Assembly (NCBI GenBank): GCA_902805735.1
Contig: CADCTW010000243.1
Location: forward strand, 1-64,000
DNA length: 64,000 nt
DNA from: an uncultured Gemmatimonadota bacterium
GTDB lineage: Bacteria; Gemmatimonadota; Gemmatimonadetes; Longimicrobiales; Longimicrobiaceae
Direction of reading: 5' to 3'
Positions 1 through 64,000 of this stretch are shown piece by piece (the first letter of the stretch is position 1; each line of letters starts with the position of its first letter). A program made the translations under genes and the position numbers. The notes under the pieces were generated by a model. That model had not been told where the DNA came from. It worked only from the letters and a program-made list of their open reading frames with translations, and did no database searches.

Positions 1-2
1 CC

Positions 3-146
3 GAGCGCGCGCGCGGCAGCGCCCGGTGCGCTCAGCTCAACGCCCTCGCCGCCCAGCTCGACCGGGACGCGCGCGGCGCGGCCGACGCGGCGCGCGTCAC
101 CGCCATGGCCGCCGCGGTCCGCGACCTGGCGCGCGCGACGCGCTAG
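3..146 (+). CDS. C-terminal fragment of an Ala/Arg-rich CDS truncated by the window edge
   Basis: Open frame from base 3 to TAG at 144-146 (...LNALAAQLDRDARGAADAARVTAMAAAVRDLARATR*), followed by a terminator-like hairpin. Confidence 0.5.
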   Translation, partial: ERARGSARCAQLNALAAQLDRDARGAADAARVTAMAAAVRDLARATR

Positions 147-157
147 GAACAGCGGAT

Positions 158-221
158 CTCACACAGAGGCACAGAGACACGGAGAGAAGCACTCCTCCGT
201 GTCTCTGTACCTCTCTGTGAG
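158..221. terminator. Long imperfect hairpin (27-nt arms, 25/27 paired)
   Basis: ctcacacagaggcacagagacacggag (158-184) / ctccgtgtctctgtacctctctgtgag (195-221). Confidence 0.6.
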
Positions 222-244
222 CCCCCAATGGGCCTGCGGACGCG

Positions 245-282
245 AGAAGGCCCTCCAGCGCGAATGCGTTGGAGGGCCTTCT
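245..282 (-). terminator. 13-bp hairpin just downstream (minus strand) of the left tRNA 3'-end repeat
   Basis: agaaggccctcca / tggagggccttct. Confidence 0.6.
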
Positions 283-290
283 CTTATCAC

Positions 291-335
291 AGTCGGGACG
301 GCCGGATTTGAACCGGCGACCCCCTGAACCCCATT
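291..335 (-). repeat. Left att-like direct repeat: 3' part of tRNA-Pro(GGG)-like gene, anticodon loop to acceptor
   Basis: Exact 45-bp match to 44432-44476; reverse complement aatggggttcagggggtcgccggttcaaatccggccgtcccgact has T-stem GCCGG/CCGGC, loop TTCAAAT and anticodon loop ATGGGGT. Confidence 0.8.
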
Positions 336-480
336 CGGAGGCCTATAGGGTCGTAATGCCACAATCCGTTGTACTTCCTGGCAATTCGCAGTTCGGGTGT
401 AGCATCGCGTGCCTGTCAGAAGCGGCCCCGTAGCACAGGACTCACCGAGATACTCGCTTCGCGACGATGGGCATCTTGTC

Positions 481-506
481 CTCACACGCGCATGTGCGCG
501 TGTGAG
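481..506. repeat. 26-bp palindrome (12-bp arms) with a 22-bp alternating Pu/Py core
   Basis: CTCACACGCGCA TG TGCGCGTGTGAG. Confidence 0.85.
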
Positions 507-925
507 GGCAGTAGCCCGGTCAGCACGTGCAGACCGGGTCCGGAGCGTGTGACATCGGGTGCCATGTGAGCGTGTTCTCCGTAACCACTGATACCACATC
601 GCGCTTGCGGACGCCTGAACCCGGACGGTAGGTGCAGTATTTCCGCACGCGCCGCGCCCGTGACGTCGTGCCCGCCGGCGGACGCGACGTTACGGACCCA
701 CGCCCCAATGCACCGGGAGAGGGTGCCGTGGGGGGAGCTCATCGGGCTGGTGCGCCCCGGATTTGCGGAGCCGCGCGGCTCCGATCCTCTGCTGACGGAT
801 TGACTCTACCGGGCTGGCGGGGCTGGCTCCCCGTTCGTATGTTCCCAGGCCGGCGGGCGGTCCGCACCGCCGGTCCTCCCGCTGCAGTTCACCTCCTCCG
901 GCACCCCCTCTCCGGAGCGCCTCCG

Positions 926-3900
926 TTGAACGGCTGGATCCTCAAGCACGCGCATCTGGGCATCGGCAAGGTCGTCGCGCACGACGGGCGGACCCTGCGC
1001 GTCCGTTATGTGGAGGGCGGAGCTGAACTCACCCTCGGGCCCACGGCGATCCAGGAAGGCGTCCTGGTGCGGGTTCCTCTGGCACCGGGCGCACGCTGCA
1101 CCGTAGAGGGGAGCGCATGCACCGTACACAGCCTCGCAGATGGGGGCGGAGACGGCCCCTTCCGGTACAGGGTGCAGCGGGAGGATGGAACCACCGCGTT
1201 GGTGAGCGAGGTGGACTTGGCGCCGTTTCCCGGGGAGGTGACGACTGACCCGCTGCTCCAGCTCGCGAGCGCGGATGCGCACCCGTACGCACTCTTTGCC
1301 GCCCGGGAGTGGCTGGTGCGGTCGCACTCGCGCCTGGTCAGGAACGCGGGTGGGTTCCAGGCGCTCTTGTCGAGCCGCATCGACCTGCGCCCCCACCAGG
1401 CGTACGTCGCCGGCGTGATTGTCGGCGACTGGCGCAGGCGGTACATACTGGCGGACGAGGTAGGTCTGGGGAAGACCATCGAGGCAGGGGTCGTCATCCA
1501 CGACCTCCTCCTGCAGAAGCCGGACGCCCGGATTTTGGTGATCTGCCCAGGGGAGCTGACGCAGCAGTGGTTATGCGAGATCTTCTCCAAGTTCGGTGGG
1601 CACGTTTTCACCCTGGTCGACCTGCACGATCCGGAGGCGGTGAGGCCGGGTGTGCTGCGGAAGGCTATCGTTTCGACCGCGCTCGCGGGCTTTCGACTCT
1701 CGGAAACGCTCGCCGCCGTCCCATGGGACATGGTCGTGGTGGACGAGGTGCACCACCTCCTCCAGGCGCCGCGGCTCTACGCCCTTGTCGAACGCCTGTC
1801 GCGCTCGGTGAAGGCGCTCCTTCTGCTCAGCGCCCTTCCCGCTCAACGCCGCGAAGACGAGTTCCTGCGCCTGCTCAGGCTGCTGGAACCGGACCGGTAC
1901 GGATCGGAAACGGCGGACGATTTCCGGGCACTCCACGCCGTCCAGCGGGAGGTGGGACTCCGGTTGCGTCGGCTCTCCGCGCGGGCGCAGGAACTACAGG
2001 CCGGTGAGGTGTCCGTCGGCGACGTCGCGCGTGTCGCACGGCGGCTGCTGGACGTGCCGGCGCTCGCCCGTGACGGCCGGTTGCTCCGCGCCGTGGACGC
2101 GCTCGCTCATCAGGAGGCCACGGCTGCGCAAGCGGCGGACGAGATCGTCGCCTATGTGGCGGACCGGTACCGCGTCAACCGGCGCATCCTCCGCAACCGG
2201 CGGCAGCACTTGATCGAACGCGGCGAGATCGCCGCGATCCAGCGCCACCTCGAGGTGCATCCCTACGAACCGGGACAGCTGGAGCGAGAGGCAGCTGACA
2301 GCGTGGTCGAGTTGGTGTGCACGGCCCGGAGCGCTGGCCTCGCCCCCGAAGTCGTACACGCGCTCGCGCGCGTGTCGCTGCAGAGCCTGGTTTCGCCGGG
2401 CGCGGTGTCCGGGCTCGTCGGCGATCTGGCGCGCGCCGTGCCCTCCGGCGGCACCGACGAAGACGCCGCGTACGCAGCGTCCGGGCACCTCGCCGGGTAC
2501 GCCGAGTGGCCCGTGTATCGGCAGATCCTCGCCCGGGTGGCCCGGCCGTTCCTAGACGATGCCGTCGTTGCCCGCGCGCTGGAGCGTGCCCGCGCGTGGC
2601 AGGCTTCGTCGCAGGGCGCGGCGCGGATCCGGCACATCGCGGCGCTGCTGCGCGCCCGGACGGCAGACGGCGCTCCCCCGCCCAAGATCCTCCTGTTCGC
2701 GGGCTTCCCTGGCGCGTGCACCGAGGTGGCGGCGGCACTCGGAGGGGCGTTTGGAGCGGCCGCGGTGAGGGAATTCCGCCACGACCTCCCGCGCGACGTG
2801 AAGGAAGAGAACGTGCGCGCCTTTGCCACCAACCCTGCCGTGTGGGTGCTCGTGTCAGACGAAACGGGCGGCGAGGGACGGAACTTCCAGTTTGTGGACG
2901 AGGTGGTGCACGTCGACACGCCCTGGAGCGTGGCGCGAGTGGAACAGCGGATCGGACGACTGGACAGGATTGGACGCGAGGCCGTGCGGCCGGAGGTGCT
3001 CTCCCGGGTTATCGTGGCGGAGGGGACAACGGAGGCCGGGCTGGTCCAGTGCTACGCCGAAGGGATCGGCGTATACGGGGCCTCCGTCAGCGGGCTGGAG
3101 TTCGCGCTGCGCGACGTGGAGCGCGGGATCATCGAGGAGGCGCTGGTCGGGGGGTACGACGGGATGTGCGACCGCGCCCCGGAGATCCGGGAGGCGCTCT
3201 CCCAGGAACGGGCACGGGACGAGGGCGAAACGGTCCTAGATGAGGCATCCTTCGGCCGCTCGTCTTCCGAGCGGCTCCGGCACGTGCACCACTCGGCGCG
3301 TGTCGAAGCGGAGCTGGAGCGTTCGTTCGTGCGCTACGTGCGGAGCGTGTCCTCCAAACGTGCCGCCCGGGCGGACGACGACCGGCGGCACCCCGAAGGA
3401 GTCTGGACGCTGCACCCGGACGAGTTCCGCCACGGCGTCCTTCCGCGCGCGGAGGACGGGCAGGCGGAAATCTTCCGAAAGGCCCACGGGACGTTCCGCC
3501 GCGCCATTGCGCAGGTCCGACCGGACCTCGAGTTCTTCACCGCTGGCCACCCGCTGTTCGACGCAATCGTTCGGTCCCTGGGCGCGTCCGTAGCCGGGCG
3601 AACCTACGCCATCTCGTGCGCGGCGAGCGGGCGTCCCAGCTGGACCGGGTTCGAGTTCGTGTTCCGCGCCGAGCCGGATTGGAACGCCGTCGCTTCTCAA
3701 CCTGGCCTCGCCGCGCGGGTGGCCGAGCCGTTCACCGCTCCCCCGGTGCACCTGTTCTGCACCACGGAAGGCGTGGTAGTGGAGGACGGCGACGCGCTGA
3801 TCCGTCTTCGCCAGGGACTCCAGATGCCCGACCAGGGAAGAACTTGGGTGGACATCCAGTCTGCCCGGCTCCTGGGGATTCTGGGGGGCCAGATGGGCAG

Positions 3901-4159
3901 CGATTGGCAGGGCGTCCTCCTCGGCATCCACGGCGCCGCCCACGACCGCGCCCGCGAGCAACTCGCCTCCCGGCTGGAGGGTTCGCTCGCGGCGGAGGAC
4001 GCAAAGACCGCCGAGTCGCTCCGCCAGATCCGCATGGCAGGTGTTCCCGCCGACTCCGGTGAGGCGGAGGCGCTCGAGTGCCTTCGCGCCGCCCGGGCGC
4101 AGTGGTCGGTGGTGCTCGACTCCGTGGGATTCCTGGCCGTGAATGTGGGGCGGGCGTGA
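926..4159 (+). CDS. dpdE: SNF2/RapA-like helicase, DpdE-like
   Basis: Walker A LADEVGLGKT, DEVH box, C-terminal helicase motif GRNFQFVDEVVHVDTPWSVARVEQRIGRLDRIGR; first gene of the cluster. TTG 926 preferred over ATG 632. Confidence 0.75.
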   Translation: MNGWILKHAHLGIGKVVAHDGRTLRVRYVEGGAELTLGPTAIQEGVLVRVPLAPGARCTVEGSACTVHSLADGGGDGPFRYRVQREDGTTALVSEVDLAPFPGEVTTDPLLQLASADAHPYALFAAREWLVRSHSRLVRNAGGFQALLSSRIDLRPHQAYVAGVIVGDWRRRYILADEVGLGKTIEAGVVIHDLLLQKPDARILVICPGELTQQWLCEIFSKFGGHVFTLVDLHDPEAVRPGVLRKAIVSTALAGFRLSETLAAVPWDMVVVDEVHHLLQAPRLYALVERLSRSVKALLLLSALPAQRREDEFLRLLRLLEPDRYGSETADDFRALHAVQREVGLRLRRLSARAQELQAGEVSVGDVARVARRLLDVPALARDGRLLRAVDALAHQEATAAQAADEIVAYVADRYRVNRRILRNRRQHLIERGEIAAIQRHLEVHPYEPGQLEREAADSVVELVCTARSAGLAPEVVHALARVSLQSLVSPGAVSGLVGDLARAVPSGGTDEDAAYAASGHLAGYAEWPVYRQILARVARPFLDDAVVARALERARAWQASSQGAARIRHIAALLRARTADGAPPPKILLFAGFPGACTEVAAALGGAFGAAAVREFRHDLPRDVKEENVRAFATNPAVWVLVSDETGGEGRNFQFVDEVVHVDTPWSVARVEQRIGRLDRIGREAVRPEVLSRVIVAEGTTEAGLVQCYAEGIGVYGASVSGLEFALRDVERGIIEEALVGGYDGMCDRAPEIREALSQERARDEGETVLDEASFGRSSSERLRHVHHSARVEAELERSFVRYVRSVSSKRAARADDDRRHPEGVWTLHPDEFRHGVLPRAEDGQAEIFRKAHGTFRRAIAQVRPDLEFFTAGHPLFDAIVRSLGASVAGRTYAISCAASGRPSWTGFEFVFRAEPDWNAVASQPGLAARVAEPFTAPPVHLFCTTEGVVVEDGDALIRLRQGLQMPDQGRTWVDIQSARLLGILGGQMGSDWQGVLLGIHGAAHDRAREQLASRLEGSLAAEDAKTAESLRQIRMAGVPADSGEAEALECLRAARAQWSVVLDSVGFLAVNVGRA

Positions 4160-6534
4160 GCGCGCTGCGTACGCTACTGGTTGACTCGCTCCGCGCGGGG
4201 CATGCGCCGGATGACGCCGGAGCCCGGCCTGGAGGCCCGCCGTCCTCGGACGGCGCGATCTGGCGGTTCCTGCGGGCGTGGGGGGCCTCAGGCACGCTCA
4301 CCGCGGATTGCGCCGTCCTCCTTCGCCAGGTCGCGCGCTGGGGGGACATCTACGTCGGCTCTGCCCCCGAAGGGTGGCGCGCGGTGCTGGCTTCGGCCGG
4401 TGTGGCCATCACCCACGCTGGCGTACTGCGGGCGGATGTCTTCCGGCCCGGCTGGCTCGGATACGTCGCGGACCCTCTGCCGGTGCTGCGACGATGGGAC
4501 GAATCCGTCCCTGGCGAGCGCTTTCTCGAGGCGTTCGGCTACACCACGTGGCAGTCCCAGGCGCAGAAAGAGTGCGCCTGGACGGTGCTCACCGCTCCTC
4601 CGGGGTCGTGCACACTCGTGGCGCTCCCCACCGGCTCCGGGAAGAGTCTGTGCTTCCAAATGCTTCCCCGCTTCGGCCGCGGGCTCACCGTCGTCGTGGT
4701 CCCCACGGTCGCGCTCGCGCTGGATCAGTGGCGCAGCGCCTGGACGCTGTTCCGGGATATCCCGGGGGTGAACCCGAGCTACTTCGCGTCTGGCGACCGC
4801 GCTGCGGCGACCGTATGCGAGGACGTCCGCACCGGACGCACCCGGCTGGTATTCACGTCGCCGGAGGCATGCGTATCGGGACGGCTCCGGACAACCTTGG
4901 AAGAGGCGGCCGCCGAGGGCAGGCTGGACAACCTCGTCGTGGACGAAGCCCACATGGTGGAGACCTGGGGTGCCTACTTCCGCGTAGACTTCCAACTGCT
5001 GGCCACGCGACGTAGACAGTGGTTGGCACTGTCCGGTGGGAGGATGCGCACGCAACTGCTCTCCGCGACCTTCACACCCGCCGGACGCGCCACGCTGCGC
5101 GCCCTGTTCGGAGGTGACGGATGGAGCGAGGTCGTGAGCCAGCGCCTGCGGCCGGAGCCCGCATATCACCTCCGAGAGTTCGCCGACGCCGCCGAACGCC
5201 GGCGTGCCGTTCTGGAGTGCGCGTGGCGGCTCCCGCGGCCGGCGGTGTTCTACACGACGGAGGTTGCGGACGCACTCGACCTGGAGCGGGAGCTCCGCTC
5301 AGAGGGGTTCTCCCGCGTGGGATGCTTCACGGGTGACACACCTGGCGGCGAGCGCGTGCGGCTGTTGGATGCCTGGCGCGCCGACGGGATCGACCTGATG
5401 GTCGCCACTTCGGCGTTCGGCATGGGAGTGGACAAGGGCGACGTGCGCGCGGTTGTCCACGCCTGCCTCCCCGAGAACCTGCACAGATACTATCAGGAGG
5501 TCGGCCGCAGCGGCCGCGATGGTTACTCCTCGGTATGCGTGCTCCTCCCTACGCGGCAGGACGAGCACACCGCTCGCACGATGACGCCGAAGCTGATCGG
5601 CGACGAACTGGGGGACGAGCGATGGCGCGCTGTCTGGGCGACGCGAGAGGGAGCGGAGGAGGTGCGCACCTATCGGGTGCGTGCCGACGCCCAGCGCCTG
5701 GGATTGCTCGGAACCCGTTCGGGGCGGCGGAATGCCGACTGGAACAAACGGTTGCTCCTCCTCATGCAGCGGGCGGGGCTGCTGGACCTCCTCGACGCGA
5801 CCCGGACGGCGGATGGGGCGCAGTGGCTGGTACTCCGGATCAAAGAGGGGTTCGATCCGCACGCCCGCGCCCTCGGGCCGGTGCTGGCCGAGCACCGCAG
5901 CGCCGAAGTTGCGGGCGCTCTCGCCGACGTGGACCGGATGGTGGAGTACGTCCGCAGAGGGGCACCGCTTTGTCGCACCCTGACCCGCACCTACGGTGAA
6001 GGCACCGAGCGCGCTTGCGGCGGATGCCCCGGTTGCCGCGTGCGGGGTCGCGAACCGGGCGAGTGCCCTCCGCTTCCGATTGAGGCATCCCCCCCGGACG
6101 AGGACGCCCGCCGCATTGTGGTGGCCGGGTGCCCGCACCCGCTGCGCCACCGGACGGACTTCGTGCGTCTGGTGAGGCGGATCGTGGAGGGCAGGTATGC
6201 GCGCCGCTTCGTGTGCGCGCCCGCCCTCCAGAGGGCGCTCTGCGACACATTGGCGCAGGCAGTGGGCGATCCGCCCCCGGTCCCGTACCGGGTGGACTCG
6301 CTGGGCGGCGTTCCGTTCGCCCCCGCGCTAGCCGAGACCCTCGTGGTGCTGCACGTCGACGAGCTCCACCCGGCGCTGCTCCACGAACGGCGCGGCGGGA
6401 CGGTAGTCCACCTCGTCACGGCGGGCACACCGCTCCTAGACTTCAACGGGCGCTACCCGTTCGAGGCCGAGGGCGCCGCGCTCCACCCCCACCCCGACGC
6501 ATGGCTCCAGGAGGCCCCGCCCCTTGTTCACTGA
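4156..6534 (+). CDS. dpdF: RecQ-like helicase, DpdF-like
   Basis: LPTGSGKSLCFQMLP, VVDEAHM, YYQEVGRSGRDG, Cys cluster CGGCPGC; GTG overlaps dpdE stop (GTGA). Confidence 0.75.
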   Translation: MSALRTLLVDSLRAGHAPDDAGARPGGPPSSDGAIWRFLRAWGASGTLTADCAVLLRQVARWGDIYVGSAPEGWRAVLASAGVAITHAGVLRADVFRPGWLGYVADPLPVLRRWDESVPGERFLEAFGYTTWQSQAQKECAWTVLTAPPGSCTLVALPTGSGKSLCFQMLPRFGRGLTVVVVPTVALALDQWRSAWTLFRDIPGVNPSYFASGDRAAATVCEDVRTGRTRLVFTSPEACVSGRLRTTLEEAAAEGRLDNLVVDEAHMVETWGAYFRVDFQLLATRRRQWLALSGGRMRTQLLSATFTPAGRATLRALFGGDGWSEVVSQRLRPEPAYHLREFADAAERRRAVLECAWRLPRPAVFYTTEVADALDLERELRSEGFSRVGCFTGDTPGGERVRLLDAWRADGIDLMVATSAFGMGVDKGDVRAVVHACLPENLHRYYQEVGRSGRDGYSSVCVLLPTRQDEHTARTMTPKLIGDELGDERWRAVWATREGAEEVRTYRVRADAQRLGLLGTRSGRRNADWNKRLLLLMQRAGLLDLLDATRTADGAQWLVLRIKEGFDPHARALGPVLAEHRSAEVAGALADVDRMVEYVRRGAPLCRTLTRTYGEGTERACGGCPGCRVRGREPGECPPLPIEASPPDEDARRIVVAGCPHPLRHRTDFVRLVRRIVEGRYARRFVCAPALQRALCDTLAQAVGDPPPVPYRVDSLGGVPFAPALAETLVVLHVDELHPALLHERRGGTVVHLVTAGTPLLDFNGRYPFEAEGAALHPHPDAWLQEAPPLVH

Positions 6535-7381
6535 CCAGCCGGTTACCCCGACCCGCGTCGAAACGCTGGTCGACCTGCTGCGCCAAACACGCTACCAGTT
6601 CGACCGCGAAAAGTTGGGCATGGTGCTCCAGCCCGACGAGCTGCCCAAGGTGGGCGCCGACAGCCGGCGCACCCAGACCAGCGTGGCGGTGCGCGCCGCC
6701 GTCGAACTCGGGCTCGTGGAGGAGACTGCGCGCGGCCTCCGCCTCACCTTTGAGCGCGGGGACCCTCGCCCCACGCGGGATGTCGTGCTCCAAGCCGTCG
6801 ACGAGCGCGTGCTCTCGGGCGAGGACGTGGAACCCTACTTCGCCCGGTTCTATGCGTGGCTTCTGAACGAGGGGCGCGCGGCGGACACACGGCGCAATGG
6901 CGACGAGTGGGCGAAGGCATTCGAGACGGCCGTCTACCAAGGCCGCAGCCCCAACAATCCCTTCAACGGGGCAAAGTACGACGGACTCAAGCGGTGGATC
7001 GCCTACGCGGGCCTCGGCTGGTTCGACCCACGCGGCGTGTTCCAGCCCAACCCGTTTGGGCGCGTCTCGCGCCGGCTCGACGCGATCTTCGGTGGGGACG
7101 ACGCCCTCCCCGGCGACGAGTTCATGGCGCGCGTGGGCGAGTGCTGCCCCGAGTTGGACGGCGGCGCCGTCTTCGTGCGAGCCCTCCCGGCGTGGCGGCG
7201 TGAGGCAACCACGTGCACACTCGGTCTCAGCCATGCGCTCGTAGACCTACATCTGGCGCGCCAACTGAGGCTGACGTGCGCGCGCGACAGCGGGGGGTGG
7301 AGCATCGCGGCCGCGGCGCCTCCAGTCGAGGGAACCATGCAGTCCGCACGCATCGATTTCGTGGCCCGCGCGCAAGGATGA
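6524..7381 (+). CDS. dpdG: DpdG-like protein of unknown function
   Basis: Position between RecQ-like helicase and ATPase in the dpd order; TTG start overlapping dpdF end. Confidence 0.6.
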   Translation: MFTDQPVTPTRVETLVDLLRQTRYQFDREKLGMVLQPDELPKVGADSRRTQTSVAVRAAVELGLVEETARGLRLTFERGDPRPTRDVVLQAVDERVLSGEDVEPYFARFYAWLLNEGRAADTRRNGDEWAKAFETAVYQGRSPNNPFNGAKYDGLKRWIAYAGLGWFDPRGVFQPNPFGRVSRRLDAIFGGDDALPGDEFMARVGECCPELDGGAVFVRALPAWRREATTCTLGLSHALVDLHLARQLRLTCARDSGGWSIAAAAPPVEGTMQSARIDFVARAQG

Positions 7382-10300
7382 CAATGCACACCATCAAGGC
7401 GCCCGCCGTCGTCCCCGCCGAACCGGGACGGCCCTGCTGGACCCATAAGGCGGTCGCAGTGGCGATCCCGCGGATCGCGCAGCTCGATGAGTCGCGTGTC
7501 GACTACTTCCTCGCCAGCCACACACCCATCGACGGGCTCCGCGACACGCGCACCGGTGACCTACTGGGCGAGGAGGAGCTTTTCGCGTCCATCGCCGATC
7601 CCGCCCACGGCGACGTCCTCGCGCTGGTGCACGGGGATCCCGGAACGGGAAAGTCCCACCTGATCCACTGGCTCAACCTGCGCCTCCGGCGCGCGCTTGC
7701 CGAGGGCGAACTGCAAGGCGCCGTCCCCGTTCTGGTGCAGCGCCGCAGTGGGAGCCTCCGCGACGCGCTGGAGCAACTGGTACGGCAGCTTCCGGAGGAG
7801 TTCGCCGGTTACTTGGACCCGGTGCGCAATGCGATTGACCAGATCACCCCGGAGATCGCGCGACGGGAATTGGCGGGGGAGTTGAACATGGAACTGGGCG
7901 TGCGCCGGGCCACACGAGGTCGCCCGCCCATCACCGGCGAACTGCGGCGCATCGAGGACCTGGTTGCGTCGCCCGGCTTCCGCGACTGGTTGTCCCGCGA
8001 GGGCGGACCCATCGACCGCATTGTGCGGCTCCTCAGCGACGCCAGCGAGGTGGAGGAGCGTGACGCCCCGCCGGTGTTCGCGCCGCGCGACTTCCTATTG
8101 GAGGACGGCCGCTACAACCGCGAGAACACCCCCACGGTCCTCCGCCTGATCGACGATCTGGAAGACGAGGCGGAGTTGCGCGACGAGGCCGCGCGGCACT
8201 TCAACGAGGTGCTGCCGGATGCGCTGCGTGAGGTCACCCGTCTCACCGGCAGCCTGCGTGAGATCTTCGACCGCATCCGGACAGACCTCCGCGCCCGCGG
8301 CGAGTGGCTGGCGGTATTCGTCGAGGACGTGTCCGTCATGTCAGCGCTCGACCAAGAAGTGGTCAACATGTTCGAGCCGCAGGGCCGCGACGAGCTGTGC
8401 CGGACAATCGCTGTCCTGGGGCTCACCCTGCCGGGCATGCAGCGCCTCCGCGACAACCAGAAGGAGCGCGCCACCCACACGATTTCCGTGGGCGAGGGCT
8501 CCGACACGGATTGGGTCGGTGACCGGGAAGGAGTGGCGCGGTTCACCGCGCGCTACCTGAACGCACTGCGCCTCCCGGCGGAAGAGGTGGCCGACATCGC
8601 CAGGCGGCGGAGGGCCTCGCGAGGGGACGTGGACGCCAGCGCGTGCGATGGGTGCGCGGTCCGGGAGGGATGCCATTCGGCCTTCGGATTCGTGGAGCTG
8701 GAAGGGACCCGCATAGGGACGTTCCCCTTCTCGGTGGACGCACCGCAACGCTTGGTGTCCAACCTCAACGAGGGCTCCGACGGAGTGCGCCGGAACCCCC
8801 GCGGGCTCCTGATGCATGTGGTCCACCCGGTGGTCGCGGCCCATCCGTCGCTTGAGATCGGCGAGTTTCCCTCGCTCCACCTCGCGGTCCGTCCGCCGGT
8901 ACTGCCGTACTGGGCGACGTTCGAAGAGCGTTTCTGCGGGAACTGGACACCGGCCGAGCGGACGCGGCTCCGCACCCTCGCCCAGTTCTGGATCCGTGCG
9001 GATAGCGCTGACGAGGCGGCGTCCGAGCTCGCGCGCTTCCTGGCTCCGCTCCGGTTCCCCACGTTCACGGGGGCGGCGGTCGAACGGCGCCCCGAGCCTG
9101 CGGGTACACCAGCTCCTGGCCCGCGCCCCGAGGACGGGGCCGGGCCGGCACCTGAGCCGCGGGTCCACCCGAAGCTGGAGCGGCTCCTCCGCGAACTGGA
9201 TGACTGGATGGCCGGCGGTGATCTCGCGGACGCCCACGCCCGCGAGTTGATCGCTGAGCTGGCGTTAAAGAGCATCCGCTGGGAAGACCAGCGCGAGGTG
9301 CCCCAGCGCATCTGGCGGGAGATGCTCAAAGGGTACGAGTGGGTCAACATTGAGGGGATGCGCTCCCGGCTCAAGAACCGCACCGGGTTCTCCGTCTCCA
9401 TCGAACGCTCGGCAGAGACCCGGGACCTGATTGAGTCGCTTGCCCAGTTCGAGTGGACAGGCAGCAACTCCTGGAACTTCGAGGACGGGGAGCGGCACAA
9501 GCGCCGCGTGTCCGCGTGGCTGCGCCGCCACCAGGGCCGCCTTCATGCCGCGTTGCACCCGCGCGGCGGGCTGGACCCCGAGGCGCCGGTGCGCGTGGCG
9601 GTGCAGTTCCTCGCGGCGGTATCGATGGCCGAGCGCCGAGGCCGCATCCCGGAGGAAGCGGACCGCCGCATCGCCTCGGTCCTCGCTCCGCCGGGAGAGG
9701 CGCCTCCGGTCGGGTTGTCCGCGCAGTGGCAGGGGGCGATCGCATCATTCCGGGCCCATCACTCCCGCGTCCGCGAATTCCTGCTCGGAGAGGTTACAGT
9801 GCCACAGGGAGCCACGGGCGGGATCAACTTCATCGATCCTCTGCCCATCCTGCGTGCGTTGGCGGAGTTCGATGCCAGTCCGCGCGTGGATGACCTGGAC
9901 GAGCGGTTCTTCACCCAGTTCTGGTCGTCGCGCTACGCTGCTCTCGAAGGTCTCCCGGGACTCGGTGCGCTTTCACTCTATGGGACCGTGGAGGGCGCAG
10001 CCCTCGCGGAGCTGCTGGAACGCGTACGCGCCTCCCTGGGCGAGTGGGGGTACGTGGAGGATGACCTGGCCGCATCCGTCCAGGCGTTCTTCACTGACCT
10101 CGCGGCTGAGATCAAGGCCGAGCGGGAGTCGGAGGTTTTCGCCTCGGCCCCGCTCTTCGACGGGCTGTCGGCTCGGCAGCTCGCGGACCGGACGAGGCGT
10201 TGGGCGCGCGCTGCGGGTGCAGCAGCCGTTGCGGCCGCACCCGCGGACCCTGTCGACACCCTCCTGCACGATCCGGCCCCGCTCCGCGAGGTGGACGAGC

Positions 10301-10467
10301 ACCTGACCACCGCATGTGCGCACCTTCTGCAGGTGGAAGGATGGGTGCAGCAGGAGTTGGACGACATTCTCCACTCCGGAGACCCTGACGAATGCGCGGC
10401 CGCTCTCCTGGCTGCGCTGGACAGGATCGCCGCCGTCGATCGCCCCGAAGTTGCGGAGGTTTCTTGA
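7378..10467 (+). CDS. dpdH: Large P-loop ATPase, DpdH-like
   Basis: Walker A HGDPGTGKSHLIHWLN; ATGA overlap with the dpdG stop. Confidence 0.7.
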   Translation: MTMHTIKAPAVVPAEPGRPCWTHKAVAVAIPRIAQLDESRVDYFLASHTPIDGLRDTRTGDLLGEEELFASIADPAHGDVLALVHGDPGTGKSHLIHWLNLRLRRALAEGELQGAVPVLVQRRSGSLRDALEQLVRQLPEEFAGYLDPVRNAIDQITPEIARRELAGELNMELGVRRATRGRPPITGELRRIEDLVASPGFRDWLSREGGPIDRIVRLLSDASEVEERDAPPVFAPRDFLLEDGRYNRENTPTVLRLIDDLEDEAELRDEAARHFNEVLPDALREVTRLTGSLREIFDRIRTDLRARGEWLAVFVEDVSVMSALDQEVVNMFEPQGRDELCRTIAVLGLTLPGMQRLRDNQKERATHTISVGEGSDTDWVGDREGVARFTARYLNALRLPAEEVADIARRRRASRGDVDASACDGCAVREGCHSAFGFVELEGTRIGTFPFSVDAPQRLVSNLNEGSDGVRRNPRGLLMHVVHPVVAAHPSLEIGEFPSLHLAVRPPVLPYWATFEERFCGNWTPAERTRLRTLAQFWIRADSADEAASELARFLAPLRFPTFTGAAVERRPEPAGTPAPGPRPEDGAGPAPEPRVHPKLERLLRELDDWMAGGDLADAHARELIAELALKSIRWEDQREVPQRIWREMLKGYEWVNIEGMRSRLKNRTGFSVSIERSAETRDLIESLAQFEWTGSNSWNFEDGERHKRRVSAWLRRHQGRLHAALHPRGGLDPEAPVRVAVQFLAAVSMAERRGRIPEEADRRIASVLAPPGEAPPVGLSAQWQGAIASFRAHHSRVREFLLGEVTVPQGATGGINFIDPLPILRALAEFDASPRVDDLDERFFTQFWSSRYAALEGLPGLGALSLYGTVEGAALAELLERVRASLGEWGYVEDDLAASVQAFFTDLAAEIKAERESEVFASAPLFDGLSARQLADRTRRWARAAGAAAVAAAPADPVDTLLHDPAPLREVDEHLTTACAHLLQVEGWVQQELDDILHSGDPDECAAALLAALDRIAAVDRPEVAEVS

Positions 10468-11156
10468 TAGGACAAACGCGTCTCCAGCGCCTGCGTACCG
10501 ACGTATGTGCCATCCCGGACAAGCGCGGGCGCCAGGAACTAGTGGGTGCGCTCCAGCACTACGGCGCACGGGCGCACGCCGGAGCCGAGGCGCTCGAGGC
10601 AACTGCCAACTCCGAGAGGTGGGTCCGGGTCGTGTTCCCGAACCTCTCCACGGCGTCCCACGCGCACCGCCGGAAAGCCTCCTCAACTGCGGCGAAACTG
10701 GCGGACACCGTGCGCGCCGGTGCGGGCGCGGTGAACGAGGCCGGAGTGAGCGCCGCCTTTGCCAGCCTCGGCGACCACATCACCAGCGCCCAGAAGGCGC
10801 TGCGCGATCCGTGGACCCGACAGATGGAGCAGCGCCTGAAGGGCTTCGAGGCGCTGCTGGGTGCGGCAGAGACAGCCGGGCTCCCGGGGCGGCACGCGCT
10901 CGCGGCACAGATCACCCGGCTGCGCGTCCAGGCGCGAATGCCGCCCGCCGACGAGGAGACCGCGCGGGGCGTCGCGGATGCTTTCACCGAGTTGGCTGCG
11001 GTGGTCGGCCGCCTCGGGCTCGGGGGAGCGGCCGGCGAGTTCCTCGTTGGTGCGGCTGGCTCCCACGGAGATCCACGTGCGCTCGCGGACCCGGAGGTGC
11101 GTGCCTTTTTGGATCGCCATTCGCTTTGGGAGGTCCTCGTGGTGTCGTTCCGCTAA
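10464..11156 (+). CDS. dpdI: DpdI-like protein of unknown function
   Basis: TTG start overlaps dpdH stop (TTGA); position in the cluster. Confidence 0.55.
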   Translation: MIGQTRLQRLRTDVCAIPDKRGRQELVGALQHYGARAHAGAEALEATANSERWVRVVFPNLSTASHAHRRKASSTAAKLADTVRAGAGAVNEAGVSAAFASLGDHITSAQKALRDPWTRQMEQRLKGFEALLGAAETAGLPGRHALAAQITRLRVQARMPPADEETARGVADAFTELAAVVGRLGLGGAAGEFLVGAAGSHGDPRALADPEVRAFLDRHSLWEVLVVSFR

Positions 11157-11460
11157 GTCCGGGGCCTATCTCGTCCGTTGAACGGGGTGCGCCGGCCGGG
11201 GTCGCTGCATATGTTGTCCAATCGTGACTATTCGGCCACCACAGGACGGTGGGTGAACGATAGATGGCACAATGTACCGAGGCTTCTCGACGCTCGCGGC
11301 TCGGAAATGATGCTTGTTCGAACGCATCGTCGGGCCAGAACGATCGTGATGCAGTGGGGACTCCGTGCATCCTGAGGCTTCATGATTCGACAACCGCACA
11401 TGCCGGCTGAGCAGTTGAACTGAACACAGACCCAAAATCACTCATTCCGAGTTCTTCACG

Positions 11461-14400
11461 ATGCCGCCCATCGCCCCGCCGCAACTCGACGTTCTGTTCA
11501 CCGCGTTTCGCGATTCCCGATATCTCAACCATTCGCTGGACAGGACAGTGAGGCTCCTCGGAGTGAGCGAGGCGGTAGCGCGTGCACGCATCCGTGACAC
11601 GCCCGAACTGGAGGTAGAACGGATCCACACTACGAAGGCGCCGGAAGGCTTCTTCGATGTGGTCCGTCCCGTGTTCACCCCGGAGAACATCGTGCGCCTC
11701 GCCCCCATTGCGGTGCACCGCCTTGCCGCCAGCTTCGGCAAGTCGGCCGAGGGAGCGCGGGCCTTGGAGGCTGTCCTCAATGGTGGAGGCGAAGCAGCGG
11801 CGTTCCACATCCGGGATGGCGAGGTGCTCCCCGGTCCTGGGGCCTCCGATCCGGTGAGGGTCGTACCACCCAACACGATGGATCACGCCCCTGCCGCGTA
11901 CGTTGCCGGTCCCCTGGATGAGGCCGAGGACCTGCGGGTCCTCGGCCACCTGGAGAATCTGGAGGCGGAGCGGATCAATTTCGGCGTGTACGAAACGTTC
12001 GTCCCCGTGGCGGAGTTGCTGCGCCGCATCCAGGAAATGGAGCCCGGCCTGCGCTCGGCCGCGCCAGCGGAACTGGAGGCAGCAGTTGAGAGGCTGGGGC
12101 GCCACCAGTACTTAATCCGCCTGGCGGAGGATCGCGTGCGGAGCCGCATCAGCGAGACGGTTCGAGTGCTGAAGCGGGTGAAACAGCGCTTCAACGACGG
12201 CGATTCAGGCACGGCCCCTTACCTCGTGCACTCGGTGCGAGTGCACTTCGCGGATCGGAAGCGGCTCGACCGTACCCAGCACACGCTCGCGGATGCGCTC
12301 GACGGCGTGTTCGAATGGAGCAGGGGAAAGGGAATGCGCGTGGACCGCGCGCGCCATGCGCTGCTTGAGGGGTTTGCCCGGGCGATAAATAGCCCGGACC
12401 CCGCGGATGTGCGGATCACGCGGATCCAGAGGGACGCGATCGATTTGATTGGCAAGCAGTATCTCGACCGTGGGGGGCGCGGGTATGTGATCACGGGAAA
12501 CACCGGGAGCGGGAAAACCGAGGCGGCGCTCTTCCCGCTCCTACTCGGGGCCATGGAGGAGAAACTCCGGGCGCCGGAGGCGGCGGACGGGTGCAAGGTG
12601 ATCCTAGTCTACCCGCGGCAGGAGCTCGCCAAAAACCAGTTGCAGCGCATCTGCCGCTACCTGGCATACATCAATCAAGAGCTTGCCAACCGCGGCGGCG
12701 GGGATGCGGCGCTCACCACAGGCATCTTGTTCGGTGACACCCCGTTCGACCAGACCGACTTGGAGAGTGCCTCCAAGCGCGGCTGGGAGGAGGCGGATGG
12801 CCGCCGAGTCGTTCCGTACTTCCTGGGAGAGGGAGACCGTCCGGTTACGATGAGCGCGTTCCATGGGGGGGTCGGGGCGATCCGCTCCTCTCCCGGCGGG
12901 TTCGCGGACGGTGGATGGGAGTTTGAGGGATTCCGCGCCACTCGCGACGCCATGCGCCGCTCCCCGCCGGACATCCTTATCGTCACCACCGAGACTCTGC
13001 ACCGCTGGTTGATGGATCCCGAAGCGAACGAACTTTTCGGGGTACGCCGGGCCGGGGGCGGAGCCGCGCGGTTCACCGTTCCCCGCGCGGTCGTGTTCGA
13101 CGAGATCCATCTCTACGACACGACGCACGGTGCCCAGATTGGGATGCTCCTGAGGCGGTTGCGCAATCGTCTCAATCGGGGCATGGCGTCCGCTGCAGCC
13201 GGGTGGGCACACCCGCTGGTGATCGGGATGAGCGCCACGATCGGCGACCCCGCTGACTTCTGGGAGCGCCTGACAGGCCTTCCTGGAGGGTTGATCACAG
13301 CATTGAACCCGGAGCCCGGCGACATGGAGGCTGCGCAGGGGCGCGAGTACTTCCTGTTCATCCGCCCGGAAGGGTACTCGCGGGGCAAGCTGGTCGGTGA
13401 CGCGACGGTTGCGATCCAGACGGTGATGGCGCTCGCCCACAACCTCCGCCGCCGCGGTCCTCAGTGGAATGGTGCCCAGTTGCGCGAGCCCGCCAAGCAC
13501 CGGGCGCTCGTCTTCCAGGACTCCATCTCCAAAATCAAGAAGCTGGCGCTGGAATTCATGGACGCCGAATCCAACAACTTCCTGGCCCGGCTCCGGCTCG
13601 CCACGCCCGCCGGTCCGGACCCGCTCGCTTCTCCCCAATTTGACGACGGCGAGTACTGGGTGTTCGACGCGGGCGACCCCTTCCAGTACAGCGAGCGGCG
13701 TGTGGCGGACGGGGACGCGCCCGTCGCGCTCACCTCGCCGGACCTCCCTGTGTACGGCGCGAACAAGGGGTCGCACCTGCTCAAGAAGGACATCGTGTTC
13801 GCCACCAGCGTGCTGGAGGTAGGATACGACGACCCGTCCATTCAGCTCGTCCTCCAGCACCACGCGCCGCGCAACGTTGCCAGCTTCGTGCAGAAGAAGG
13901 GGCGCGCCGGCAGATCGCTGCAGGACCGGCCCGTCACGGCCGTCACCCTGTCGCGTCTGTCGTACCGCGATGCCTTCTACTACCAGAACCCGCGCCTGCT
14001 GTACGACCCGTCGGATTACCGCCCCCCGCTGAACGTCGAGAACTACTTCGTCCAGCGGTTCCAGTCGGTGGCGATGCTCTTCGACGAACTCGCGCGGCTG
14101 ACTGGACAGAACCTCACCAAGCTCCAGCCGGATCCGACGCAGGACGACGTCGAAGCGCGTCTGCGCGCCGTCGACCAGCACATCGTGGATCACGCCGGTG
14201 CGCTAGAGGCAGCATACGCCCATGTGACCGCCGACTCTTTCCGCCGCATGCACCCCACTTTACGTACAGTGTGGGAGTGGTTTCGTGACGGCATCATGGA
14301 ACCGGCGGTGATGCACGAGGTGCGCGGAAAGCAGGATCTCGTGCGAGGGCACCCCGAACTGCCCGATACGCTCTTCGGCACGATCAACTTGCCCACGCTT

Positions 14401-16791
14401 CGCGTGGTCTACCCACGTGAGAACAGGAACCAGAACCGTAATCAGAACCAAAACCAGAGGCGTTTCGGAGGGGAGGAGGAGGATGTCGCGCTCGCCTTTG
14501 GAGAGGTCGCGCCGGGCAAGGTGACGCGCCGGTACGGGCACGGGCACGTGCTCCACTGGCGTCGGCCCAAGCCGTGGGTAGACATTGAGCGCTACAAGCG
14601 CGGTGCCGGTCCGTTCAACCCCGCGCTCGTCCAGTCGCTCCCGGCGATCTGGGGCCCTGACTGGGCGGACTACCTGCCGCGCCAACTGCACGGGATGTAC
14701 GCGAACGCGCTGCCGTCCCGCTTCTATCGTGCCCGGTTCGTGGAAGTGTGGGATTTCGGCTCCCTCGATCCCAATGATCCGCGCGAGCCGCAGGACGACT
14801 GGGTTGACTGGGGTGAGCTCCTCCCCAACGGCGAGGTGACCGTCAAGTTCTGGAGGAACGGGCCGCCTCCGGTCCACTACTCCGACCACTTCCGGCGTAC
14901 GCGCAATCCGGACGTGGATCCTTGGCGGAGGGTTCTACCCGACTCGAACAGCTTTCCGCTGTCGTCGGCGTACGTCCGTCCCCACCAGGAGGGCGAGGAG
15001 ATCTCTCCGGATGCCGGCGGGATCAACCTCCCGCCCTTCTTCCCGGGCCTGCTGGATGAACTCCGGCTCTACTGTGGCGAGGTGGACGGGAGGCGGTCCG
15101 CTCTCGACGTTTGGGAGATCCACTATGGCGCCGAAGCCAGCGTGAAGCTGCGATCAGAGCGTCCTCGAGACCCGCATGCGGGCACGGGACACGCTCTGGT
15201 CCGGTACTTCGGGGGAGACGAGAACCAGCGGCTTCCCACCCTGTATGGGTACGACCTGAACACCGAGGGGCTCCGCGCGCCTTACGACCCAAACTGCTTA
15301 GAAGAAAACGCCCAGGCCGTATTTGACGAGTTGTGGAACGAACCCAACCAGCGGAACCACCTCCAGGACAAGTACCTGCGCTACCTGCTCAAGACAGAGA
15401 CCTGGCCGGCGGGCGCTCCCGACCCGATGAACCTATTCGACGTCCGTGTAGCGGCGGAGTTGATCTCCACCCTGCGCGCCGAGGCACGCGCGCAGCAGGT
15501 CGCCCCTGGCGCCTTCCTGGATGCCCTCACGAGCGATCCGGGCCTGGCGGGGATGGTCGCGGATGCACGCGCCCGCTACTGGCGCGACACACGGGTCCTG
15601 AACGACGGCTTTGTCGCGAGGTTCACCTCCACCCTTACAACGCCGGCGACGCGCCCGTTCCTTGACCGTTTGTTCCAGCAGATCCAGAGTTCGACCCGTG
15701 TGCGGGAGTTCCTGCAGGTGACGATCCTGCACTCGCTGAAGCACGCCGTTCGCCACCTTTTCATCACGGAGGGAAGCACCCGCGACGAGGAGGTCGGAAG
15801 CTTCGGGATGTTCCGGCTGACGCACCCACAGTGGTCTCCGAATAGCGATTTTTACGTCTACGAGCGCAACCAGGATGGCAACGGCGCCACCCGCCTTGTG
15901 GGCGCCATCCGCGAGCCCCAGCGCCTCCCCCACTTGGTGGAGCGGTGGTGGGACGTAACCATGTCGTGTCCGGTGGGCGACGAGGAGGATTTCCTTCGCG
16001 CAGCGCTGACGGCCCACGGGGCCGCGCTCCGTGGTCTCTCGGCCGGGTTCTTCGCTGCGCCCCTCCCTGAGCGGCAGTCGCCCAAGGAGGACCTGATCGC
16101 GATGTTCCCGGCCCTCGCCCGGGATCTCGGGCTGCTGGGCAGACTGGCCGGGATCCTCACGTCACAGGTCGAGTTCGGCGGCGGGGGCGCGATCCCTCTG
16201 GTGGAACTCCACCTTGAGATTGAGGCACTGCGTGCCGTGCTCGCAGCCCGCTTCGGCCGGCCGCCGACCCAGGCGGAACTCGCCGGCCACGCGGCCACCG
16301 AGGTGGATAACGACCCGGCGGCGGCTCGGTTTCCCGCTTTGGGCGCGCTGCGTGCGCTGTACCGCGCGCACCGGCAGGAGGTGGGTGGGCACGACGACGA
16401 GGCACCGTCCAACGATCTGGAGCGGTTCATGGATCAGGTGCAGCACCTCTCGTTGGGTACCTGCGTTGACGCGTGCGCCGCGTGCCTGGCGTCCACCTGC
16501 GGCATGGGTCACATCGAGGTGATGCGCCACACGCTTTCCCGCCGCTACCTCAAACGGGTGCACGAATGGCTCACCCGTCCGTTCACCGTCGCCTTACACG
16601 CGGGGGTGACCGAGGACGACATCGTGCGCGCCGCGGGGGCGGGCGGCGGTTGGGTAATCCTGACGTACCAGGACCGCATTCCGGAGCAACTCAACCTGCC
16701 CCTGCGCGACCAGTTCGAACTGCTCGGGCGGATGTTTGACTACGAGCGCATGGAACTCCGGTCCGTCCGGCGGATCGCAGGCAACGAGTGA
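11461..16791 (+). CDS. dpdJ: Very large SF2 helicase, DpdJ-like
   Basis: GNTGSGKTEAALFPLLL, VFDEIHLYD, MSATIGDP, KKGRAGRSLQDRPVTAVTLSRLSYRDAFYYQNP. Confidence 0.75.
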   Translation: MPPIAPPQLDVLFTAFRDSRYLNHSLDRTVRLLGVSEAVARARIRDTPELEVERIHTTKAPEGFFDVVRPVFTPENIVRLAPIAVHRLAASFGKSAEGARALEAVLNGGGEAAAFHIRDGEVLPGPGASDPVRVVPPNTMDHAPAAYVAGPLDEAEDLRVLGHLENLEAERINFGVYETFVPVAELLRRIQEMEPGLRSAAPAELEAAVERLGRHQYLIRLAEDRVRSRISETVRVLKRVKQRFNDGDSGTAPYLVHSVRVHFADRKRLDRTQHTLADALDGVFEWSRGKGMRVDRARHALLEGFARAINSPDPADVRITRIQRDAIDLIGKQYLDRGGRGYVITGNTGSGKTEAALFPLLLGAMEEKLRAPEAADGCKVILVYPRQELAKNQLQRICRYLAYINQELANRGGGDAALTTGILFGDTPFDQTDLESASKRGWEEADGRRVVPYFLGEGDRPVTMSAFHGGVGAIRSSPGGFADGGWEFEGFRATRDAMRRSPPDILIVTTETLHRWLMDPEANELFGVRRAGGGAARFTVPRAVVFDEIHLYDTTHGAQIGMLLRRLRNRLNRGMASAAAGWAHPLVIGMSATIGDPADFWERLTGLPGGLITALNPEPGDMEAAQGREYFLFIRPEGYSRGKLVGDATVAIQTVMALAHNLRRRGPQWNGAQLREPAKHRALVFQDSISKIKKLALEFMDAESNNFLARLRLATPAGPDPLASPQFDDGEYWVFDAGDPFQYSERRVADGDAPVALTSPDLPVYGANKGSHLLKKDIVFATSVLEVGYDDPSIQLVLQHHAPRNVASFVQKKGRAGRSLQDRPVTAVTLSRLSYRDAFYYQNPRLLYDPSDYRPPLNVENYFVQRFQSVAMLFDELARLTGQNLTKLQPDPTQDDVEARLRAVDQHIVDHAGALEAAYAHVTADSFRRMHPTLRTVWEWFRDGIMEPAVMHEVRGKQDLVRGHPELPDTLFGTINLPTLRVVYPRENRNQNRNQNQNQRRFGGEEEDVALAFGEVAPGKVTRRYGHGHVLHWRRPKPWVDIERYKRGAGPFNPALVQSLPAIWGPDWADYLPRQLHGMYANALPSRFYRARFVEVWDFGSLDPNDPREPQDDWVDWGELLPNGEVTVKFWRNGPPPVHYSDHFRRTRNPDVDPWRRVLPDSNSFPLSSAYVRPHQEGEEISPDAGGINLPPFFPGLLDELRLYCGEVDGRRSALDVWEIHYGAEASVKLRSERPRDPHAGTGHALVRYFGGDENQRLPTLYGYDLNTEGLRAPYDPNCLEENAQAVFDELWNEPNQRNHLQDKYLRYLLKTETWPAGAPDPMNLFDVRVAAELISTLRAEARAQQVAPGAFLDALTSDPGLAGMVADARARYWRDTRVLNDGFVARFTSTLTTPATRPFLDRLFQQIQSSTRVREFLQVTILHSLKHAVRHLFITEGSTRDEEVGSFGMFRLTHPQWSPNSDFYVYERNQDGNGATRLVGAIREPQRLPHLVERWWDVTMSCPVGDEEDFLRAALTAHGAALRGLSAGFFAAPLPERQSPKEDLIAMFPALARDLGLLGRLAGILTSQVEFGGGGAIPLVELHLEIEALRAVLAARFGRPPTQAELAGHAATEVDNDPAAARFPALGALRALYRAHRQEVGGHDDEAPSNDLERFMDQVQHLSLGTCVDACAACLASTCGMGHIEVMRHTLSRRYLKRVHEWLTRPFTVALHAGVTEDDIVRAAGAGGGWVILTYQDRIPEQLNLPLRDQFELLGRMFDYERMELRSVRRIAGNE

Positions 16792-17582
16792 GGATCTATA
16801 CCCGAGATCGCAGCCCTGACCTGCGGCACGGCCTCCTCACGCACCTGCTGGACGCATTCGACGCACCGCCCGGCGACCTCCTGCTCATCAGCCCCTGGCT
16901 CCGCGACGTGGACCTCCCCGTCGCGGATGCCGGGCACTTCTCGACGGTGTTCGGTGGGCACCGCGAACGGGTGGCGCTCTCCGAACTGCTTGGTCGGCTC
17001 GTCGCTCGGCACCGGGTGGTGGTGGTCGTCAAGCCGCCCGCGGAGCTGATCCCGCTGGACCGGTTGAGGCGCCTGGTGCAGGTGCTGGCTGCACGCGCTG
17101 CCTTGCTCGCCGAGGTGCGCATCCGAGACTTCGACGTCACCGAGCGCACCGCGGTCACGTTCGGCACGGAAGCAGAAGGGCTCGAGCAGGAGTTCACGAA
17201 GCACGCAGCCACCCTGCACATGGTCTCCGCCCTACGCGCGACGGGCGCAGAGATCCGCTTCCTCGACAATCTGCACGCAAAGTTCCTTTGGAGCCGGGCC
17301 GGTGCCATGCTCGGCAGCGCCAACTTCACGAACGCTGGCTTTGGCAGGAACGAAGAACTCATGGTGGAGATCACCACGCGGGAGGAGCACGAGCGATTGG
17401 GAGCGACCGCGCTCGAGTTCGTGGGCCGCGCCACCGCGGCAGCGGCGTACGACCTGGGAGCTGGTCTGCGGAGCGCCGGCATCCAGCCCGCGCAGTTCCA
17501 TGAATGGCCTTCCGTTTTGGAGGTGGGCGGGCGGGCCCAGGCCGCGTCGCTCACACGCGAGCTCCAAACATTCCTGCCGTAA
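16788..17582 (+). CDS. dpdK: PLD-like (HKD) protein, DpdK-like
   Basis: HAKFLW...GAMLGSANFTNAGFGRNEE; GTGA overlap with dpdJ. Confidence 0.75.
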   Translation: MRIYTRDRSPDLRHGLLTHLLDAFDAPPGDLLLISPWLRDVDLPVADAGHFSTVFGGHRERVALSELLGRLVARHRVVVVVKPPAELIPLDRLRRLVQVLAARAALLAEVRIRDFDVTERTAVTFGTEAEGLEQEFTKHAATLHMVSALRATGAEIRFLDNLHAKFLWSRAGAMLGSANFTNAGFGRNEELMVEITTREEHERLGATALEFVGRATAAAAYDLGAGLRSAGIQPAQFHEWPSVLEVGGRAQAASLTRELQTFLP

Positions 17583-17638
17583 CGCCGACCGTGCCCGAAC
17601 ACCCACCGCAGGATTGCCGGCCTGGCACGCGACACGCA

Positions 17639-17688
17639 TGTTACCCTGTGTTACCGGAGTTTACCACGTGTTACATCGTGTAACCTTG
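17639..17688. repeat. Five degenerate 10-bp direct repeats (TGTTACCNNG-like), exactly 10-bp phased
   Basis: tgttaccctg|tgttaccgga|gtttaccacg|tgttacatcg|tgtaaccttg upstream of the HTH/queC genes. Confidence 0.8.
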
Positions 17689-17730
17689 TGGAACACCGCG
17701 CGACCTGGGTTGCGCCCCTCCCGCACCGGC

Positions 17731-17979
17731 ATGCCCATCGAGATCGAAGGGGCTGTCTACTTCTCGGCAGACGAGGTTATCGACACGCTAGGCGTGTCGC
17801 GGCAGACCCTTTGGCGCTGGCGGCGCAAGGGGGTGGTGCCGTCGGGCCGACGTTTCCGCGACCGCCAAATCGTGTTCACGCCTCACGAGTTCCAGCAGGT
17901 CCGCGAGTACGCCAACCGGGTCGAGCCCCTCGACGTGGGCGCCAGGGAGCAACTCAAGCTCTTCAACGGAGCCGCCTGA
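17731..17979 (+). CDS. Small MerR/excisionase-type HTH protein
   Basis: FSADEVIDTLGVSRQTLWRWRRKGVVPSGRRFRDRQIVFTPHEFQQVREYA. Confidence 0.75.
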   Translation: MPIEIEGAVYFSADEVIDTLGVSRQTLWRWRRKGVVPSGRRFRDRQIVFTPHEFQQVREYANRVEPLDVGAREQLKLFNGAA

Positions 17980-17989
17980 AGGAGGCGAG

Positions 17990-18700
17990 ATGAAGCCCAG
18001 AGCTGTAGTGCTGCTGAGCGGCGGTCTGGACAGCACCACGTTGTTCTACCGCCTGGCCAGCGAGGGGTATGCGCTGCACGGCCTCTCGGTGGACTACGGA
18101 CAGCGCCACCGCAAGGAGATGGAGTTCGCGCGGCGGACCGCTGCGCGCCTGGGAGCGGCCTACGACATCGTCGACCTGACGAGCGTGACGCATCTACTCA
18201 CCACCTCGGCGCTCACAAACCGGGCTGTCGAGGTGCCCGAGGGGCACTACGAGGCGGAGACGATGCAACTAACGGTTGTTCCCAACCGCAACGCGCTCAT
18301 GCTCGCGGCAGCTTTTGGTGTGGCGGCTAGCGAAGGCGCGGTTCTCGTGGCTGCGGCGGTGCACTCCGGCGACCACGCGATCTATCCGGATTGTCGGCGG
18401 GACTTCATCGAGCGCTTCCAAGCGATGCAGGACGCCTCTCTGGGTGCCCACATCGAACTCTCTACCCCGTACCTGGACGTCGACAAGGTGGCGATCGCCC
18501 GTGATGCCCGCCGGCTGGGTGTGCCGCTGGCCGACACATGGTCGTGCTATCGGGGGGGCGCGGACCATTGCGGCCGCTGCGGCACGTGTGTCGAGCGCGC
18601 ATGGGCCATCGCCCAGGCGGGGATCGCCGACCCGACTGTGTACGAGGATCCCGGATACTGGAGACAAGTCATGGAGGAGCCCGCGGTGGCGCTGTCGTGA
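17990..18700 (+). CDS. queC: 7-cyano-7-deazaguanine (preQ0) synthase QueC
   Basis: LLSGGLDSTT PP-loop motif; C-terminal CYRGGADHCGRCGTC Cys cluster. Confidence 0.93.
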   Translation: MKPRAVVLLSGGLDSTTLFYRLASEGYALHGLSVDYGQRHRKEMEFARRTAARLGAAYDIVDLTSVTHLLTTSALTNRAVEVPEGHYEAETMQLTVVPNRNALMLAAAFGVAASEGAVLVAAAVHSGDHAIYPDCRRDFIERFQAMQDASLGAHIELSTPYLDVDKVAIARDARRLGVPLADTWSCYRGGADHCGRCGTCVERAWAIAQAGIADPTVYEDPGYWRQVMEEPAVALS

Positions 18701-19389
18701 CAGGGGTAGACGTCGCCGAGCCTGCGGACGCGCGGGAGGGGCTCGCCCGCGTTCGCAGGTACGGAATCAAAGAGGTCTTTCCCACGCTGCAGGGCGAAGG
18801 CGCACAAGCCGGCACCCCCGCGGTCTTCCTCCGCTTCGCGGGGTGTAACCTGGGGCTGGAGGTGTGCCCCTGGTGTGACACCGACTGGGCGCGGGCGGAC
18901 CACGTGATCGACGCCGACGGAACGCTGCAGCTCGTCGAAGGCGCGGCCGTTGAGGGGTTCGGCTCTGAGCGCCCCGGCCTGCTCGTTGTGGTCACCGGCG
19001 GCGAACCGTCGCTCCAGTTCGACGCCCCGCTGTCCGTCGCCCTCCGCGCGCGTGGGTACCGGATCGCCATGGAGTCTAATGGCTCCAGACCGGTTGACCG
19101 GACGCTGGTCGACTGGCTGACGATCAGCCCCAAACAACCGGACTTCATTCAGAGGGAAGGGGACGAACTGAAGCTCCTCTTCATGGGCGGCAGCACACCG
19201 GGCCTCACCCCAGACGTAGAGACAGTGCGGCGCATCACGGCGGACACGGAGTTCGCACACTACTTCCTGCAGCCGGTGGACCTCCCCGGGCGCGGTCCCA
19301 ACTACGCCGAGGTGATCCAAGCCGTCATGGAGTTAGGCCCGCCCTGGCGTCTATCCGTGCAGACGCACAAGGTCACCGGAATCCGGTAA
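18697..19389 (+). CDS. queE: 7-carboxy-7-deazaguanine synthase QueE (radical SAM)
   Basis: [42 protein letters not shown] overlap with queC. Confidence 0.92.
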
Positions 19390-19393
19390 GCGC

Positions 19394-19771
19394 ATGCAAA
19401 TCTTCAAGGAGTTCACCTTCGAAGCGGCGCATCGGCTGCCGAATGTGCCCGACGGGCACAAGTGCGCGCGGCTCCACGGCCACAGCTTCCGCGTCCGCAT
19501 CCATCTCGCAGGCGAGGTGCATGCGAAAATGGGCTGGGTTGCAGACTTCGCAGACATCAAGGCCGCGTTCAAGCCGTTCCTCGAGGAGCTCGACCACAAC
19601 TACCTGAATGACATCCCGGGGCTGGAGAACCCGACGAGCGAGAACCTGGCCCGCTGGATCTGGGATCGCCTCGGGCCCCGCCTCCCTGGGCTGCACCAGG
19701 TGAGCGTACGGGAGACATGCACCTCGGGCTGCATCTACCGCGGTCCGGAGCGATCCCATGGCTCGCGATAA
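19394..19771 (+). CDS. queD: 6-carboxytetrahydropterin synthase QueD
   Basis: FTFEAAHRL...[11 protein letters not shown]...DFADIK...LDHNYLN...PTSENLARW. Confidence 0.93.
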
Positions 19772-20762
19772 GCCGGAGTCTACGCGCCTGCACATCGTGG
19801 TCACCTGCACAAAGCGGAAGCGCCACGCGGCGCCGCCGCAACTCCGACTGGGGAGCCACAACGGCGGTTCGCTCCCGGCTCGCCTGGAGAGTTGGATCGG
19901 CGCGCTCCGCGGAGCACCCGAGGAGGGGCTTGTTCCCGTGGGCGAATTGTACGCTGGCGACCACTGGCAGCGGAGCGCTTCACTTCCAGCGGTGGCCGCG
20001 GAGCACGGCACCGCAGCGCGGCTCTGGGTGTGCTCGGCCGGGTACGGGCTGCTGCCCGGGGATTCGCTCGTCCAGCCTTACTCAGCCACGTTCTCGCGCG
20101 GTCACCCGGACGCGGTGTGGCGGACAGGTGATCCCCTCGGCTGTGCGGATGTGCTTGCGTCTTGGTGGGGAGGGCTCGCTAGGTGGGCGGGACCTACCAC
20201 TGGGGCGCCCCGCACCCTCCAGGACCTGGCCGATTCCGACCCTTCAGCGGGCATCTGGGTGGTCACGTCCGCGAGCTACTTGAACGCGATGCACGCCGAC
20301 TTGCGCGCCTCCGCACAGGCGCTCACACGGGCTGACCGCCTCGTGATCATCTCGGCAGGCGCGCGTCGGGTTCCAGGCCTGGCATCCCACGCTCTCGATT
20401 TTGATTGGCGACTCCAGGGGGACGATGGACCGCTGGGCGGGGCGGCGATGTCCCTGAACGTCCGCGTGGCGGAGCTGCTCTTGCGCGGCGAAGTGGGGAC
20501 CAGCGTCGCGGACCTGAACGGGCGGCTACGGTCGGTGGCGTCCACCGTGCCGGTACGACGCCCCAAAGTGGGTATGCGGGTGTCTGAGGCGGAGGTAGAG
20601 CGTTTCCTCCGCGAGGAGATGCGCTCGCGCCCGGGAGTGCGCCGGACTCCCCTGCTGAGAAAGCTGCGTGACGACCTGCACTGGGCGTTTGAAGAGAAGC
20701 GCTTCGCCCGCCTATACGATCAAGTCCGCATGAGTCTGCCGACGAGCGAAGGCGACCGATGA
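19758..20762 (+). CDS. dpdC: YaaA/DUF6884-like protein, probable DpdC
   Basis: [13 protein letters not shown]...GELYAGDHW...[22 protein letters not shown]; sits between queD and dpdA. Confidence 0.5.
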
Positions 20763-22060
20763 AATTTTTCTTCCCCGACAGCCTCGACTTGGTCGATCCG
20801 AGCTTTGACTTCGGTTCCGAAACTCGGAACGAGTTCAGGATTCCGCAGCGCGACGATGCGTACGCGCACGAGGTGTTCGCTGAGCCACCGTTCGACGGTA
20901 TGCTGGTGTCAAAGGCGATTGTGGACGGATCACCGATCGGCGGCAGTAAGTACACCCTGGGGCAGCGGCATCGGCTCTTCCGGTGTGGTATCCGGGAGTT
21001 CCTCCGCTTGGACGAACGCCCAGGCAGCCGTCGACTCGCCACGATGGGAGACTGTGGCGCCTTCACGTACGTGCGCGAGGAGTACCCGCCCTACTCGGTG
21101 GACGAGGTGCTGCAATTCTACACGCGCTGTGGGTTCGACCTAGGCGTATCCGTGGACCACGTCATCCTCGATTACTTCCCCGAGGCCGACCAGCTCGAGC
21201 TGGGTGGATCGCTGCAGGCTCCTGCACGTGCGGCGAAGCTTTCCGAGGGGCGCAAGCGCCAGCAGGTCACGCTTGACTTGGCCGACGAATTCCTGCGTAC
21301 CCACCGGTCACAGCGGTGTCGATTCCACCCCGTGGGCGTCGCGCAGGGGTGGAGTCCCGCGTCGTATGCAAAGGCGGTCGAAGCCCTCCAGAACATGGGG
21401 TACCGGACGATTGCGCTCGGGGGCATGGTGCCGCTCCGTACCGTGGACATCCTCGCCTGCCTTGAGGCGGTCTCCGCGGTGCGCCACCCCGACACTCGTT
21501 TCCACCTCCTAGGTGTGACGCGGTGCGAGCACGTTCTCGAGTTCAAACGCTTCGGCGTGACGAGCTTTGACAGCACTATGCCGCTTCTGCAGGCGTTCAA
21601 GGACGCCAAGGACAACTACCACACGCTCGACCGGACGTACGTCGCGGTGCGGGTTCCGCAGGTGGAGCGGAATCCGAAGTTGCTACGCTACATCGGGGCG
21701 GGCATCATCGACCAGAGCGTGGCTCGGCGCCTTGAGCAGGAGTGCCTCCGGGCTCTCGCGGACTACGACGCTGGGCGTGTGCCCGTGGACGCGGCGCTGG
21801 AACCTGTCCTCGCGTACGAACAAATCCACGACGAAGGAATGGACCGGAGCCAGTCCTACCGCGAGGTCCTAGAAGACCAGCCGTGGAAGCGCTGCCCGTG
21901 CGACGTTTGCAGGACGTTGGGGATACACGTAATCATCTTCCGCGGTTCGGACCGAAATCGGCGCCGCGGGTTCCACAACCTAACCGTGCTGTACGAGCGG
22001 CTCCACTACGAACTGGCGGGGAAGAAAACCCGCCCGGCGAAGCTGGTGGCCGTACCGTGA
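20759..22060 (+). CDS. dpdA: TGT-like DNA transglycosylase DpdA
   Basis: MGDCGAFTYVREEYPP (TGT catalytic Asp region), PVGVAQGWSPASYAKAVEALQNMGYRTIALGGM, Zn site CPCDVC...H. Confidence 0.85.
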   Translation: MKFFFPDSLDLVDPSFDFGSETRNEFRIPQRDDAYAHEVFAEPPFDGMLVSKAIVDGSPIGGSKYTLGQRHRLFRCGIREFLRLDERPGSRRLATMGDCGAFTYVREEYPPYSVDEVLQFYTRCGFDLGVSVDHVILDYFPEADQLELGGSLQAPARAAKLSEGRKRQQVTLDLADEFLRTHRSQRCRFHPVGVAQGWSPASYAKAVEALQNMGYRTIALGGMVPLRTVDILACLEAVSAVRHPDTRFHLLGVTRCEHVLEFKRFGVTSFDSTMPLLQAFKDAKDNYHTLDRTYVAVRVPQVERNPKLLRYIGAGIIDQSVARRLEQECLRALADYDAGRVPVDAALEPVLAYEQIHDEGMDRSQSYREVLEDQPWKRCPCDVCRTLGIHVIIFRGSDRNRRRGFHNLTVLYERLHYELAGKKTRPAKLVAVP

Positions 22061-22083
22061 GCCGGCCGACTAGAGAGGACTCG

Positions 22084-23235
22084 ATGCCAGACGCCACCGT
22101 GCTGCGCCTGCCCGCCCTGGAGATCCGGCAGGGGCGGGACCGTGTGCTCTACAGCTTCGCGGTGGACGGCAAGCTCCTGCCGCAGTTCACCACAATCTCG
22201 CGCGTTCACCGCAATTCCGACCACGAGATTCGCGGTTACCAGCGCCCAGAGGTGATCTCCCACATCGGGGAGATTCGGACGTACCTCGAGTCCGAAGATC
22301 CGATGATCCCCAATTCGATCGTTGTCGCCTTCGACGGCCGCGTCACATTCGAGCCGGCGGACGTGCAGCCGCTCGGACCTGGCTACAGCCGGTTCGGAGT
22401 CCTCTGCATCCCCATGGATCCCTCCCTCCCGGATGAGCAGAAGCCCGGGTGGATCGTTGATGGGCAGCAACGCTCCGCAGCCATCCGGGAGGCCCAGATT
22501 GACCGCTTTCCGATCAACGTGACAGCGTTCGTCACCGACAATGCTCAGGAGCAGGTGGAGCAGTTCATCCTGGTGAACTCGACCAAGCCGCTGCCCAAGG
22601 GGTTGATCTACGAGCTGCTCCCCGGGACCGAGTCTCGGCTTCCGAGTCCCCTCCAGCGCCGGCGCTTTCCTGCGCTCCTATTGGAGAGGCTCAACCTCGA
22701 CGAGGATTCGCCGTTTTTCGGTATGATCCAGACGCCTACGAATCCGGACGGGGTGGTGAAGGACAACTCGGTGCTGCGGATGCTGGAGAACAGCCTGACC
22801 GAAGGGGCCCTGCACCGCTTCCGCGATCCGCGGACCGGGCGGGGGGATGTCGAATCCATGCTCACCCTTCTCAAGCGGTTCTGGACTGCGGTCGCGGACA
22901 CCTTCCCGGAGGCGTGGGGTGAGAAGCCCCGTGATTCGCGCTTGATGCACGGCGCGGGCATCGTCAGCGTGGGCTTTCTCATGGACGCTGCCGCTGAGAG
23001 GTACCTGGACGATGGGATCCCGGACACGGCAAACTTTCGGGCCGAGTTGGACCCGCTGCGGCAGGTCTGCCGGTGGACCTCAGGGTATTGGGACTTCGGG
23101 CCAGGCCTGCAGCGGAAGTGGAACGAGGTGCAGAACACGTCCAAGGACATCATGCTGCTCGCAGATTACCTGCTGGAGGAGTACCGGGAGCGGGTATGGA
23201 GTCCCACGCGCTTCCGGAAGCTTGGAGCAGGTTGA
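22084..23235 (+). CDS. dpdB: DGQHR-domain (DndB-like) protein DpdB
   Basis: VDGQQRSAAIREAQIDRFPINVTAFVTDNAQEQVEQFILVNSTKPLPKGLIYELLP. Confidence 0.75.
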   Translation: MPDATVLRLPALEIRQGRDRVLYSFAVDGKLLPQFTTISRVHRNSDHEIRGYQRPEVISHIGEIRTYLESEDPMIPNSIVVAFDGRVTFEPADVQPLGPGYSRFGVLCIPMDPSLPDEQKPGWIVDGQQRSAAIREAQIDRFPINVTAFVTDNAQEQVEQFILVNSTKPLPKGLIYELLPGTESRLPSPLQRRRFPALLLERLNLDEDSPFFGMIQTPTNPDGVVKDNSVLRMLENSLTEGALHRFRDPRTGRGDVESMLTLLKRFWTAVADTFPEAWGEKPRDSRLMHGAGIVSVGFLMDAAAERYLDDGIPDTANFRAELDPLRQVCRWTSGYWDFGPGLQRKWNEVQNTSKDIMLLADYLLEEYRERVWSPTRFRKLGAG

Positions 23236-23264
23236 CCGTTCGGCTCCTCTGGAGTACACGAATG

Positions 23265-23295
23265 CGCGGCCCGGAAGCGATGCTTCCGGGCCGCG
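23265..23295 (+). terminator. 14-bp hairpin after dpdB
   Basis: cgcggcccggaagc gat gcttccgggccgcg. Confidence 0.75.
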
Positions 23296-23362
23296 AACCG
23301 TTCCCCGCAACGACCAACCCGCGCAGAAAAAGGTATGACATACCTCATACCCATATGCCCCA

Positions 23363-23899
23363 ATGTCCGAAGATCTGAAACCGCCCAGAGTGCCCTCTCC
23401 CCGTCGGCTACTCATCGTATCAATCTCCAACCACAGTCCATTCCCTGTTGAGCCCGCCCCCGCGTGGTCCCGTTGCACTGAGGGGGTGTTCCGGTTGCTG
23501 GCCCGTGCACGACGAGCGGGAATGTGGCCAGCTGATACCGACCTCGCCATTCTCTGTCCACGCAACGGCTTGCTTGATCCAGAAGCCATGGTCGGACCAA
23601 CCACGGCCGCGATGACCCAGGAGCACGCGCAGTCGCTCCGGCACTTGGTGCACCGGCAGTTGCACGAGCGGCTTGTCGCGCGCGGCTACAGTGAGCTCCT
23701 GGTCTGGGTCGACGAAGCGTGGCTGCCCGCCCTGCGGCTCACCCCGGCTTGGCTTCCGGACGGCTTGGAACTCAGAGTTGCAGCCGGTCCCGCAACCCAG
23801 CGGATTGCGCTCCTCCGTCGGTGGGTCGTGGACGTCAAAGCACCAAGTAACTCTGGGCAGGGACACATGCCCGCTACCGACTCCGATCGGCCACGCTGA
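23363..23899 (+). CDS. Short degenerate YaaA/DUF6884-like protein
   Basis: LLIVSISNHSPFPVEP...LAILCPRNGLLDPEAMVGP resembles the LLIV(S/A)CSKSK...ILSAKYGLLDPD...P layout. Confidence 0.4.
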   Translation: MSEDLKPPRVPSPRRLLIVSISNHSPFPVEPAPAWSRCTEGVFRLLARARRAGMWPADTDLAILCPRNGLLDPEAMVGPTTAAMTQEHAQSLRHLVHRQLHERLVARGYSELLVWVDEAWLPALRLTPAWLPDGLELRVAAGPATQRIALLRRWVVDVKAPSNSGQGHMPATDSDRPR

Positions 23900-24941
23900 A
23901 ATCGCGGAAATCCCCTGTCCGTTCGGCCTCCAAGAAGCCTCCGTACCCAGTGTCAAAGATGGTATCCGTGAATCGGCTCTGGTCAATGGGAATCCCGTGC
24001 TCGCATATCTCGTCCGGAACGAGCCCGTGATTGACGAACAGGTGCGGGTTCGGGACGAATTGATCGCTGGTGAGGTCGCGCACTCCGATGATGAAGTGCG
24101 GAAGCAGCGCTCCTTTGACGGCGACCTCCTGTTGCGCCGGGAACAGGCCAAAGAGCGGCGGGGAAGGCAGTCCTACTGATCTCACCTGGTCGTCCGCATT
24201 CGTGGAGTGCCAGGGTAGTACGGCGAAGTTTTCGAATGGGCGCGGGATGAAGTAGTGGATAACCCACGGTTCGAGGTTCCTACCCTGGTACCCGCGTGCA
24301 AACTGCCGTCCTGTATCGGGACGCATGGAGGTCGAGACGAGGGGAGATCCCGCGCTCACCCCCGGCTGTCCTGCCGTGTGCGCGAAGTACAGGTAGTAGT
24401 CTCGGACGCGCAAACGTGAACGGCCCGTGAGCGAGCCCACGACGCGGACGAAGTGGTCGCGGTTCGACGCATTCTCGAAGTAGGTAAGGAACGCTGTAGA
24501 ACAATGCATGCCGACGAACGATCTGCGGCGCGGGTGGACGCACGCTGCGGCCACGCGGTCGAAGAGGAACGCCAGCACCTCGTCGCTCGTGTCGTTCACG
24601 CTACTCAGGTAGTCCCTTGCGTCCGGATACTGGCCTCCGCCGGTATGGTAGCGGCGTGCCTTCACGCCGAATAGGAAGAGCCGCTCGCGGGTTTCACCTT
24701 CGTCGGGCCCACGAGCAGATCGGTGCAGCAGACCGCGGATGTATCCCGCGTGGTTTCCGCGGTATACACGCAGAAGGTCACGAGCGCGCATCTTCTCGGT
24801 GAGCAGGGCCAAGAACTCGCCGAACCATTCCGCGTCCTGCATATGGAGGGGATCCCCTGCGATGTCTGTGAGTTGCATTCCAGTTTGGTCGCGTCGAAGA
24901 GGCATAGTTTGTGATCGTCTGTCAAACGGCGTGAATTGCAC
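23874..24941 (-). CDS. ADP-ribosyltransferase-like protein (putative effector)
   Basis: R-S-E-like layout: RVYRGN (Arg), SPLVSTSM (STS), FPAQQEVAVKGALLPHFIIGV (Q-x-E-like). Confidence 0.5.
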   Translation of the reverse strand: MQFTPFDRRSQTMPLRRDQTGMQLTDIAGDPLHMQDAEWFGEFLALLTEKMRARDLLRVYRGNHAGYIRGLLHRSARGPDEGETRERLFLFGVKARRYHTGGGQYPDARDYLSSVNDTSDEVLAFLFDRVAAACVHPRRRSFVGMHCSTAFLTYFENASNRDHFVRVVGSLTGRSRLRVRDYYLYFAHTAGQPGVSAGSPLVSTSMRPDTGRQFARGYQGRNLEPWVIHYFIPRPFENFAVLPWHSTNADDQVRSVGLPSPPLFGLFPAQQEVAVKGALLPHFIIGVRDLTSDQFVPNPHLFVNHGLVPDEICEHGIPIDQSRFTDTIFDTGYGGFLEAERTGDFRDFSVADRSR

Positions 24942-25141
24942 TGTCTGGGCGTGTGGCGGTAATCTGCATCAGCGCGCTGGCAAGGTGCTCATGGTGGATG
25001 CTTCCGAGCTCGTCCGGTACGGGACGCACTGGTCCGGCGGTGGCGCCCGCAGTGACATCTTCAACCCGTCCGTGAGCGGCTTCCTGCTTGACCTTGTAAG
25101 GGCATTCGCGTCCCGATCCGCCCAGCCGCAAATTAGACGAG

Positions 25142-25173
25142 GGGGGTGCGCGCCATCGCAGGCGCGCACCCCC
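25142..25173. terminator. 13-bp GC-rich hairpin
   Basis: gggggtgcgcgcc atcgca ggcgcgcaccccc. Confidence 0.7.
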
Positions 25174-25600
25174 TTGGTGTCGACCCGCGACCCGCGACCC
25201 GCGACCCGCACCGGCGAACGGCGGGGGCGTTCGCCCTACCAGCCCCGCTGCTCCTGCTCCTCACGGTTTGCTTGGTCCGCGTCGTATGCGTCGTTGTTGG
25301 GGTTCATTACGTCGCTCCGGTCATCGTTGGACGACCGGCCCTCCGAACTGCCGCCCCGATCCTCGCCCGCTCCGCCGCTCCCATCGCGCTGCTGGTCCAT
25401 GGCTCCCCTCAGGTGCGCGGTTTCTGAAAAAGTGGCACGTTGTGCTTGGAGCACGAACCGCGCCGGGATTGCGTCGCGAGCCCTAACCCGGTGTTCTGCC
25501 CTCCGGGGTGCCGCGTCCGCGTCCTTGATGGATAGAGGCAGCAATCGAGCGACGTCATGTACTCCGTGACAGCCGGATATAGCCAGCACTGGAGAACTCG

Positions 25601-25993
25601 ATGCGCGAACCGATCACGCAGGATCGGAGTGGTGAGACTCGTGTGGTGGACTTGGAGCCCTACATGGACGAGCTGCGCGTGTGCATTGGTCGGGACCACG
25701 GGGCACGTGCGCGCGAGAACACGGGACTCGACCGGCTGGACTTCGACCTTTCCGTGGGGCGGGTGCTAGTCCTCGTCCCTACGGACGCGTGGGACGTGTC
25801 AAGCGCCTTCTGGATGGGGATGTTCGGCCCGTCGGTTCGACGCCTCGGGGCAGCTGGCTTCCGCGCCCGCTACGAGTTCCGCGGTGGGATCCACCGCGAG
25901 GATGTCGAGGCAGGAATCGAGGAAGCGCTACTCGAGCAGGATCCCCTCGCTGGGAGCCCAGCTGCGGATCCCCCCAGGCACCCGTGGGGGTGA
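25601..25993 (+). CDS. Small STAS-like (DUF4325-like) protein
   Basis: RVLVLVPTDAWDVSSAFWMGMFGPSVRRLGAAGFRARYEFRG. Confidence 0.35.
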   Translation: MREPITQDRSGETRVVDLEPYMDELRVCIGRDHGARARENTGLDRLDFDLSVGRVLVLVPTDAWDVSSAFWMGMFGPSVRRLGAAGFRARYEFRGGIHREDVEAGIEEALLEQDPLAGSPAADPPRHPWG

Positions 25994-26027
25994 CCGAGCA
26001 CGTCGCAAGCCCCGCTGTGCCCGTGGA

Positions 26028-26648
26028 CTATCGGCCCAGCGCTCTCCACCCATCGCTGGCCAGGACCAGGGTCAGCGAGTCCTCCGCTGGGGCGGTGCGG
26101 GTGGCGAGTTCGCGCTCGACGTACGGGAACTGACGCCGGAGCTCGGCGTCTTCGGCCCAGGACGCAGCCTCGCGCAGCCGACGCAGGTAGGTGACTTTCG
26201 TGGTGACCTGCCCCAGTCCTTCGGCGGCCTCGGTCCAGCGCACCACCCCTGCAACCTCCGCCGTCCCGTAACAGAACGCCCCCACAGGACGTGTGGGGTC
26301 CCATCGGCCCGCCGGGAAGGTCCGGTAAGCCTTTTGGCCTGATTCCGTGAGCGAGTACCGGGTTCCCACCTCTCCAGGCTCGGGTGCCATCATCCCCAGC
26401 CGCACCATCGTACGCAGGCGCCCTACAAGGGCGCCGTACTCCCGAGACATCCCGCCCGCGTCTGGCAGGTCCGCCGGCAGCATCCAGGCGGGCTCGCCCA
26501 CGCATCTCGGGTTCTCCGCGAGGTGCGCATTGATGGCAGGCCTGAAGTTCGCCTCCGACGGGGTACGTGGGTCCGCCGCCCGAGCGCACGCTCCGCTTAC
26601 CGGGAGCAGCAGGGCAAGCACCGCTCGCCGCGCAGCGCGCCCGCTCAC
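26028..26648 (-). CDS. Secreted/lipoprotein of unknown function
   Basis: GTG start overlapping the upstream stop (GTGA); N-terminus VSGRAARRAVLALLLPVSGACARA is signal-like. Confidence 0.6.
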   Translation of the reverse strand: MSGRAARRAVLALLLPVSGACARAADPRTPSEANFRPAINAHLAENPRCVGEPAWMLPADLPDAGGMSREYGALVGRLRTMVRLGMMAPEPGEVGTRYSLTESGQKAYRTFPAGRWDPTRPVGAFCYGTAEVAGVVRWTEAAEGLGQVTTKVTYLRRLREAASWAEDAELRRQFPYVERELATRTAPAEDSLTLVLASDGWRALGR

Positions 26649-27055
26649 TTGCACACCTGCGGGGCCTGCACGTCGGAGGTGTACGTCCCGTCCGCCGTGT
26701 CGAACACGCGAAGCCGGTACTGGTAGCAGGCGTAGTCCGCGTGCGACGAGAGCTTGGCGAGCACCGCTGGATCGGAGACCACCGACTGCCCAGGGCGGAT
26801 GTTCTGGATGAGCGTGACGCCCTGGTCCACCACTACCGTGCCGCGCAGCACCTGGATGTCCAGTTGCACGTTGTCCGCGGTCGCAGAGCCGCGGTTCGCG
26901 ACGGTGAACGTGAACGCGGGGAATCCATCCGCGTACGTGACGGGTGTGACCGCAGCCACCTCGATGCGCGGGGCCGCTTTGGAGCTGGTTGAGTCCCCAC
27001 CGCAGGCGGACAGGAGAGCGGGGAGGGTGAGCGTCAGGATTCGGAAACGGGACAT
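26645..27055 (-). CDS. Lipoprotein with CARDB-like beta domain
   Basis: MSRFRILTLTLPALLSACGGDS lipobox; VANRGSATADNVQLDIQV. Confidence 0.7.
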   Translation of the reverse strand: MSRFRILTLTLPALLSACGGDSTSSKAAPRIEVAAVTPVTYADGFPAFTFTVANRGSATADNVQLDIQVLRGTVVVDQGVTLIQNIRPGQSVVSDPAVLAKLSSHADYACYQYRLRVFDTADGTYTSDVQAPQVCK

Positions 27056-27192
27056 CGATACTCGGGTGTAAGGGGGAGCAAAGCCACGCGTGGACGAGGG
27101 GCCGCTTGCCCATACGCCCGGGTAGCGGTATCCTGCCGCGTGTACTCAACGATATTGTAGTCGGATTTTAGTCAGAAGCGGCCGGGGGAGCA

Positions 27193-27564
27193 ATGCTCCC
27201 TAGCCGCGTCGTCTCCTTGCCCCGCCTCCGCGAGGCCGCCCAGGCGCGCGCGGAGGCTTCGTCGCGTCGTGCCGTCGCCCGCGAGATCGGCGTCACACCG
27301 CGCGGTCTCGACGTGTTCCTCGGCGGCGCCAAGCCCCACCCCAAGACACTGGAGAAGCTGCTCCGCTGGTACAGGGAGCAGATCGAGGACGCGGAGGGTC
27401 CGCCCATCTCGGAGGCGGAGGCGCTCCGTGTCCTCCTGCGTTTCGTGCCGGAGGACCTCCGCCCCGACGCCGCCGTCCGAACGGTCGGGTTCCTCCGCGG
27501 ATTGGCGGAGGAGGCCGGTGTTCGGCTACCGGACAGATTGGACGGCGAGCCACAAGAAGCCTGA
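27193..27564 (+). CDS. Small HTH-like regulator
   Basis: SSRRAVAREIGVTPRGLDVFLGGAKPHPKTLEKLLRWY. Confidence 0.55.
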   Translation: MLPSRVVSLPRLREAAQARAEASSRRAVAREIGVTPRGLDVFLGGAKPHPKTLEKLLRWYREQIEDAEGPPISEAEALRVLLRFVPEDLRPDAAVRTVGFLRGLAEEAGVRLPDRLDGEPQEA

Positions 27565-27571
27565 CCGGAGA

Positions 27572-27600
27572 GGGGCTCCCGCGCACCGCGCGGGAGCCCC
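27572..27600. terminator. 13-bp hairpin
   Basis: ggggctcccgcgc acc gcgcgggagcccc. Confidence 0.75.
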
Positions 27601-27753
27601 TCCGACTATGATCCGGCTACAATGGTGGCAAAAGGGCCGGTCTTGTGTCCCCCGGGGGAACGCAGGCCGGCCCACTTTTGTGCATCCTTCAGGATCGCCT
27701 GCGCTGCCGTGGGCGCAGAACCGATCCTCGCTGTTCGGGCGACCCGGAGACGC

Positions 27754-28407
27754 ATGGAGCCATCCCGCCCCGCCGACCCCACCCCCCTCTCCGTCCTCGC
27801 CGCGGCTGCGAACGCTGGCGACGCCACGGCACTAGAGCACCTGCTCCTGCGCCTCCACGTCCCCGTTCACCGGTTCTACCGGTCGTGGCTGTTCGCCCAT
27901 GTCGACCGCGAGGAGGTGGCGCGGGACCTCGCGCAGGAGGCGCTGCTGCGGATCGCCACCCGGCTTGCGCGGTGCCGTGCCACCTCGGACGGAACCCTCG
28001 TCGCCTGGTGCCTGGTGGTCGCCCGCAGCGCGGGCCTGGACTACTTGCGCCGCGGGCGCGCCGAACGCGACGCCCGCGCTTTCGCGGAAGAGGTCGAAGC
28101 GCTCGGCGGCGGAGCAGGGACAGGGTCCGAGCTCACCGCCGGGCTGGAGATCGTGCTGCGCATCCTGGGTGAGACGATGGACCGCGAGTCCGACGAGTCT
28201 CACGCCCTGCTGGCGGAGCGAGCGCGGGCCGCAGGGTCATGGGGCGAGACGGCTGCGGCGGCGGGACTCGGGGTGCCGGCCGCCCGCCGGCGCTTCCAGC
28301 GCACGATCGGCCGCCTCCGGGCGCGGGTACTGCGCGCCCTTGAGAGCCTTCCTCCCGACGAGCGCTCCGCAGCGCTGGAGTGGCTGCAGCGCGCCGCCCG
28401 CCGCTGA
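27754..28407 (+). CDS. Sigma-70 family (ECF-like) factor 1
   Basis: DREEVARDLAQEALLRIATRL...VARSAGLDYLRRG; region-4-like GVPAARRRFQRTIGRLRARVLR. Confidence 0.7.
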   Translation: MEPSRPADPTPLSVLAAAANAGDATALEHLLLRLHVPVHRFYRSWLFAHVDREEVARDLAQEALLRIATRLARCRATSDGTLVAWCLVVARSAGLDYLRRGRAERDARAFAEEVEALGGGAGTGSELTAGLEIVLRILGETMDRESDESHALLAERARAAGSWGETAAAAGLGVPAARRRFQRTIGRLRARVLRALESLPPDERSAALEWLQRAARR

Positions 28408-28424
28408 TGCACCGCGCGGCCGAT

Positions 28425-29366
28425 TCACCGGGGGTCCAGCGGGACGGCCCACACCCGATCCGAGTAGCGGACGCGGGCGCCGTAGGTCTGACGGTCCCAA
28501 CCCGGTCGGCCGCCGTAGATCCGCTCCTCCAGCCATCGGCACTCCGCGGCAGCCGCAGCTTCGTCGGCATCCAGGTACCACCCGCGGAGCCGGCCGCGCT
28601 CCCCGCCGCTCCACCGGTACCCCCGCGCCCGCAGCGCATCCTTGTGGCGGAAAGGCGCGTCGGCAGCCCAGACGCGCGCAGTGCGCCGCCGACAGGACCG
28701 GAGGAGGGCCGACATGGGGAGCTCGCCCGAGGGGAGCGGGGTGGCGAGCAGGTGCACGCCCGCTCGGCAGTCCTCGTCGGCGCGGTGCCCGTCGAAGAAC
28801 TCCCCGCACGATTTCCAGAGCAGGAACTCGAGCTTTGCGGAGGAGAACCCTGATGCCGCCCACGGCACCTCCGCCATGGAGCACGCCCAGGGGCGGTCGG
28901 CGAAGGCGGCGAAGCGTCGCTCCAGGAACGGACGGTCAAAAGCTGCATTGTGGGCGACCACCAGACCTGCCGACGCGGCATGGGCGGCCACCGCGGCGTC
29001 GTCCAGGCACCTGCCCGCGACGTCCGCGTCCCTGATCCCCGTGAGGGCGGTGATCTCGGCCGGAACCGGGCGGCCCGGATCCTCGAACCCGACCCACGGC
29101 TCGTGGACGCGGACGATCGCTCCATCCTCCGCTGCGTACTCGAACGGCACCAGGGCGAGCTGGATGATGCGGTCCTGCTCGACGTCGAGGCCGGTCGTCT
29201 CCACGTCGGCGAAGAGGGCGCGAACCTTGGGCTGGCCCCCATCCTCGGCGTACTGCTCGCGGGGCCGGAACCGCGCCAGAACGCGGTACTGTCCCGTGGA
29301 ACGGAGGACGTCCGCGATCCGGTCCAGAGCGTTGTCCGGGCCGGGAAGTGTAACGCCGGCCATCAC
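28425..29366 (-). CDS. DnaQ-like 3'-5' exonuclease with C-terminal extension
   Basis: ALFADVETTGLDVEQDRIIQLALVPF, LVVAHNAAFDRPFLERRF, HRADEDCRAGVHLL; extension [18 protein letters not shown]. Confidence 0.85.
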   Translation of the reverse strand: MMAGVTLPGPDNALDRIADVLRSTGQYRVLARFRPREQYAEDGGQPKVRALFADVETTGLDVEQDRIIQLALVPFEYAAEDGAIVRVHEPWVGFEDPGRPVPAEITALTGIRDADVAGRCLDDAAVAAHAASAGLVVAHNAAFDRPFLERRFAAFADRPWACSMAEVPWAASGFSSAKLEFLLWKSCGEFFDGHRADEDCRAGVHLLATPLPSGELPMSALLRSCRRRTARVWAADAPFRHKDALRARGYRWSGGERGRLRGWYLDADEAAAAAECRWLEERIYGGRPGWDRQTYGARVRYSDRVWAVPLDPR

Positions 29367-30724
29367 CGCCTACCACGCCGGAAGGCCCGCAGCGGGTTCG
29401 GGTCCCAGGCACCGTTCCGGCACGGACCGACGCCCCAGTCGGCCAGCGTGATCTCGACGCGCGTCTCGCCGGCCACCACGCGCGCGAGCGCAGCCTCCAG
29501 CGCGTGTCGGCTTGGGACCAAGTACGCGGAGCGCACCCGGAGCACGCGCCAACCCGCGGCGATGAGTTCCCGGTCGCGCTCGAGGTCCGCGTGCTGCTGG
29601 CCGCCGTGGAAGTACCACGCGTCGTACTCGACGGCGATCCGCACCCCCTCCCGGACTACCACGACGTCGATGCGCCGCCTCCCGAAGGGATGGTTGAGCT
29701 CACCCCCGATGCGCCGCGCCAGAGTCCGCTGCGGCTGGGACACGGGCTTGCCGTTCACCCGCTGCCCGCAGACGTGGCACCCGCTCCCCATCCTGACACA
29801 CACGTAGGAGGTCGTCCACTCGTGCCCTTTGGCGCACCGCCAACGGGTGTCAGCAGTCGCGCTCGACACCGGCGGGCCGATCCATTCGAACCTGCGGGAC
29901 CGCGCCAGCGCGTGGTACTCCGCGGGTTTCCGGCGCTGTGCCGTGGAGCGACGTACGACGGAGCACGGGGGGCAGCCGCGCCCGTGGTTGATCTTGTTGT
30001 ACGTCGCCCACCAACGGTGTCCGCACGCCTTGCACTGCCAGCGGGTCCGGTCGTTCGCGCGGGCGACGGCGGGGCCCAACCACACCATCCCACACGACGA
30101 GGCGAGCGCCTGGTAGCGTTCGGGCGTATGGCGCAGCGCGCAAGCCCGAGTCGCGTGGGCCTGGCGTGCGCAGGTCGGACATCCGCCGCCACGGCGAATC
30201 TTGGTGAAGCGCGCGGACCACTCGTGGCCGTGCGCGCACCGCCAACCGGTCCTCGCGCCCGCGCTCCGCACCGGCGGGCCGGTCCATACGAACCCGCGCT
30301 CGCCAGCCAACGCGTGGTAGTCCGCCGGCTTCGCCCGCTGCGTCTCGGACCGCTTCCGGATCCCGCACGCGGGGCACGCACTGCCGCCCTGGAGAGTATT
30401 GTAGACCGCCCACCATTCGCAGGCGCACGCCACACACCGCCAGCGCGTCCGGGTGTTGGCATTCGGCACCTCCGGCCCCAGCCACACCGCCCCCCGCTCC
30501 TCCGCCATCGCCCGGTAGTCGTCCGGCATTTTGCGATCCGCCATCGGCCCGCTCCGCGTGCTGCGATCCGCCCGCCGTGCGGCCTTCCGCACCGGCGCGA
30601 CCGCGTCTGCCGGAGCTAACGAAGGGGCGGCACCGCCCCCCGGCGGTGCCGCCCCTTCGTCATACACCCCCAGAACACGGATTCGGCGATTCTCCTGGGG
30701 GATCCATGCACCCGACCACGACAA
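29363..30724 (-). CDS. Tandem zinc-ribbon protein with C-terminal Vsr/DUF559-like PD-(D/E)XK nuclease
   Basis: Four repeats of RTRWxC..CxxxWW..YNxxxxGxGCPxC; RRIDVVVVREGVRIAVEYDAWYFHGG...RDRELIAAGWRVLRVRS. More likely start MADRKMPDD near 30543. Confidence 0.75.
   Translation of the reverse strand: MSWSGAWIPQENRRIRVLGVYDEGAAPPGGGAAPSLAPADAVAPVRKAARRADRSTRSGPMADRKMPDDYRAMAEERGAVWLGPEVPNANTRTRWRCVACACEWWAVYNTLQGGSACPACGIRKRSETQRAKPADYHALAGERGFVWTGPPVRSAGARTGWRCAHGHEWSARFTKIRRGGGCPTCARQAHATRACALRHTPERYQALASSCGMVWLGPAVARANDRTRWQCKACGHRWWATYNKINHGRGCPPCSVVRRSTAQRRKPAEYHALARSRRFEWIGPPVSSATADTRWRCAKGHEWTTSYVCVRMGSGCHVCGQRVNGKPVSQPQRTLARRIGGELNHPFGRRRIDVVVVREGVRIAVEYDAWYFHGGQQHADLERDRELIAAGWRVLRVRSAYLVPSRHALEAALARVVAGETRVEITLADWGVGPCRNGAWDPNPLRAFRRGRR
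30619..30660. terminator. Perfect 19-bp stem, 4-nt loop
   Basis: acgaaggggcggcaccgcc cccc ggcggtgccgccccttcgt. Confidence 0.85.
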
Positions 30725-31386
30725 GCAACGAACTCACCTCCCTGGCAGAGCGCGCTAGATGCGGAGACGACGAGGCTCTGGAGCAGCTCCTCGCCGGGAT
30801 CCACGTCCGCGTGCTGCGCTTCTTCCGGGCATGGCTCCACCACCGTGGTGATTGGGAGGAGTTGGCGCAGGATCTCGCACAGGACACGCTCCTCCGGATC
30901 GCGCGCTCGATCGGCGGCTGCCAGGCCGCCACGGATGTCGAGCTCATTCGGTGGTGCCTGCGGGTGGCGCGCAACATCGGCATCGACCACCTTCGGGCCG
31001 TACGGGACGAGTGGGACGCGACCGAGCTCGCTCTGACCGCGGGCGATGGACCGCTCGTCCAGCTGGATGCCCCCTGGCAGGCGGATGCGCAGGTGCCGAC
31101 CGAGGGTGCCCGCGTCCTGCTTGGCGTCCTGAGCGAGGTGCTCGCGAACGAGCCCGACGAAGCCCATGAGCTGCTCTGGGAGCGGCTTGTGGCGGGAAGC
31201 CCCTGGGGGAGCGCCGGAGCCGCCCTCGGTGTACCCGAGACGGCGGCCAAGCGCCGGTTCCAGCGTACCCAGGCTCGCATCCGCCTGGCCGTCCTCCGGC
31301 GCCTCGTCGGCCTCCCACAGCGTGAGCTGGCTGCCGTCCGCCGCTGGTTCGCCCGGCTCGATCTCGATCTGCCAGCGCTCCGGTAG
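30706..31386 (+). CDS. Sigma-70 family (ECF-like) factor 2
   Basis: EELAQDLAQDTLLRIARSI...VARNIGIDHLRA...GVPETAAKRRFQRTQARIRLAVLRR. Confidence 0.7.
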   Translation: MHPTTTSNELTSLAERARCGDDEALEQLLAGIHVRVLRFFRAWLHHRGDWEELAQDLAQDTLLRIARSIGGCQAATDVELIRWCLRVARNIGIDHLRAVRDEWDATELALTAGDGPLVQLDAPWQADAQVPTEGARVLLGVLSEVLANEPDEAHELLWERLVAGSPWGSAGAALGVPETAAKRRFQRTQARIRLAVLRRLVGLPQRELAAVRRWFARLDLDLPALR

Positions 31387-31436
31387 GCCCGCCCTATGCA
31401 CTACAGTCGCCACCCTCCCACGACCGCCAGGCTCCC

Positions 31437-31655
31437 ATGCACGAAGGCGACGACATCCCCACCGGGCTCCTCGACCGGCTGATCCGCGCCTACCGGCGGG
31501 TGCTCCGCCGGCCCGACCGGCCGACCGTACCGCCGCCCCCGGATCTGGAGCCGTTCGTAGTCGATACCCTGCCGACCACGGAGCAGGAGCAGGCCACGGC
31601 GGAGGCGGCCGCGCGTGAGGTTGTCCGCCGCCTCCGGAAATCGGACGGCGCGTAG
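31437..31655 (+). CDS. Small 72-aa protein downstream of sigma factor 2
   Basis: MHEGDDIPTGLLDRLIRAYRRVLRRPDRPTVPPPPDLEPFVV...; next gene in the same orientation. Confidence 0.45.
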   Translation: MHEGDDIPTGLLDRLIRAYRRVLRRPDRPTVPPPPDLEPFVVDTLPTTEQEQATAEAAAREVVRRLRKSDGA

Positions 31656-31711
31656 TGTCGGTGTGCCGCTGAACACACAGTGCGTCTTCGCGTCGAGCGG
31701 AATCGCAGAAT

Positions 31712-31751
31712 GCGAGCGGGGGAGGTCTCGTCTGAGACTTCCCCCGCTCGC
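31712..31751. terminator. 18-bp hairpin, one mismatch
   Basis: gcgagcgggggaggtctc gtct gagacttcccccgctcgc. Confidence 0.75.
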
Positions 31752-31819
31752 TTGTGGGAGCGTTAACGACCGAGAGTGACCAAAAAGCAACGTTCCAAGC
31801 GGTTGCTTGACGAGCGCAA

Positions 31820-32047
31820 GTTGACGCCTATCCACGACCAGTAGGGGGTCGGCTTCGCCCTCTGGGCGTCGGACCGCCTCTGGTTCCACGCACTGGGCAG
31901 GCGCTGCCTCATCGGAGGGTGTCGTAGACCGTCCACCAAGAGGGGCCACACCCCACACGCCTCCACTGTATCCTCGTGTTCGCGCTCTGGACCTCAGGCC
32001 CCACCAATACGGCGCCACGCAGTTGTGCGATCGCCCTGTAACCGGCC
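31820..32047 (-). pseudogene. Decayed fragment of a zinc-ribbon repeat gene paralogous to 29363-30724
   Basis: YRAIAQLRGAVLVGPEVQSANTRIQWRRVGCGPSWWTVYDTLR*GSACPVRG then frameshift NQRRSDAQRAKPTPY, versus YRAMAEERGAVWLGPEVPNANTRTRWRCVACACEWWAVYNTLQGGSACPACGIRKRSETQRAKPADY. Confidence 0.85.
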
Positions 32048-32479
32048 GGATGCTTCCGGCCAAGCATAGCCTCGCTCCCCGCCGGGCGATCACACCCGCA
32101 TAGCCGCTGTGAACGCGTTCAGCGAGGAAGAGGAAGGTGGTGAAGTACCTCACCCTGGCAGTCCTAATCGAGTCGGCCATTTCGATGATCTTGTGCTGAT
32201 TCCCCCAAAGTGGCAGCTTCGCTGAGGACACAGGAAGTCAGTAAATCGGTAGGCTGGCGGTGGGTAGACGTACACTTAGCGTCTAACACTTTGTCGGTTC
32301 TTGCGCATTTCGAGCATTCTTGGGCGGACCCGCACAGGCCTCGCATGAGGGCGGCTCGCTCCCCGAGTGCCCGTTCGGTCGTAGCGGCGGGTGAGAAGGC
32401 GCGCTCGACACCCTGCACAGCTGACCTCCGCTTGCGACGAGTTGGTACTCCATTTCCACGCGCCGCTACATCGAACCTC

Positions 32480-33382
32480 ATGAAAATGCGTGCCGGTCCA
32501 GACGGGGTCCACCTTTTTGATCGCCTGACAGGATGGAACATCCTGATCGACGAGGCGCGCGTCCCGAGCGCGATGTGGTCCTCGGCACCACGCCAAGTTT
32601 CGATTGCCCTAACGAATGCTTGTGACCTGAGGTGCTCGTACTGTTACGCACCCAAGCACCCAGCCGCGTTGGACACGGGGCGTGTGGTGTGCTGGCTTCA
32701 GGAGCTCGACGAACACGGGTGCCACGGTGTGGGGTTCGGGGGCGGAGAACCGACTCTGCACCGCGGCCTGCCTGAGCTCTGTCGCTGGGCCTCGGAACAC
32801 ACCGGCCTCGCGCTGACGTTCACGACCCATGCTCATCACTTTACGAGCCGTCTTGCCGCCGATCTGCGCGGAAACGTACACTTCATCCGCGTGAGCATGG
32901 ACGGGGTAGGGGCCACTTATGAGTCGTTGCGGGGGCGTCGGTTTGCCGACTTCATTCTGCGCCTGTCCATCGTTCGTGAGGTGGCGCCCATCGGCATCAA
33001 CTTCGTGGTCAATGCACGTACAGTGCGGGATCTCGATGCTGCGGTGGAGATCGCGAGGGAGGTTCGTGCTTCCGAATTCCTGCTTCTACCGGAGCAGGCC
33101 ACGGCTGGTGCTCCTGGGATGGACGCGAGTACGCGCGAGCTGCTCGCTGCTTGGGTGGAGACGTACCGCGGAGGCATTCCGTTGAGCGTGAGTGAGAGGG
33201 GAGCCACCGGACTGCCGACCTGCGCTCCCCTCCCGTTGGAAACGGGGCTTCGCGCGTATGCGCATATCGACGCGAGTGGATTGCTCAAGCGGTCATCATT
33301 CGATGGCGCAGGTGTTCCGATCGGACCCGAAGGTTTCGTGAGCGCGTTGCGAGCACTCGAAGAGATTGGGGGAACAAGCTGA
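32480..33382 (+). CDS. Radical SAM protein
   Basis: SIALTNACDLRCSYCYAPKHP (CxxxCxxC), GVGFGGGEPTLHRGL, IRVSMDGVGATYESLRGRR. Confidence 0.85.
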   Translation: MKMRAGPDGVHLFDRLTGWNILIDEARVPSAMWSSAPRQVSIALTNACDLRCSYCYAPKHPAALDTGRVVCWLQELDEHGCHGVGFGGGEPTLHRGLPELCRWASEHTGLALTFTTHAHHFTSRLAADLRGNVHFIRVSMDGVGATYESLRGRRFADFILRLSIVREVAPIGINFVVNARTVRDLDAAVEIAREVRASEFLLLPEQATAGAPGMDASTRELLAAWVETYRGGIPLSVSERGATGLPTCAPLPLETGLRAYAHIDASGLLKRSSFDGAGVPIGPEGFVSALRALEEIGGTS

Positions 33383-33792
33383 TGCGTATCTGGAACGGCT
33401 TCGGCTCTGAACACTCGATGAACCTTGTGATGATCGGGGAGTTCAAGACCGCCTACGATGCCGATCAAGCGAAACGAGTCATCGATCAGCTCACGACCCA
33501 GGTGCACAAGGAATCCGACGCCCACCGTGCGGACGCCAAGCCGCACCAGCAGCGGTTCACGGAAGAGATGCTGAATCTCCTCCAGTCGTCGAGGATTCAC
33601 AGCATCGGACCGGGTGAATTAGAGCAGTTCGGCTACGACGCCAGTGTGCGTCTTGAGGGCAGTAAGGTCGTGGTCACGACGGAAGAGATCGAAGTCTCGG
33701 CTTACCTCAAGGTGCTCATCGACAAAGGTGCGCGCGTTCAGGTCTACTCGGCACACGAGTACCCGGACACAGAGCACGGCCGTGGTCGTTAG
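33382..33792 (+). CDS. Small DUF6375-like protein
   Basis: MRIWNGFGSEHSMNLVMIGEFKTAYDADQAKRVIDQL. Confidence 0.55.
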   Translation: MRIWNGFGSEHSMNLVMIGEFKTAYDADQAKRVIDQLTTQVHKESDAHRADAKPHQQRFTEEMLNLLQSSRIHSIGPGELEQFGYDASVRLEGSKVVVTTEEIEVSAYLKVLIDKGARVQVYSAHEYPDTEHGRGR

Positions 33793-33810
33793 TACCTCCC
33801 CGGAGGGACG

Positions 33811-36800
33811 ATGCCGAATGTGAATTGGGCGACTTTCGCCGATCTGCCTGGCGCTGCGGACATCAACTTCGAGTTGCTTTGCAGAGCTCTCGTGCGCCTT
33901 CACTATGGCCGCTTCGGTGACTTCTTCGCTCTTGCGAACCAGCCTGGTGTCGAGTTCCACCTTAGGCTCACCGAGCCTTGCGCACTCGGTGAGGCGGGAC
34001 GCTGGTACGGATGGCAGTGCCGATGGTACGAACTGCAGAGTGGCCGTCCGATAGGGACTACACGGCGGAAGAAGATCGAGGAGGCGATCAGCAAGACCGA
34101 AGCTGAGGTTCCAGGGATCACTGACTGGGTGCTTTGGACTCGTCACCCGCTGACCGCCGGCGACCAGGAGTGGTACCATGGACTCGCTACGAGGATGCGG
34201 TTGCATCTCTGGACCGCCGCTGACGCGGAGCACCTGCTCTCTGGGCCGGCGGAGATCCTCCGGAGCACCTACTTCGGCGAGCTGGTGCTCACCGAGGGTG
34301 TCCTTCAGGAGCTACATAGGACTGCGGTCGCGCCGATCAAACGTCGATGGCAGCCCGAAGTGCATCAGGTAATCAATGCGGAGCGCTCGCTCCGGCGTAT
34401 GCTGGGGACCGGGGACGCTTGGTCCGAACTCAATAGCGCCGCGGGACGCCTGGAGGTCGGTGCTTCGGCGATTGCCGGAAATCGCACCCGCCTCGCGACC
34501 GTGCTCTCAGAGCAGCTGGAGGCCCTAACCGCCGCGGCGCGTGCAGCCGCCGCGCAACTGAATGACACGGCCAGTTTGCTCCACAGTGGTGATCTGGAGC
34601 TTCTTCGGGCGCACCTCGACAGCGTCGCTCCTCCGGCGACTGAGTGGGAAGTCCTACTGCGTCGCCTCAGAGCTGCACGCCACTCCGTAGTGCTCGTCGC
34701 AACGAACGTTGTGGCGGACCTCCACACGGCCCACCAAGTGCGGTCCGCGCTCCGACGCGATCTGGCGCGGGAGTTTGTGGCGGTGTTGGCGGACGCCGGA
34801 TGTGGGAAGACCGAACTCGCGGCCCAACTCACTTCCGCGACAGCCGACCGCCCGGCGGGCATCCTTCTACACGGCAGAGGGCTGCACGCTGGGAAGGACC
34901 TGGATGATCTTGCCCGTGGCGTGGTGGTCAATGGGAAGCCCGTCCCCAGCTTCCAGGGGCTGCTCGCGGCCCTCGACGCCGCAGGGCGGCGGGCGGGGCG
35001 CCGCCTGCCTGTAGTCATCGATGGCCTGAATGAAGCCGAGGACCCGCGCGACTGGCAGAGTCCTTTGGGTTCGCTCGTCGAGTCGCTGTACAAGTACCCG
35101 TACGTGCTGGTTGCGTGCACACTCCGCTCGGCGTTCGCAGATGAGGCGCTACCTGACGCCGTGAAACGCATCAACGTGCCGAGCTTTGAGCGGGATACGG
35201 CCCAAGCGGTGCGCCGTTACTTCAGGTACTACAAGATCAATCCAGCCGACGCACTACTGCCTTGGGGATTGTTGCGCCACCCTCTCACGCTACGCCTCTT
35301 CTGCGAAGTCGCGAATCCGGAGCGCAAGGTCACGGTGGGTGTCGAAGCGATACCAGGTTCACTGACAGCGATCTTCGATCGCTATCTCGAACAGGCCGCC
35401 GACCGGATCGCGCAGCTCGCGCCACGCAACCGGCGCTACTACCAGGCCGATGTGCTTGCCGCCCTCGAAAAGATCGGTGCTGCCCTGTGGGAAGAGGACA
35501 CCAGGAGCTTAGGCATCGACTGGCTAAGGCGCTACTTGGGCGATCAAGAACGGCCCTGGAATGAGAGTATCGTGAGTGCGCTGGAGAATGACGGTGTCCT
35601 GTTCCGCGTTCCTGGTGATCGCCCCGGTTCCGGGGAAATGTCAGTGATCTACGATGCACTCGGTGGGCACCTTATCGCCGACGCGATCCTGGGAGCGACG
35701 GACGCGGTGCGGTTCAAGGAGTGGATCGGAGACGAGGACAACCTCATCGCTCTCACCGGGAACTTGGACGAGCGGCATCCGCTAGCCGATGACATCTTTG
35801 TGGCGCTCGCGGGGCTGACTCCTCGCAGGTCGCATCGGACCCAGCTCTGGAGCGTTCTGGACGAGCCGTCGCGCACTGAAGCGTTATACGAAGCTGCCAA
35901 GCTCGAAGGAGCGTTCTTGGACGCGAACACGGTTGCGGAGCTCGGCCGACTGGTGGCTGCTAAACCTGCCGGCCGTCGCGACCTTCTCGATCGCGTACGG
36001 GTCACGCGCGCGGCTCGCTCGCACCCGCTGGACGCTACTTTCTTGGACGCAGCGCTTCGGCCCATGCAGATCGCTGACCGTGATCTGCGTTGGTCTGAAT
36101 GGGTGCGCAGCAAACAAAAGGAAGTACTCGGGGATCTGGAGGATCTGGAGAGGCGTTGGGCCCAGGATCCGGCTCGGTCGTCTAGTGATGCGCTCCGTGC
36201 ACGATGGGCCATGTGGACGCTGACCAGCACGGTCCGAGCCTTACGGGATCAGGCGACCAAGTCACTGTATTGGTTCGGTTTCGGAGATCCCAACGGACTC
36301 TTTGACCTCACGCTCGATGCATTGGAAGTCAACGATCCGTACATTCCGGAGCGTATGCTGGCAGCTTGCTACGGGGTGGCGATGTCATGGTGGGCCGATC
36401 CACGCGGTGGTGCGGTCCGCGGCGCGCTCCCGCGGTTCGCGCAAGAGTTGGTGACCCGGATGTTCGTCCCCGAAGCACCCGCATCGACGCGGCATGCACT
36501 GACACGCGACTACGCCCTGGGAGTGATCGCGGTCGCCAAGATGATTGTTCCAACATGCATCGCCGAAGAGCACGATGCGTACTTGCAGCCTCCTTATGCT
36601 CACCTCTCATCGCCATTCCCTCCAGCATCCGAGATCAAGGATCTCGACGTGGCGGGAGCTGAGCACGCGATCCACATGGACTTCGGCAACTACACACTCG
36701 GGAGGCTAGTTTCTGATCGCCGCAACTACGATTACGACGATCCGACCTTCCAGGAAGTGCGCCGTCAGATTTATCACCGCATCCTGCAGCTGGGGTACTC

Positions 36801-37857
36801 GGAAGCGAGGTTCGACGCCATCGACCGCAGCGTTGGCGAGGACGCCTGGCGCGTCCACCGTCGCAACAGCGGCAAGGTGGATCGGTACGGGAAGAAGTAT
36901 TCCTGGATCGCCTATTTCGAGATGTACGGCTTGAGGCTCGACGAGGGCACCCTCGACGAGTGGCACGGAGCGGCGCGTCCGTCCGATGCGGACATTGATC
37001 CGAGCTTCCCCACGCCAGGTCGGACATGGATGCCGGACCTGCCGGAGATCTTCTCCACCGCACCCGCCGAAGCGCGCGACTGGCTGTCACATCAGACGAC
37101 ACCCGACTACCGGTCCCTGCTGAATCCTCAAGTTGTGGACGGTGTGGATGGCCCGTGGGTACTACTGAACGGATATGTCGAGCAATCCGCCCCGACCGAT
37201 GGCCGGCGAATCTTCACTTTTCTGCGTGGGGTGCTGACAAAACCGAAGCTGGTCGACCGGCTCGTCGGCATCTTCGATTCGTTGAAGTATCCTGGCAACA
37301 ATGCCATTCCGGATGGGCAGGAGGACCACTACACGTACGCGGGTGAGATCCCCTGGTCAGCCCGTTTCGGTGTGGCGCTCCGCACTCCGTCGGGGAAAGC
37401 GGAACGCGACATCCGCGAAGCTTTTGAGTCGCACGACGGCGTGCGTTGGGTTCCGGGTGTCAAGGTCGAGATACCAGTAAGCGATTTCGCTTGGGAGAGC
37501 TATCATAGTGAGGTGAACCAGGCCGGCCGCATCGAAGTGCCGGCACCCGCGCTCTGTGAGCGACTCGGGCTGGTCAACCACCAGGGTGAGTGGGACCTGT
37601 ATGATTCTGCCGGCAGCGTCGCCTCGCTGTACCGGGAATCCAAGTCGGAGTCCGACACGTACTCGTCCCATCTAGTGTACCTACGTGCTGACCTCATGTC
37701 CCGATACCTCCGGCAGACACGCCAGACTCTTATGTGGTTCAACTGGGGTGAGCGAGGCTTTGAGCATCGGACGACGATGGAGGTCATGGACGAGCTTAGA
37801 GCAGTGTTCGCGCGATACGACCACATCCATCGGCATGCGGAGGTCTGGACGCGGTAG
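33811..37857 (+). CDS. Large STAND/NACHT-like NTPase with Mrr-like N-terminal domain (Avs-like architecture)
   Basis: NFELLCRALVRLHYGRFGDFFALANQPGVEFHLRL...WYGWQCRWYE; Walker A VLADAGCGKTELAAQL; Walker B RRLPVVIDGLNEAED. Confidence 0.7.
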   Translation: MPNVNWATFADLPGAADINFELLCRALVRLHYGRFGDFFALANQPGVEFHLRLTEPCALGEAGRWYGWQCRWYELQSGRPIGTTRRKKIEEAISKTEAEVPGITDWVLWTRHPLTAGDQEWYHGLATRMRLHLWTAADAEHLLSGPAEILRSTYFGELVLTEGVLQELHRTAVAPIKRRWQPEVHQVINAERSLRRMLGTGDAWSELNSAAGRLEVGASAIAGNRTRLATVLSEQLEALTAAARAAAAQLNDTASLLHSGDLELLRAHLDSVAPPATEWEVLLRRLRAARHSVVLVATNVVADLHTAHQVRSALRRDLAREFVAVLADAGCGKTELAAQLTSATADRPAGILLHGRGLHAGKDLDDLARGVVVNGKPVPSFQGLLAALDAAGRRAGRRLPVVIDGLNEAEDPRDWQSPLGSLVESLYKYPYVLVACTLRSAFADEALPDAVKRINVPSFERDTAQAVRRYFRYYKINPADALLPWGLLRHPLTLRLFCEVANPERKVTVGVEAIPGSLTAIFDRYLEQAADRIAQLAPRNRRYYQADVLAALEKIGAALWEEDTRSLGIDWLRRYLGDQERPWNESIVSALENDGVLFRVPGDRPGSGEMSVIYDALGGHLIADAILGATDAVRFKEWIGDEDNLIALTGNLDERHPLADDIFVALAGLTPRRSHRTQLWSVLDEPSRTEALYEAAKLEGAFLDANTVAELGRLVAAKPAGRRDLLDRVRVTRAARSHPLDATFLDAALRPMQIADRDLRWSEWVRSKQKEVLGDLEDLERRWAQDPARSSSDALRARWAMWTLTSTVRALRDQATKSLYWFGFGDPNGLFDLTLDALEVNDPYIPERMLAACYGVAMSWWADPRGGAVRGALPRFAQELVTRMFVPEAPASTRHALTRDYALGVIAVAKMIVPTCIAEEHDAYLQPPYAHLSSPFPPASEIKDLDVAGAEHAIHMDFGNYTLGRLVSDRRNYDYDDPTFQEVRRQIYHRILQLGYSEARFDAIDRSVGEDAWRVHRRNSGKVDRYGKKYSWIAYFEMYGLRLDEGTLDEWHGAARPSDADIDPSFPTPGRTWMPDLPEIFSTAPAEARDWLSHQTTPDYRSLLNPQVVDGVDGPWVLLNGYVEQSAPTDGRRIFTFLRGVLTKPKLVDRLVGIFDSLKYPGNNAIPDGQEDHYTYAGEIPWSARFGVALRTPSGKAERDIREAFESHDGVRWVPGVKVEIPVSDFAWESYHSEVNQAGRIEVPAPALCERLGLVNHQGEWDLYDSAGSVASLYRESKSESDTYSSHLVYLRADLMSRYLRQTRQTLMWFNWGERGFEHRTTMEVMDELRAVFARYDHIHRHAEVWTR

Positions 37858-38118
37858 GTAGGAGTAGAAGATCATCTCCCCTCACGAATGATCCCATCAT
37901 CAGAGATGATCCACGGCCTTCTTGAGACCCGGATTGGGTTGAAGACCCGCGGGTGCTCAGGTCGTCGGTACCTGCGCTCCGGTGCGTTCAGCCACCGACG
38001 CACGAACGAACGCGCGCGGTTGCCGCCGGCCCAGTCTGCGGCGCCCTACCTCACGATCGCTAGCTGGAGGGGAGTGCCACTCGGCGGTTCGGTGAGGCTG
38101 GGCTCTGCCGCCCCGGAG

Positions 38119-38136
38119 TGTGACCGTTGTGTGACC
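38119..38136. repeat. Pair of TGTGACC repeats at 11-bp spacing
   Basis: TGTGACCgttgTGTGACC; same arrangement at 38427-38444. Confidence 0.6.
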
Positions 38137-38380
38137 TCCCTGAGGCCTGGATCTGCCATTTACACGGCTCTGCGTGCTGCAAGTTACCAGAAAAGTCCCT
38201 GTATACGCTCACCTTCACTGATATAGCTGCCCAGCAGGTTTGCTGAACGCCGACGACATGCGCGTCCAGGTCGACCACGCCGTCCTCGTCCAGCACGACC
38301 CCGGAGCGTTATGTAGTCGAATCGTGCAAGCTGTTTAGACGCGTATGTTTGCGCACCTGCTGCAGCTGCGCAGCACAAAG

Positions 38381-38420
38381 AAGGAAGGGGACGCCGGAGT
38401 TCTCCGGCGTCCCCTTCCTT
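38381..38420. terminator. Perfect 19-bp stem, 2-nt loop
   Basis: aaggaaggggacgccggag tt ctccggcgtccccttcctt. Confidence 0.8.
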
Positions 38421-38426
38421 CGTAAG

Positions 38427-38444
38427 TGTGACCGCACTGTGACC
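38427..38444. repeat. Second pair of TGTGACC repeats at 11-bp spacing
   Basis: TGTGACCgcacTGTGACC, adjacent to the 3' end of integrase 1. Confidence 0.6.
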
Positions 38445-38449
38445 GCTTT

Positions 38450-39958
38450 TCAGCGGCCCGGCGCCCTCACGGCGACGTTCACTCCCGGGATCAAACCGTT
38501 CGCGGGCGCATCGCGCACGGAATCAAACTCGACGCACAGATAGACCGCGCGCGCGGCGAAGTGCAGATAGGACGTGTTCATCGCATCGTTCCACCGCTCG
38601 GTGCCCCACCCGCCGCAGATGGCGACGAGCTTGTCAGAGAAGAACTCTGCACGCTCGCTCCGCCACATTCGGCGGAACATGTGCCAGCCACCTCGGAACA
38701 CGTGCGGCAGGGCGCCTCTCGGACTCGTGGCACACCGCTCCACCTTCAGAAACCAGAACTCCATCTCCGCGGCACCTGCACATACGTTGGGGCCGACCGC
38801 CGAGGGTACCAGCGGCGCATCTGGATCATCGGTCCCTCGCTCCTCCAGATACGCGACGAGCGCGTCATGGACGCGCTTCGAGATTGGAATCACCCGATCG
38901 ATCTCCTGCTTGTCATGGCGCATGCTCCAGTAGATCGCTCCGAACGGCCACGCCGATTCAGGAATCGCTTCCTCCCCGATGAGCGCGAGCGCACGCTCCA
39001 CCGCCTGCTCATCTAGGAGGATGTCTCCAACCCGGAGTGATCTCACGGCTGACCGCCGGTGGCCGGTTTCTCTGGCCAGGACGAGCAGGAGCTTCAGAAA
39101 GCCCTTCGGCATGTGGCCGACGTTCGTGTCGCCCCTGCGGCGACGACGTCCGCTGACTTTCCGGTGCGACGGCTCGTCATCGGAGATCTTGGCGCCCCTC
39201 CGCCCGAACCGGTGCGCGCGCAGCTCGGCTTCTGCCGAATCCGCGACGGCGAGCATCGCCTCGTACCGGCTCACGCTCATGACGGGGCGCCTCGCCTGCC
39301 GGACCGGGTCCGGAAGCGTAAGGTCGTCGAGCGGGTTCACCCGCAGGAGCGGCTCTCCTCTTAACCTGACGGTCTTCATCCACCTGAAGATGCTCTGAAG
39401 GCGGTCGAAGTCGTCGAAGAGGGCTCGCTTGCCGGCCCTGCGCAGCACGACGTTGCGCGGAACCCCGCCCGTGAACCGCTGGATGTGGGGCACCCCCTTC
39501 TTCCGTTGCTCCAGGTGGGAATCCACCTCAGTCTGCGAGAAGTGCGCGACGATCATGTCGCGCCCGGTGGTCGTCTCGAAGACCGTCATCACCTTTTCCA
39601 TGTGCCGGGCATTACCCGGTTTCAGCAGCGGGATCTTCTTCTCCCGGTAGACGTCGAACACTTCGCCGAGCGTAAGCTCGGAGCCCTGCATGAGATGCTT
39701 GGCCGCAAGGCCAGTGGCTCCGCCTGCGAGTTTCGATAGCAGCGCCTGCGCGAAATCCTTCGCGCGGGCTTTCGCCTCCTTCAGGTCTGAGGTGCGCGAG
39801 CTCAGCCGCACCCGCTTGCTATTCCCGTTTACCGGGATCCGCGACTCCATCTGGAGCACGGGACTGCCCTCCCGGTGCTTGAGGTCGATCTCCAAACCCA
39901 CGTGCTTTACGGTCGCGACGACGCGCTCCTTCGTTTCGCTCTGCTTTCCCACGTTCAA
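38450..39958 (-). CDS. Tyrosine recombinase/integrase 1
   Basis: TGHRRSAVRSLRVGDILL; GGWHMFRRMWRSERAEFFSDKLVAICGGWGTERWNDAMNTSYLHF. Confidence 0.8.
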   Translation of the reverse strand: MNVGKQSETKERVVATVKHVGLEIDLKHREGSPVLQMESRIPVNGNSKRVRLSSRTSDLKEAKARAKDFAQALLSKLAGGATGLAAKHLMQGSELTLGEVFDVYREKKIPLLKPGNARHMEKVMTVFETTTGRDMIVAHFSQTEVDSHLEQRKKGVPHIQRFTGGVPRNVVLRRAGKRALFDDFDRLQSIFRWMKTVRLRGEPLLRVNPLDDLTLPDPVRQARRPVMSVSRYEAMLAVADSAEAELRAHRFGRRGAKISDDEPSHRKVSGRRRRRGDTNVGHMPKGFLKLLLVLARETGHRRSAVRSLRVGDILLDEQAVERALALIGEEAIPESAWPFGAIYWSMRHDKQEIDRVIPISKRVHDALVAYLEERGTDDPDAPLVPSAVGPNVCAGAAEMEFWFLKVERCATSPRGALPHVFRGGWHMFRRMWRSERAEFFSDKLVAICGGWGTERWNDAMNTSYLHFAARAVYLCVEFDSVRDAPANGLIPGVNVAVRAPGR

Positions 39959-40026
39959 CGCTCCTTTCGGACGGTCATAGCCATAAACAGAAAACCCCGT
40001 GCGTCATTCACACGGGGACAGATCCT

Positions 40027-40500
40027 TCACCTCCTACCTTCTCCCACCGCCGTCCGAGCCAGCGCTTCGGCATCGAACCCCTTGCGGCCGGCGCGCGGCG
40101 GCGCCTCCGCCTCGGCCGCGGGGCGCACGGGCTTGCGCGGGAGCTCCCCGCGGAAGAACCGCGGGGACCCCTTTCGCCCCGCGTTACTGAGGCGCCCCTC
40201 CGCCTGCAGGGCGCGCAGGTGCGATGGCGAGTATCCGCTGTACGCGGACGCCTGCTCCAGCGTGAGCATCGCCGCGGCTTCGCGGCGCATCGCATCGGCC
40301 AACTCGCGCGCGTGCGTCTCACACAGGCGCGCGGCGGCCCGCATCCCGTACCGGACCCGCAGGGTCGCGGCTTCCTCGCGCCAGGCGTGCACGAGCGCGC
40401 CGAGAGGCGCGTCCGGAGCCACTCCCTCCTCGCCAGCCATGTGCGGCGTTGCGCCGCCGCCGGCGCGCCGGCGCTTCCCGTCGCCACTCTCGTTGGCCAT
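40027..40500 (-). CDS. HTH/excisionase-like protein paired with integrase 1
   Basis: MLTLEQASAYSGYSPSHLRALQAEGRLSNAGRKGSPRFFRGELP. Confidence 0.65.
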   Translation of the reverse strand: MANESGDGKRRRAGGGATPHMAGEEGVAPDAPLGALVHAWREEAATLRVRYGMRAAARLCETHARELADAMRREAAAMLTLEQASAYSGYSPSHLRALQAEGRLSNAGRKGSPRFFRGELPRKPVRPAAEAEAPPRAGRKGFDAEALARTAVGEGRR

Positions 40501-40959
40501 GGACTCGCCTCTCGGACCGGAGCTTCGCTCGTCTGGTCCCTGAGGACGTAGCCGCGGCACCGCTCCGCGCCCTTCGGGGCCGGCGCTGGCCGCCGGATGT
40601 GCCGCTTACGCGGACAGAAAGCCTCCTTGAAGAAAAGGTTTGGTTGAAGCGTTCGGGTTGCGCCTGAGTCCTGCTGGCCGGGTCCGGGTGCACACCACCT
40701 GCGCTGGCCTGCCGCGTCTACGCGCCTCTGGCGCTTCGGTCGGGCGGGTTCGCGCTCCTCCTTCAACCTCCTTTTTCTTTTTTGTCGGCTGCGGCCGTTG
40801 TCGGCCGGTTCCCGCGGGTCGTTTCACACGAAGCCGACGGCTTCGTACGCTCGCTGGGCATCTGGGCAGGAGAAGAAGGAAGGATCTACTACTACTTTTC
40901 TTTTTTGGGTTTGGGGTTCTAAAGAAGAACCCAGAGTAGGGGGCTAAGGCTTCTGGAGA

Positions 40960-41007
40960 CCCCCCTCTTCTTTCCCCCCCTATAGTCCCCCCCTTTCTTC
41001 TCCCCCC
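40960..41007. repeat. Perfect 21-nt homopyrimidine mirror repeat, 6-nt spacer (potential H-DNA)
   Basis: cccccctcttctttccccccc tatagt ccccccctttcttctcccccc. Confidence 0.9.
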
Positions 41008-41036
41008 TTGGGGTCGGGAGGGGACCAGAGGACGGG

Positions 41037-41639
41037 GTGGTGCACGCGGGGGACGGACGATCACGAAGGGGCTCGGCGGCATCGCCGCCGCGCCGGATGC
41101 GGGGCAACAACGAAAGAGGGCCGCGCCGGAGCCGATCATCGGCTTCCAGTCGCGGCCCTCGCTGCAGAGGGGGGTGTCGCGTGGGGGAGGGAACTACCTG
41201 CGGGCGGAACGAAGCCGCTCACGATCAGCTGGGAGGGCCAGCGGCGCTCCTCACGGAGCGCACGCTCCTGCAGGCGCTGCCCGTGGGCCTCGATCCGTGG
41301 ATCGAGCCGTGGCTGCGCGGCGCCGTGGCCGAGAACCAGGTGCTGGAGATGAACGGCGCGCGGAGCGCCGCGGCCGCGCGGTGCCGCGTCCTCGTCTCTT
41401 TCATCGAAGCCGCCCGCGAGTGGCTGGACGGCGAGGTGGATGTGGCTGAGGCCGCCGAGGTCACGGGGTGCTGCGAGGAGACGGTGAGGCGGAAGGTCCG
41501 GGAGGGAGTCCTCCCCGATCGCCGCCCGGCGGGCCGGGGACGGCACCGCGTCCGCCGCGGCGACCTCCCGTCCCTCGACCGCCGCTACGACGCCGCGGCG
41601 GACGCCGTCCGTCTTGCCGCTACGCGGGAGGCGCGATGA
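41037..41639 (+). CDS. HTH/excisionase-like protein paired with integrase 2 (start uncertain)
   Basis: VDVAEAAEVTGCCEETVRRKVREGVLPDRRPAGRGRHRVRRGDLP; ATGA overlap with integrase 2. Confidence 0.6.
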   Translation: MVHAGDGRSRRGSAASPPRRMRGNNERGPRRSRSSASSRGPRCRGGCRVGEGTTCGRNEAAHDQLGGPAALLTERTLLQALPVGLDPWIEPWLRGAVAENQVLEMNGARSAAAARCRVLVSFIEAAREWLDGEVDVAEAAEVTGCCEETVRRKVREGVLPDRRPAGRGRHRVRRGDLPSLDRRYDAAADAVRLAATREAR

Positions 41640-42904
41640 ACACCGTTGGGGTGGTCACCGCACGCTCACGCGTGGCGCAGGGGGCAGACGTGGCACAGCG
41701 CACGAAGGCGCGCCGGAAGAAGAACTGGAACACCTCGGTGGGTGAGCATGGGTTCACCGTGCGTCTCTTCGAGACGCACCCGGGGAGCCGCATCTACCGT
41801 TCGGTTTGGATTCCGGGGCGCGATGGTGCCCCGGGCCGCGAGGACAAGAAGAGCCTGGGCCACTCCGACCGCGACCTCGCGGTCAAGCAGGCGTACGAGC
41901 TGATCGCGCACCTGCGCTCGGCGGGGGATGGGGTACCCCAGGGCGAGATCACGCTGGGCGCCCTCCGCGCCCGTTATGTGGCCAGCCGCGCCCACGCGCG
42001 GAAGAAGGAGCGCACCCGCGCCGAGGACGAGCGCAAACTTGAGCGCGTAGTCGCGTTCCTCGGGCCGACGCGCCGCGTCGTCTCGCTCGACGAGGAGGCG
42101 GTCCTGGACTATGTGGACGCGCGCCGAGGCGGCGACCCGTCGCTGCTGCACGTGCGTCCGCGGGCGGCGGATGCGCCGCCGGACAACGACCGCACTGTCG
42201 AAGCCGATCTGGTGGCCCTGCACACGATGGTGCGCTGGGGGTGCGTGACCAAGAACGCGAAGGGGGTCACCCTCCTCGCGTCGGACCCGCTGAAGGGGAT
42301 AGCGTTCCCCCGCGAGCTGAACCCGCGCGGGCCGGTCCTCAACGAGGACGACCTGCAGACGCTGCTCGGCGTCGCGGACACCATCCACCCGCTCCTGCGG
42401 CCCGCGTTGATCGTGGCCGACGGCACGGGCCGGCGCCTCTCCGCATGGCGCCAACTGCGTTGGCGCGACATCGACTTTACGCGCGAGCAGTACGGGGCGA
42501 TCCACTGGCCCGGCGAGACCGACAAGGGCGGCCTCGCCATGTGGCGGCCCATCAGCGCCCGTGTGCGCGATGCACTGCTTGGCCTCCGGCCCGTGAAGCC
42601 GGAGCCGGACGGGCCAGTCTTCCCGGCGCCGCGCAGCCCCGCCGAGCCTGTGGCGAAGCGCCAGCTCCACACCTGGCTCAAGAAAGCGTACCAGACGGCC
42701 CGCTTGGTTCCCGACCCGGGCGGGATGTGGCATCCCGTGAGGCGCAAGTGGGTTTCCGAGCGGAAGGGCTATCCGCTTACGGACATCGCCGCCGCGGGAG
42801 GCTGGAAGGATGAGCGCTCGCTCAAGAGCTACATGAAGGAGGATCCGGATACGGTGCGGAAGGTCGTGCTCGAGCCGACGCACCGGCTCAGGAGGGGCGA
42901 ATGA
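41636..42904 (+). CDS. Tyrosine recombinase/integrase 2
   Basis: GRRLSAWRQLRWRDIDF; MWHPVRRKWVSERKGYPLTDIAAAGGWKDERSLKSYMKEDPDTV. Confidence 0.85.
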   Translation: MNTVGVVTARSRVAQGADVAQRTKARRKKNWNTSVGEHGFTVRLFETHPGSRIYRSVWIPGRDGAPGREDKKSLGHSDRDLAVKQAYELIAHLRSAGDGVPQGEITLGALRARYVASRAHARKKERTRAEDERKLERVVAFLGPTRRVVSLDEEAVLDYVDARRGGDPSLLHVRPRAADAPPDNDRTVEADLVALHTMVRWGCVTKNAKGVTLLASDPLKGIAFPRELNPRGPVLNEDDLQTLLGVADTIHPLLRPALIVADGTGRRLSAWRQLRWRDIDFTREQYGAIHWPGETDKGGLAMWRPISARVRDALLGLRPVKPEPDGPVFPAPRSPAEPVAKRQLHTWLKKAYQTARLVPDPGGMWHPVRRKWVSERKGYPLTDIAAAGGWKDERSLKSYMKEDPDTVRKVVLEPTHRLRRGE

Positions 42905-43110
42905 GCCTAAGCGGCGGTGGTTTGAACGGTGAGCGGATCGCCTACGTTGCGTGCGCACTAGCATACTTTGCGCTGCACCTGGCGATACTCGCGAGGCGGC
43001 CGCCTCATCGGTCTCGCGCTGATTGGCACAACATGGTGACGACTGTCATGGTGGGCGTTCCGCTTGCCGTGGCGGCGGCCGTCGTGATTACGAGCCTGCT
43101 TCGGTCCTGA
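42901..43110 (+). CDS. Small membrane protein
   Basis: Two hydrophobic segments; ATGA overlap with integrase 2. Confidence 0.45.
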   Translation: MSLSGGGLNGERIAYVACALAYFALHLAILARRPPHRSRADWHNMVTTVMVGVPLAVAAAVVITSLLRS

Positions 43111-43118
43111 CCCGCTCT

Positions 43119-44318
43119 TCATCTAGCGGGTGGGCCGTTCTCAGGAGGCGCTCGGAAGGAGGCCATCAACATAAGTGCTCTGCGCCCGGCTCGGCTGCCT
43201 GGTCCGTCCGATGAGAACACGCCCACAATGGATGCTAGTCCTGCCAGGTACAGAGCACCACGGGCCACCGGGCCGCCGATCGGGAGGGCGGCTGCTAGGT
43301 TGTCGATCACATCTGGAGACCAGAGTACCATCAAGCCCAAGGCAATCCCTACAGTCGTCAGCGCCGTTCTCATTCGCCTGGCCCACTGCGAAGGGCTGGT
43401 CGCAACTGCAGCGCATCCGAATTGAATGTCGGCGATCGTCGACCACTCGCTTCTGACGCTCGCAAGCAACGCGGAGCGTCCCGCATTGATTAGATCTGTG
43501 TCGGTCGCTTTGCCCGGGGCAAGACACCCATGAGCATTGCGAAGGGTGCGTACAGCCGCCTCGCTCTCACGCCGTTTTATCAGACGGGTGTCAGGCGGGT
43601 CAGAACGCAGAATCCGGGGCAAGGTGCCGTTGATCGCTGAAGTCGCTTCAGCGAGGCAGTGCCCTAGCTGCTCCTGCACCTGCAGATCAGCCCTGTCCGT
43701 TCCGTTGTGCCTCAGTACTTTGACAAACTTGTGGAAAGCTGCAACCGCTCTCGCCTCGGGTTCCATTCGGCCGGCCCAGAACGCTGGAAACGAGGTTTTC
43801 AACTCGGCGTAAATCCATGCGGGTAGTAGTGCGTAGGGAAGGATGAATGCGGCGAGAGTAGCGCTGCGGAAAACGTCGGTGACCCAATGTTCGCGGAGGA
43901 TGTAGTATACGAGGGTAGTTCCGAGAGTCAGGACGACACCCACGGCTGCTGTCCACACAACCGGCCACAGAGTGAATTTCGGTGGCACATCTGCCCCGAA
44001 CCGCTGACGGATCCACCAAGCGACCGTAAAAAGAGCCGGAAGGAGCGCTGCAAGCAGCGACCAGAATCCTACGGACTGATCGTTCAATGCTTCGGAGTAA
44101 ACCGCCCAGATGTGCAAGGCCGACCCACCCCATCCAACTATGACGGAGAACGGCGCAAGTCGAGACGCCCAGCGTTTCGAAGCCACTCGTCGTGAGTTAA
44201 GGCGAAGTAGGATGCTCGTTAGGCGCGTCTGCACGCGAGGTTCGAAGTTTAGCTGCTCTACCAAAGGTGATGTTGCCACTCGGTTCGCAGCAGGAAGGGG
44301 CTTCTGCTTATCAGGCAT
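43119..44318 (-). CDS. Multi-pass membrane protein of unknown function
   Basis: SLLAALLPALFTVAWWI, VVWTAAVGVVLTLGTTLVYYIL, AAFILPYALLPAWIYAEL plus C-terminal hydrophobic stretches. Confidence 0.7.
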   Translation of the reverse strand: MPDKQKPLPAANRVATSPLVEQLNFEPRVQTRLTSILLRLNSRRVASKRWASRLAPFSVIVGWGGSALHIWAVYSEALNDQSVGFWSLLAALLPALFTVAWWIRQRFGADVPPKFTLWPVVWTAAVGVVLTLGTTLVYYILREHWVTDVFRSATLAAFILPYALLPAWIYAELKTSFPAFWAGRMEPEARAVAAFHKFVKVLRHNGTDRADLQVQEQLGHCLAEATSAINGTLPRILRSDPPDTRLIKRRESEAAVRTLRNAHGCLAPGKATDTDLINAGRSALLASVRSEWSTIADIQFGCAAVATSPSQWARRMRTALTTVGIALGLMVLWSPDVIDNLAAALPIGGPVARGALYLAGLASIVGVFSSDGPGSRAGRRALMLMASFRAPPENGPPAR

Positions 44319-44385
44319 GGTGGTTCGTGGCGGATTGAAGGAAGCGATACTCGCTGAACGACTCGCCGGGTTGCGACAGCAAAAC

Positions 44386-44424
44386 GCGAAGGTCCCGCAA
44401 CGAAAACCGCTGCGGGACCTTCGC
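44386..44424 (-). terminator. 14-bp hairpin just downstream (minus strand) of the right tRNA 3'-end repeat
   Basis: gcgaaggtcccgca / tgcgggaccttcgc. Confidence 0.7.
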
Positions 44425-44431
44425 TTGTGCT

Positions 44432-44476
44432 AGTCGGGACGGCCGGATTTGAACCGGCGACCCCCTGAACCCCATT
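44432..44476 (-). repeat. Right att-like direct repeat: 3' part of tRNA-Pro(GGG)-like gene
   Basis: Exact 45-bp match to 291-335. Confidence 0.8.
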
Positions 44477-45087
44477 TACGGGGTATCCCGCGCGGGTTGC
44501 GGATGCAAGCGCCTGTCACACATCCACTTACGCAGGTAGGCCGCGCTGTTTCCCCGCTGATCCCTACTGCGTCAGTAGGCCACATTCCGGCAGAACTGAG
44601 GCCGAGTAGGGCGGAACCGATACCAGTTCACCCAACCCGAGGACACGCGCTACTTACTGGAGAGGCGTCCGCTCTGATGGGTCGCACTCTCACACACTGG
44701 GGACCGCCCGTGCCGGGCCGCAGCACAGCGTGCGGAACCGACGCCGTGGGAACTGATATAGCGGCTGTGAGATTGCCGCGGAGGTGCTCGGCCGTCTTGT
44801 GGGCTTCACGGGATCACCCCCCCGGCGGAGCGAACCTTCAAAACAGTCTGATGGTGTGTCGGGATCCCCGGCCCGGGTGAAGTTGCCCAGGGAAAGGACA
44901 TACGCACCTCAGCCGCCGTCCTGCACCGCAGAGAACGGGCGCCTCCCGCTCTCGTGGCATCCGAAATCCCGTTATACGCCATCACCGAGGACGGACCGAG
45001 CATCTGGCATCTCATACTGAACCAGCGGGGGTAGCACCGTGTAGGGAAAGATGCTCGGGCTGTGCCGGCACCAGATCAGGATTAGAC

Positions 45088-45540
45088 GTGATTACAAAGC
45101 GGAAGTACCCCCTGCCGGGGTTCCTTGTTGGCACGCTCGATCAGGAGGCGTATCAGCGGTGGCTCAGCCGAAAGGCGAACGCTCACAAGCGGCGGGACCG
45201 TGCGCGGGTCAATCCTATGTCCACGCGGGAGAGTTACATGCTGGCCATGCACGAGGCCGTGCTCCGCAGCGGTGGGAACGATGAGTACACTGGGCTACGT
45301 CTCCGTTGGGATCTTGTCAGCACCTACGACAACGTGCGGTCTGGCGCCGAAGGGCGCGCGTACAAGAAGTCGCTCGCGGATCTACCGACGGTTGATCACG
45401 TTGGTGATGGACTTGGTTCGGCTGATTTTACGATCTGCTCCTGGCGGGTCAACGACGCTAAAAACGATCTCACAATGGAAGAGTTCCTCGAGGTGTGCCG
45501 ACTTGTGCTGCGGCATCAGGACGCTGCGCGATGCTCTTGA
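45088..45540 (+). CDS. HNH-like nuclease, copy A
   Basis: DEYTGLRLRWDL...LPTVDHVGDGLG...ICSWRVNDAKNDLTMEEFL; about 80% identical to the ORF at 63586-64000. Confidence 0.6.
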   Translation: MITKRKYPLPGFLVGTLDQEAYQRWLSRKANAHKRRDRARVNPMSTRESYMLAMHEAVLRSGGNDEYTGLRLRWDLVSTYDNVRSGAEGRAYKKSLADLPTVDHVGDGLGSADFTICSWRVNDAKNDLTMEEFLEVCRLVLRHQDAARCS

Positions 45541-45765
45541 CCGATCAGGTGAGCGGGAGCATCGGTTACCTCCTGGGTACCGGGGAACCGCAGTTCCAGG
45601 CGACGTGTGAAGGAGCGGGGAGAGGAGACCCCACGGACCGGCTGATGGAGGCCGGTGACGAACTCCCCCCGACGCTTCCCCGGTGACGAACCAACCCCGA
45701 TTGGCCCGGTGTGTGGGAGGGGCGGCTGGAACTCCCGCCGTCGGCTGCTCCTCGGCAGCCGAACC

Positions 45766-46812
45766 CTACTGCGGCGGGGGAATAGCTGCCAGGGCCGTCT
45801 TTAGCGCGGCCCAGGTGAGGACGCCGACACCATGGGACGCGAACCGGGCTGGGAGTGGGCAACCGCGTACAGCTTCAGTGATGACGGATCGCAGTGCGGC
45901 CCCACAGGCTGATCGCGGTAGCCCGATCCGGGTCTCGATCCACTCGAGGGCACACGCGGCGAGTCCCGTTGCGATCGCAGCAGCCTCACTGGTACCAGTT
46001 CCGCCAGTGTAGCGTCCTGAAGGATCCGCGGTGGGCGCATCGCTCCCGTGGTACCCTGAACTCAATGGCGCCATAGTATTTAGGCCGAGCGCAACGAACT
46101 CTGGTTTGCCGGGATTACGCGAGGCCTGAGCCGGGGCGCACAACCCTGAGAGTCGCTCCGCAGTCGAATCCAGAAAGGCAGGACCCTGGCTCGAGTGCGG
46201 CCAGACACGTCCGTTCAAATCGCAAGCCCCCACCGAGAACATGCTCGAGGCGCATCCTGGGAAGTTGACCGTCCCAGGACCAAGGAGACCCTCGTTACCA
46301 GCGGGACTGAAGCAAATCACGCCTGACTGGTTTATCTCATCCAGGAGCTCAGTAATCGAAGCACGCCCGGGCCAAACCCAAGGTCCGGGGGTGGGCTCTT
46401 TGTCGAATCCTGCTGCCAAGTAGATCAGGTCGACATGTGCATCGAGCGCAACTCTCAGTGCGGCTTCCACGCGAGCAAACGTGTACAGCCCGTTCTCGGA
46501 AGCTTTGATCGCGATGATAGAGGCCTCCGGAGCGACGCCCGCATACTCACCGGCTGAGCATGTCCCGCGCCCCGCAACGAGCCCCGCCATGAATGTCCCA
46601 TGAATGTTGCTGTCGCGTAGCGCCCCTGCCGTCCGGGTCAGAACCGGACGTAAGATACTCCTGCTCGCGCGCCGGTCGACGCTCGGCTTCAAATCAGGAT
46701 GGTTTACGTCGACCCCAGTGTCGATGATCGCGACGCGAACTCCACGGCCCGTTGGATCATCCGAAGCAAGTCCGAGCACTCTCCGGACGGCGCTCTGGTT
46801 CGAGCTTGGCAA
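45766..46812 (-). CDS. Subtilisin-like S8 serine peptidase
   Basis: Asp VAIIDTGVD, His NIHGTFMAGL, oxyanion Asn SPAGNEG, Ser TGGTGTSEAAAIATG. Confidence 0.9.
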   Translation of the reverse strand: MPSSNQSAVRRVLGLASDDPTGRGVRVAIIDTGVDVNHPDLKPSVDRRASRSILRPVLTRTAGALRDSNIHGTFMAGLVAGRGTCSAGEYAGVAPEASIIAIKASENGLYTFARVEAALRVALDAHVDLIYLAAGFDKEPTPGPWVWPGRASITELLDEINQSGVICFSPAGNEGLLGPGTVNFPGCASSMFSVGACDLNGRVWPHSSQGPAFLDSTAERLSGLCAPAQASRNPGKPEFVALGLNTMAPLSSGYHGSDAPTADPSGRYTGGTGTSEAAAIATGLAACALEWIETRIGLPRSACGAALRSVITEAVRGCPLPARFASHGVGVLTWAALKTALAAIPPPQ

Positions 46813-46824
46813 GGCTGGACTCCG

Positions 46825-47208
46825 TTAGTTCGAGGCCGGGAGGATGTGCCGCGGCTTCCACGCGGGACCAGGATTGCAGCAGGCGTCGGCCGAATCGACG
46901 AACTGCGACAAAGGCGCATACGCTTCAGCCGGGTTCAAAGGACCAAACCCGCCGAGGCGGAAAGTGCTCGGAAACGCAAGGCGGATGCCTGTGGACTGTA
47001 GGATGCGAGCGAGGCGCAGCACGCCCGAGCGGCTGATCCCTATGAACAGCACTATACCGGTGCGCCGACACCAAGCTGTTGGTACGGCCCCCACGGAAAG
47101 CGCCGCAAGCAGCAACCTGAGCACAAGGGCGTGGGAGGATGGGAGATCGATGCGGAACCGGACCGGTTCGGCGCGGAGAAGACGAGAAACGCTGTTAGAT
47201 GCGGGCAT
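46825..47208 (-). CDS. Putative 127-aa protein directly upstream of the S8 peptidase
   Basis: ATG at 47208, MPASNSVSRLLRAEPVRF...; 12 nt from the peptidase start; codon support weak. Confidence 0.3.
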   Translation of the reverse strand: MPASNSVSRLLRAEPVRFRIDLPSSHALVLRLLLAALSVGAVPTAWCRRTGIVLFIGISRSGVLRLARILQSTGIRLAFPSTFRLGGFGPLNPAEAYAPLSQFVDSADACCNPGPAWKPRHILPASN

Positions 47209-47501
47209 AGTTAGCACTGGGCTTGAGGGTGCGAGGCAAGTCGAACCTGCAACAGTTGATGGTGTCCGCACAACCATGCGCCGCCAGCTCAGGGGAGTGG
47301 CGGGGTCAGACTTTGGGGTGCCATACCGGGCGGAGTGCAGTACACGGAGGAAGGCGAGTGCTGCTGCGGGGTGTCTACAAGTGCCCAATGGGCCGAGGGC
47401 GGACGGTGTAGTTACGAATCGCCGGTGCCACGCATTCGTCCTTCCGTTCGTGAGGGGCCGGACAGGAGTTCCGGCCCGATCCCTCCGAACGGGAGTGCGC
47501 G

Positions 47502-48524
47502 ATGGGGACCAGGTTGTCGGAGCGGCCGCCGCTCGCATGGTCGCTTGCACGGCAGGCGGTGTTCGACCGTTGCAAGCGCCGCTACCTGCACCGATACTAC
47601 TCCGGCTGGGGGGGGTGGTCTTCCGATGCCCCTGCGCTGGCGCGGCTCGCGTACGCCCACGGCAAGCTGACCACCCTGCAGCTCGCGCTCGGGACAGCAG
47701 TTCACGCAGCTGCGCGGGAACTCGCCGCCGCGCTCCTCGACAGGCGGCCGCTCCCGAAGCTGGACCAGGTTCGCGCCCGAGTAAAGGCGGCGATGAACGA
47801 TGTCGTCCGCTCCTCCCGCGATGTCGAAGCGTTCCTGCTCCAGCCTCGCGCCCATCCCATGCTGCAGGAGGTGTACTACGGGGGCGGATTGACGGCGGAG
47901 GCGATCGCGCGGACGGCCGAGCGCCTCGAACGCTGCACCGACTCGCTCGTCGGTTCTCCCCTCTGGGTGGAGCTTGCCGCCCTCCCGCAGGCCTCCATCC
48001 TCCTGGTGGACAGCCTCGAGATCCACCGGCTCGACGGGGTGCCCGTATATGCTGCGCCGGATCTCGCGTACCTCTCCGGACCGGACGCGGCCACCATCGT
48101 GGACTTCAAGACCGGGAATGCACACGAGGATGAGGTCCTCGGCCAGCTGGCGCTGTATGCGTTCGCCCTCCGCGAGGGCATGGGGGAGGCGGCGCCGAAC
48201 GCATGGCGCGGGCGTGCCATCCTCCTGGACAGCGGCGAGGAGCTGACCTGCGATCTGACTGCCGCAGACCTCGAGTCGGCCGGGGTTCGCGCGCAGGAGG
48301 GGTACGGTGGAATGCTCGCGCTGCTCACAGATGTCGAGGCGAACATCCCCGCGCCGGCGTCGGCCTTCCCCTTGGCGCCGAGGAGAGCCGGTTGTCCGGC
48401 GTGCCCCTTCTGGGAGATCTGCGAGGACGAGGTCCGCAACTCCACGGTGGTGCCACGCGGTCCCGGCCGAGCAGCCGCGGGAGAGCCGGTGGGTGCGGCG
48501 TCGCGCGACCGGAGCCCGGTGTGA
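47502..48524 (+). CDS. RecB/Cas4-like PD-(D/E)XK nuclease with likely Fe-S cysteines
   Basis: FDRCKRRYLHRYY; YAAPDLAYL...ATIVDFKTGN; QLALYAFAL; GCPACPFWEIC. Confidence 0.8.
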   Translation: MGTRLSERPPLAWSLARQAVFDRCKRRYLHRYYSGWGGWSSDAPALARLAYAHGKLTTLQLALGTAVHAAARELAAALLDRRPLPKLDQVRARVKAAMNDVVRSSRDVEAFLLQPRAHPMLQEVYYGGGLTAEAIARTAERLERCTDSLVGSPLWVELAALPQASILLVDSLEIHRLDGVPVYAAPDLAYLSGPDAATIVDFKTGNAHEDEVLGQLALYAFALREGMGEAAPNAWRGRAILLDSGEELTCDLTAADLESAGVRAQEGYGGMLALLTDVEANIPAPASAFPLAPRRAGCPACPFWEICEDEVRNSTVVPRGPGRAAAGEPVGAASRDRSPV

Positions 48525-49168
48525 TGCCCGCGACGCCGCGCGGGAGCCTTGTTCCGCTCATGCATCGGGCTGTGGGCGGTGACGAAGGCGCGCTCGAAGA
48601 GTTTCTCGTGCGCGTGTACCGGATTGCGCGGGCGTTCGTCAGGCGGCGCCTGCCGCGTTCGGCGGACGATACGTTCGTCGAGGACACGGCGGTGGAAACC
48701 GTGGGCCGGGTGGCGCTCGCATTCACAGCGTGTCGCGCGGGGACTGAGGGCGGGGTCGTGGCGTGGATCCTTGAGGTGGCGCGAAACACAGCCATCGACC
48801 TGCACCGGCAGGAGTTGCGGCGGGCTCTCGCGGGCGCGCTGGAGGACCTCGACACGACTGTATGCGACTCGACGCCCGCTCCCGATATCCTCACCCAGTC
48901 CGAAGACGCGTTGCTGGATCTCCTGGCCGAGACGCATGCCGCCCTGCCCCCCGATCTGCAGCTCCTCCTCTGGGCCCGCCTGATCGATGGAGCCACGTGG
49001 GCTGAGGCGGGGGAGGATGTGGGAACCACGCCCGCTGGGGCGAAGCGGCGTTACCAGCGCGCTCAGGCGCGCTTGCGCCGCGAACTCGTCCGCCGCATTC
49101 ATCAGTTGCCCGAGCCGAAGCGCGACCTCGTGATTCAGCGCCTGTCTGCGTTCGGGGTACGAATCTGA
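48524..49168 (+). CDS. Sigma-70 family (ECF-like) factor 3
   Basis: VVAWILEVARNTAIDLHRQEL...GTTPAGAKRRYQRAQARLRRELVRR; TGATG overlap with the nuclease. Confidence 0.65.
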   Translation: MPATPRGSLVPLMHRAVGGDEGALEEFLVRVYRIARAFVRRRLPRSADDTFVEDTAVETVGRVALAFTACRAGTEGGVVAWILEVARNTAIDLHRQELRRALAGALEDLDTTVCDSTPAPDILTQSEDALLDLLAETHAALPPDLQLLLWARLIDGATWAEAGEDVGTTPAGAKRRYQRAQARLRRELVRRIHQLPEPKRDLVIQRLSAFGVRI

Positions 49169-49277
49169 CCGAAGAGGCGAAGCGGCCGCCGTCCGCCGGC
49201 GCACAGCGTGCGTCGGCGCGGTCGGCGCGTACCGCCGGGGCACACCCCAGCTGTGCTGGCGCACAGAGAGAATCGTT

Positions 49278-49472
49278 GTGGCCAAAGACAACACGCGTGA
49301 CGGGACACAACCCCTCGGCGACCGCGCCGGCGCCCTCCTCGGGCGGGTGACGCCCGAGGAGGTTGAGCGGGCACGCTCTGACGCCGAGAAGTCGGAGCCG
49401 GAAGTAGACGCGCTCGCTCGCGCCGCGGCCGAGAAAGCCATGCGGCAACGCCCGAAAGGGAAGGGGGACTGA
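49278..49472 (+). CDS. Small 64-aa protein downstream of sigma factor 3
   Basis: MAKDNTRDGTQPLGDRAGALLGRVTPEEVERARSD... Confidence 0.45.
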   Translation: MAKDNTRDGTQPLGDRAGALLGRVTPEEVERARSDAEKSEPEVDALARAAAEKAMRQRPKGKGD

Positions 49473-49542
49473 CCCCGTGCCGGGCCGACGTCGGGACCGT
49501 GTGAGTGACGGGGCGCGCGGCGGCAACAGGAACGCGGGTTGG

Positions 49543-49571
49543 GCCCCCGCTGGTCGCTGACCGGCGGGGGC
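49543..49571. terminator. 13-bp hairpin, one mismatch
   Basis: gcccccgctggtc gct gaccggcgggggc. Confidence 0.7.
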
Positions 49572-49875
49572 TCACACACGTCGCGTCTGAAGGCGCTCCA
49601 TGCACGCTGAGGCTGCCCACAGCGCGCTCGTACGCGACCGATTACCCGGTCTGCATCCCGTAGGAAGCCGCCGCTTCAGTCTCATCCTTCGGCGGCAGCG
49701 CGTGCGAACACGTCGGGCGGTGTACGTCTCTGTTCCGTGGAAGTCGACAGCACTACATTAGGCGCGCGGCGCCAGAAGAACTCTCTTTCCGGCCGGTGCT
49801 GCATCTCCCCTTCTCGGTCGAATGCTTGACCGCGGCGCTCCTGTCGCGCGGTCCGGCCCTCCCACGTACGATCCC

Positions 49876-52800
49876 ATGGACGTCTTCGCTCTTCGCGAAT
49901 CGCTGATCGGCGAGTACTCCGGGTTTGCCCGGTCGTTCACGAACATCCGCGCGCGTGACCTGAACGAGCCGATTGCCGACGCGTACGAGAGCGGCCGCTT
50001 CTGGCCGGAGCCACTCGTCCAGATCAACCCGCGCTTCAAACCAGGAAGGAGTGTCGGCGAGCTCGTCGGCCAGGGGGATCTGCATCCCGCCTGCGCCAAG
50101 CTGTTCGACATCGGCCTCTACCAGCACCAGGAGTTCGCGATCGCCCTCGCGGCACAGGGCGAGAGCTTCGTCGTCACGACTGGTACGGGTTCAGGCAAGT
50201 CGCTCGCCTTCTTCATCCCGATCGTTGATGCGGTGCTCAGTGCTAAGGAGCAGGATCCGAGGCCTCGCACGCGCGCGATTGTCATCTACCCGATGAACGC
50301 GCTCGCGAACTCGCAGCTCGAGGAGCTCAAGAAGTTCTTGGGTGAGACGGGCCCGGTGACGTTCGCGCGGTACACGGGCCAGGAGGACCCAGAGGAACGG
50401 GAGCGGATCCGGCACAATCCGCCGGACATCCTTCTCACGAATTTTATGATGTTGGAATTGTTGATGACGCGGCAGGCACCGCTGGATTGTGCGGTGATCC
50501 GCAACTGCGAGGGGTTGCGTTTCCTCGTGCTGGACGAACTGCATACCTACCGCGGGCGACAGGGAGCCGACGTCGCGATGCTTGTTCGCCGCGTGCGGGA
50601 GCGCCTCACCGACGGTGACCTGCAGTGTATCGGGACCTCCGCGACGATGGCGGGCGGGAGCGGGCTCGCGGACGCCAACCGGAGGGTGGCGGAGGTCGCC
50701 TCACGGCTGTTCGCCACCAGGATCAGCGAGTTCAACATCGTCACGGAGGATCTCGAGCGGGCTACGAATCCCGCGGAGACAGCCGAAACCGTGCGTGACC
50801 AGCTTGGCGCCGCCCTCGACGCCGGGATCTCAGATACAATCAGCAACGCTGGGCTGCGCGAGCATCCGCTCGCCATCTGGATCGAGACCCAACTCGGCCT
50901 CGCCCGTCCAGATGGGGAGAAGTGGGTGCGTGCACGCCCGATGACGCTGGCTGAAGCAGCGAAACGGCTCGCGGACGACGCGGGCCGCACCGAGGAGGCT
51001 TGTGCGGATGCGCTCCGCCGCTTCCTCCTTGTAGCATCGACTCCGGAGGCGGACCGGCTGAACACTCCGGGGGGCGAAGGGCCGTTCTTCGCATTCAAGC
51101 TCCACCAGTTCATCAGCGGCGCCGGTGTCGCGTACACCACGCTCGATCCACCGGGCAAGCGCATCGTGGTGCTCGACGGACAGCGGTACCTACCTGGCGA
51201 CGAGACCCGGCGGCTGTACCCCACGTACTTCTGCCGGAACTGCGGCCAGGAGTACCACCCCGTGCGCCTGCGCCGCCAGCGCGATCAGCAGGTGGTGCTC
51301 CCCCGGGAGATCGACGACATGCCCGCCCGCCGCGAAGACGCGGATGGGCTGGAGCACGATGCCGACGAGGATGCGACGTCGGAGCGGCTGGGCTTCGTCA
51401 CCCCAGCCAGTGCCTTCCCGGGCGACGAGCCGCTGGATTTCCAGGGCCGCGTACAGGACTACCCGGAAACCTGGACCGAGGTGACCCGGTCCGGGGAGGA
51501 GCGCCTCAAGCCGAGCCACCGCGCCCTCGAGGTCCAGCGGCTTCTGGTCGCGCGGGACGGTGTGGTCGCCACGCAGGGTACACCCATCTGGTTCCTGCCG
51601 GGGAAGTTCCGTCACTGCATCCGCTGCAGAGAGACGCACGGCGCGCAGGGTAAGGACATCAACCGCCTGGCCGGCCTCTCCGCGGAAGGGCGCAGCTCGG
51701 CGACGACGGTGCTCGTGTCCGGCGCGCTGCGCTGGATGCATGGCCGGCGGATGCCGGAGCGGCCGCACCAGCGGAAGCTGCTCGCGTTTACCGACAACCG
51801 GCAAGACGCCGCGCTGCAGGCAGGGCACTTCAACGACTTCACCTTCGTCTGCATCCTGCGGGCGGCGATCGACCGCGCCCTGCGCAGCTCGGGTCCATCC
51901 GGGCTCGAAGACAAAAACATCGGATCGGCGGTCGCGGCCGCGCTGGGCTTCGACCGGGAGATTCGGCCCGGCGAGCACCCGCCGCGGACGCATCTGCGCG
52001 AATGGCTGTTCGACACCGAAATCTCGCCTGCGGACTTCGAGCTCGCGAAGCAGACGCTCCGGCAGGTGCTCGCACACCGTGCGTGGCACGACCAGCGCCG
52101 CGGCTGGCGGTACACGAACCCAAATCTCGAAGAACTCCGGCTGCTCCGGGTGGAGTACCGCGATCTCGCCGCATTCTGCAGGGATGAGAAGCATTTCGTG
52201 CGCACCCCGGAACTGCTCCGGCGGGCGAGCCCGGCCGTGCGTGAGAAGGTGTTCCGCCTGCTGCTCGATCACCTACGGAAGGGGCTCGCGGTGGACGCGG
52301 CCTCCCTCGATCCGCAGGCGCTTGAACAGGTGCGCGAGACGTCCTTCAAGCTCCTCCGGACTCCGTGGGGATTCGGCCGCGGGACGGACGACAAGCCGCA
52401 GGGGTGGCGCTGGCTCGTAGTGGAGCCCGTGCAGCGCGGCCGCTGGACGCTCGCGGACGAGGACCTGCTGCTGCGCGGTGGGATGCAGACCAGCCTGGGC
52501 CGGCTGCTCCGGTCACCTAAGCTGTGGGAGAACGCCGCCGCCAGCGGGCTGAAGCGCGGCGATTATCTGGAGCTGCTCAACGCGCTGCTCGGGGCCGCGA
52601 TGGCCGGTGGCTACGTTCGCCGTTACGAGCAGACACCCTTCCGTGCCCCCGGGTACCAGCTGAACAGCTTGGCGGTGCGGTTTCGCAGCGACGAGCCGGC
52701 GGAGCGGGCGAATCGCTTCTTCGCTGACCTGTACCGCTCCATGGCGGAGGTCCTCGCGCTGCCGGGACACCCGCTGTTCGACTTGGAGGCCCGCGAGCAC

Positions 52801-53397
52801 ACGGCCCAGGTGGATGCCAAGGTCCGCGAGATCCGCGAGATGCGCTTCCGCTTCGGGGATAAGGAGCGGAAGGTCCTGGCGTCTCCAGGTTTAGAAGGCG
52901 CGCGCGCGGTGGGGGAGAGCGCCCGCTTCCTGCCGACGCTGGTCTGCTCGCCCACTATGGAGCTCGGCGTGGACATCTCCGCGCTGAACGCCGTGTACCT
53001 GCGCAACGTACCGCCCACGCCCGCCAACTACGTGCAGCGCGCCGGTCGGGCGGGGCGAAGCGGGCAGGCCGCCCTGGTGGTCACGTACTGCGCCGCCCGC
53101 AGTCCTCACGACCAGTACTTCTTCCGTGATCCCCGCGCGATGGTGCACGGGGACGTGAAGCCGCCGCTCCTTGACCTCGCGAACCGGGAGTTGATCGAGA
53201 GCCACCTACAGGCGGTGTGGCTCGCGTGCACCGGCGTGGAGCTGCAGGGCTCCATCGCGGAGCTGCTCCAGCTCGACCGGCCCGGGCTTCCGCTCCGTGC
53301 CGACCGTGTGGCGGAGCTGCGGAAGGAGGGAATCGCCCAGGAGGCGGCTCGCCGCGGCGCGCGGCGTGCTGCTCCCCCGGAACTTTTTTCTGAATGA
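49876..53397 (+). CDS. SF2 DEAD/DEAH helicase of DruE/YprA type, apparently lacking a C-terminal region
   Basis: MDVFALRESLIGEY; TTGTGSGKSLAFF; YPMNALANSQLEELKKF; VLDELHTYRG; ELGVDISALNAVYLRNVPPTPANYVQRAGRAGRSGQ; ends ...PPELFSE*. Confidence 0.7.
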   Translation: MDVFALRESLIGEYSGFARSFTNIRARDLNEPIADAYESGRFWPEPLVQINPRFKPGRSVGELVGQGDLHPACAKLFDIGLYQHQEFAIALAAQGESFVVTTGTGSGKSLAFFIPIVDAVLSAKEQDPRPRTRAIVIYPMNALANSQLEELKKFLGETGPVTFARYTGQEDPEERERIRHNPPDILLTNFMMLELLMTRQAPLDCAVIRNCEGLRFLVLDELHTYRGRQGADVAMLVRRVRERLTDGDLQCIGTSATMAGGSGLADANRRVAEVASRLFATRISEFNIVTEDLERATNPAETAETVRDQLGAALDAGISDTISNAGLREHPLAIWIETQLGLARPDGEKWVRARPMTLAEAAKRLADDAGRTEEACADALRRFLLVASTPEADRLNTPGGEGPFFAFKLHQFISGAGVAYTTLDPPGKRIVVLDGQRYLPGDETRRLYPTYFCRNCGQEYHPVRLRRQRDQQVVLPREIDDMPARREDADGLEHDADEDATSERLGFVTPASAFPGDEPLDFQGRVQDYPETWTEVTRSGEERLKPSHRALEVQRLLVARDGVVATQGTPIWFLPGKFRHCIRCRETHGAQGKDINRLAGLSAEGRSSATTVLVSGALRWMHGRRMPERPHQRKLLAFTDNRQDAALQAGHFNDFTFVCILRAAIDRALRSSGPSGLEDKNIGSAVAAALGFDREIRPGEHPPRTHLREWLFDTEISPADFELAKQTLRQVLAHRAWHDQRRGWRYTNPNLEELRLLRVEYRDLAAFCRDEKHFVRTPELLRRASPAVREKVFRLLLDHLRKGLAVDAASLDPQALEQVRETSFKLLRTPWGFGRGTDDKPQGWRWLVVEPVQRGRWTLADEDLLLRGGMQTSLGRLLRSPKLWENAAASGLKRGDYLELLNALLGAAMAGGYVRRYEQTPFRAPGYQLNSLAVRFRSDEPAERANRFFADLYRSMAEVLALPGHPLFDLEAREHTAQVDAKVREIREMRFRFGDKERKVLASPGLEGARAVGESARFLPTLVCSPTMELGVDISALNAVYLRNVPPTPANYVQRAGRAGRSGQAALVVTYCAARSPHDQYFFRDPRAMVHGDVKPPLLDLANRELIESHLQAVWLACTGVELQGSIAELLQLDRPGLPLRADRVAELRKEGIAQEAARRGARRAAPPELFSE

Positions 53398-53752
53398 CGT
53401 AATGCGGCATTGCGAGTCACGCGGAAGGGTTGGGTGGACGGCGATTGGAGCGATGTACTGTTTCGGGAAGCCGGACCTGACTCCGGGCGATGCGGGGGCT
53501 CGCGCGCAAAAGCGAGCGCAGGCCGCATCGGTGTGGCGACCAACCTGAGCAGCCAAGCCGGGGATCAGGTCCGATTGTATCCCTCAGGCTGGTAGCGCGG
53601 CGCAGTCTGCTCATACTGCGGGCGCGAGCAGACACCGCATGATGCGCCCCCAAACTCTTTCGATCTTTGCCGCGGAGGACACGCATCCCCCGCAGTTCAT
53701 CCGCCAATGGCAGAGCGTTGCATGGTCCGGACGCTCCCGCCGACGCCTGCGC

Positions 53753-54367
53753 TCATGGCAGCCCTCGTTCGATCAGACGTGCCAGCATGGCCGCGTCGCA
53801 CCGCCACAGCAACTGTGCCTTCCGTGCATCCACCCCCAAATGGGCCGCAAGGAACTCGTCCAGCGTGGCTCCCGATGCTCGCGCATCGAGAAGGGCGGCG
53901 AGCGGCACGCTCGTGCCCTGGATGACCATGGTGCCACCGCGATCACCGGAAATGCGTGCGACCGCCGAGCGGGCAAGTCGGACCTCCGTGCGGTTGAGCT
54001 GGAGGCGCCCCTCCGGAGTGAGCTGGAGAAGCGCCTCCAGCCGTTCCACGTCGATTCCGACCGCCCGCGCACGTGCGAGCGCAGCCGGATCGTGCTCCGA
54101 GCCGTGCAGGACGGGCATCCCAGCGCAGACCAGTATCTCGAGTAGCTCGTCCGCGGTCACCGCTCCGATCCGACCGGTGATCACGTCACGGATCCGTTCG
54201 GCGCGGGTCCCGAACTGCTCAGCCGCGGCGACGGGGGTCATCCGCCGGTGCCGGATCATTCGCCTGACCGCGCTCATCAGAATTGAGCGGACCGCGAGAT
54301 CTCGGGCCTCGTCGGCGGGGAAGCCGAGCTGCTCGAAGATGTTCCTCGCATTCGGTGCGACGGTCAT
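53753..54367 (-). CDS. XRE/HTH protein fused to a DUF433-like domain
   Basis: MTPVAAAEQFGTRAERIRDVITGRIGAVTADELLEILVCAGMPV (HTH); IQGTSVPLAALLDARASGATLDEFLAAHLGVDARKAQLLW (DUF433-like). Confidence 0.65.
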   Translation of the reverse strand: MTVAPNARNIFEQLGFPADEARDLAVRSILMSAVRRMIRHRRMTPVAAAEQFGTRAERIRDVITGRIGAVTADELLEILVCAGMPVLHGSEHDPAALARARAVGIDVERLEALLQLTPEGRLQLNRTEVRLARSAVARISGDRGGTMVIQGTSVPLAALLDARASGATLDEFLAAHLGVDARKAQLLWRCDAAMLARLIERGLP

Positions 54368-54716
54368 GTGACTCCATCTGTGCGATGACGATTGGGTTGC
54401 GGTTCGACCCCGCGGGATCCCGCAGCGACGCCTCACCGCAGCGGCCTCCCCTCGTTCAGCAGCAATGGTACACGCGCGGTGCCGCGCGAACTGCCCTCGC
54501 GGGCTCCCGAAGTACTTCGCACCTCTAAGGCTTCGGTTCGGGTAGTCACATGGCACATCCTCCTCGCGTCGCGGACCTGGAACCGTCCGGCATGAGGAGC
54601 ACGGTATCGGGGGCTCCGCGCCAAAGACAAGGTTGGGAAAACAGGTTCCCCCGAAGCAGTGGTGTCGACCGAACCGCAGCTCCGGTGCGTCCTACGACGT
54701 GCCGATCGACCGGTTT

Positions 54717-57700
54717 CTACTGGGCCACGATTCCCGCGCCCGGCGAGTCGCCCCCGATGCGCCCGCGCATTGATGCAGGTAGAGATTCCCCGCCGAGCCA
54801 CGCGCGCGCCACCTCGGAGTCAGCGGACTCTCGCACGTCTTTCGGGAGCCAGACGAACTGCACCATCTTCCCACCGCGTGCCGGGTCCGTCGCCCGGATT
54901 TCCAGAATGTCAGCAGCGTGCAGCGCTTTCATGTAGGACTTGTAGCCGATCCGAAACCGCGCGCTCAGCAGCGACAGCGCGTCTTCACGCGGGATGAAAT
55001 CCTCGACCGCAAGCTCCGCGCAGGACTCCGGAAACGTCACTGCAACCGCATCGGCGAGATCGACTCGGGTCAGCTTCGCGCGGGCGACGGGATCGATCCA
55101 CACGTACACAGGTCGGCTTCCACCCCGCTTTCCGTATGAGATGCTGATCGCCGAGCACTTGACTGTGTTCGAGATGCACCCGAACTCGCGCGCCGCGTCG
55201 TGAAGCCGCATCCAGTAGCTCGGGTCGAGGGCGCGGATGTGCTCCGGCTGCCGCGCGAGTGTTTCACCGAGCCGTTCCTCCCCGGAAATCGGAGTCCGCG
55301 GTCCCCAGCAGTACCGTCGGCCCGAGGCGTCCCTCGCGTGGGTCTCCCAAGCCTGCGCGGTGCCCCATGCAGCCTGTGGCAGGATCCCGCGTTCCTGCGC
55401 AAACTCAACGATGGTGCGCACCTCGTCGAGGGGCCAGCCAGTTTGGGCGGCGACTCGCCTCTTCCCGTAATTCGGGAACACATTGTCGAGGCGTTCCTCC
55501 CCGGCCTCCAGCAACAATGTGCCGTTCTCGATGAGCCCGCGTCCGAGGCGACCGCGGAGTGCAGCCGTCATGATCTCGTCGACACCCACGCCGACAGCAT
55601 TCGCCAGAGACTCCACAGGCCAGACCGCATCCGGCGGGGGATCTGCGGCATCTGCGTACTCGTGCATTAGGGCGGCAGCGCGGACGTGCGCGGCCGTCCA
55701 GCCCGGGTCGGCGCCGAAGGCGCGGCGTCTATGGACCCGCCCGATTTCTCGGGCGACCACATCGGGGTCGCGACCCATGACCCGCGTTTCGTGATGGATG
55801 TACAGGCGCTCCACCTGACTGCCCAATCCATAGTCGCAGTCCAGAACGCCTGTGATCCGTCCGCCCCGTGGGAACTCCACCGTCAACTCAACCCGGCCGT
55901 CGTCCAGCTGGCGCGCGAAGACGCGGATGCCGGCCGCGACGAGCACCGCGCGCACCCTGCCTTCGTACCGCTCGAGGCGGTGGCGCTGCTCAGCAGTGCA
56001 TGACTTCATCATGCGATCGACCTCCCGATCGACCATGCGCGCCTCAGCGATGAGTGACCGGAGGTCACCCGCGAGCGTGGCGAGTTCCGCTAAGTCCTCT
56101 CCCGTCAACTCGGCTACGCTCCGGGTCTGCGACTGGGCGCGTTCAATTTCGCGGCAGAGTTCCGCCACCGTTTTCCGCTTCTGCCGGGAGAGTGCGGCAT
56201 ACGCTTCAGCTTCATCCCGCGCGGCGGCCTGCTCGTCTGCGTCCAGCTTCGCACCGGTCGCCTCATCCACACCGGACATCAACCGTGCACGCGCGTGCAC
56301 CGCGAACTCGGTCGCGACGCGCGCCTCGTTCTCTGCTGCATCGCGGCGTCTCGACAGCTGGCTCAGCGATACGCGATGCGTGTCGCCCGCAAGGCGCACC
56401 GCGTCCACCGCCGTCCGGACCCGAACCGGATCCAGCGCGGAGATGAGGGCGTCAATCACGAAATCCTCGGCAGCCGCGGAGACCATGAAATGGTGATCGA
56501 AGCTGACGCCGCACTGCCTGGCCCAGTAACAGTACTCCCCATTGCGGGCGTACTGCGCATGCATGCGCATTCCGCAAGCCCCCCGACCTGGGACGTCATG
56601 ACAACACGAAATCTGCGGAATCGCGAAGTTGCGGGCTCCCCGGTACTTGTCCGTCAACGGCTCACGATACTTCCGCTTCGGCTTCTGGAGGAGCGCGCGG
56701 ATCTCAGCGTATTCGTCCGCCGACGCGAAGCTCGGGAAGGCGTCCACCTCAACCGTGTGGGTCTGGACACTACCTGCCCCGCCGGTTTGTTCCTCGAACC
56801 GGCGCGCATGGAAGCTGAATGTGCCGTAGAGCGCAGGGCTGCCGATCCAGCGCCGGAGGCGGCTGAGGGTAGCACGCCGCCAGTGCACTTCGTTCGTGTG
56901 GCGGAAGATCGTGTGGAACATCATCGGGATCATCCCCGCGCGACCCGGCGGCCAGCCTTCGTAGCCCGCCTCGATGCGGCGAAGAACCGCGCGGAGGCTT
57001 CCGCATTCACGGAGCCACGCGAGTCTTAGCTTCACCGACGTGTACATCTCGGCGTCGGGGTACGGAAGGATATAATGCGGGCGGCCGTCGTGTGTGGAGA
57101 CCACTTTGTGCTGGACGAGCTGCTCCGGGGTGACGCACTCGAGGACGGCGGGGTCTCCGAGCGCGTCTGCCATCGCAGTCAACCGCTGCCGGTAGAGCGG
57201 ATCGTCGGGCGTGGCGTGGATCAGACCGCTGGGCAGCGTGTTGCGCAGCTTGCCGATGGCAGCCTTTTGGCACCGGTTCCGCATCAAGCGCCCCGAACGG
57301 CGTGAGCTCTCGCGCGAGGCCTCCACAAACAATGCATACAGCATGTGCTTGTCGTCGGCGTTGCGCGGGTCCAGCACGCGGCCGCGGATCACGATCAGCA
57401 CGCGGTGCCTGTCGCACGTCTCTACGAAACGCACCCCGTCCCTCATGTTACGCGAGATTCTGTCGGCCTCGTTCACGAGTAGGATTCCGTAATTGCCCGA
57501 GTCGAGACGCTCCATCAACTCCCGCTCAAAGAACTCGCGTGCTTCGCGCTCGGTTGCGGTCTCGCCTGCTGCGCAGATGAAGTCCAGACAGCTCGACGAC
57601 TCGGTGAGTCCGTACGGAGCCAGATAACGGTACTGGCCGTACTGGTCGCGGCGGCTACCCTCGCTCTCCTCTGCAGCGCGCGGGTCGGAGTGTCTGATCC

Positions 57701-57935
57701 ACACGAGTACGCGTCGGTCGCTTTGGAGCGCCTGTCGGACCCTCGAGTCCAGGTGGGCATCGTTGCCGTCCCAGAGCGGCGGCCCGGAGTAGGAGGCGAG
57801 CGGCGCAGCCTGGGCGGTCTCGGCCAGCTTGCGCTGCCCCCGTTCGCTGACAGTCCGGTAGCGAGCGGAGGTAGGCGGCTTCGAGAAGTTGCGGTCCACG
57901 GGATGTGCGTGTGCTTGGGTTTGGAATCGACTCAT
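54717..57935 (-). CDS. Large serine recombinase (1072 aa)
   Basis: VLVWIRHSD; YGILLVNEADRISRN; recombinase-like and Cys-rich segments; coiled-coil region; long C-terminal extension. Confidence 0.75.
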   Translation of the reverse strand: MSRFQTQAHAHPVDRNFSKPPTSARYRTVSERGQRKLAETAQAAPLASYSGPPLWDGNDAHLDSRVRQALQSDRRVLVWIRHSDPRAAEESEGSRRDQYGQYRYLAPYGLTESSSCLDFICAAGETATEREAREFFERELMERLDSGNYGILLVNEADRISRNMRDGVRFVETCDRHRVLIVIRGRVLDPRNADDKHMLYALFVEASRESSRRSGRLMRNRCQKAAIGKLRNTLPSGLIHATPDDPLYRQRLTAMADALGDPAVLECVTPEQLVQHKVVSTHDGRPHYILPYPDAEMYTSVKLRLAWLRECGSLRAVLRRIEAGYEGWPPGRAGMIPMMFHTIFRHTNEVHWRRATLSRLRRWIGSPALYGTFSFHARRFEEQTGGAGSVQTHTVEVDAFPSFASADEYAEIRALLQKPKRKYREPLTDKYRGARNFAIPQISCCHDVPGRGACGMRMHAQYARNGEYCYWARQCGVSFDHHFMVSAAAEDFVIDALISALDPVRVRTAVDAVRLAGDTHRVSLSQLSRRRDAAENEARVATEFAVHARARLMSGVDEATGAKLDADEQAAARDEAEAYAALSRQKRKTVAELCREIERAQSQTRSVAELTGEDLAELATLAGDLRSLIAEARMVDREVDRMMKSCTAEQRHRLERYEGRVRAVLVAAGIRVFARQLDDGRVELTVEFPRGGRITGVLDCDYGLGSQVERLYIHHETRVMGRDPDVVAREIGRVHRRRAFGADPGWTAAHVRAAALMHEYADAADPPPDAVWPVESLANAVGVGVDEIMTAALRGRLGRGLIENGTLLLEAGEERLDNVFPNYGKRRVAAQTGWPLDEVRTIVEFAQERGILPQAAWGTAQAWETHARDASGRRYCWGPRTPISGEERLGETLARQPEHIRALDPSYWMRLHDAAREFGCISNTVKCSAISISYGKRGGSRPVYVWIDPVARAKLTRVDLADAVAVTFPESCAELAVEDFIPREDALSLLSARFRIGYKSYMKALHAADILEIRATDPARGGKMVQFVWLPKDVRESADSEVARAWLGGESLPASMRGRIGGDSPGAGIVAQ

Positions 57936-58174
57936 CGCCTGCGGGGACTCTCCCCGCGGCGTAGCGCCAGCGCGACCCAGCGGGCGTCAAGCACCCTGAA
58001 CCGCCCCTGGAAGTCCATGATCGACGCGGCGATCTCCAGGAGTTCGGCGCCGAGCGTGGGCCGAATGCCGGGCAGTGGGTTCTTGTGTTGTTCAGCGTCC
58101 TCGCCGGGTGCGTTTCGCGCTCCGGCTGGTACGGACAGGCTGCGGGTCAGCGTTTTCCCTCGCTCTTTTGGCAT
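57932..58174 (-). CDS. Small 80-aa protein coupled to the serine recombinase
   Basis: ATGA-type overlap with the recombinase start. Confidence 0.5.
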   Translation of the reverse strand: MPKERGKTLTRSLSVPAGARNAPGEDAEQHKNPLPGIRPTLGAELLEIAASIMDFQGRFRVLDARWVALALRRGESPRRR

Positions 58175-58376
58175 CGCTCTCCTCCGGCTGCGCTACACGG
58201 AAGGACGATTCGGCGGCACCATCTGAAATCGCCACCAGCGTGGCACGCGCCTCTGCGAGCACGCAACGAAGCTTGTTCGCGTCGAAGCTCAAGCCGAGCA
58301 TTCCATCCAATTCGTAACAGTCGAGCAGATCGGGCAGCCTCGCCGAGTCCGCGCCAGCGTTAGGGTTTCGAGCCAT
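58092..58376 (-). CDS. Small 94-aa protein, first gene of the recombinase operon
   Basis: MARNPNAGADSARLPDLLDCYELDGMLGLSFDANKLRCVLAEARATL; overlaps the next gene. Confidence 0.5.
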   Translation of the reverse strand: MARNPNAGADSARLPDLLDCYELDGMLGLSFDANKLRCVLAEARATLVAISDGAAESSFRVAQPEESDAKRARENADPQPVRTSRSAKRTRRGR

Positions 58377-58428
58377 CGTGTGTCGGTGTCGCGGTACGTT
58401 GTGAAAGCTCGGCGCTCCTGTTTTCCTC

Positions 58429-58476
58429 TGGGTTCAACACACCACTTCGTAGATACGAAGTGGTGCGTTGAACCCA
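58429..58476. repeat. 48-bp near-perfect palindrome (23-bp arms, 22/23 paired) with central GA
   Basis: tgggttcaacacaccacttcgta ga tacgaagtggtgcgttgaaccca. Confidence 0.9.
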
Positions 58477-58688
58477 AGAGAAGGCAAGCAGAGCCGGATT
58501 GCGTTGCCGTCGCCGCCTGTCGCGAGGACGGTGCGATCTGACTGGACGCAACGGTACTGGTTCGGACCGACCGGCTCCAAGCTCATGCTCAGCGCCTCCA
58601 GGGGACAGTCGGTTGCGCCTACGCGGGCTAAGCCGCTGACAAAACAAGAACTTCAAAGTCGATTCCTTGGTGAGAGGCGATAACCGCA

Positions 58689-58724
58689 AAGCGCCCCAGG
58701 AAGCATCAGCTTCCCGGGGCGCTT
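58689..58724. terminator. 16-bp hairpin, one mismatch
   Basis: aagcgccccaggaagc atca gcttcccggggcgctt. Confidence 0.75.
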
Positions 58725-58805
58725 CGTACGGTAGGGTGTAGCGCGGGGCGAAGGCGCGGCCGACGGTGGTGCCGCCTCCTCGTCTATCCTTCAGAGAGCC
58801 AACCC

Positions 58806-59948
58806 ATGTCGATACCCGTTCCGGATGCTCAGCGTATGCCCATGAACGAGCAGACTACGCTCATCGCAGCCCGGATCAGGTCGTTGCGGATGGCGCAGCA
58901 CATAAGTCAGCAGGCCTTCGCATCGGCGATGGGGTTAGAAAGCAGGCGGTCCGTCGCAGCCATCGAGTCCGCGGCCAGAGGGGTTACGCCCGAGGAACTG
59001 GCGCGCGCTGCGGAGTTGCTTGGAGTCGAACTCGATGCGCTCCGCGACCCATTCCGCCTCGTGGGTGAGGGCCGGTTCAGCTTCAGAGTCCAAGCGATCA
59101 CTGCCGCGGAGCTGTCACAGTTCGAGGACCGTGCCGGACGCTGGGTCGCTACCTATCGGGAGTGCGCCAGACCGCTGGCGGAGACGGGCCCGTCCGGCGG
59201 GGCGAAGCGCAGGATCTTCTCGGCGTGGGAGGGCGAGGACGTCGAAGTCGCGTGCCGCAAACTCTGGATGGCGTGGGACCTGGGTCCCGCCCCGGCGGAG
59301 CGGCTCGGACAAGCCATCGAGCAGCACGTCGGTGCTCTTATCCTGAACGTGGACGGTCCCGAAGGCCTGTCCTCCGGCGTGTGCTACCTGCGCGATCACC
59401 ACACGATTTTCCTGAACCGGGGTGCGGCTCCAGAGCGCCGCGCCCTCGACATCGCCCGTGCGCTGTTCCGTCTCCTCGCGTGGGAAGAACTGCCCCCGGG
59501 CCGAATCGAACGCGACGTGCCTCCAAGGGGGAGGGTCTCACGCGGCCGGCAACTCGCAGACAGCTTCGCCGCCGCGCTCGTAATGCCGAGTCTGCTCATG
59601 CAGGCGCGGTGGGCGGCTCGCCTCCGAGAAGATCTCGGCACCTGGATGCTTCGCACATCCGGCCATCTGCAGGTCAGCGTCCCCGCGCTTGGAGCGCGGC
59701 TTCTGGAGCTGGGACTGGTCCAGGACGGACAGCTGGTTTCAACGTTGGCGCACGGAGCGCAACAGCAGCACCGAGCTGAACCACGCATGCTGTTCAGCCG
59801 CATGTTCATCGCGCCGATCGCGGACGCAGTGAACAGCCGCCGTCTACTGGTTAGACGCGCAGCGGGCATCCTCGAGTTATCGCCGCTCGCCTTCGCCGAG
59901 CTCTGCCGGGCGTACGGGTGTCCACTGCGTGACGGCCTCCCACCGTAG
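58806..59948 (+). CDS. XRE-ImmA/IrrE-like protein without the HExxH motif
   Basis: HTH IRSLRMAQHISQQAFASAMGLESRRSVAAIESAARG; LDIARALFRLLAWEELPP...QLADSFAAALVMPSLLM. Confidence 0.65.
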   Translation: MSIPVPDAQRMPMNEQTTLIAARIRSLRMAQHISQQAFASAMGLESRRSVAAIESAARGVTPEELARAAELLGVELDALRDPFRLVGEGRFSFRVQAITAAELSQFEDRAGRWVATYRECARPLAETGPSGGAKRRIFSAWEGEDVEVACRKLWMAWDLGPAPAERLGQAIEQHVGALILNVDGPEGLSSGVCYLRDHHTIFLNRGAAPERRALDIARALFRLLAWEELPPGRIERDVPPRGRVSRGRQLADSFAAALVMPSLLMQARWAARLREDLGTWMLRTSGHLQVSVPALGARLLELGLVQDGQLVSTLAHGAQQQHRAEPRMLFSRMFIAPIADAVNSRRLLVRRAAGILELSPLAFAELCRAYGCPLRDGLPP

Positions 59949-60157
59949 CAACATGGGAATCGGCGGCGCGGTGTCTGGATGATCAAGCCCAGCATCCTCA
60001 TCCCTGCTGGAGCGCTGCCAAGACGAATGTAGAAGCTCGCCCGGTCCGTCCCTCGACCCCGCTCTGGCCTGCATTGATGGGCTGGGGCGGTGCCGCTTCG
60101 ACGTCTTCCCTTCGCTGGAGGCAGGCGATCCTGTCGAGTCGTCACTGAGGAGGGAGA

Positions 60158-60622
60158 ATGGAGGAGCAGATCTGGTTCTACTTGGTTAGCACCCTGAGAC
60201 GCGGTCGGGATATCGATGTTCTGACGATCGGCGATGTCGCCCGCGCGACTGGGAGGACCTCGGCGGCAGTGAAGGCCGCCTTGGCGGATGGTCGACTCCC
60301 CCGCGCGAGTGCTCAGCTTCCACCGGGCGTCCGCTCGATCACCCTCATCCGCGCAACCCCCGACGAGCTAACGCTCTGGCGGTTGAAGCCCTTGGATGAG
60401 GAACTGGCGGAGCGACCGGAACTGCCTCAACGGATTGACGGGTGGATCTCCCAAGCAGAACTCGCCCGCGAACTCGGCGTCTCGTCGTGGGACGCGCACG
60501 CGATTATACGACGCCTCGCTCCACTGCGGCTCGAGTGGGGCTCGGGTCCGTTCCGCCCTGAAATCCGCTACTGGATCCCGTGCAGAGAGGCGATCGCGGC
60601 AGTGCTGCGCGGGCTCCGCTGA
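60158..60622 (+). CDS. HTH protein, two winged/MerR-like segments
   Basis: LTIGDVARATGRTSAAVKAALADGRLPRA and WISQAELARELGVSSWDAHAIIRRL. Confidence 0.55.
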   Translation: MEEQIWFYLVSTLRRGRDIDVLTIGDVARATGRTSAAVKAALADGRLPRASAQLPPGVRSITLIRATPDELTLWRLKPLDEELAERPELPQRIDGWISQAELARELGVSSWDAHAIIRRLAPLRLEWGSGPFRPEIRYWIPCREAIAAVLRGLR

Positions 60623-60843
60623 TGAAGGAGAGCGAGTTGAACTCGGGGCTGGCACGGCCGCGAGGCGTGCGACTGCAGCACAAGGTTGAACCGCCGATAC
60701 CCTTCCTCCAGCGGTTCATCACGCCCATCGCACATGCGGTAAACACCGGCTTTCGCTCCGTGCGACGTGCTGCGGCGATCCTCGGGCTGTCACCCGTTAG
60801 CGTATGTGAACTCTGCGCGATGTATGGGTCTCCTTTGTTCGGC
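60622..60843 (+). CDS. Stand-alone copy of the C-terminal module of the XRE-ImmA-like protein (3' end uncertain; frame stays open to 61566)
   Basis: LQHKVEPPIPFLQRFITPIAHAVNTGFRSVRRAAAILGLSPVSVCELCAMYGSPL, 30/55 identical to 58806-59948 C-terminus; TGATG overlap with the previous gene. Confidence 0.55.
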
Positions 60844-61343
60844 GATGTTAGGACTCAGCCGGGTAGAGCTCGGATGGGGCGAAGCCCGCGGGAGGACGCA
60901 TCAAGCGGTGAGACTCGGCGTCAACCACGCAGCCTGGGGAGGCAAGCGCCTCCCCAGACTCCGTATTTGGTGACCAGTTCGACCTCCCCTGCGATCCTGA
61001 CCCCCACGCCCAATCGGACGGTGCCTGACATACGTCCTTCCATGCGTGGAGGCGAGGGAGCGCGGCGAGTGCACCTGCGATGTCGGCTGTACACGCCGAC
61101 TGCAGCTCAGCGGCTCGGACAGAACACCTGGCAGGAAGCTCCCGCCTGCGGCGCCGAAAACACGCGCCCAGCAGTCCTCGAGCACCTTGACCCTCCCTCG
61201 GAGCACGAGCCGAGGCGGATCCGGTATCTCCCGTTGCCACGCCCTGTCGACGCCGCCTTGGATGATCTGAACCCCGCCGAGTACCGTCTCTGCCGTGGCC
61301 CGAGACGCGGGCTGCCCACCGCAGGCACGGGGCGACACGGCGA

Positions 61344-61790
61344 ATGGTTCGACTGTTCGATACGGTGCGCTGGCTCGATGATCGGGCCAGACAGCTTGAT
61401 GGCTACCAGGATGCGGCCGCGACCGCGTTTCGAGAGTCCGCACGTCGGCTTGAGGCGGACCTGCGGGCGCACCTGGCTGAATTACTCCCGCTGCCTGCGG
61501 CAGCGGCGATGTATGCGTGGAACTACGAGGCGCTGCGGAGGAAGGTGGCTGACAATCCTGAGCTGAACGCCGGTTCTCCGGGCAGTCGCCCGATGGTGAC
61601 GCGGGCGACGATGGAGAGGATCGGTCCGGGGCGCGGGCCGAAGCCGGGCATGAGCCGGCCTGCTGGAGAGCAGGGGTCCACCGAAGGCGTATGCACCCCG
61701 GCGCAAGTGCCGAGTACTGCGGCTCCGCTGGATTCGCGGTTCGAGGGGATCATGAGACGAGCGACCGCTTCGCGGAGAAGGAACGCGTAG
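61344..61790 (+). CDS. Small protein paired with integrase 3
   Basis: YAWNYEALRRKVADNPELNAG; immediately upstream of integrase 3. Confidence 0.5.
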   Translation: MVRLFDTVRWLDDRARQLDGYQDAAATAFRESARRLEADLRAHLAELLPLPAAAAMYAWNYEALRRKVADNPELNAGSPGSRPMVTRATMERIGPGRGPKPGMSRPAGEQGSTEGVCTPAQVPSTAAPLDSRFEGIMRRATASRRRNA

Positions 61791-61791
61791 G

Positions 61792-63099
61792 ATGGCGAAG
61801 AGCTGGAGCTACAGCGAGGGCGACTACGGCCATCGGGTGCGTGTGTTCACACGCTCGGGGCGGAAGTGCATCTACATCGAGCACTGGGACGCGGCGCTGG
61901 GGAAGCGAGTCCCGTTCTCTCTCGGGCATGCCGACCGGGAGAAGGCGCGGAATCAGTGCAGGGACCTTTCGGACGCGCTGAGGCTCGGCGTGACGTTGCC
62001 CGCGGCGGCTGAGGTGAGCTCCGCTCTGGAACCTGTAGCGCCGACAGCCAAGCCCGTTTTGGAAGTCCGCCACGAGCCGCAGCCTGTGGCTGCGACTGCC
62101 GCGCGCGCTCTCGCGTGGGATCTGCTCTTCGCGCTGTATCACGAGGAGGAGGGGCAGTACAAGAAAGGGGCGCAACCTCGCGAGGACCTGCGGCGGCAGA
62201 AGGTCTGGAGGGCGTTCTTTGCCCTCGAGAAGATCGAGGAGCCGGGGCATCTCGACCAGTCCGCCATCAAGAAGTTCACTCGGTTGCGCATCAAGGGCCG
62301 CCTGCATGTGGACGGCGTCAAGCTCACGCTGGAGGATCCTGAGCGGCCGGGCGAGGATGTCGTCACCGCAACGACGGTGCACGCCGACGTTGTGTACCTC
62401 GTCACCGTGCTCAACTGGGCGAACCAGAAGCGCACCGCCGGCAAGCGCCTGCTGGCGGAGGTTCCTATCCGTCTGCCGGTCTTGAAGACGCCGGAGCCGA
62501 GGCGGCCCATCGCGACGTACGAGGACGTCCGCGACCTGCGCAGGGTTGCCAATCAGGTCGATCCGCGCGGTTACTTCGGTTGCTACATTCGGCTGCACGA
62601 TGCGCTGGGCTGGCGTGTGACGGCGGTCTGTAGCATCAAGGCATCCGAGGTTTGCTTGCAGCCGCACGACGGTATGCCGTATGGCTACGTCCGTAAGAAC
62701 CCTGCGGTGGACAAGGAGGCAGTGGGCCAGCGCGTGCCGCTGTCCCGTCTGGCTCAGGCCACGTTCAAGCGTCTCCTCCGGCTTCGCGGCGCGGCTGCAG
62801 GCGATGACAAGTTCCTGTTCGCGGGACCCAAGGACGTAAGCCGTCCTTGGCTCCGCTGGTACGTGCGCGATCTCACGAATCGGGCGGAGAGACTGGCCGA
62901 GATCGCTCACATGGGTGGCTCTCATGCATTCCGCCGAAAGTGGGTGAGCGAACGCAAGGACCATCCGATCCCGGACATCATGGCCGCAGGGGGCTGGACA
63001 GACGAGCGGTCGCTTCGGGCATATCTTCACGACGACACGGATACTACCTTTCAGGTCGTCAGTCGCCCCACGCGGCGGATCCGTCGGCGGGCTGCATAG
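61792..63099 (+). CDS. Tyrosine recombinase/integrase 3
   Basis: SHAFRRKWVSERKDHPIPDIMAAGGWTDERSLRAYLHDDTDT; C-terminus related to integrase 2. Confidence 0.8.
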   Translation: MAKSWSYSEGDYGHRVRVFTRSGRKCIYIEHWDAALGKRVPFSLGHADREKARNQCRDLSDALRLGVTLPAAAEVSSALEPVAPTAKPVLEVRHEPQPVAATAARALAWDLLFALYHEEEGQYKKGAQPREDLRRQKVWRAFFALEKIEEPGHLDQSAIKKFTRLRIKGRLHVDGVKLTLEDPERPGEDVVTATTVHADVVYLVTVLNWANQKRTAGKRLLAEVPIRLPVLKTPEPRRPIATYEDVRDLRRVANQVDPRGYFGCYIRLHDALGWRVTAVCSIKASEVCLQPHDGMPYGYVRKNPAVDKEAVGQRVPLSRLAQATFKRLLRLRGAAAGDDKFLFAGPKDVSRPWLRWYVRDLTNRAERLAEIAHMGGSHAFRRKWVSERKDHPIPDIMAAGGWTDERSLRAYLHDDTDTTFQVVSRPTRRIRRRAA

Positions 63100-63183
63100 G
63101 GCGCTACGACGGAGACCCGGACCGCTTCGGACTGCGCCACCACCAAGCTACGGGGTCGGCACTGTAGAACCTTGAACGGACGA

Positions 63184-64000
63184 ATGCAGATGGAGATGCG
63201 GAACCAGAAAGCGCGGGAGTACGGTCTCGACATCATCGACATTATGCAGTACGCCGAGGATGAGACGCTCTCGCTCAGCGATCGGGCTTCGCGCATCGCG
63301 GAAACCCTCATCGACCGCAAGTTTACCTCCGGCGACGACTTCATCGCAGCCTACTTGGAGGATTTGCGGCTGGCGGGAGAGCGCGACGACGAGAAGGCGT
63401 TCGATCGGGCGCTCCGGCAGCTCGAAGAGGTCGCTGCGGTGGTGTACGTGTGGCTCGGAGACTCCGCGGCATCAGGGGATTGGACCGCCGAAGATCAGGA
63501 TGCACGTGGCGCTCGTTCCTCGAACACCAATGATCACGCTAATGTCTCGGACCTCGGAGGTACCCCTTCGTTCAGCGGGGGAGTGATGGCGCCCGCAGAG
63601 CGGAAGTACACCCTACCGGAGTTCCTCGTCGGCACGCTCGACCAGGCCGCGTACCAGCGGTGGCTCAGTCGGAAGGCAGAAGCGCACAAGCGGCGGGACC
63701 GTGAGCGGGGCAACGCTACGGCCACGCGGGAGGGATACATGCTGGCCATCCACGACGCTGTCCTCCGCAGTGACGGCCGGGATGAGTACACCGGGCTTTC
63801 TCTGCGCTGGGATCTCGTCAGCAGCTACGACAATGAGCAGGCCGCCGCTGGGGGACGCGCCTACAAGAAGTCGCTCGCCGACCTGCCCACCGTCGATCAT
63901 GTTGGTGACGGCCTCGGTCCAGCTGACTTCGCGATCTGCTCATGGCGGGTCAACGACGCCAAGAACGATCTCACGATCGAGGAGTTCCTTGAGGTGTGTC
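63184..64000 (+). CDS. HNH-like nuclease copy B, truncated by window edge; frame continuous from an acidic N-terminal segment
   Basis: Open frame from ATG 63184 through MAPAERKYTLPEFLVGTLDQAAYQRW (63586) to the edge; absent from the ORF track because it has no stop in the window. Confidence 0.55.
   Translation, partial: MQMEMRNQKAREYGLDIIDIMQYAEDETLSLSDRASRIAETLIDRKFTSGDDFIAAYLEDLRLAGERDDEKAFDRALRQLEEVAAVVYVWLGDSAASGDWTAEDQDARGARSSNTNDHANVSDLGGTPSFSGGVMAPAERKYTLPEFLVGTLDQAAYQRWLSRKAEAHKRRDRERGNATATREGYMLAIHDAVLRSDGRDEYTGLSLRWDLVSSYDNEQAAAGGRAYKKSLADLPTVDHVGDGLGPADFAICSWRVNDAKNDLTIEEFLEVC

Follow-up and report, generated by a model that had tools for sequence, protein, structure and literature searches.

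To our knowledge, clear natural candidates for H-DNA in bacteria are few, and the evidence that they have a role is thin. In most prokaryotic phyla mirror repeats are normally represented and show no enrichment (PMC4060949). Plasmid work, as cited in passages of PMC9171763 and PMC5716088, has mirror repeats converting under negative supercoiling, and in plasmid duplexes it is H-DNA that negative supercoiling promotes, whereas G-quadruplex formation was not driven by it (PMC5716088). The described systems closest to the locus studied here are the H-DNA mirror repeats of the Mirkin/Frank-Kamenetskii type; the TMECO/PIT intrastrand triplex repeats, which are dispersed one-strand Y-loop-R-loop-R foldbacks (PMC4666352); and the Neisseria pilE G-quadruplex, whose operation involves homologous recombination and a small RNA acting in cis (PMC3547852).

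In the window (the whole 64-kb stretch of DNA that was analysed), positions 40960-41007 read C6TCTTCTTTC7/TATAGT/C7TTTCTTCTC6, 48 bases with homopyrimidine arms on the plus strand. The right arm (40987-41007) is the left arm (40960-40980) reversed, with 21/21 matches across a spacer of 6 nt; when the first and last T of the spacer are counted in, the arms become 22 nt (22/22 matches) and the spacer is ATAG (4 nt). The original prediction of an exact 21-nt pure-pyrimidine mirror repeat thus holds in both sequence and coordinates, and so does its description as a classical intramolecular-triplex motif: the arms are uninterrupted homopurine-homopyrimidine tracts of at least 10 nt, the symmetry is perfect and the spacer is short. 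By its sequence, 40960-41007 is a member of the known H-DNA mirror-repeat class. It shares with the Mirkin/Frank-Kamenetskii repeats strands that are purely R or Y, a perfect mirror relation, arms 21-22 nt long and a spacer of 4-6 nt. It differs from them in being a bacterial, single-copy candidate, and in its C-rich arms, with which the pyrimidine form would be strongly pH-dependent and a G-quadruplex may compete.

Each 21-nt arm contains 15 C (71%). With arms so rich in C, the Mg-dependent purine form of H-DNA is the likelier one at neutral pH, and the pyrimidine form would be expected at low pH. The minus strand carries a canonical G-quadruplex pattern across the spacer, and only four other (G3+N1-7)4 matches occur in the 64 kb; its G4Hunter score (-2.24) is the second strongest in the window, and 3 of the 7 strongest G4Hunter peaks of the window fall within 230 bp. 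Since supercoiling of plasmids favours H-DNA and not quadruplexes (PMC5716088), the triplex would be the likelier supercoil-driven form at this site. The repeat is thus predicted to be H-DNA-competent under negative supercoiling, and may fold in the cell. With the TMECO/PIT repeats (PMC4666352) the site has in common a triplex-prone, intergenic, C/G-rich sequence and a genome that holds a large family of such elements, whereas those elements are dispersed foldbacks and the present one is a unique Y-Y mirror without purine arms. It resembles pilE (PMC3547852) in having a G-rich run upstream of a DNA-rearrangement gene, but the sequence differs.

The repeat lies, as had been claimed, between two divergent modules, xis1/int1 on the minus strand to its left and xis2/int2 on the plus strand to its right (Table 1). 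The R/K/HxxR/W/Y residues of a tyrosine integrase were recognised by eye in the divergent Int1, and relatives of Int1 were found neither in plasmids nor in genome contigs. Xis1 has no NCBIfam match, and a longer version of its ORF has no Pfam match; its homologue adjoins an int1 homologue in a member of the same family, which indicates that xis1/int1 is a real module. All the invariant catalytic residues are kept in Int2 (R267, K297, H366, R369, W390 and Y399), and the start of its gene (41636) overlaps the end of xis2 (41639). Just downstream of int1 there is a perfect inverted repeat (38380-38421; 20 bp, 2-nt loop), which resembles the strong hairpins found after each tRNA-Pro copy. In the relatives G028, G034, G036, G038 and G040, integrase matches number up to 39 per genome, several of them arranged as convergent pairs about 120-260 bp apart.

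Table 1 Coordinates of the features at and around the mirror repeat (window positions).
Feature	Position	Strand	Basis
Attachment core, an identical 42-nt copy of the tRNA-Pro 3' end, at the far end of the 44-kb island	291-332	-	
int1, divergent tyrosine integrase	38450-39958	-	PHROG 1, E 1.9e-12; no Pfam match
xis1, 157-aa excisionase-like protein	40027-40500	-	52% identical homologue adjoining int1 homologue (genome G018)
Non-coding gap separating the divergent modules, ~680 bp	40501-41180		ORF positions, R/Y-run statistics
Purine tract AGGAGAAGAAGGAAGGA	40868-40884	+	Sequence, pattern count
Perfect homopyrimidine mirror repeat	Left arm 40960-40980; spacer TATAGT 40981-40986; right arm 40987-41007	+	Direct sequence reading
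Canonical G-quadruplex pattern G7-ACTATA-G7	40974-40993	-	Four G3+ runs, loops 1-7 nt
G-rich block immediately downstream of the mirror repeat, GGGGTCGGGAGGGGACCAGAGGACGGGGTGG	41010-41040	+	G4Hunter +1.8
Second G-rich block, GAGGGGGGTGTCGCGTGGGGGAGGG, at xis2 gene start	41167-41191	+	G4Hunter +2.2
xis2, excisionase-like helix-turn-helix protein	41181-41639 (start codon uncertain)	+	HTH_17 above cut-off; TIGR01764 below cut-off
int2, tyrosine integrase	41636-42904	+	PF00589
Attachment core, an identical 42-nt copy of the tRNA-Pro 3' end, where two tandem islands meet	44432-44473	-	

The gap around the repeat is itself unusual in composition, and the purine/pyrimidine asymmetry that had been noticed there is confirmed: among 13,733 sampled windows of 400 bp, none has a larger share of its bases in R or Y runs of at least 9 nt than the one that begins at 40751 (0.32, against a median of 0.02). 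Such richness in R/Y runs across the gap makes the appearance of symmetric tracts by chance likelier. The motif GGAGAAGAARG has two matches (0.05 expected), which are confined to the purine tract upstream of the repeat and the complement of the right mirror arm; the tract could therefore pair with that arm. Terminator-like sites did not exceed the chance count, and no Rfam family matched anywhere in the 64-kb window.

Apart from the two arms, no R-only or Y-only run in the 64 kb reaches 18 nt, and the repeat is the longest mirror of the window, the runner-up having arms of 15 nt. When the 64 kb was copied 12 times under a first-order Markov model, the best arms measured 9-12 nt; in 300 copies of the local 650 bp they did not exceed 13 nt, and in 5,000 copies of the 55-bp stretch holding the repeat they did not exceed 19 nt, so that none reached 21. 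A sample of the same genome (701,774 bases, 0.70 Mb) was screened for mirror repeats with arms of at least 16 nt. All the others proved to be poly-C or tandem repeats, and 40960-41007 is the longest mirror in this sample that is neither a homopolymer nor a tandem repeat. Poly-C tracts, many lying at contig ends, swamped the output when C/T double tracts were searched for by pattern. Under a generous null, in which two tracts with a C-run/T-rich core/C-run layout are granted beforehand, perfect mirror symmetry still has a p of about 0.4% (~0.004), which makes pure chance an uncomfortable explanation. Chance is thus an unlikely source of the symmetry, the odds against it being hundreds to one, not astronomical.

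Upstream of 9 xis1-like genes, including the closest (52% identical, in G018), the best mirror arm was 7 nt, and upstream of 12 related integrases it was 8 nt; nothing comparable stands in the 690 bases upstream of an int2 relative (46% identical) from a Gemmatimonadetes MAG. The original prediction had proposed looking for mirror repeats at the same site in related integrase modules; this comparison turned up none, 8 nt being the best arm. Lack of conservation is one of the two findings by which the original prediction said it would be refuted. A conserved regulatory part of xis/int modules is ruled out as an identity for the repeat by its absence from the 9 xis1-like and 12 integrase upstream regions. 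The exact arm occurs in 1 of 399 genomes of the phylum, the window's own, and the arm matches with one mismatch in 2 other genomes are unrelated and have no mirror partner. Searches with the gap DNA against 21 family genomes, phages and plasmids gave short low-complexity matches only. No other copies or close relatives of this island were found, and the comparison, at the level of related modules and genomes, is a limited one. As neither a related integrase module nor a sampled relative carries the repeat, it looks like a one-off, lineage-specific sequence.

On balance we favour, by a little, the reading of the repeat as a lineage-specific, H-DNA-competent low-complexity tract that would be neutral or do no more than respond locally to torsion; as the repeat is not conserved, neutrality or weak action is the better bet. 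We propose that a homopurine-homopyrimidine mirror repeat arose in one lineage, in the gap between the divergent xis-like/int operons of an integrated defence island, and that negative supercoiling could convert it to H-DNA, most readily to the purine form at neutral pH. It is neither an attachment site nor part of the conserved integrase module; most likely it has no dedicated function, and it is presumably free of selection. At most it may serve as a passive torsion-sensitive stretch, absorbing negative supercoiling produced between the diverging operons.

The supercoiling-sensing role suggested in the original prediction would be physically plausible. In its selected form, divergent transcription of xis1/int1 and xis2/int2 would drive the repeat into H-DNA, which would dampen or couple the operons. 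The perfect symmetry, the common upstream gap and the top-ranking density of R/Y runs all speak for such a switch, a site between diverging operons is exactly where one would be expected, and plasmid mirror repeats do convert under negative supercoiling, according to the passages of PMC9171763 and PMC5716088 cited above. The repeat is, however, conserved in none of the related modules, and a search for a sigma-70-like promoter found none, so that no promoter or transcription start could be placed. We regard a selected switch as unlikely, and its most ambitious version, a switch that couples the two integrase operons through supercoiling and acts as a topology sensor for excision of the island, as very doubtful. 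If it were true, a mobile defence island would own a DNA-topology sensor for its excision. Lacking conservation, the repeat is probably a curiosity and not a mechanism; its perfect symmetry, single copy and position between divergent transcription units would nevertheless make it a convenient natural test of triplex readout of bacterial DNA topology.

Action as RNA or single-stranded DNA, instead of as a triplex, is a decidedly improbable alternative. The G-rich strand could form a quadruplex (G7ACTATAG7) in a possible xis1 leader, or the C-rich strand could offer a Rho-binding stretch in a possible xis2 leader. The canonical minus-strand pattern belongs to the strongest G4Hunter peaks, two more of which lie on the opposite strand no further than 230 bp away, and the site is among the top 80-nt windows of the plus strand for C over G. 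Mirror symmetry is, however, needless for quadruplex or Rho use, at least 4 other plus-strand windows exceed the C excess of the site, and the folding energy stands out only mildly (z -1.8 and -1.9).

The repeat is located within a 44-kb Dpd and Avs2 island (window 291-44473). The 42-nt 3' end of tRNA-Pro recurs at 44432-44473 and 291-332, which places two elements, of ~27 and ~44 kb, in tandem at tRNA-Pro(GGG); the ~27-kb element spans 44432-71579 of contig C243, and the tRNA gene is intact at contig position ~71.5 kb, with a third copy of the core inside it (71538-71579). A location between two integrase modules, one of which (int1) has no identified attachment site, might suggest that the repeat serves the island as a signal for recombination or replication, for instance as an origin or an accessory integrase site. 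However, the attachment cores of the island are the tRNA-Pro 3'-end copies at 291 and 44432, the mirror is absent beside the closest int1 relative, and no iteron-like repeats were found near it. We consider a signal of this kind highly improbable; the recombination role put forward earlier is not supported, with the cores elsewhere and the mirror absent both upstream of the related modules examined and from the other genomes of the phylum that were searched, and we found no evidence for a role in replication. As an attachment site proper the repeat was rejected: it is single-copy, not a direct repeat common to both element ends and the chromosomal target, and the 42-nt tRNA-Pro cores at 291, 44432 and 71538 fill that role.

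It is harder still to derive the repeat from the intrastrand-triplex (Y-R-R) family dispersed in the host, as a relative that diverged and lost its purine half. The host chromosome does contain 87 copies of GGGAGAGGNGGGTCGGGG (at most 1 mismatch) against 2 for the reversed control, and the site sequence is CCCCCCTCT...GGGGTCGGGAGGGG. The likeness, however, amounts to a few low-complexity words: the foldback purine arm is missing (GGGG only), and the window holds a single match with 3 mismatches (27773), within chance, with none at the mirror site, where the host family pattern was searched with up to 3 mismatches. Membership of the TMECO/PIT class was likewise rejected; its members carry, after the Y tract, two R tracts on the same strand, the first of them complementary to the Y tract, and the right arm here is followed only by GGGG and GGGAGGGG. 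Y-R-R repeats of the intrastrand-triplex-like kind (CCCCCCTCTCCCGTTATCGGGAGAGGGGGGTCGGGG...) are dispersed in the host (e.g., L105:18651, L117:5501, L119:6501 and contig C243:77430). The GGGAGAGGNGGGTCGGGG repeats are enriched in some members of the genus, though not in all, and have no convincing copy in the window.

Least probable of all is an assembly artefact. Poly-C contig ends abound in this metagenome-assembled genome, and other long C tracts in it look artefactual (e.g., the end of contig C27), but the mirror repeat is no homopolymer, lies in the interior of an 82-kb contig and has flanks that both belong to one island.

The island that surrounds the repeat carries a near-complete Dpd (7-deazaguanine DNA modification) cluster at 632-23235 (DpdE, F, H, J, K, QueC, C, A and B), with which a radical-SAM gene is found at 32210-33382. 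An Avs2-type STAND defence protein of 1348 aa (33811-37857; PADLOC E 1.1e-107) adjoins the integrase modules. In the neighbouring element, a 300-nt direct repeat (45095-45394 and 63596-63895, 80% identical) represents one gene family present twice. A 1072-aa ORF at 54717-57935 has a serine-recombinase N-terminal domain (PF00239), which implies that both recombinase types are present in the tandem elements.
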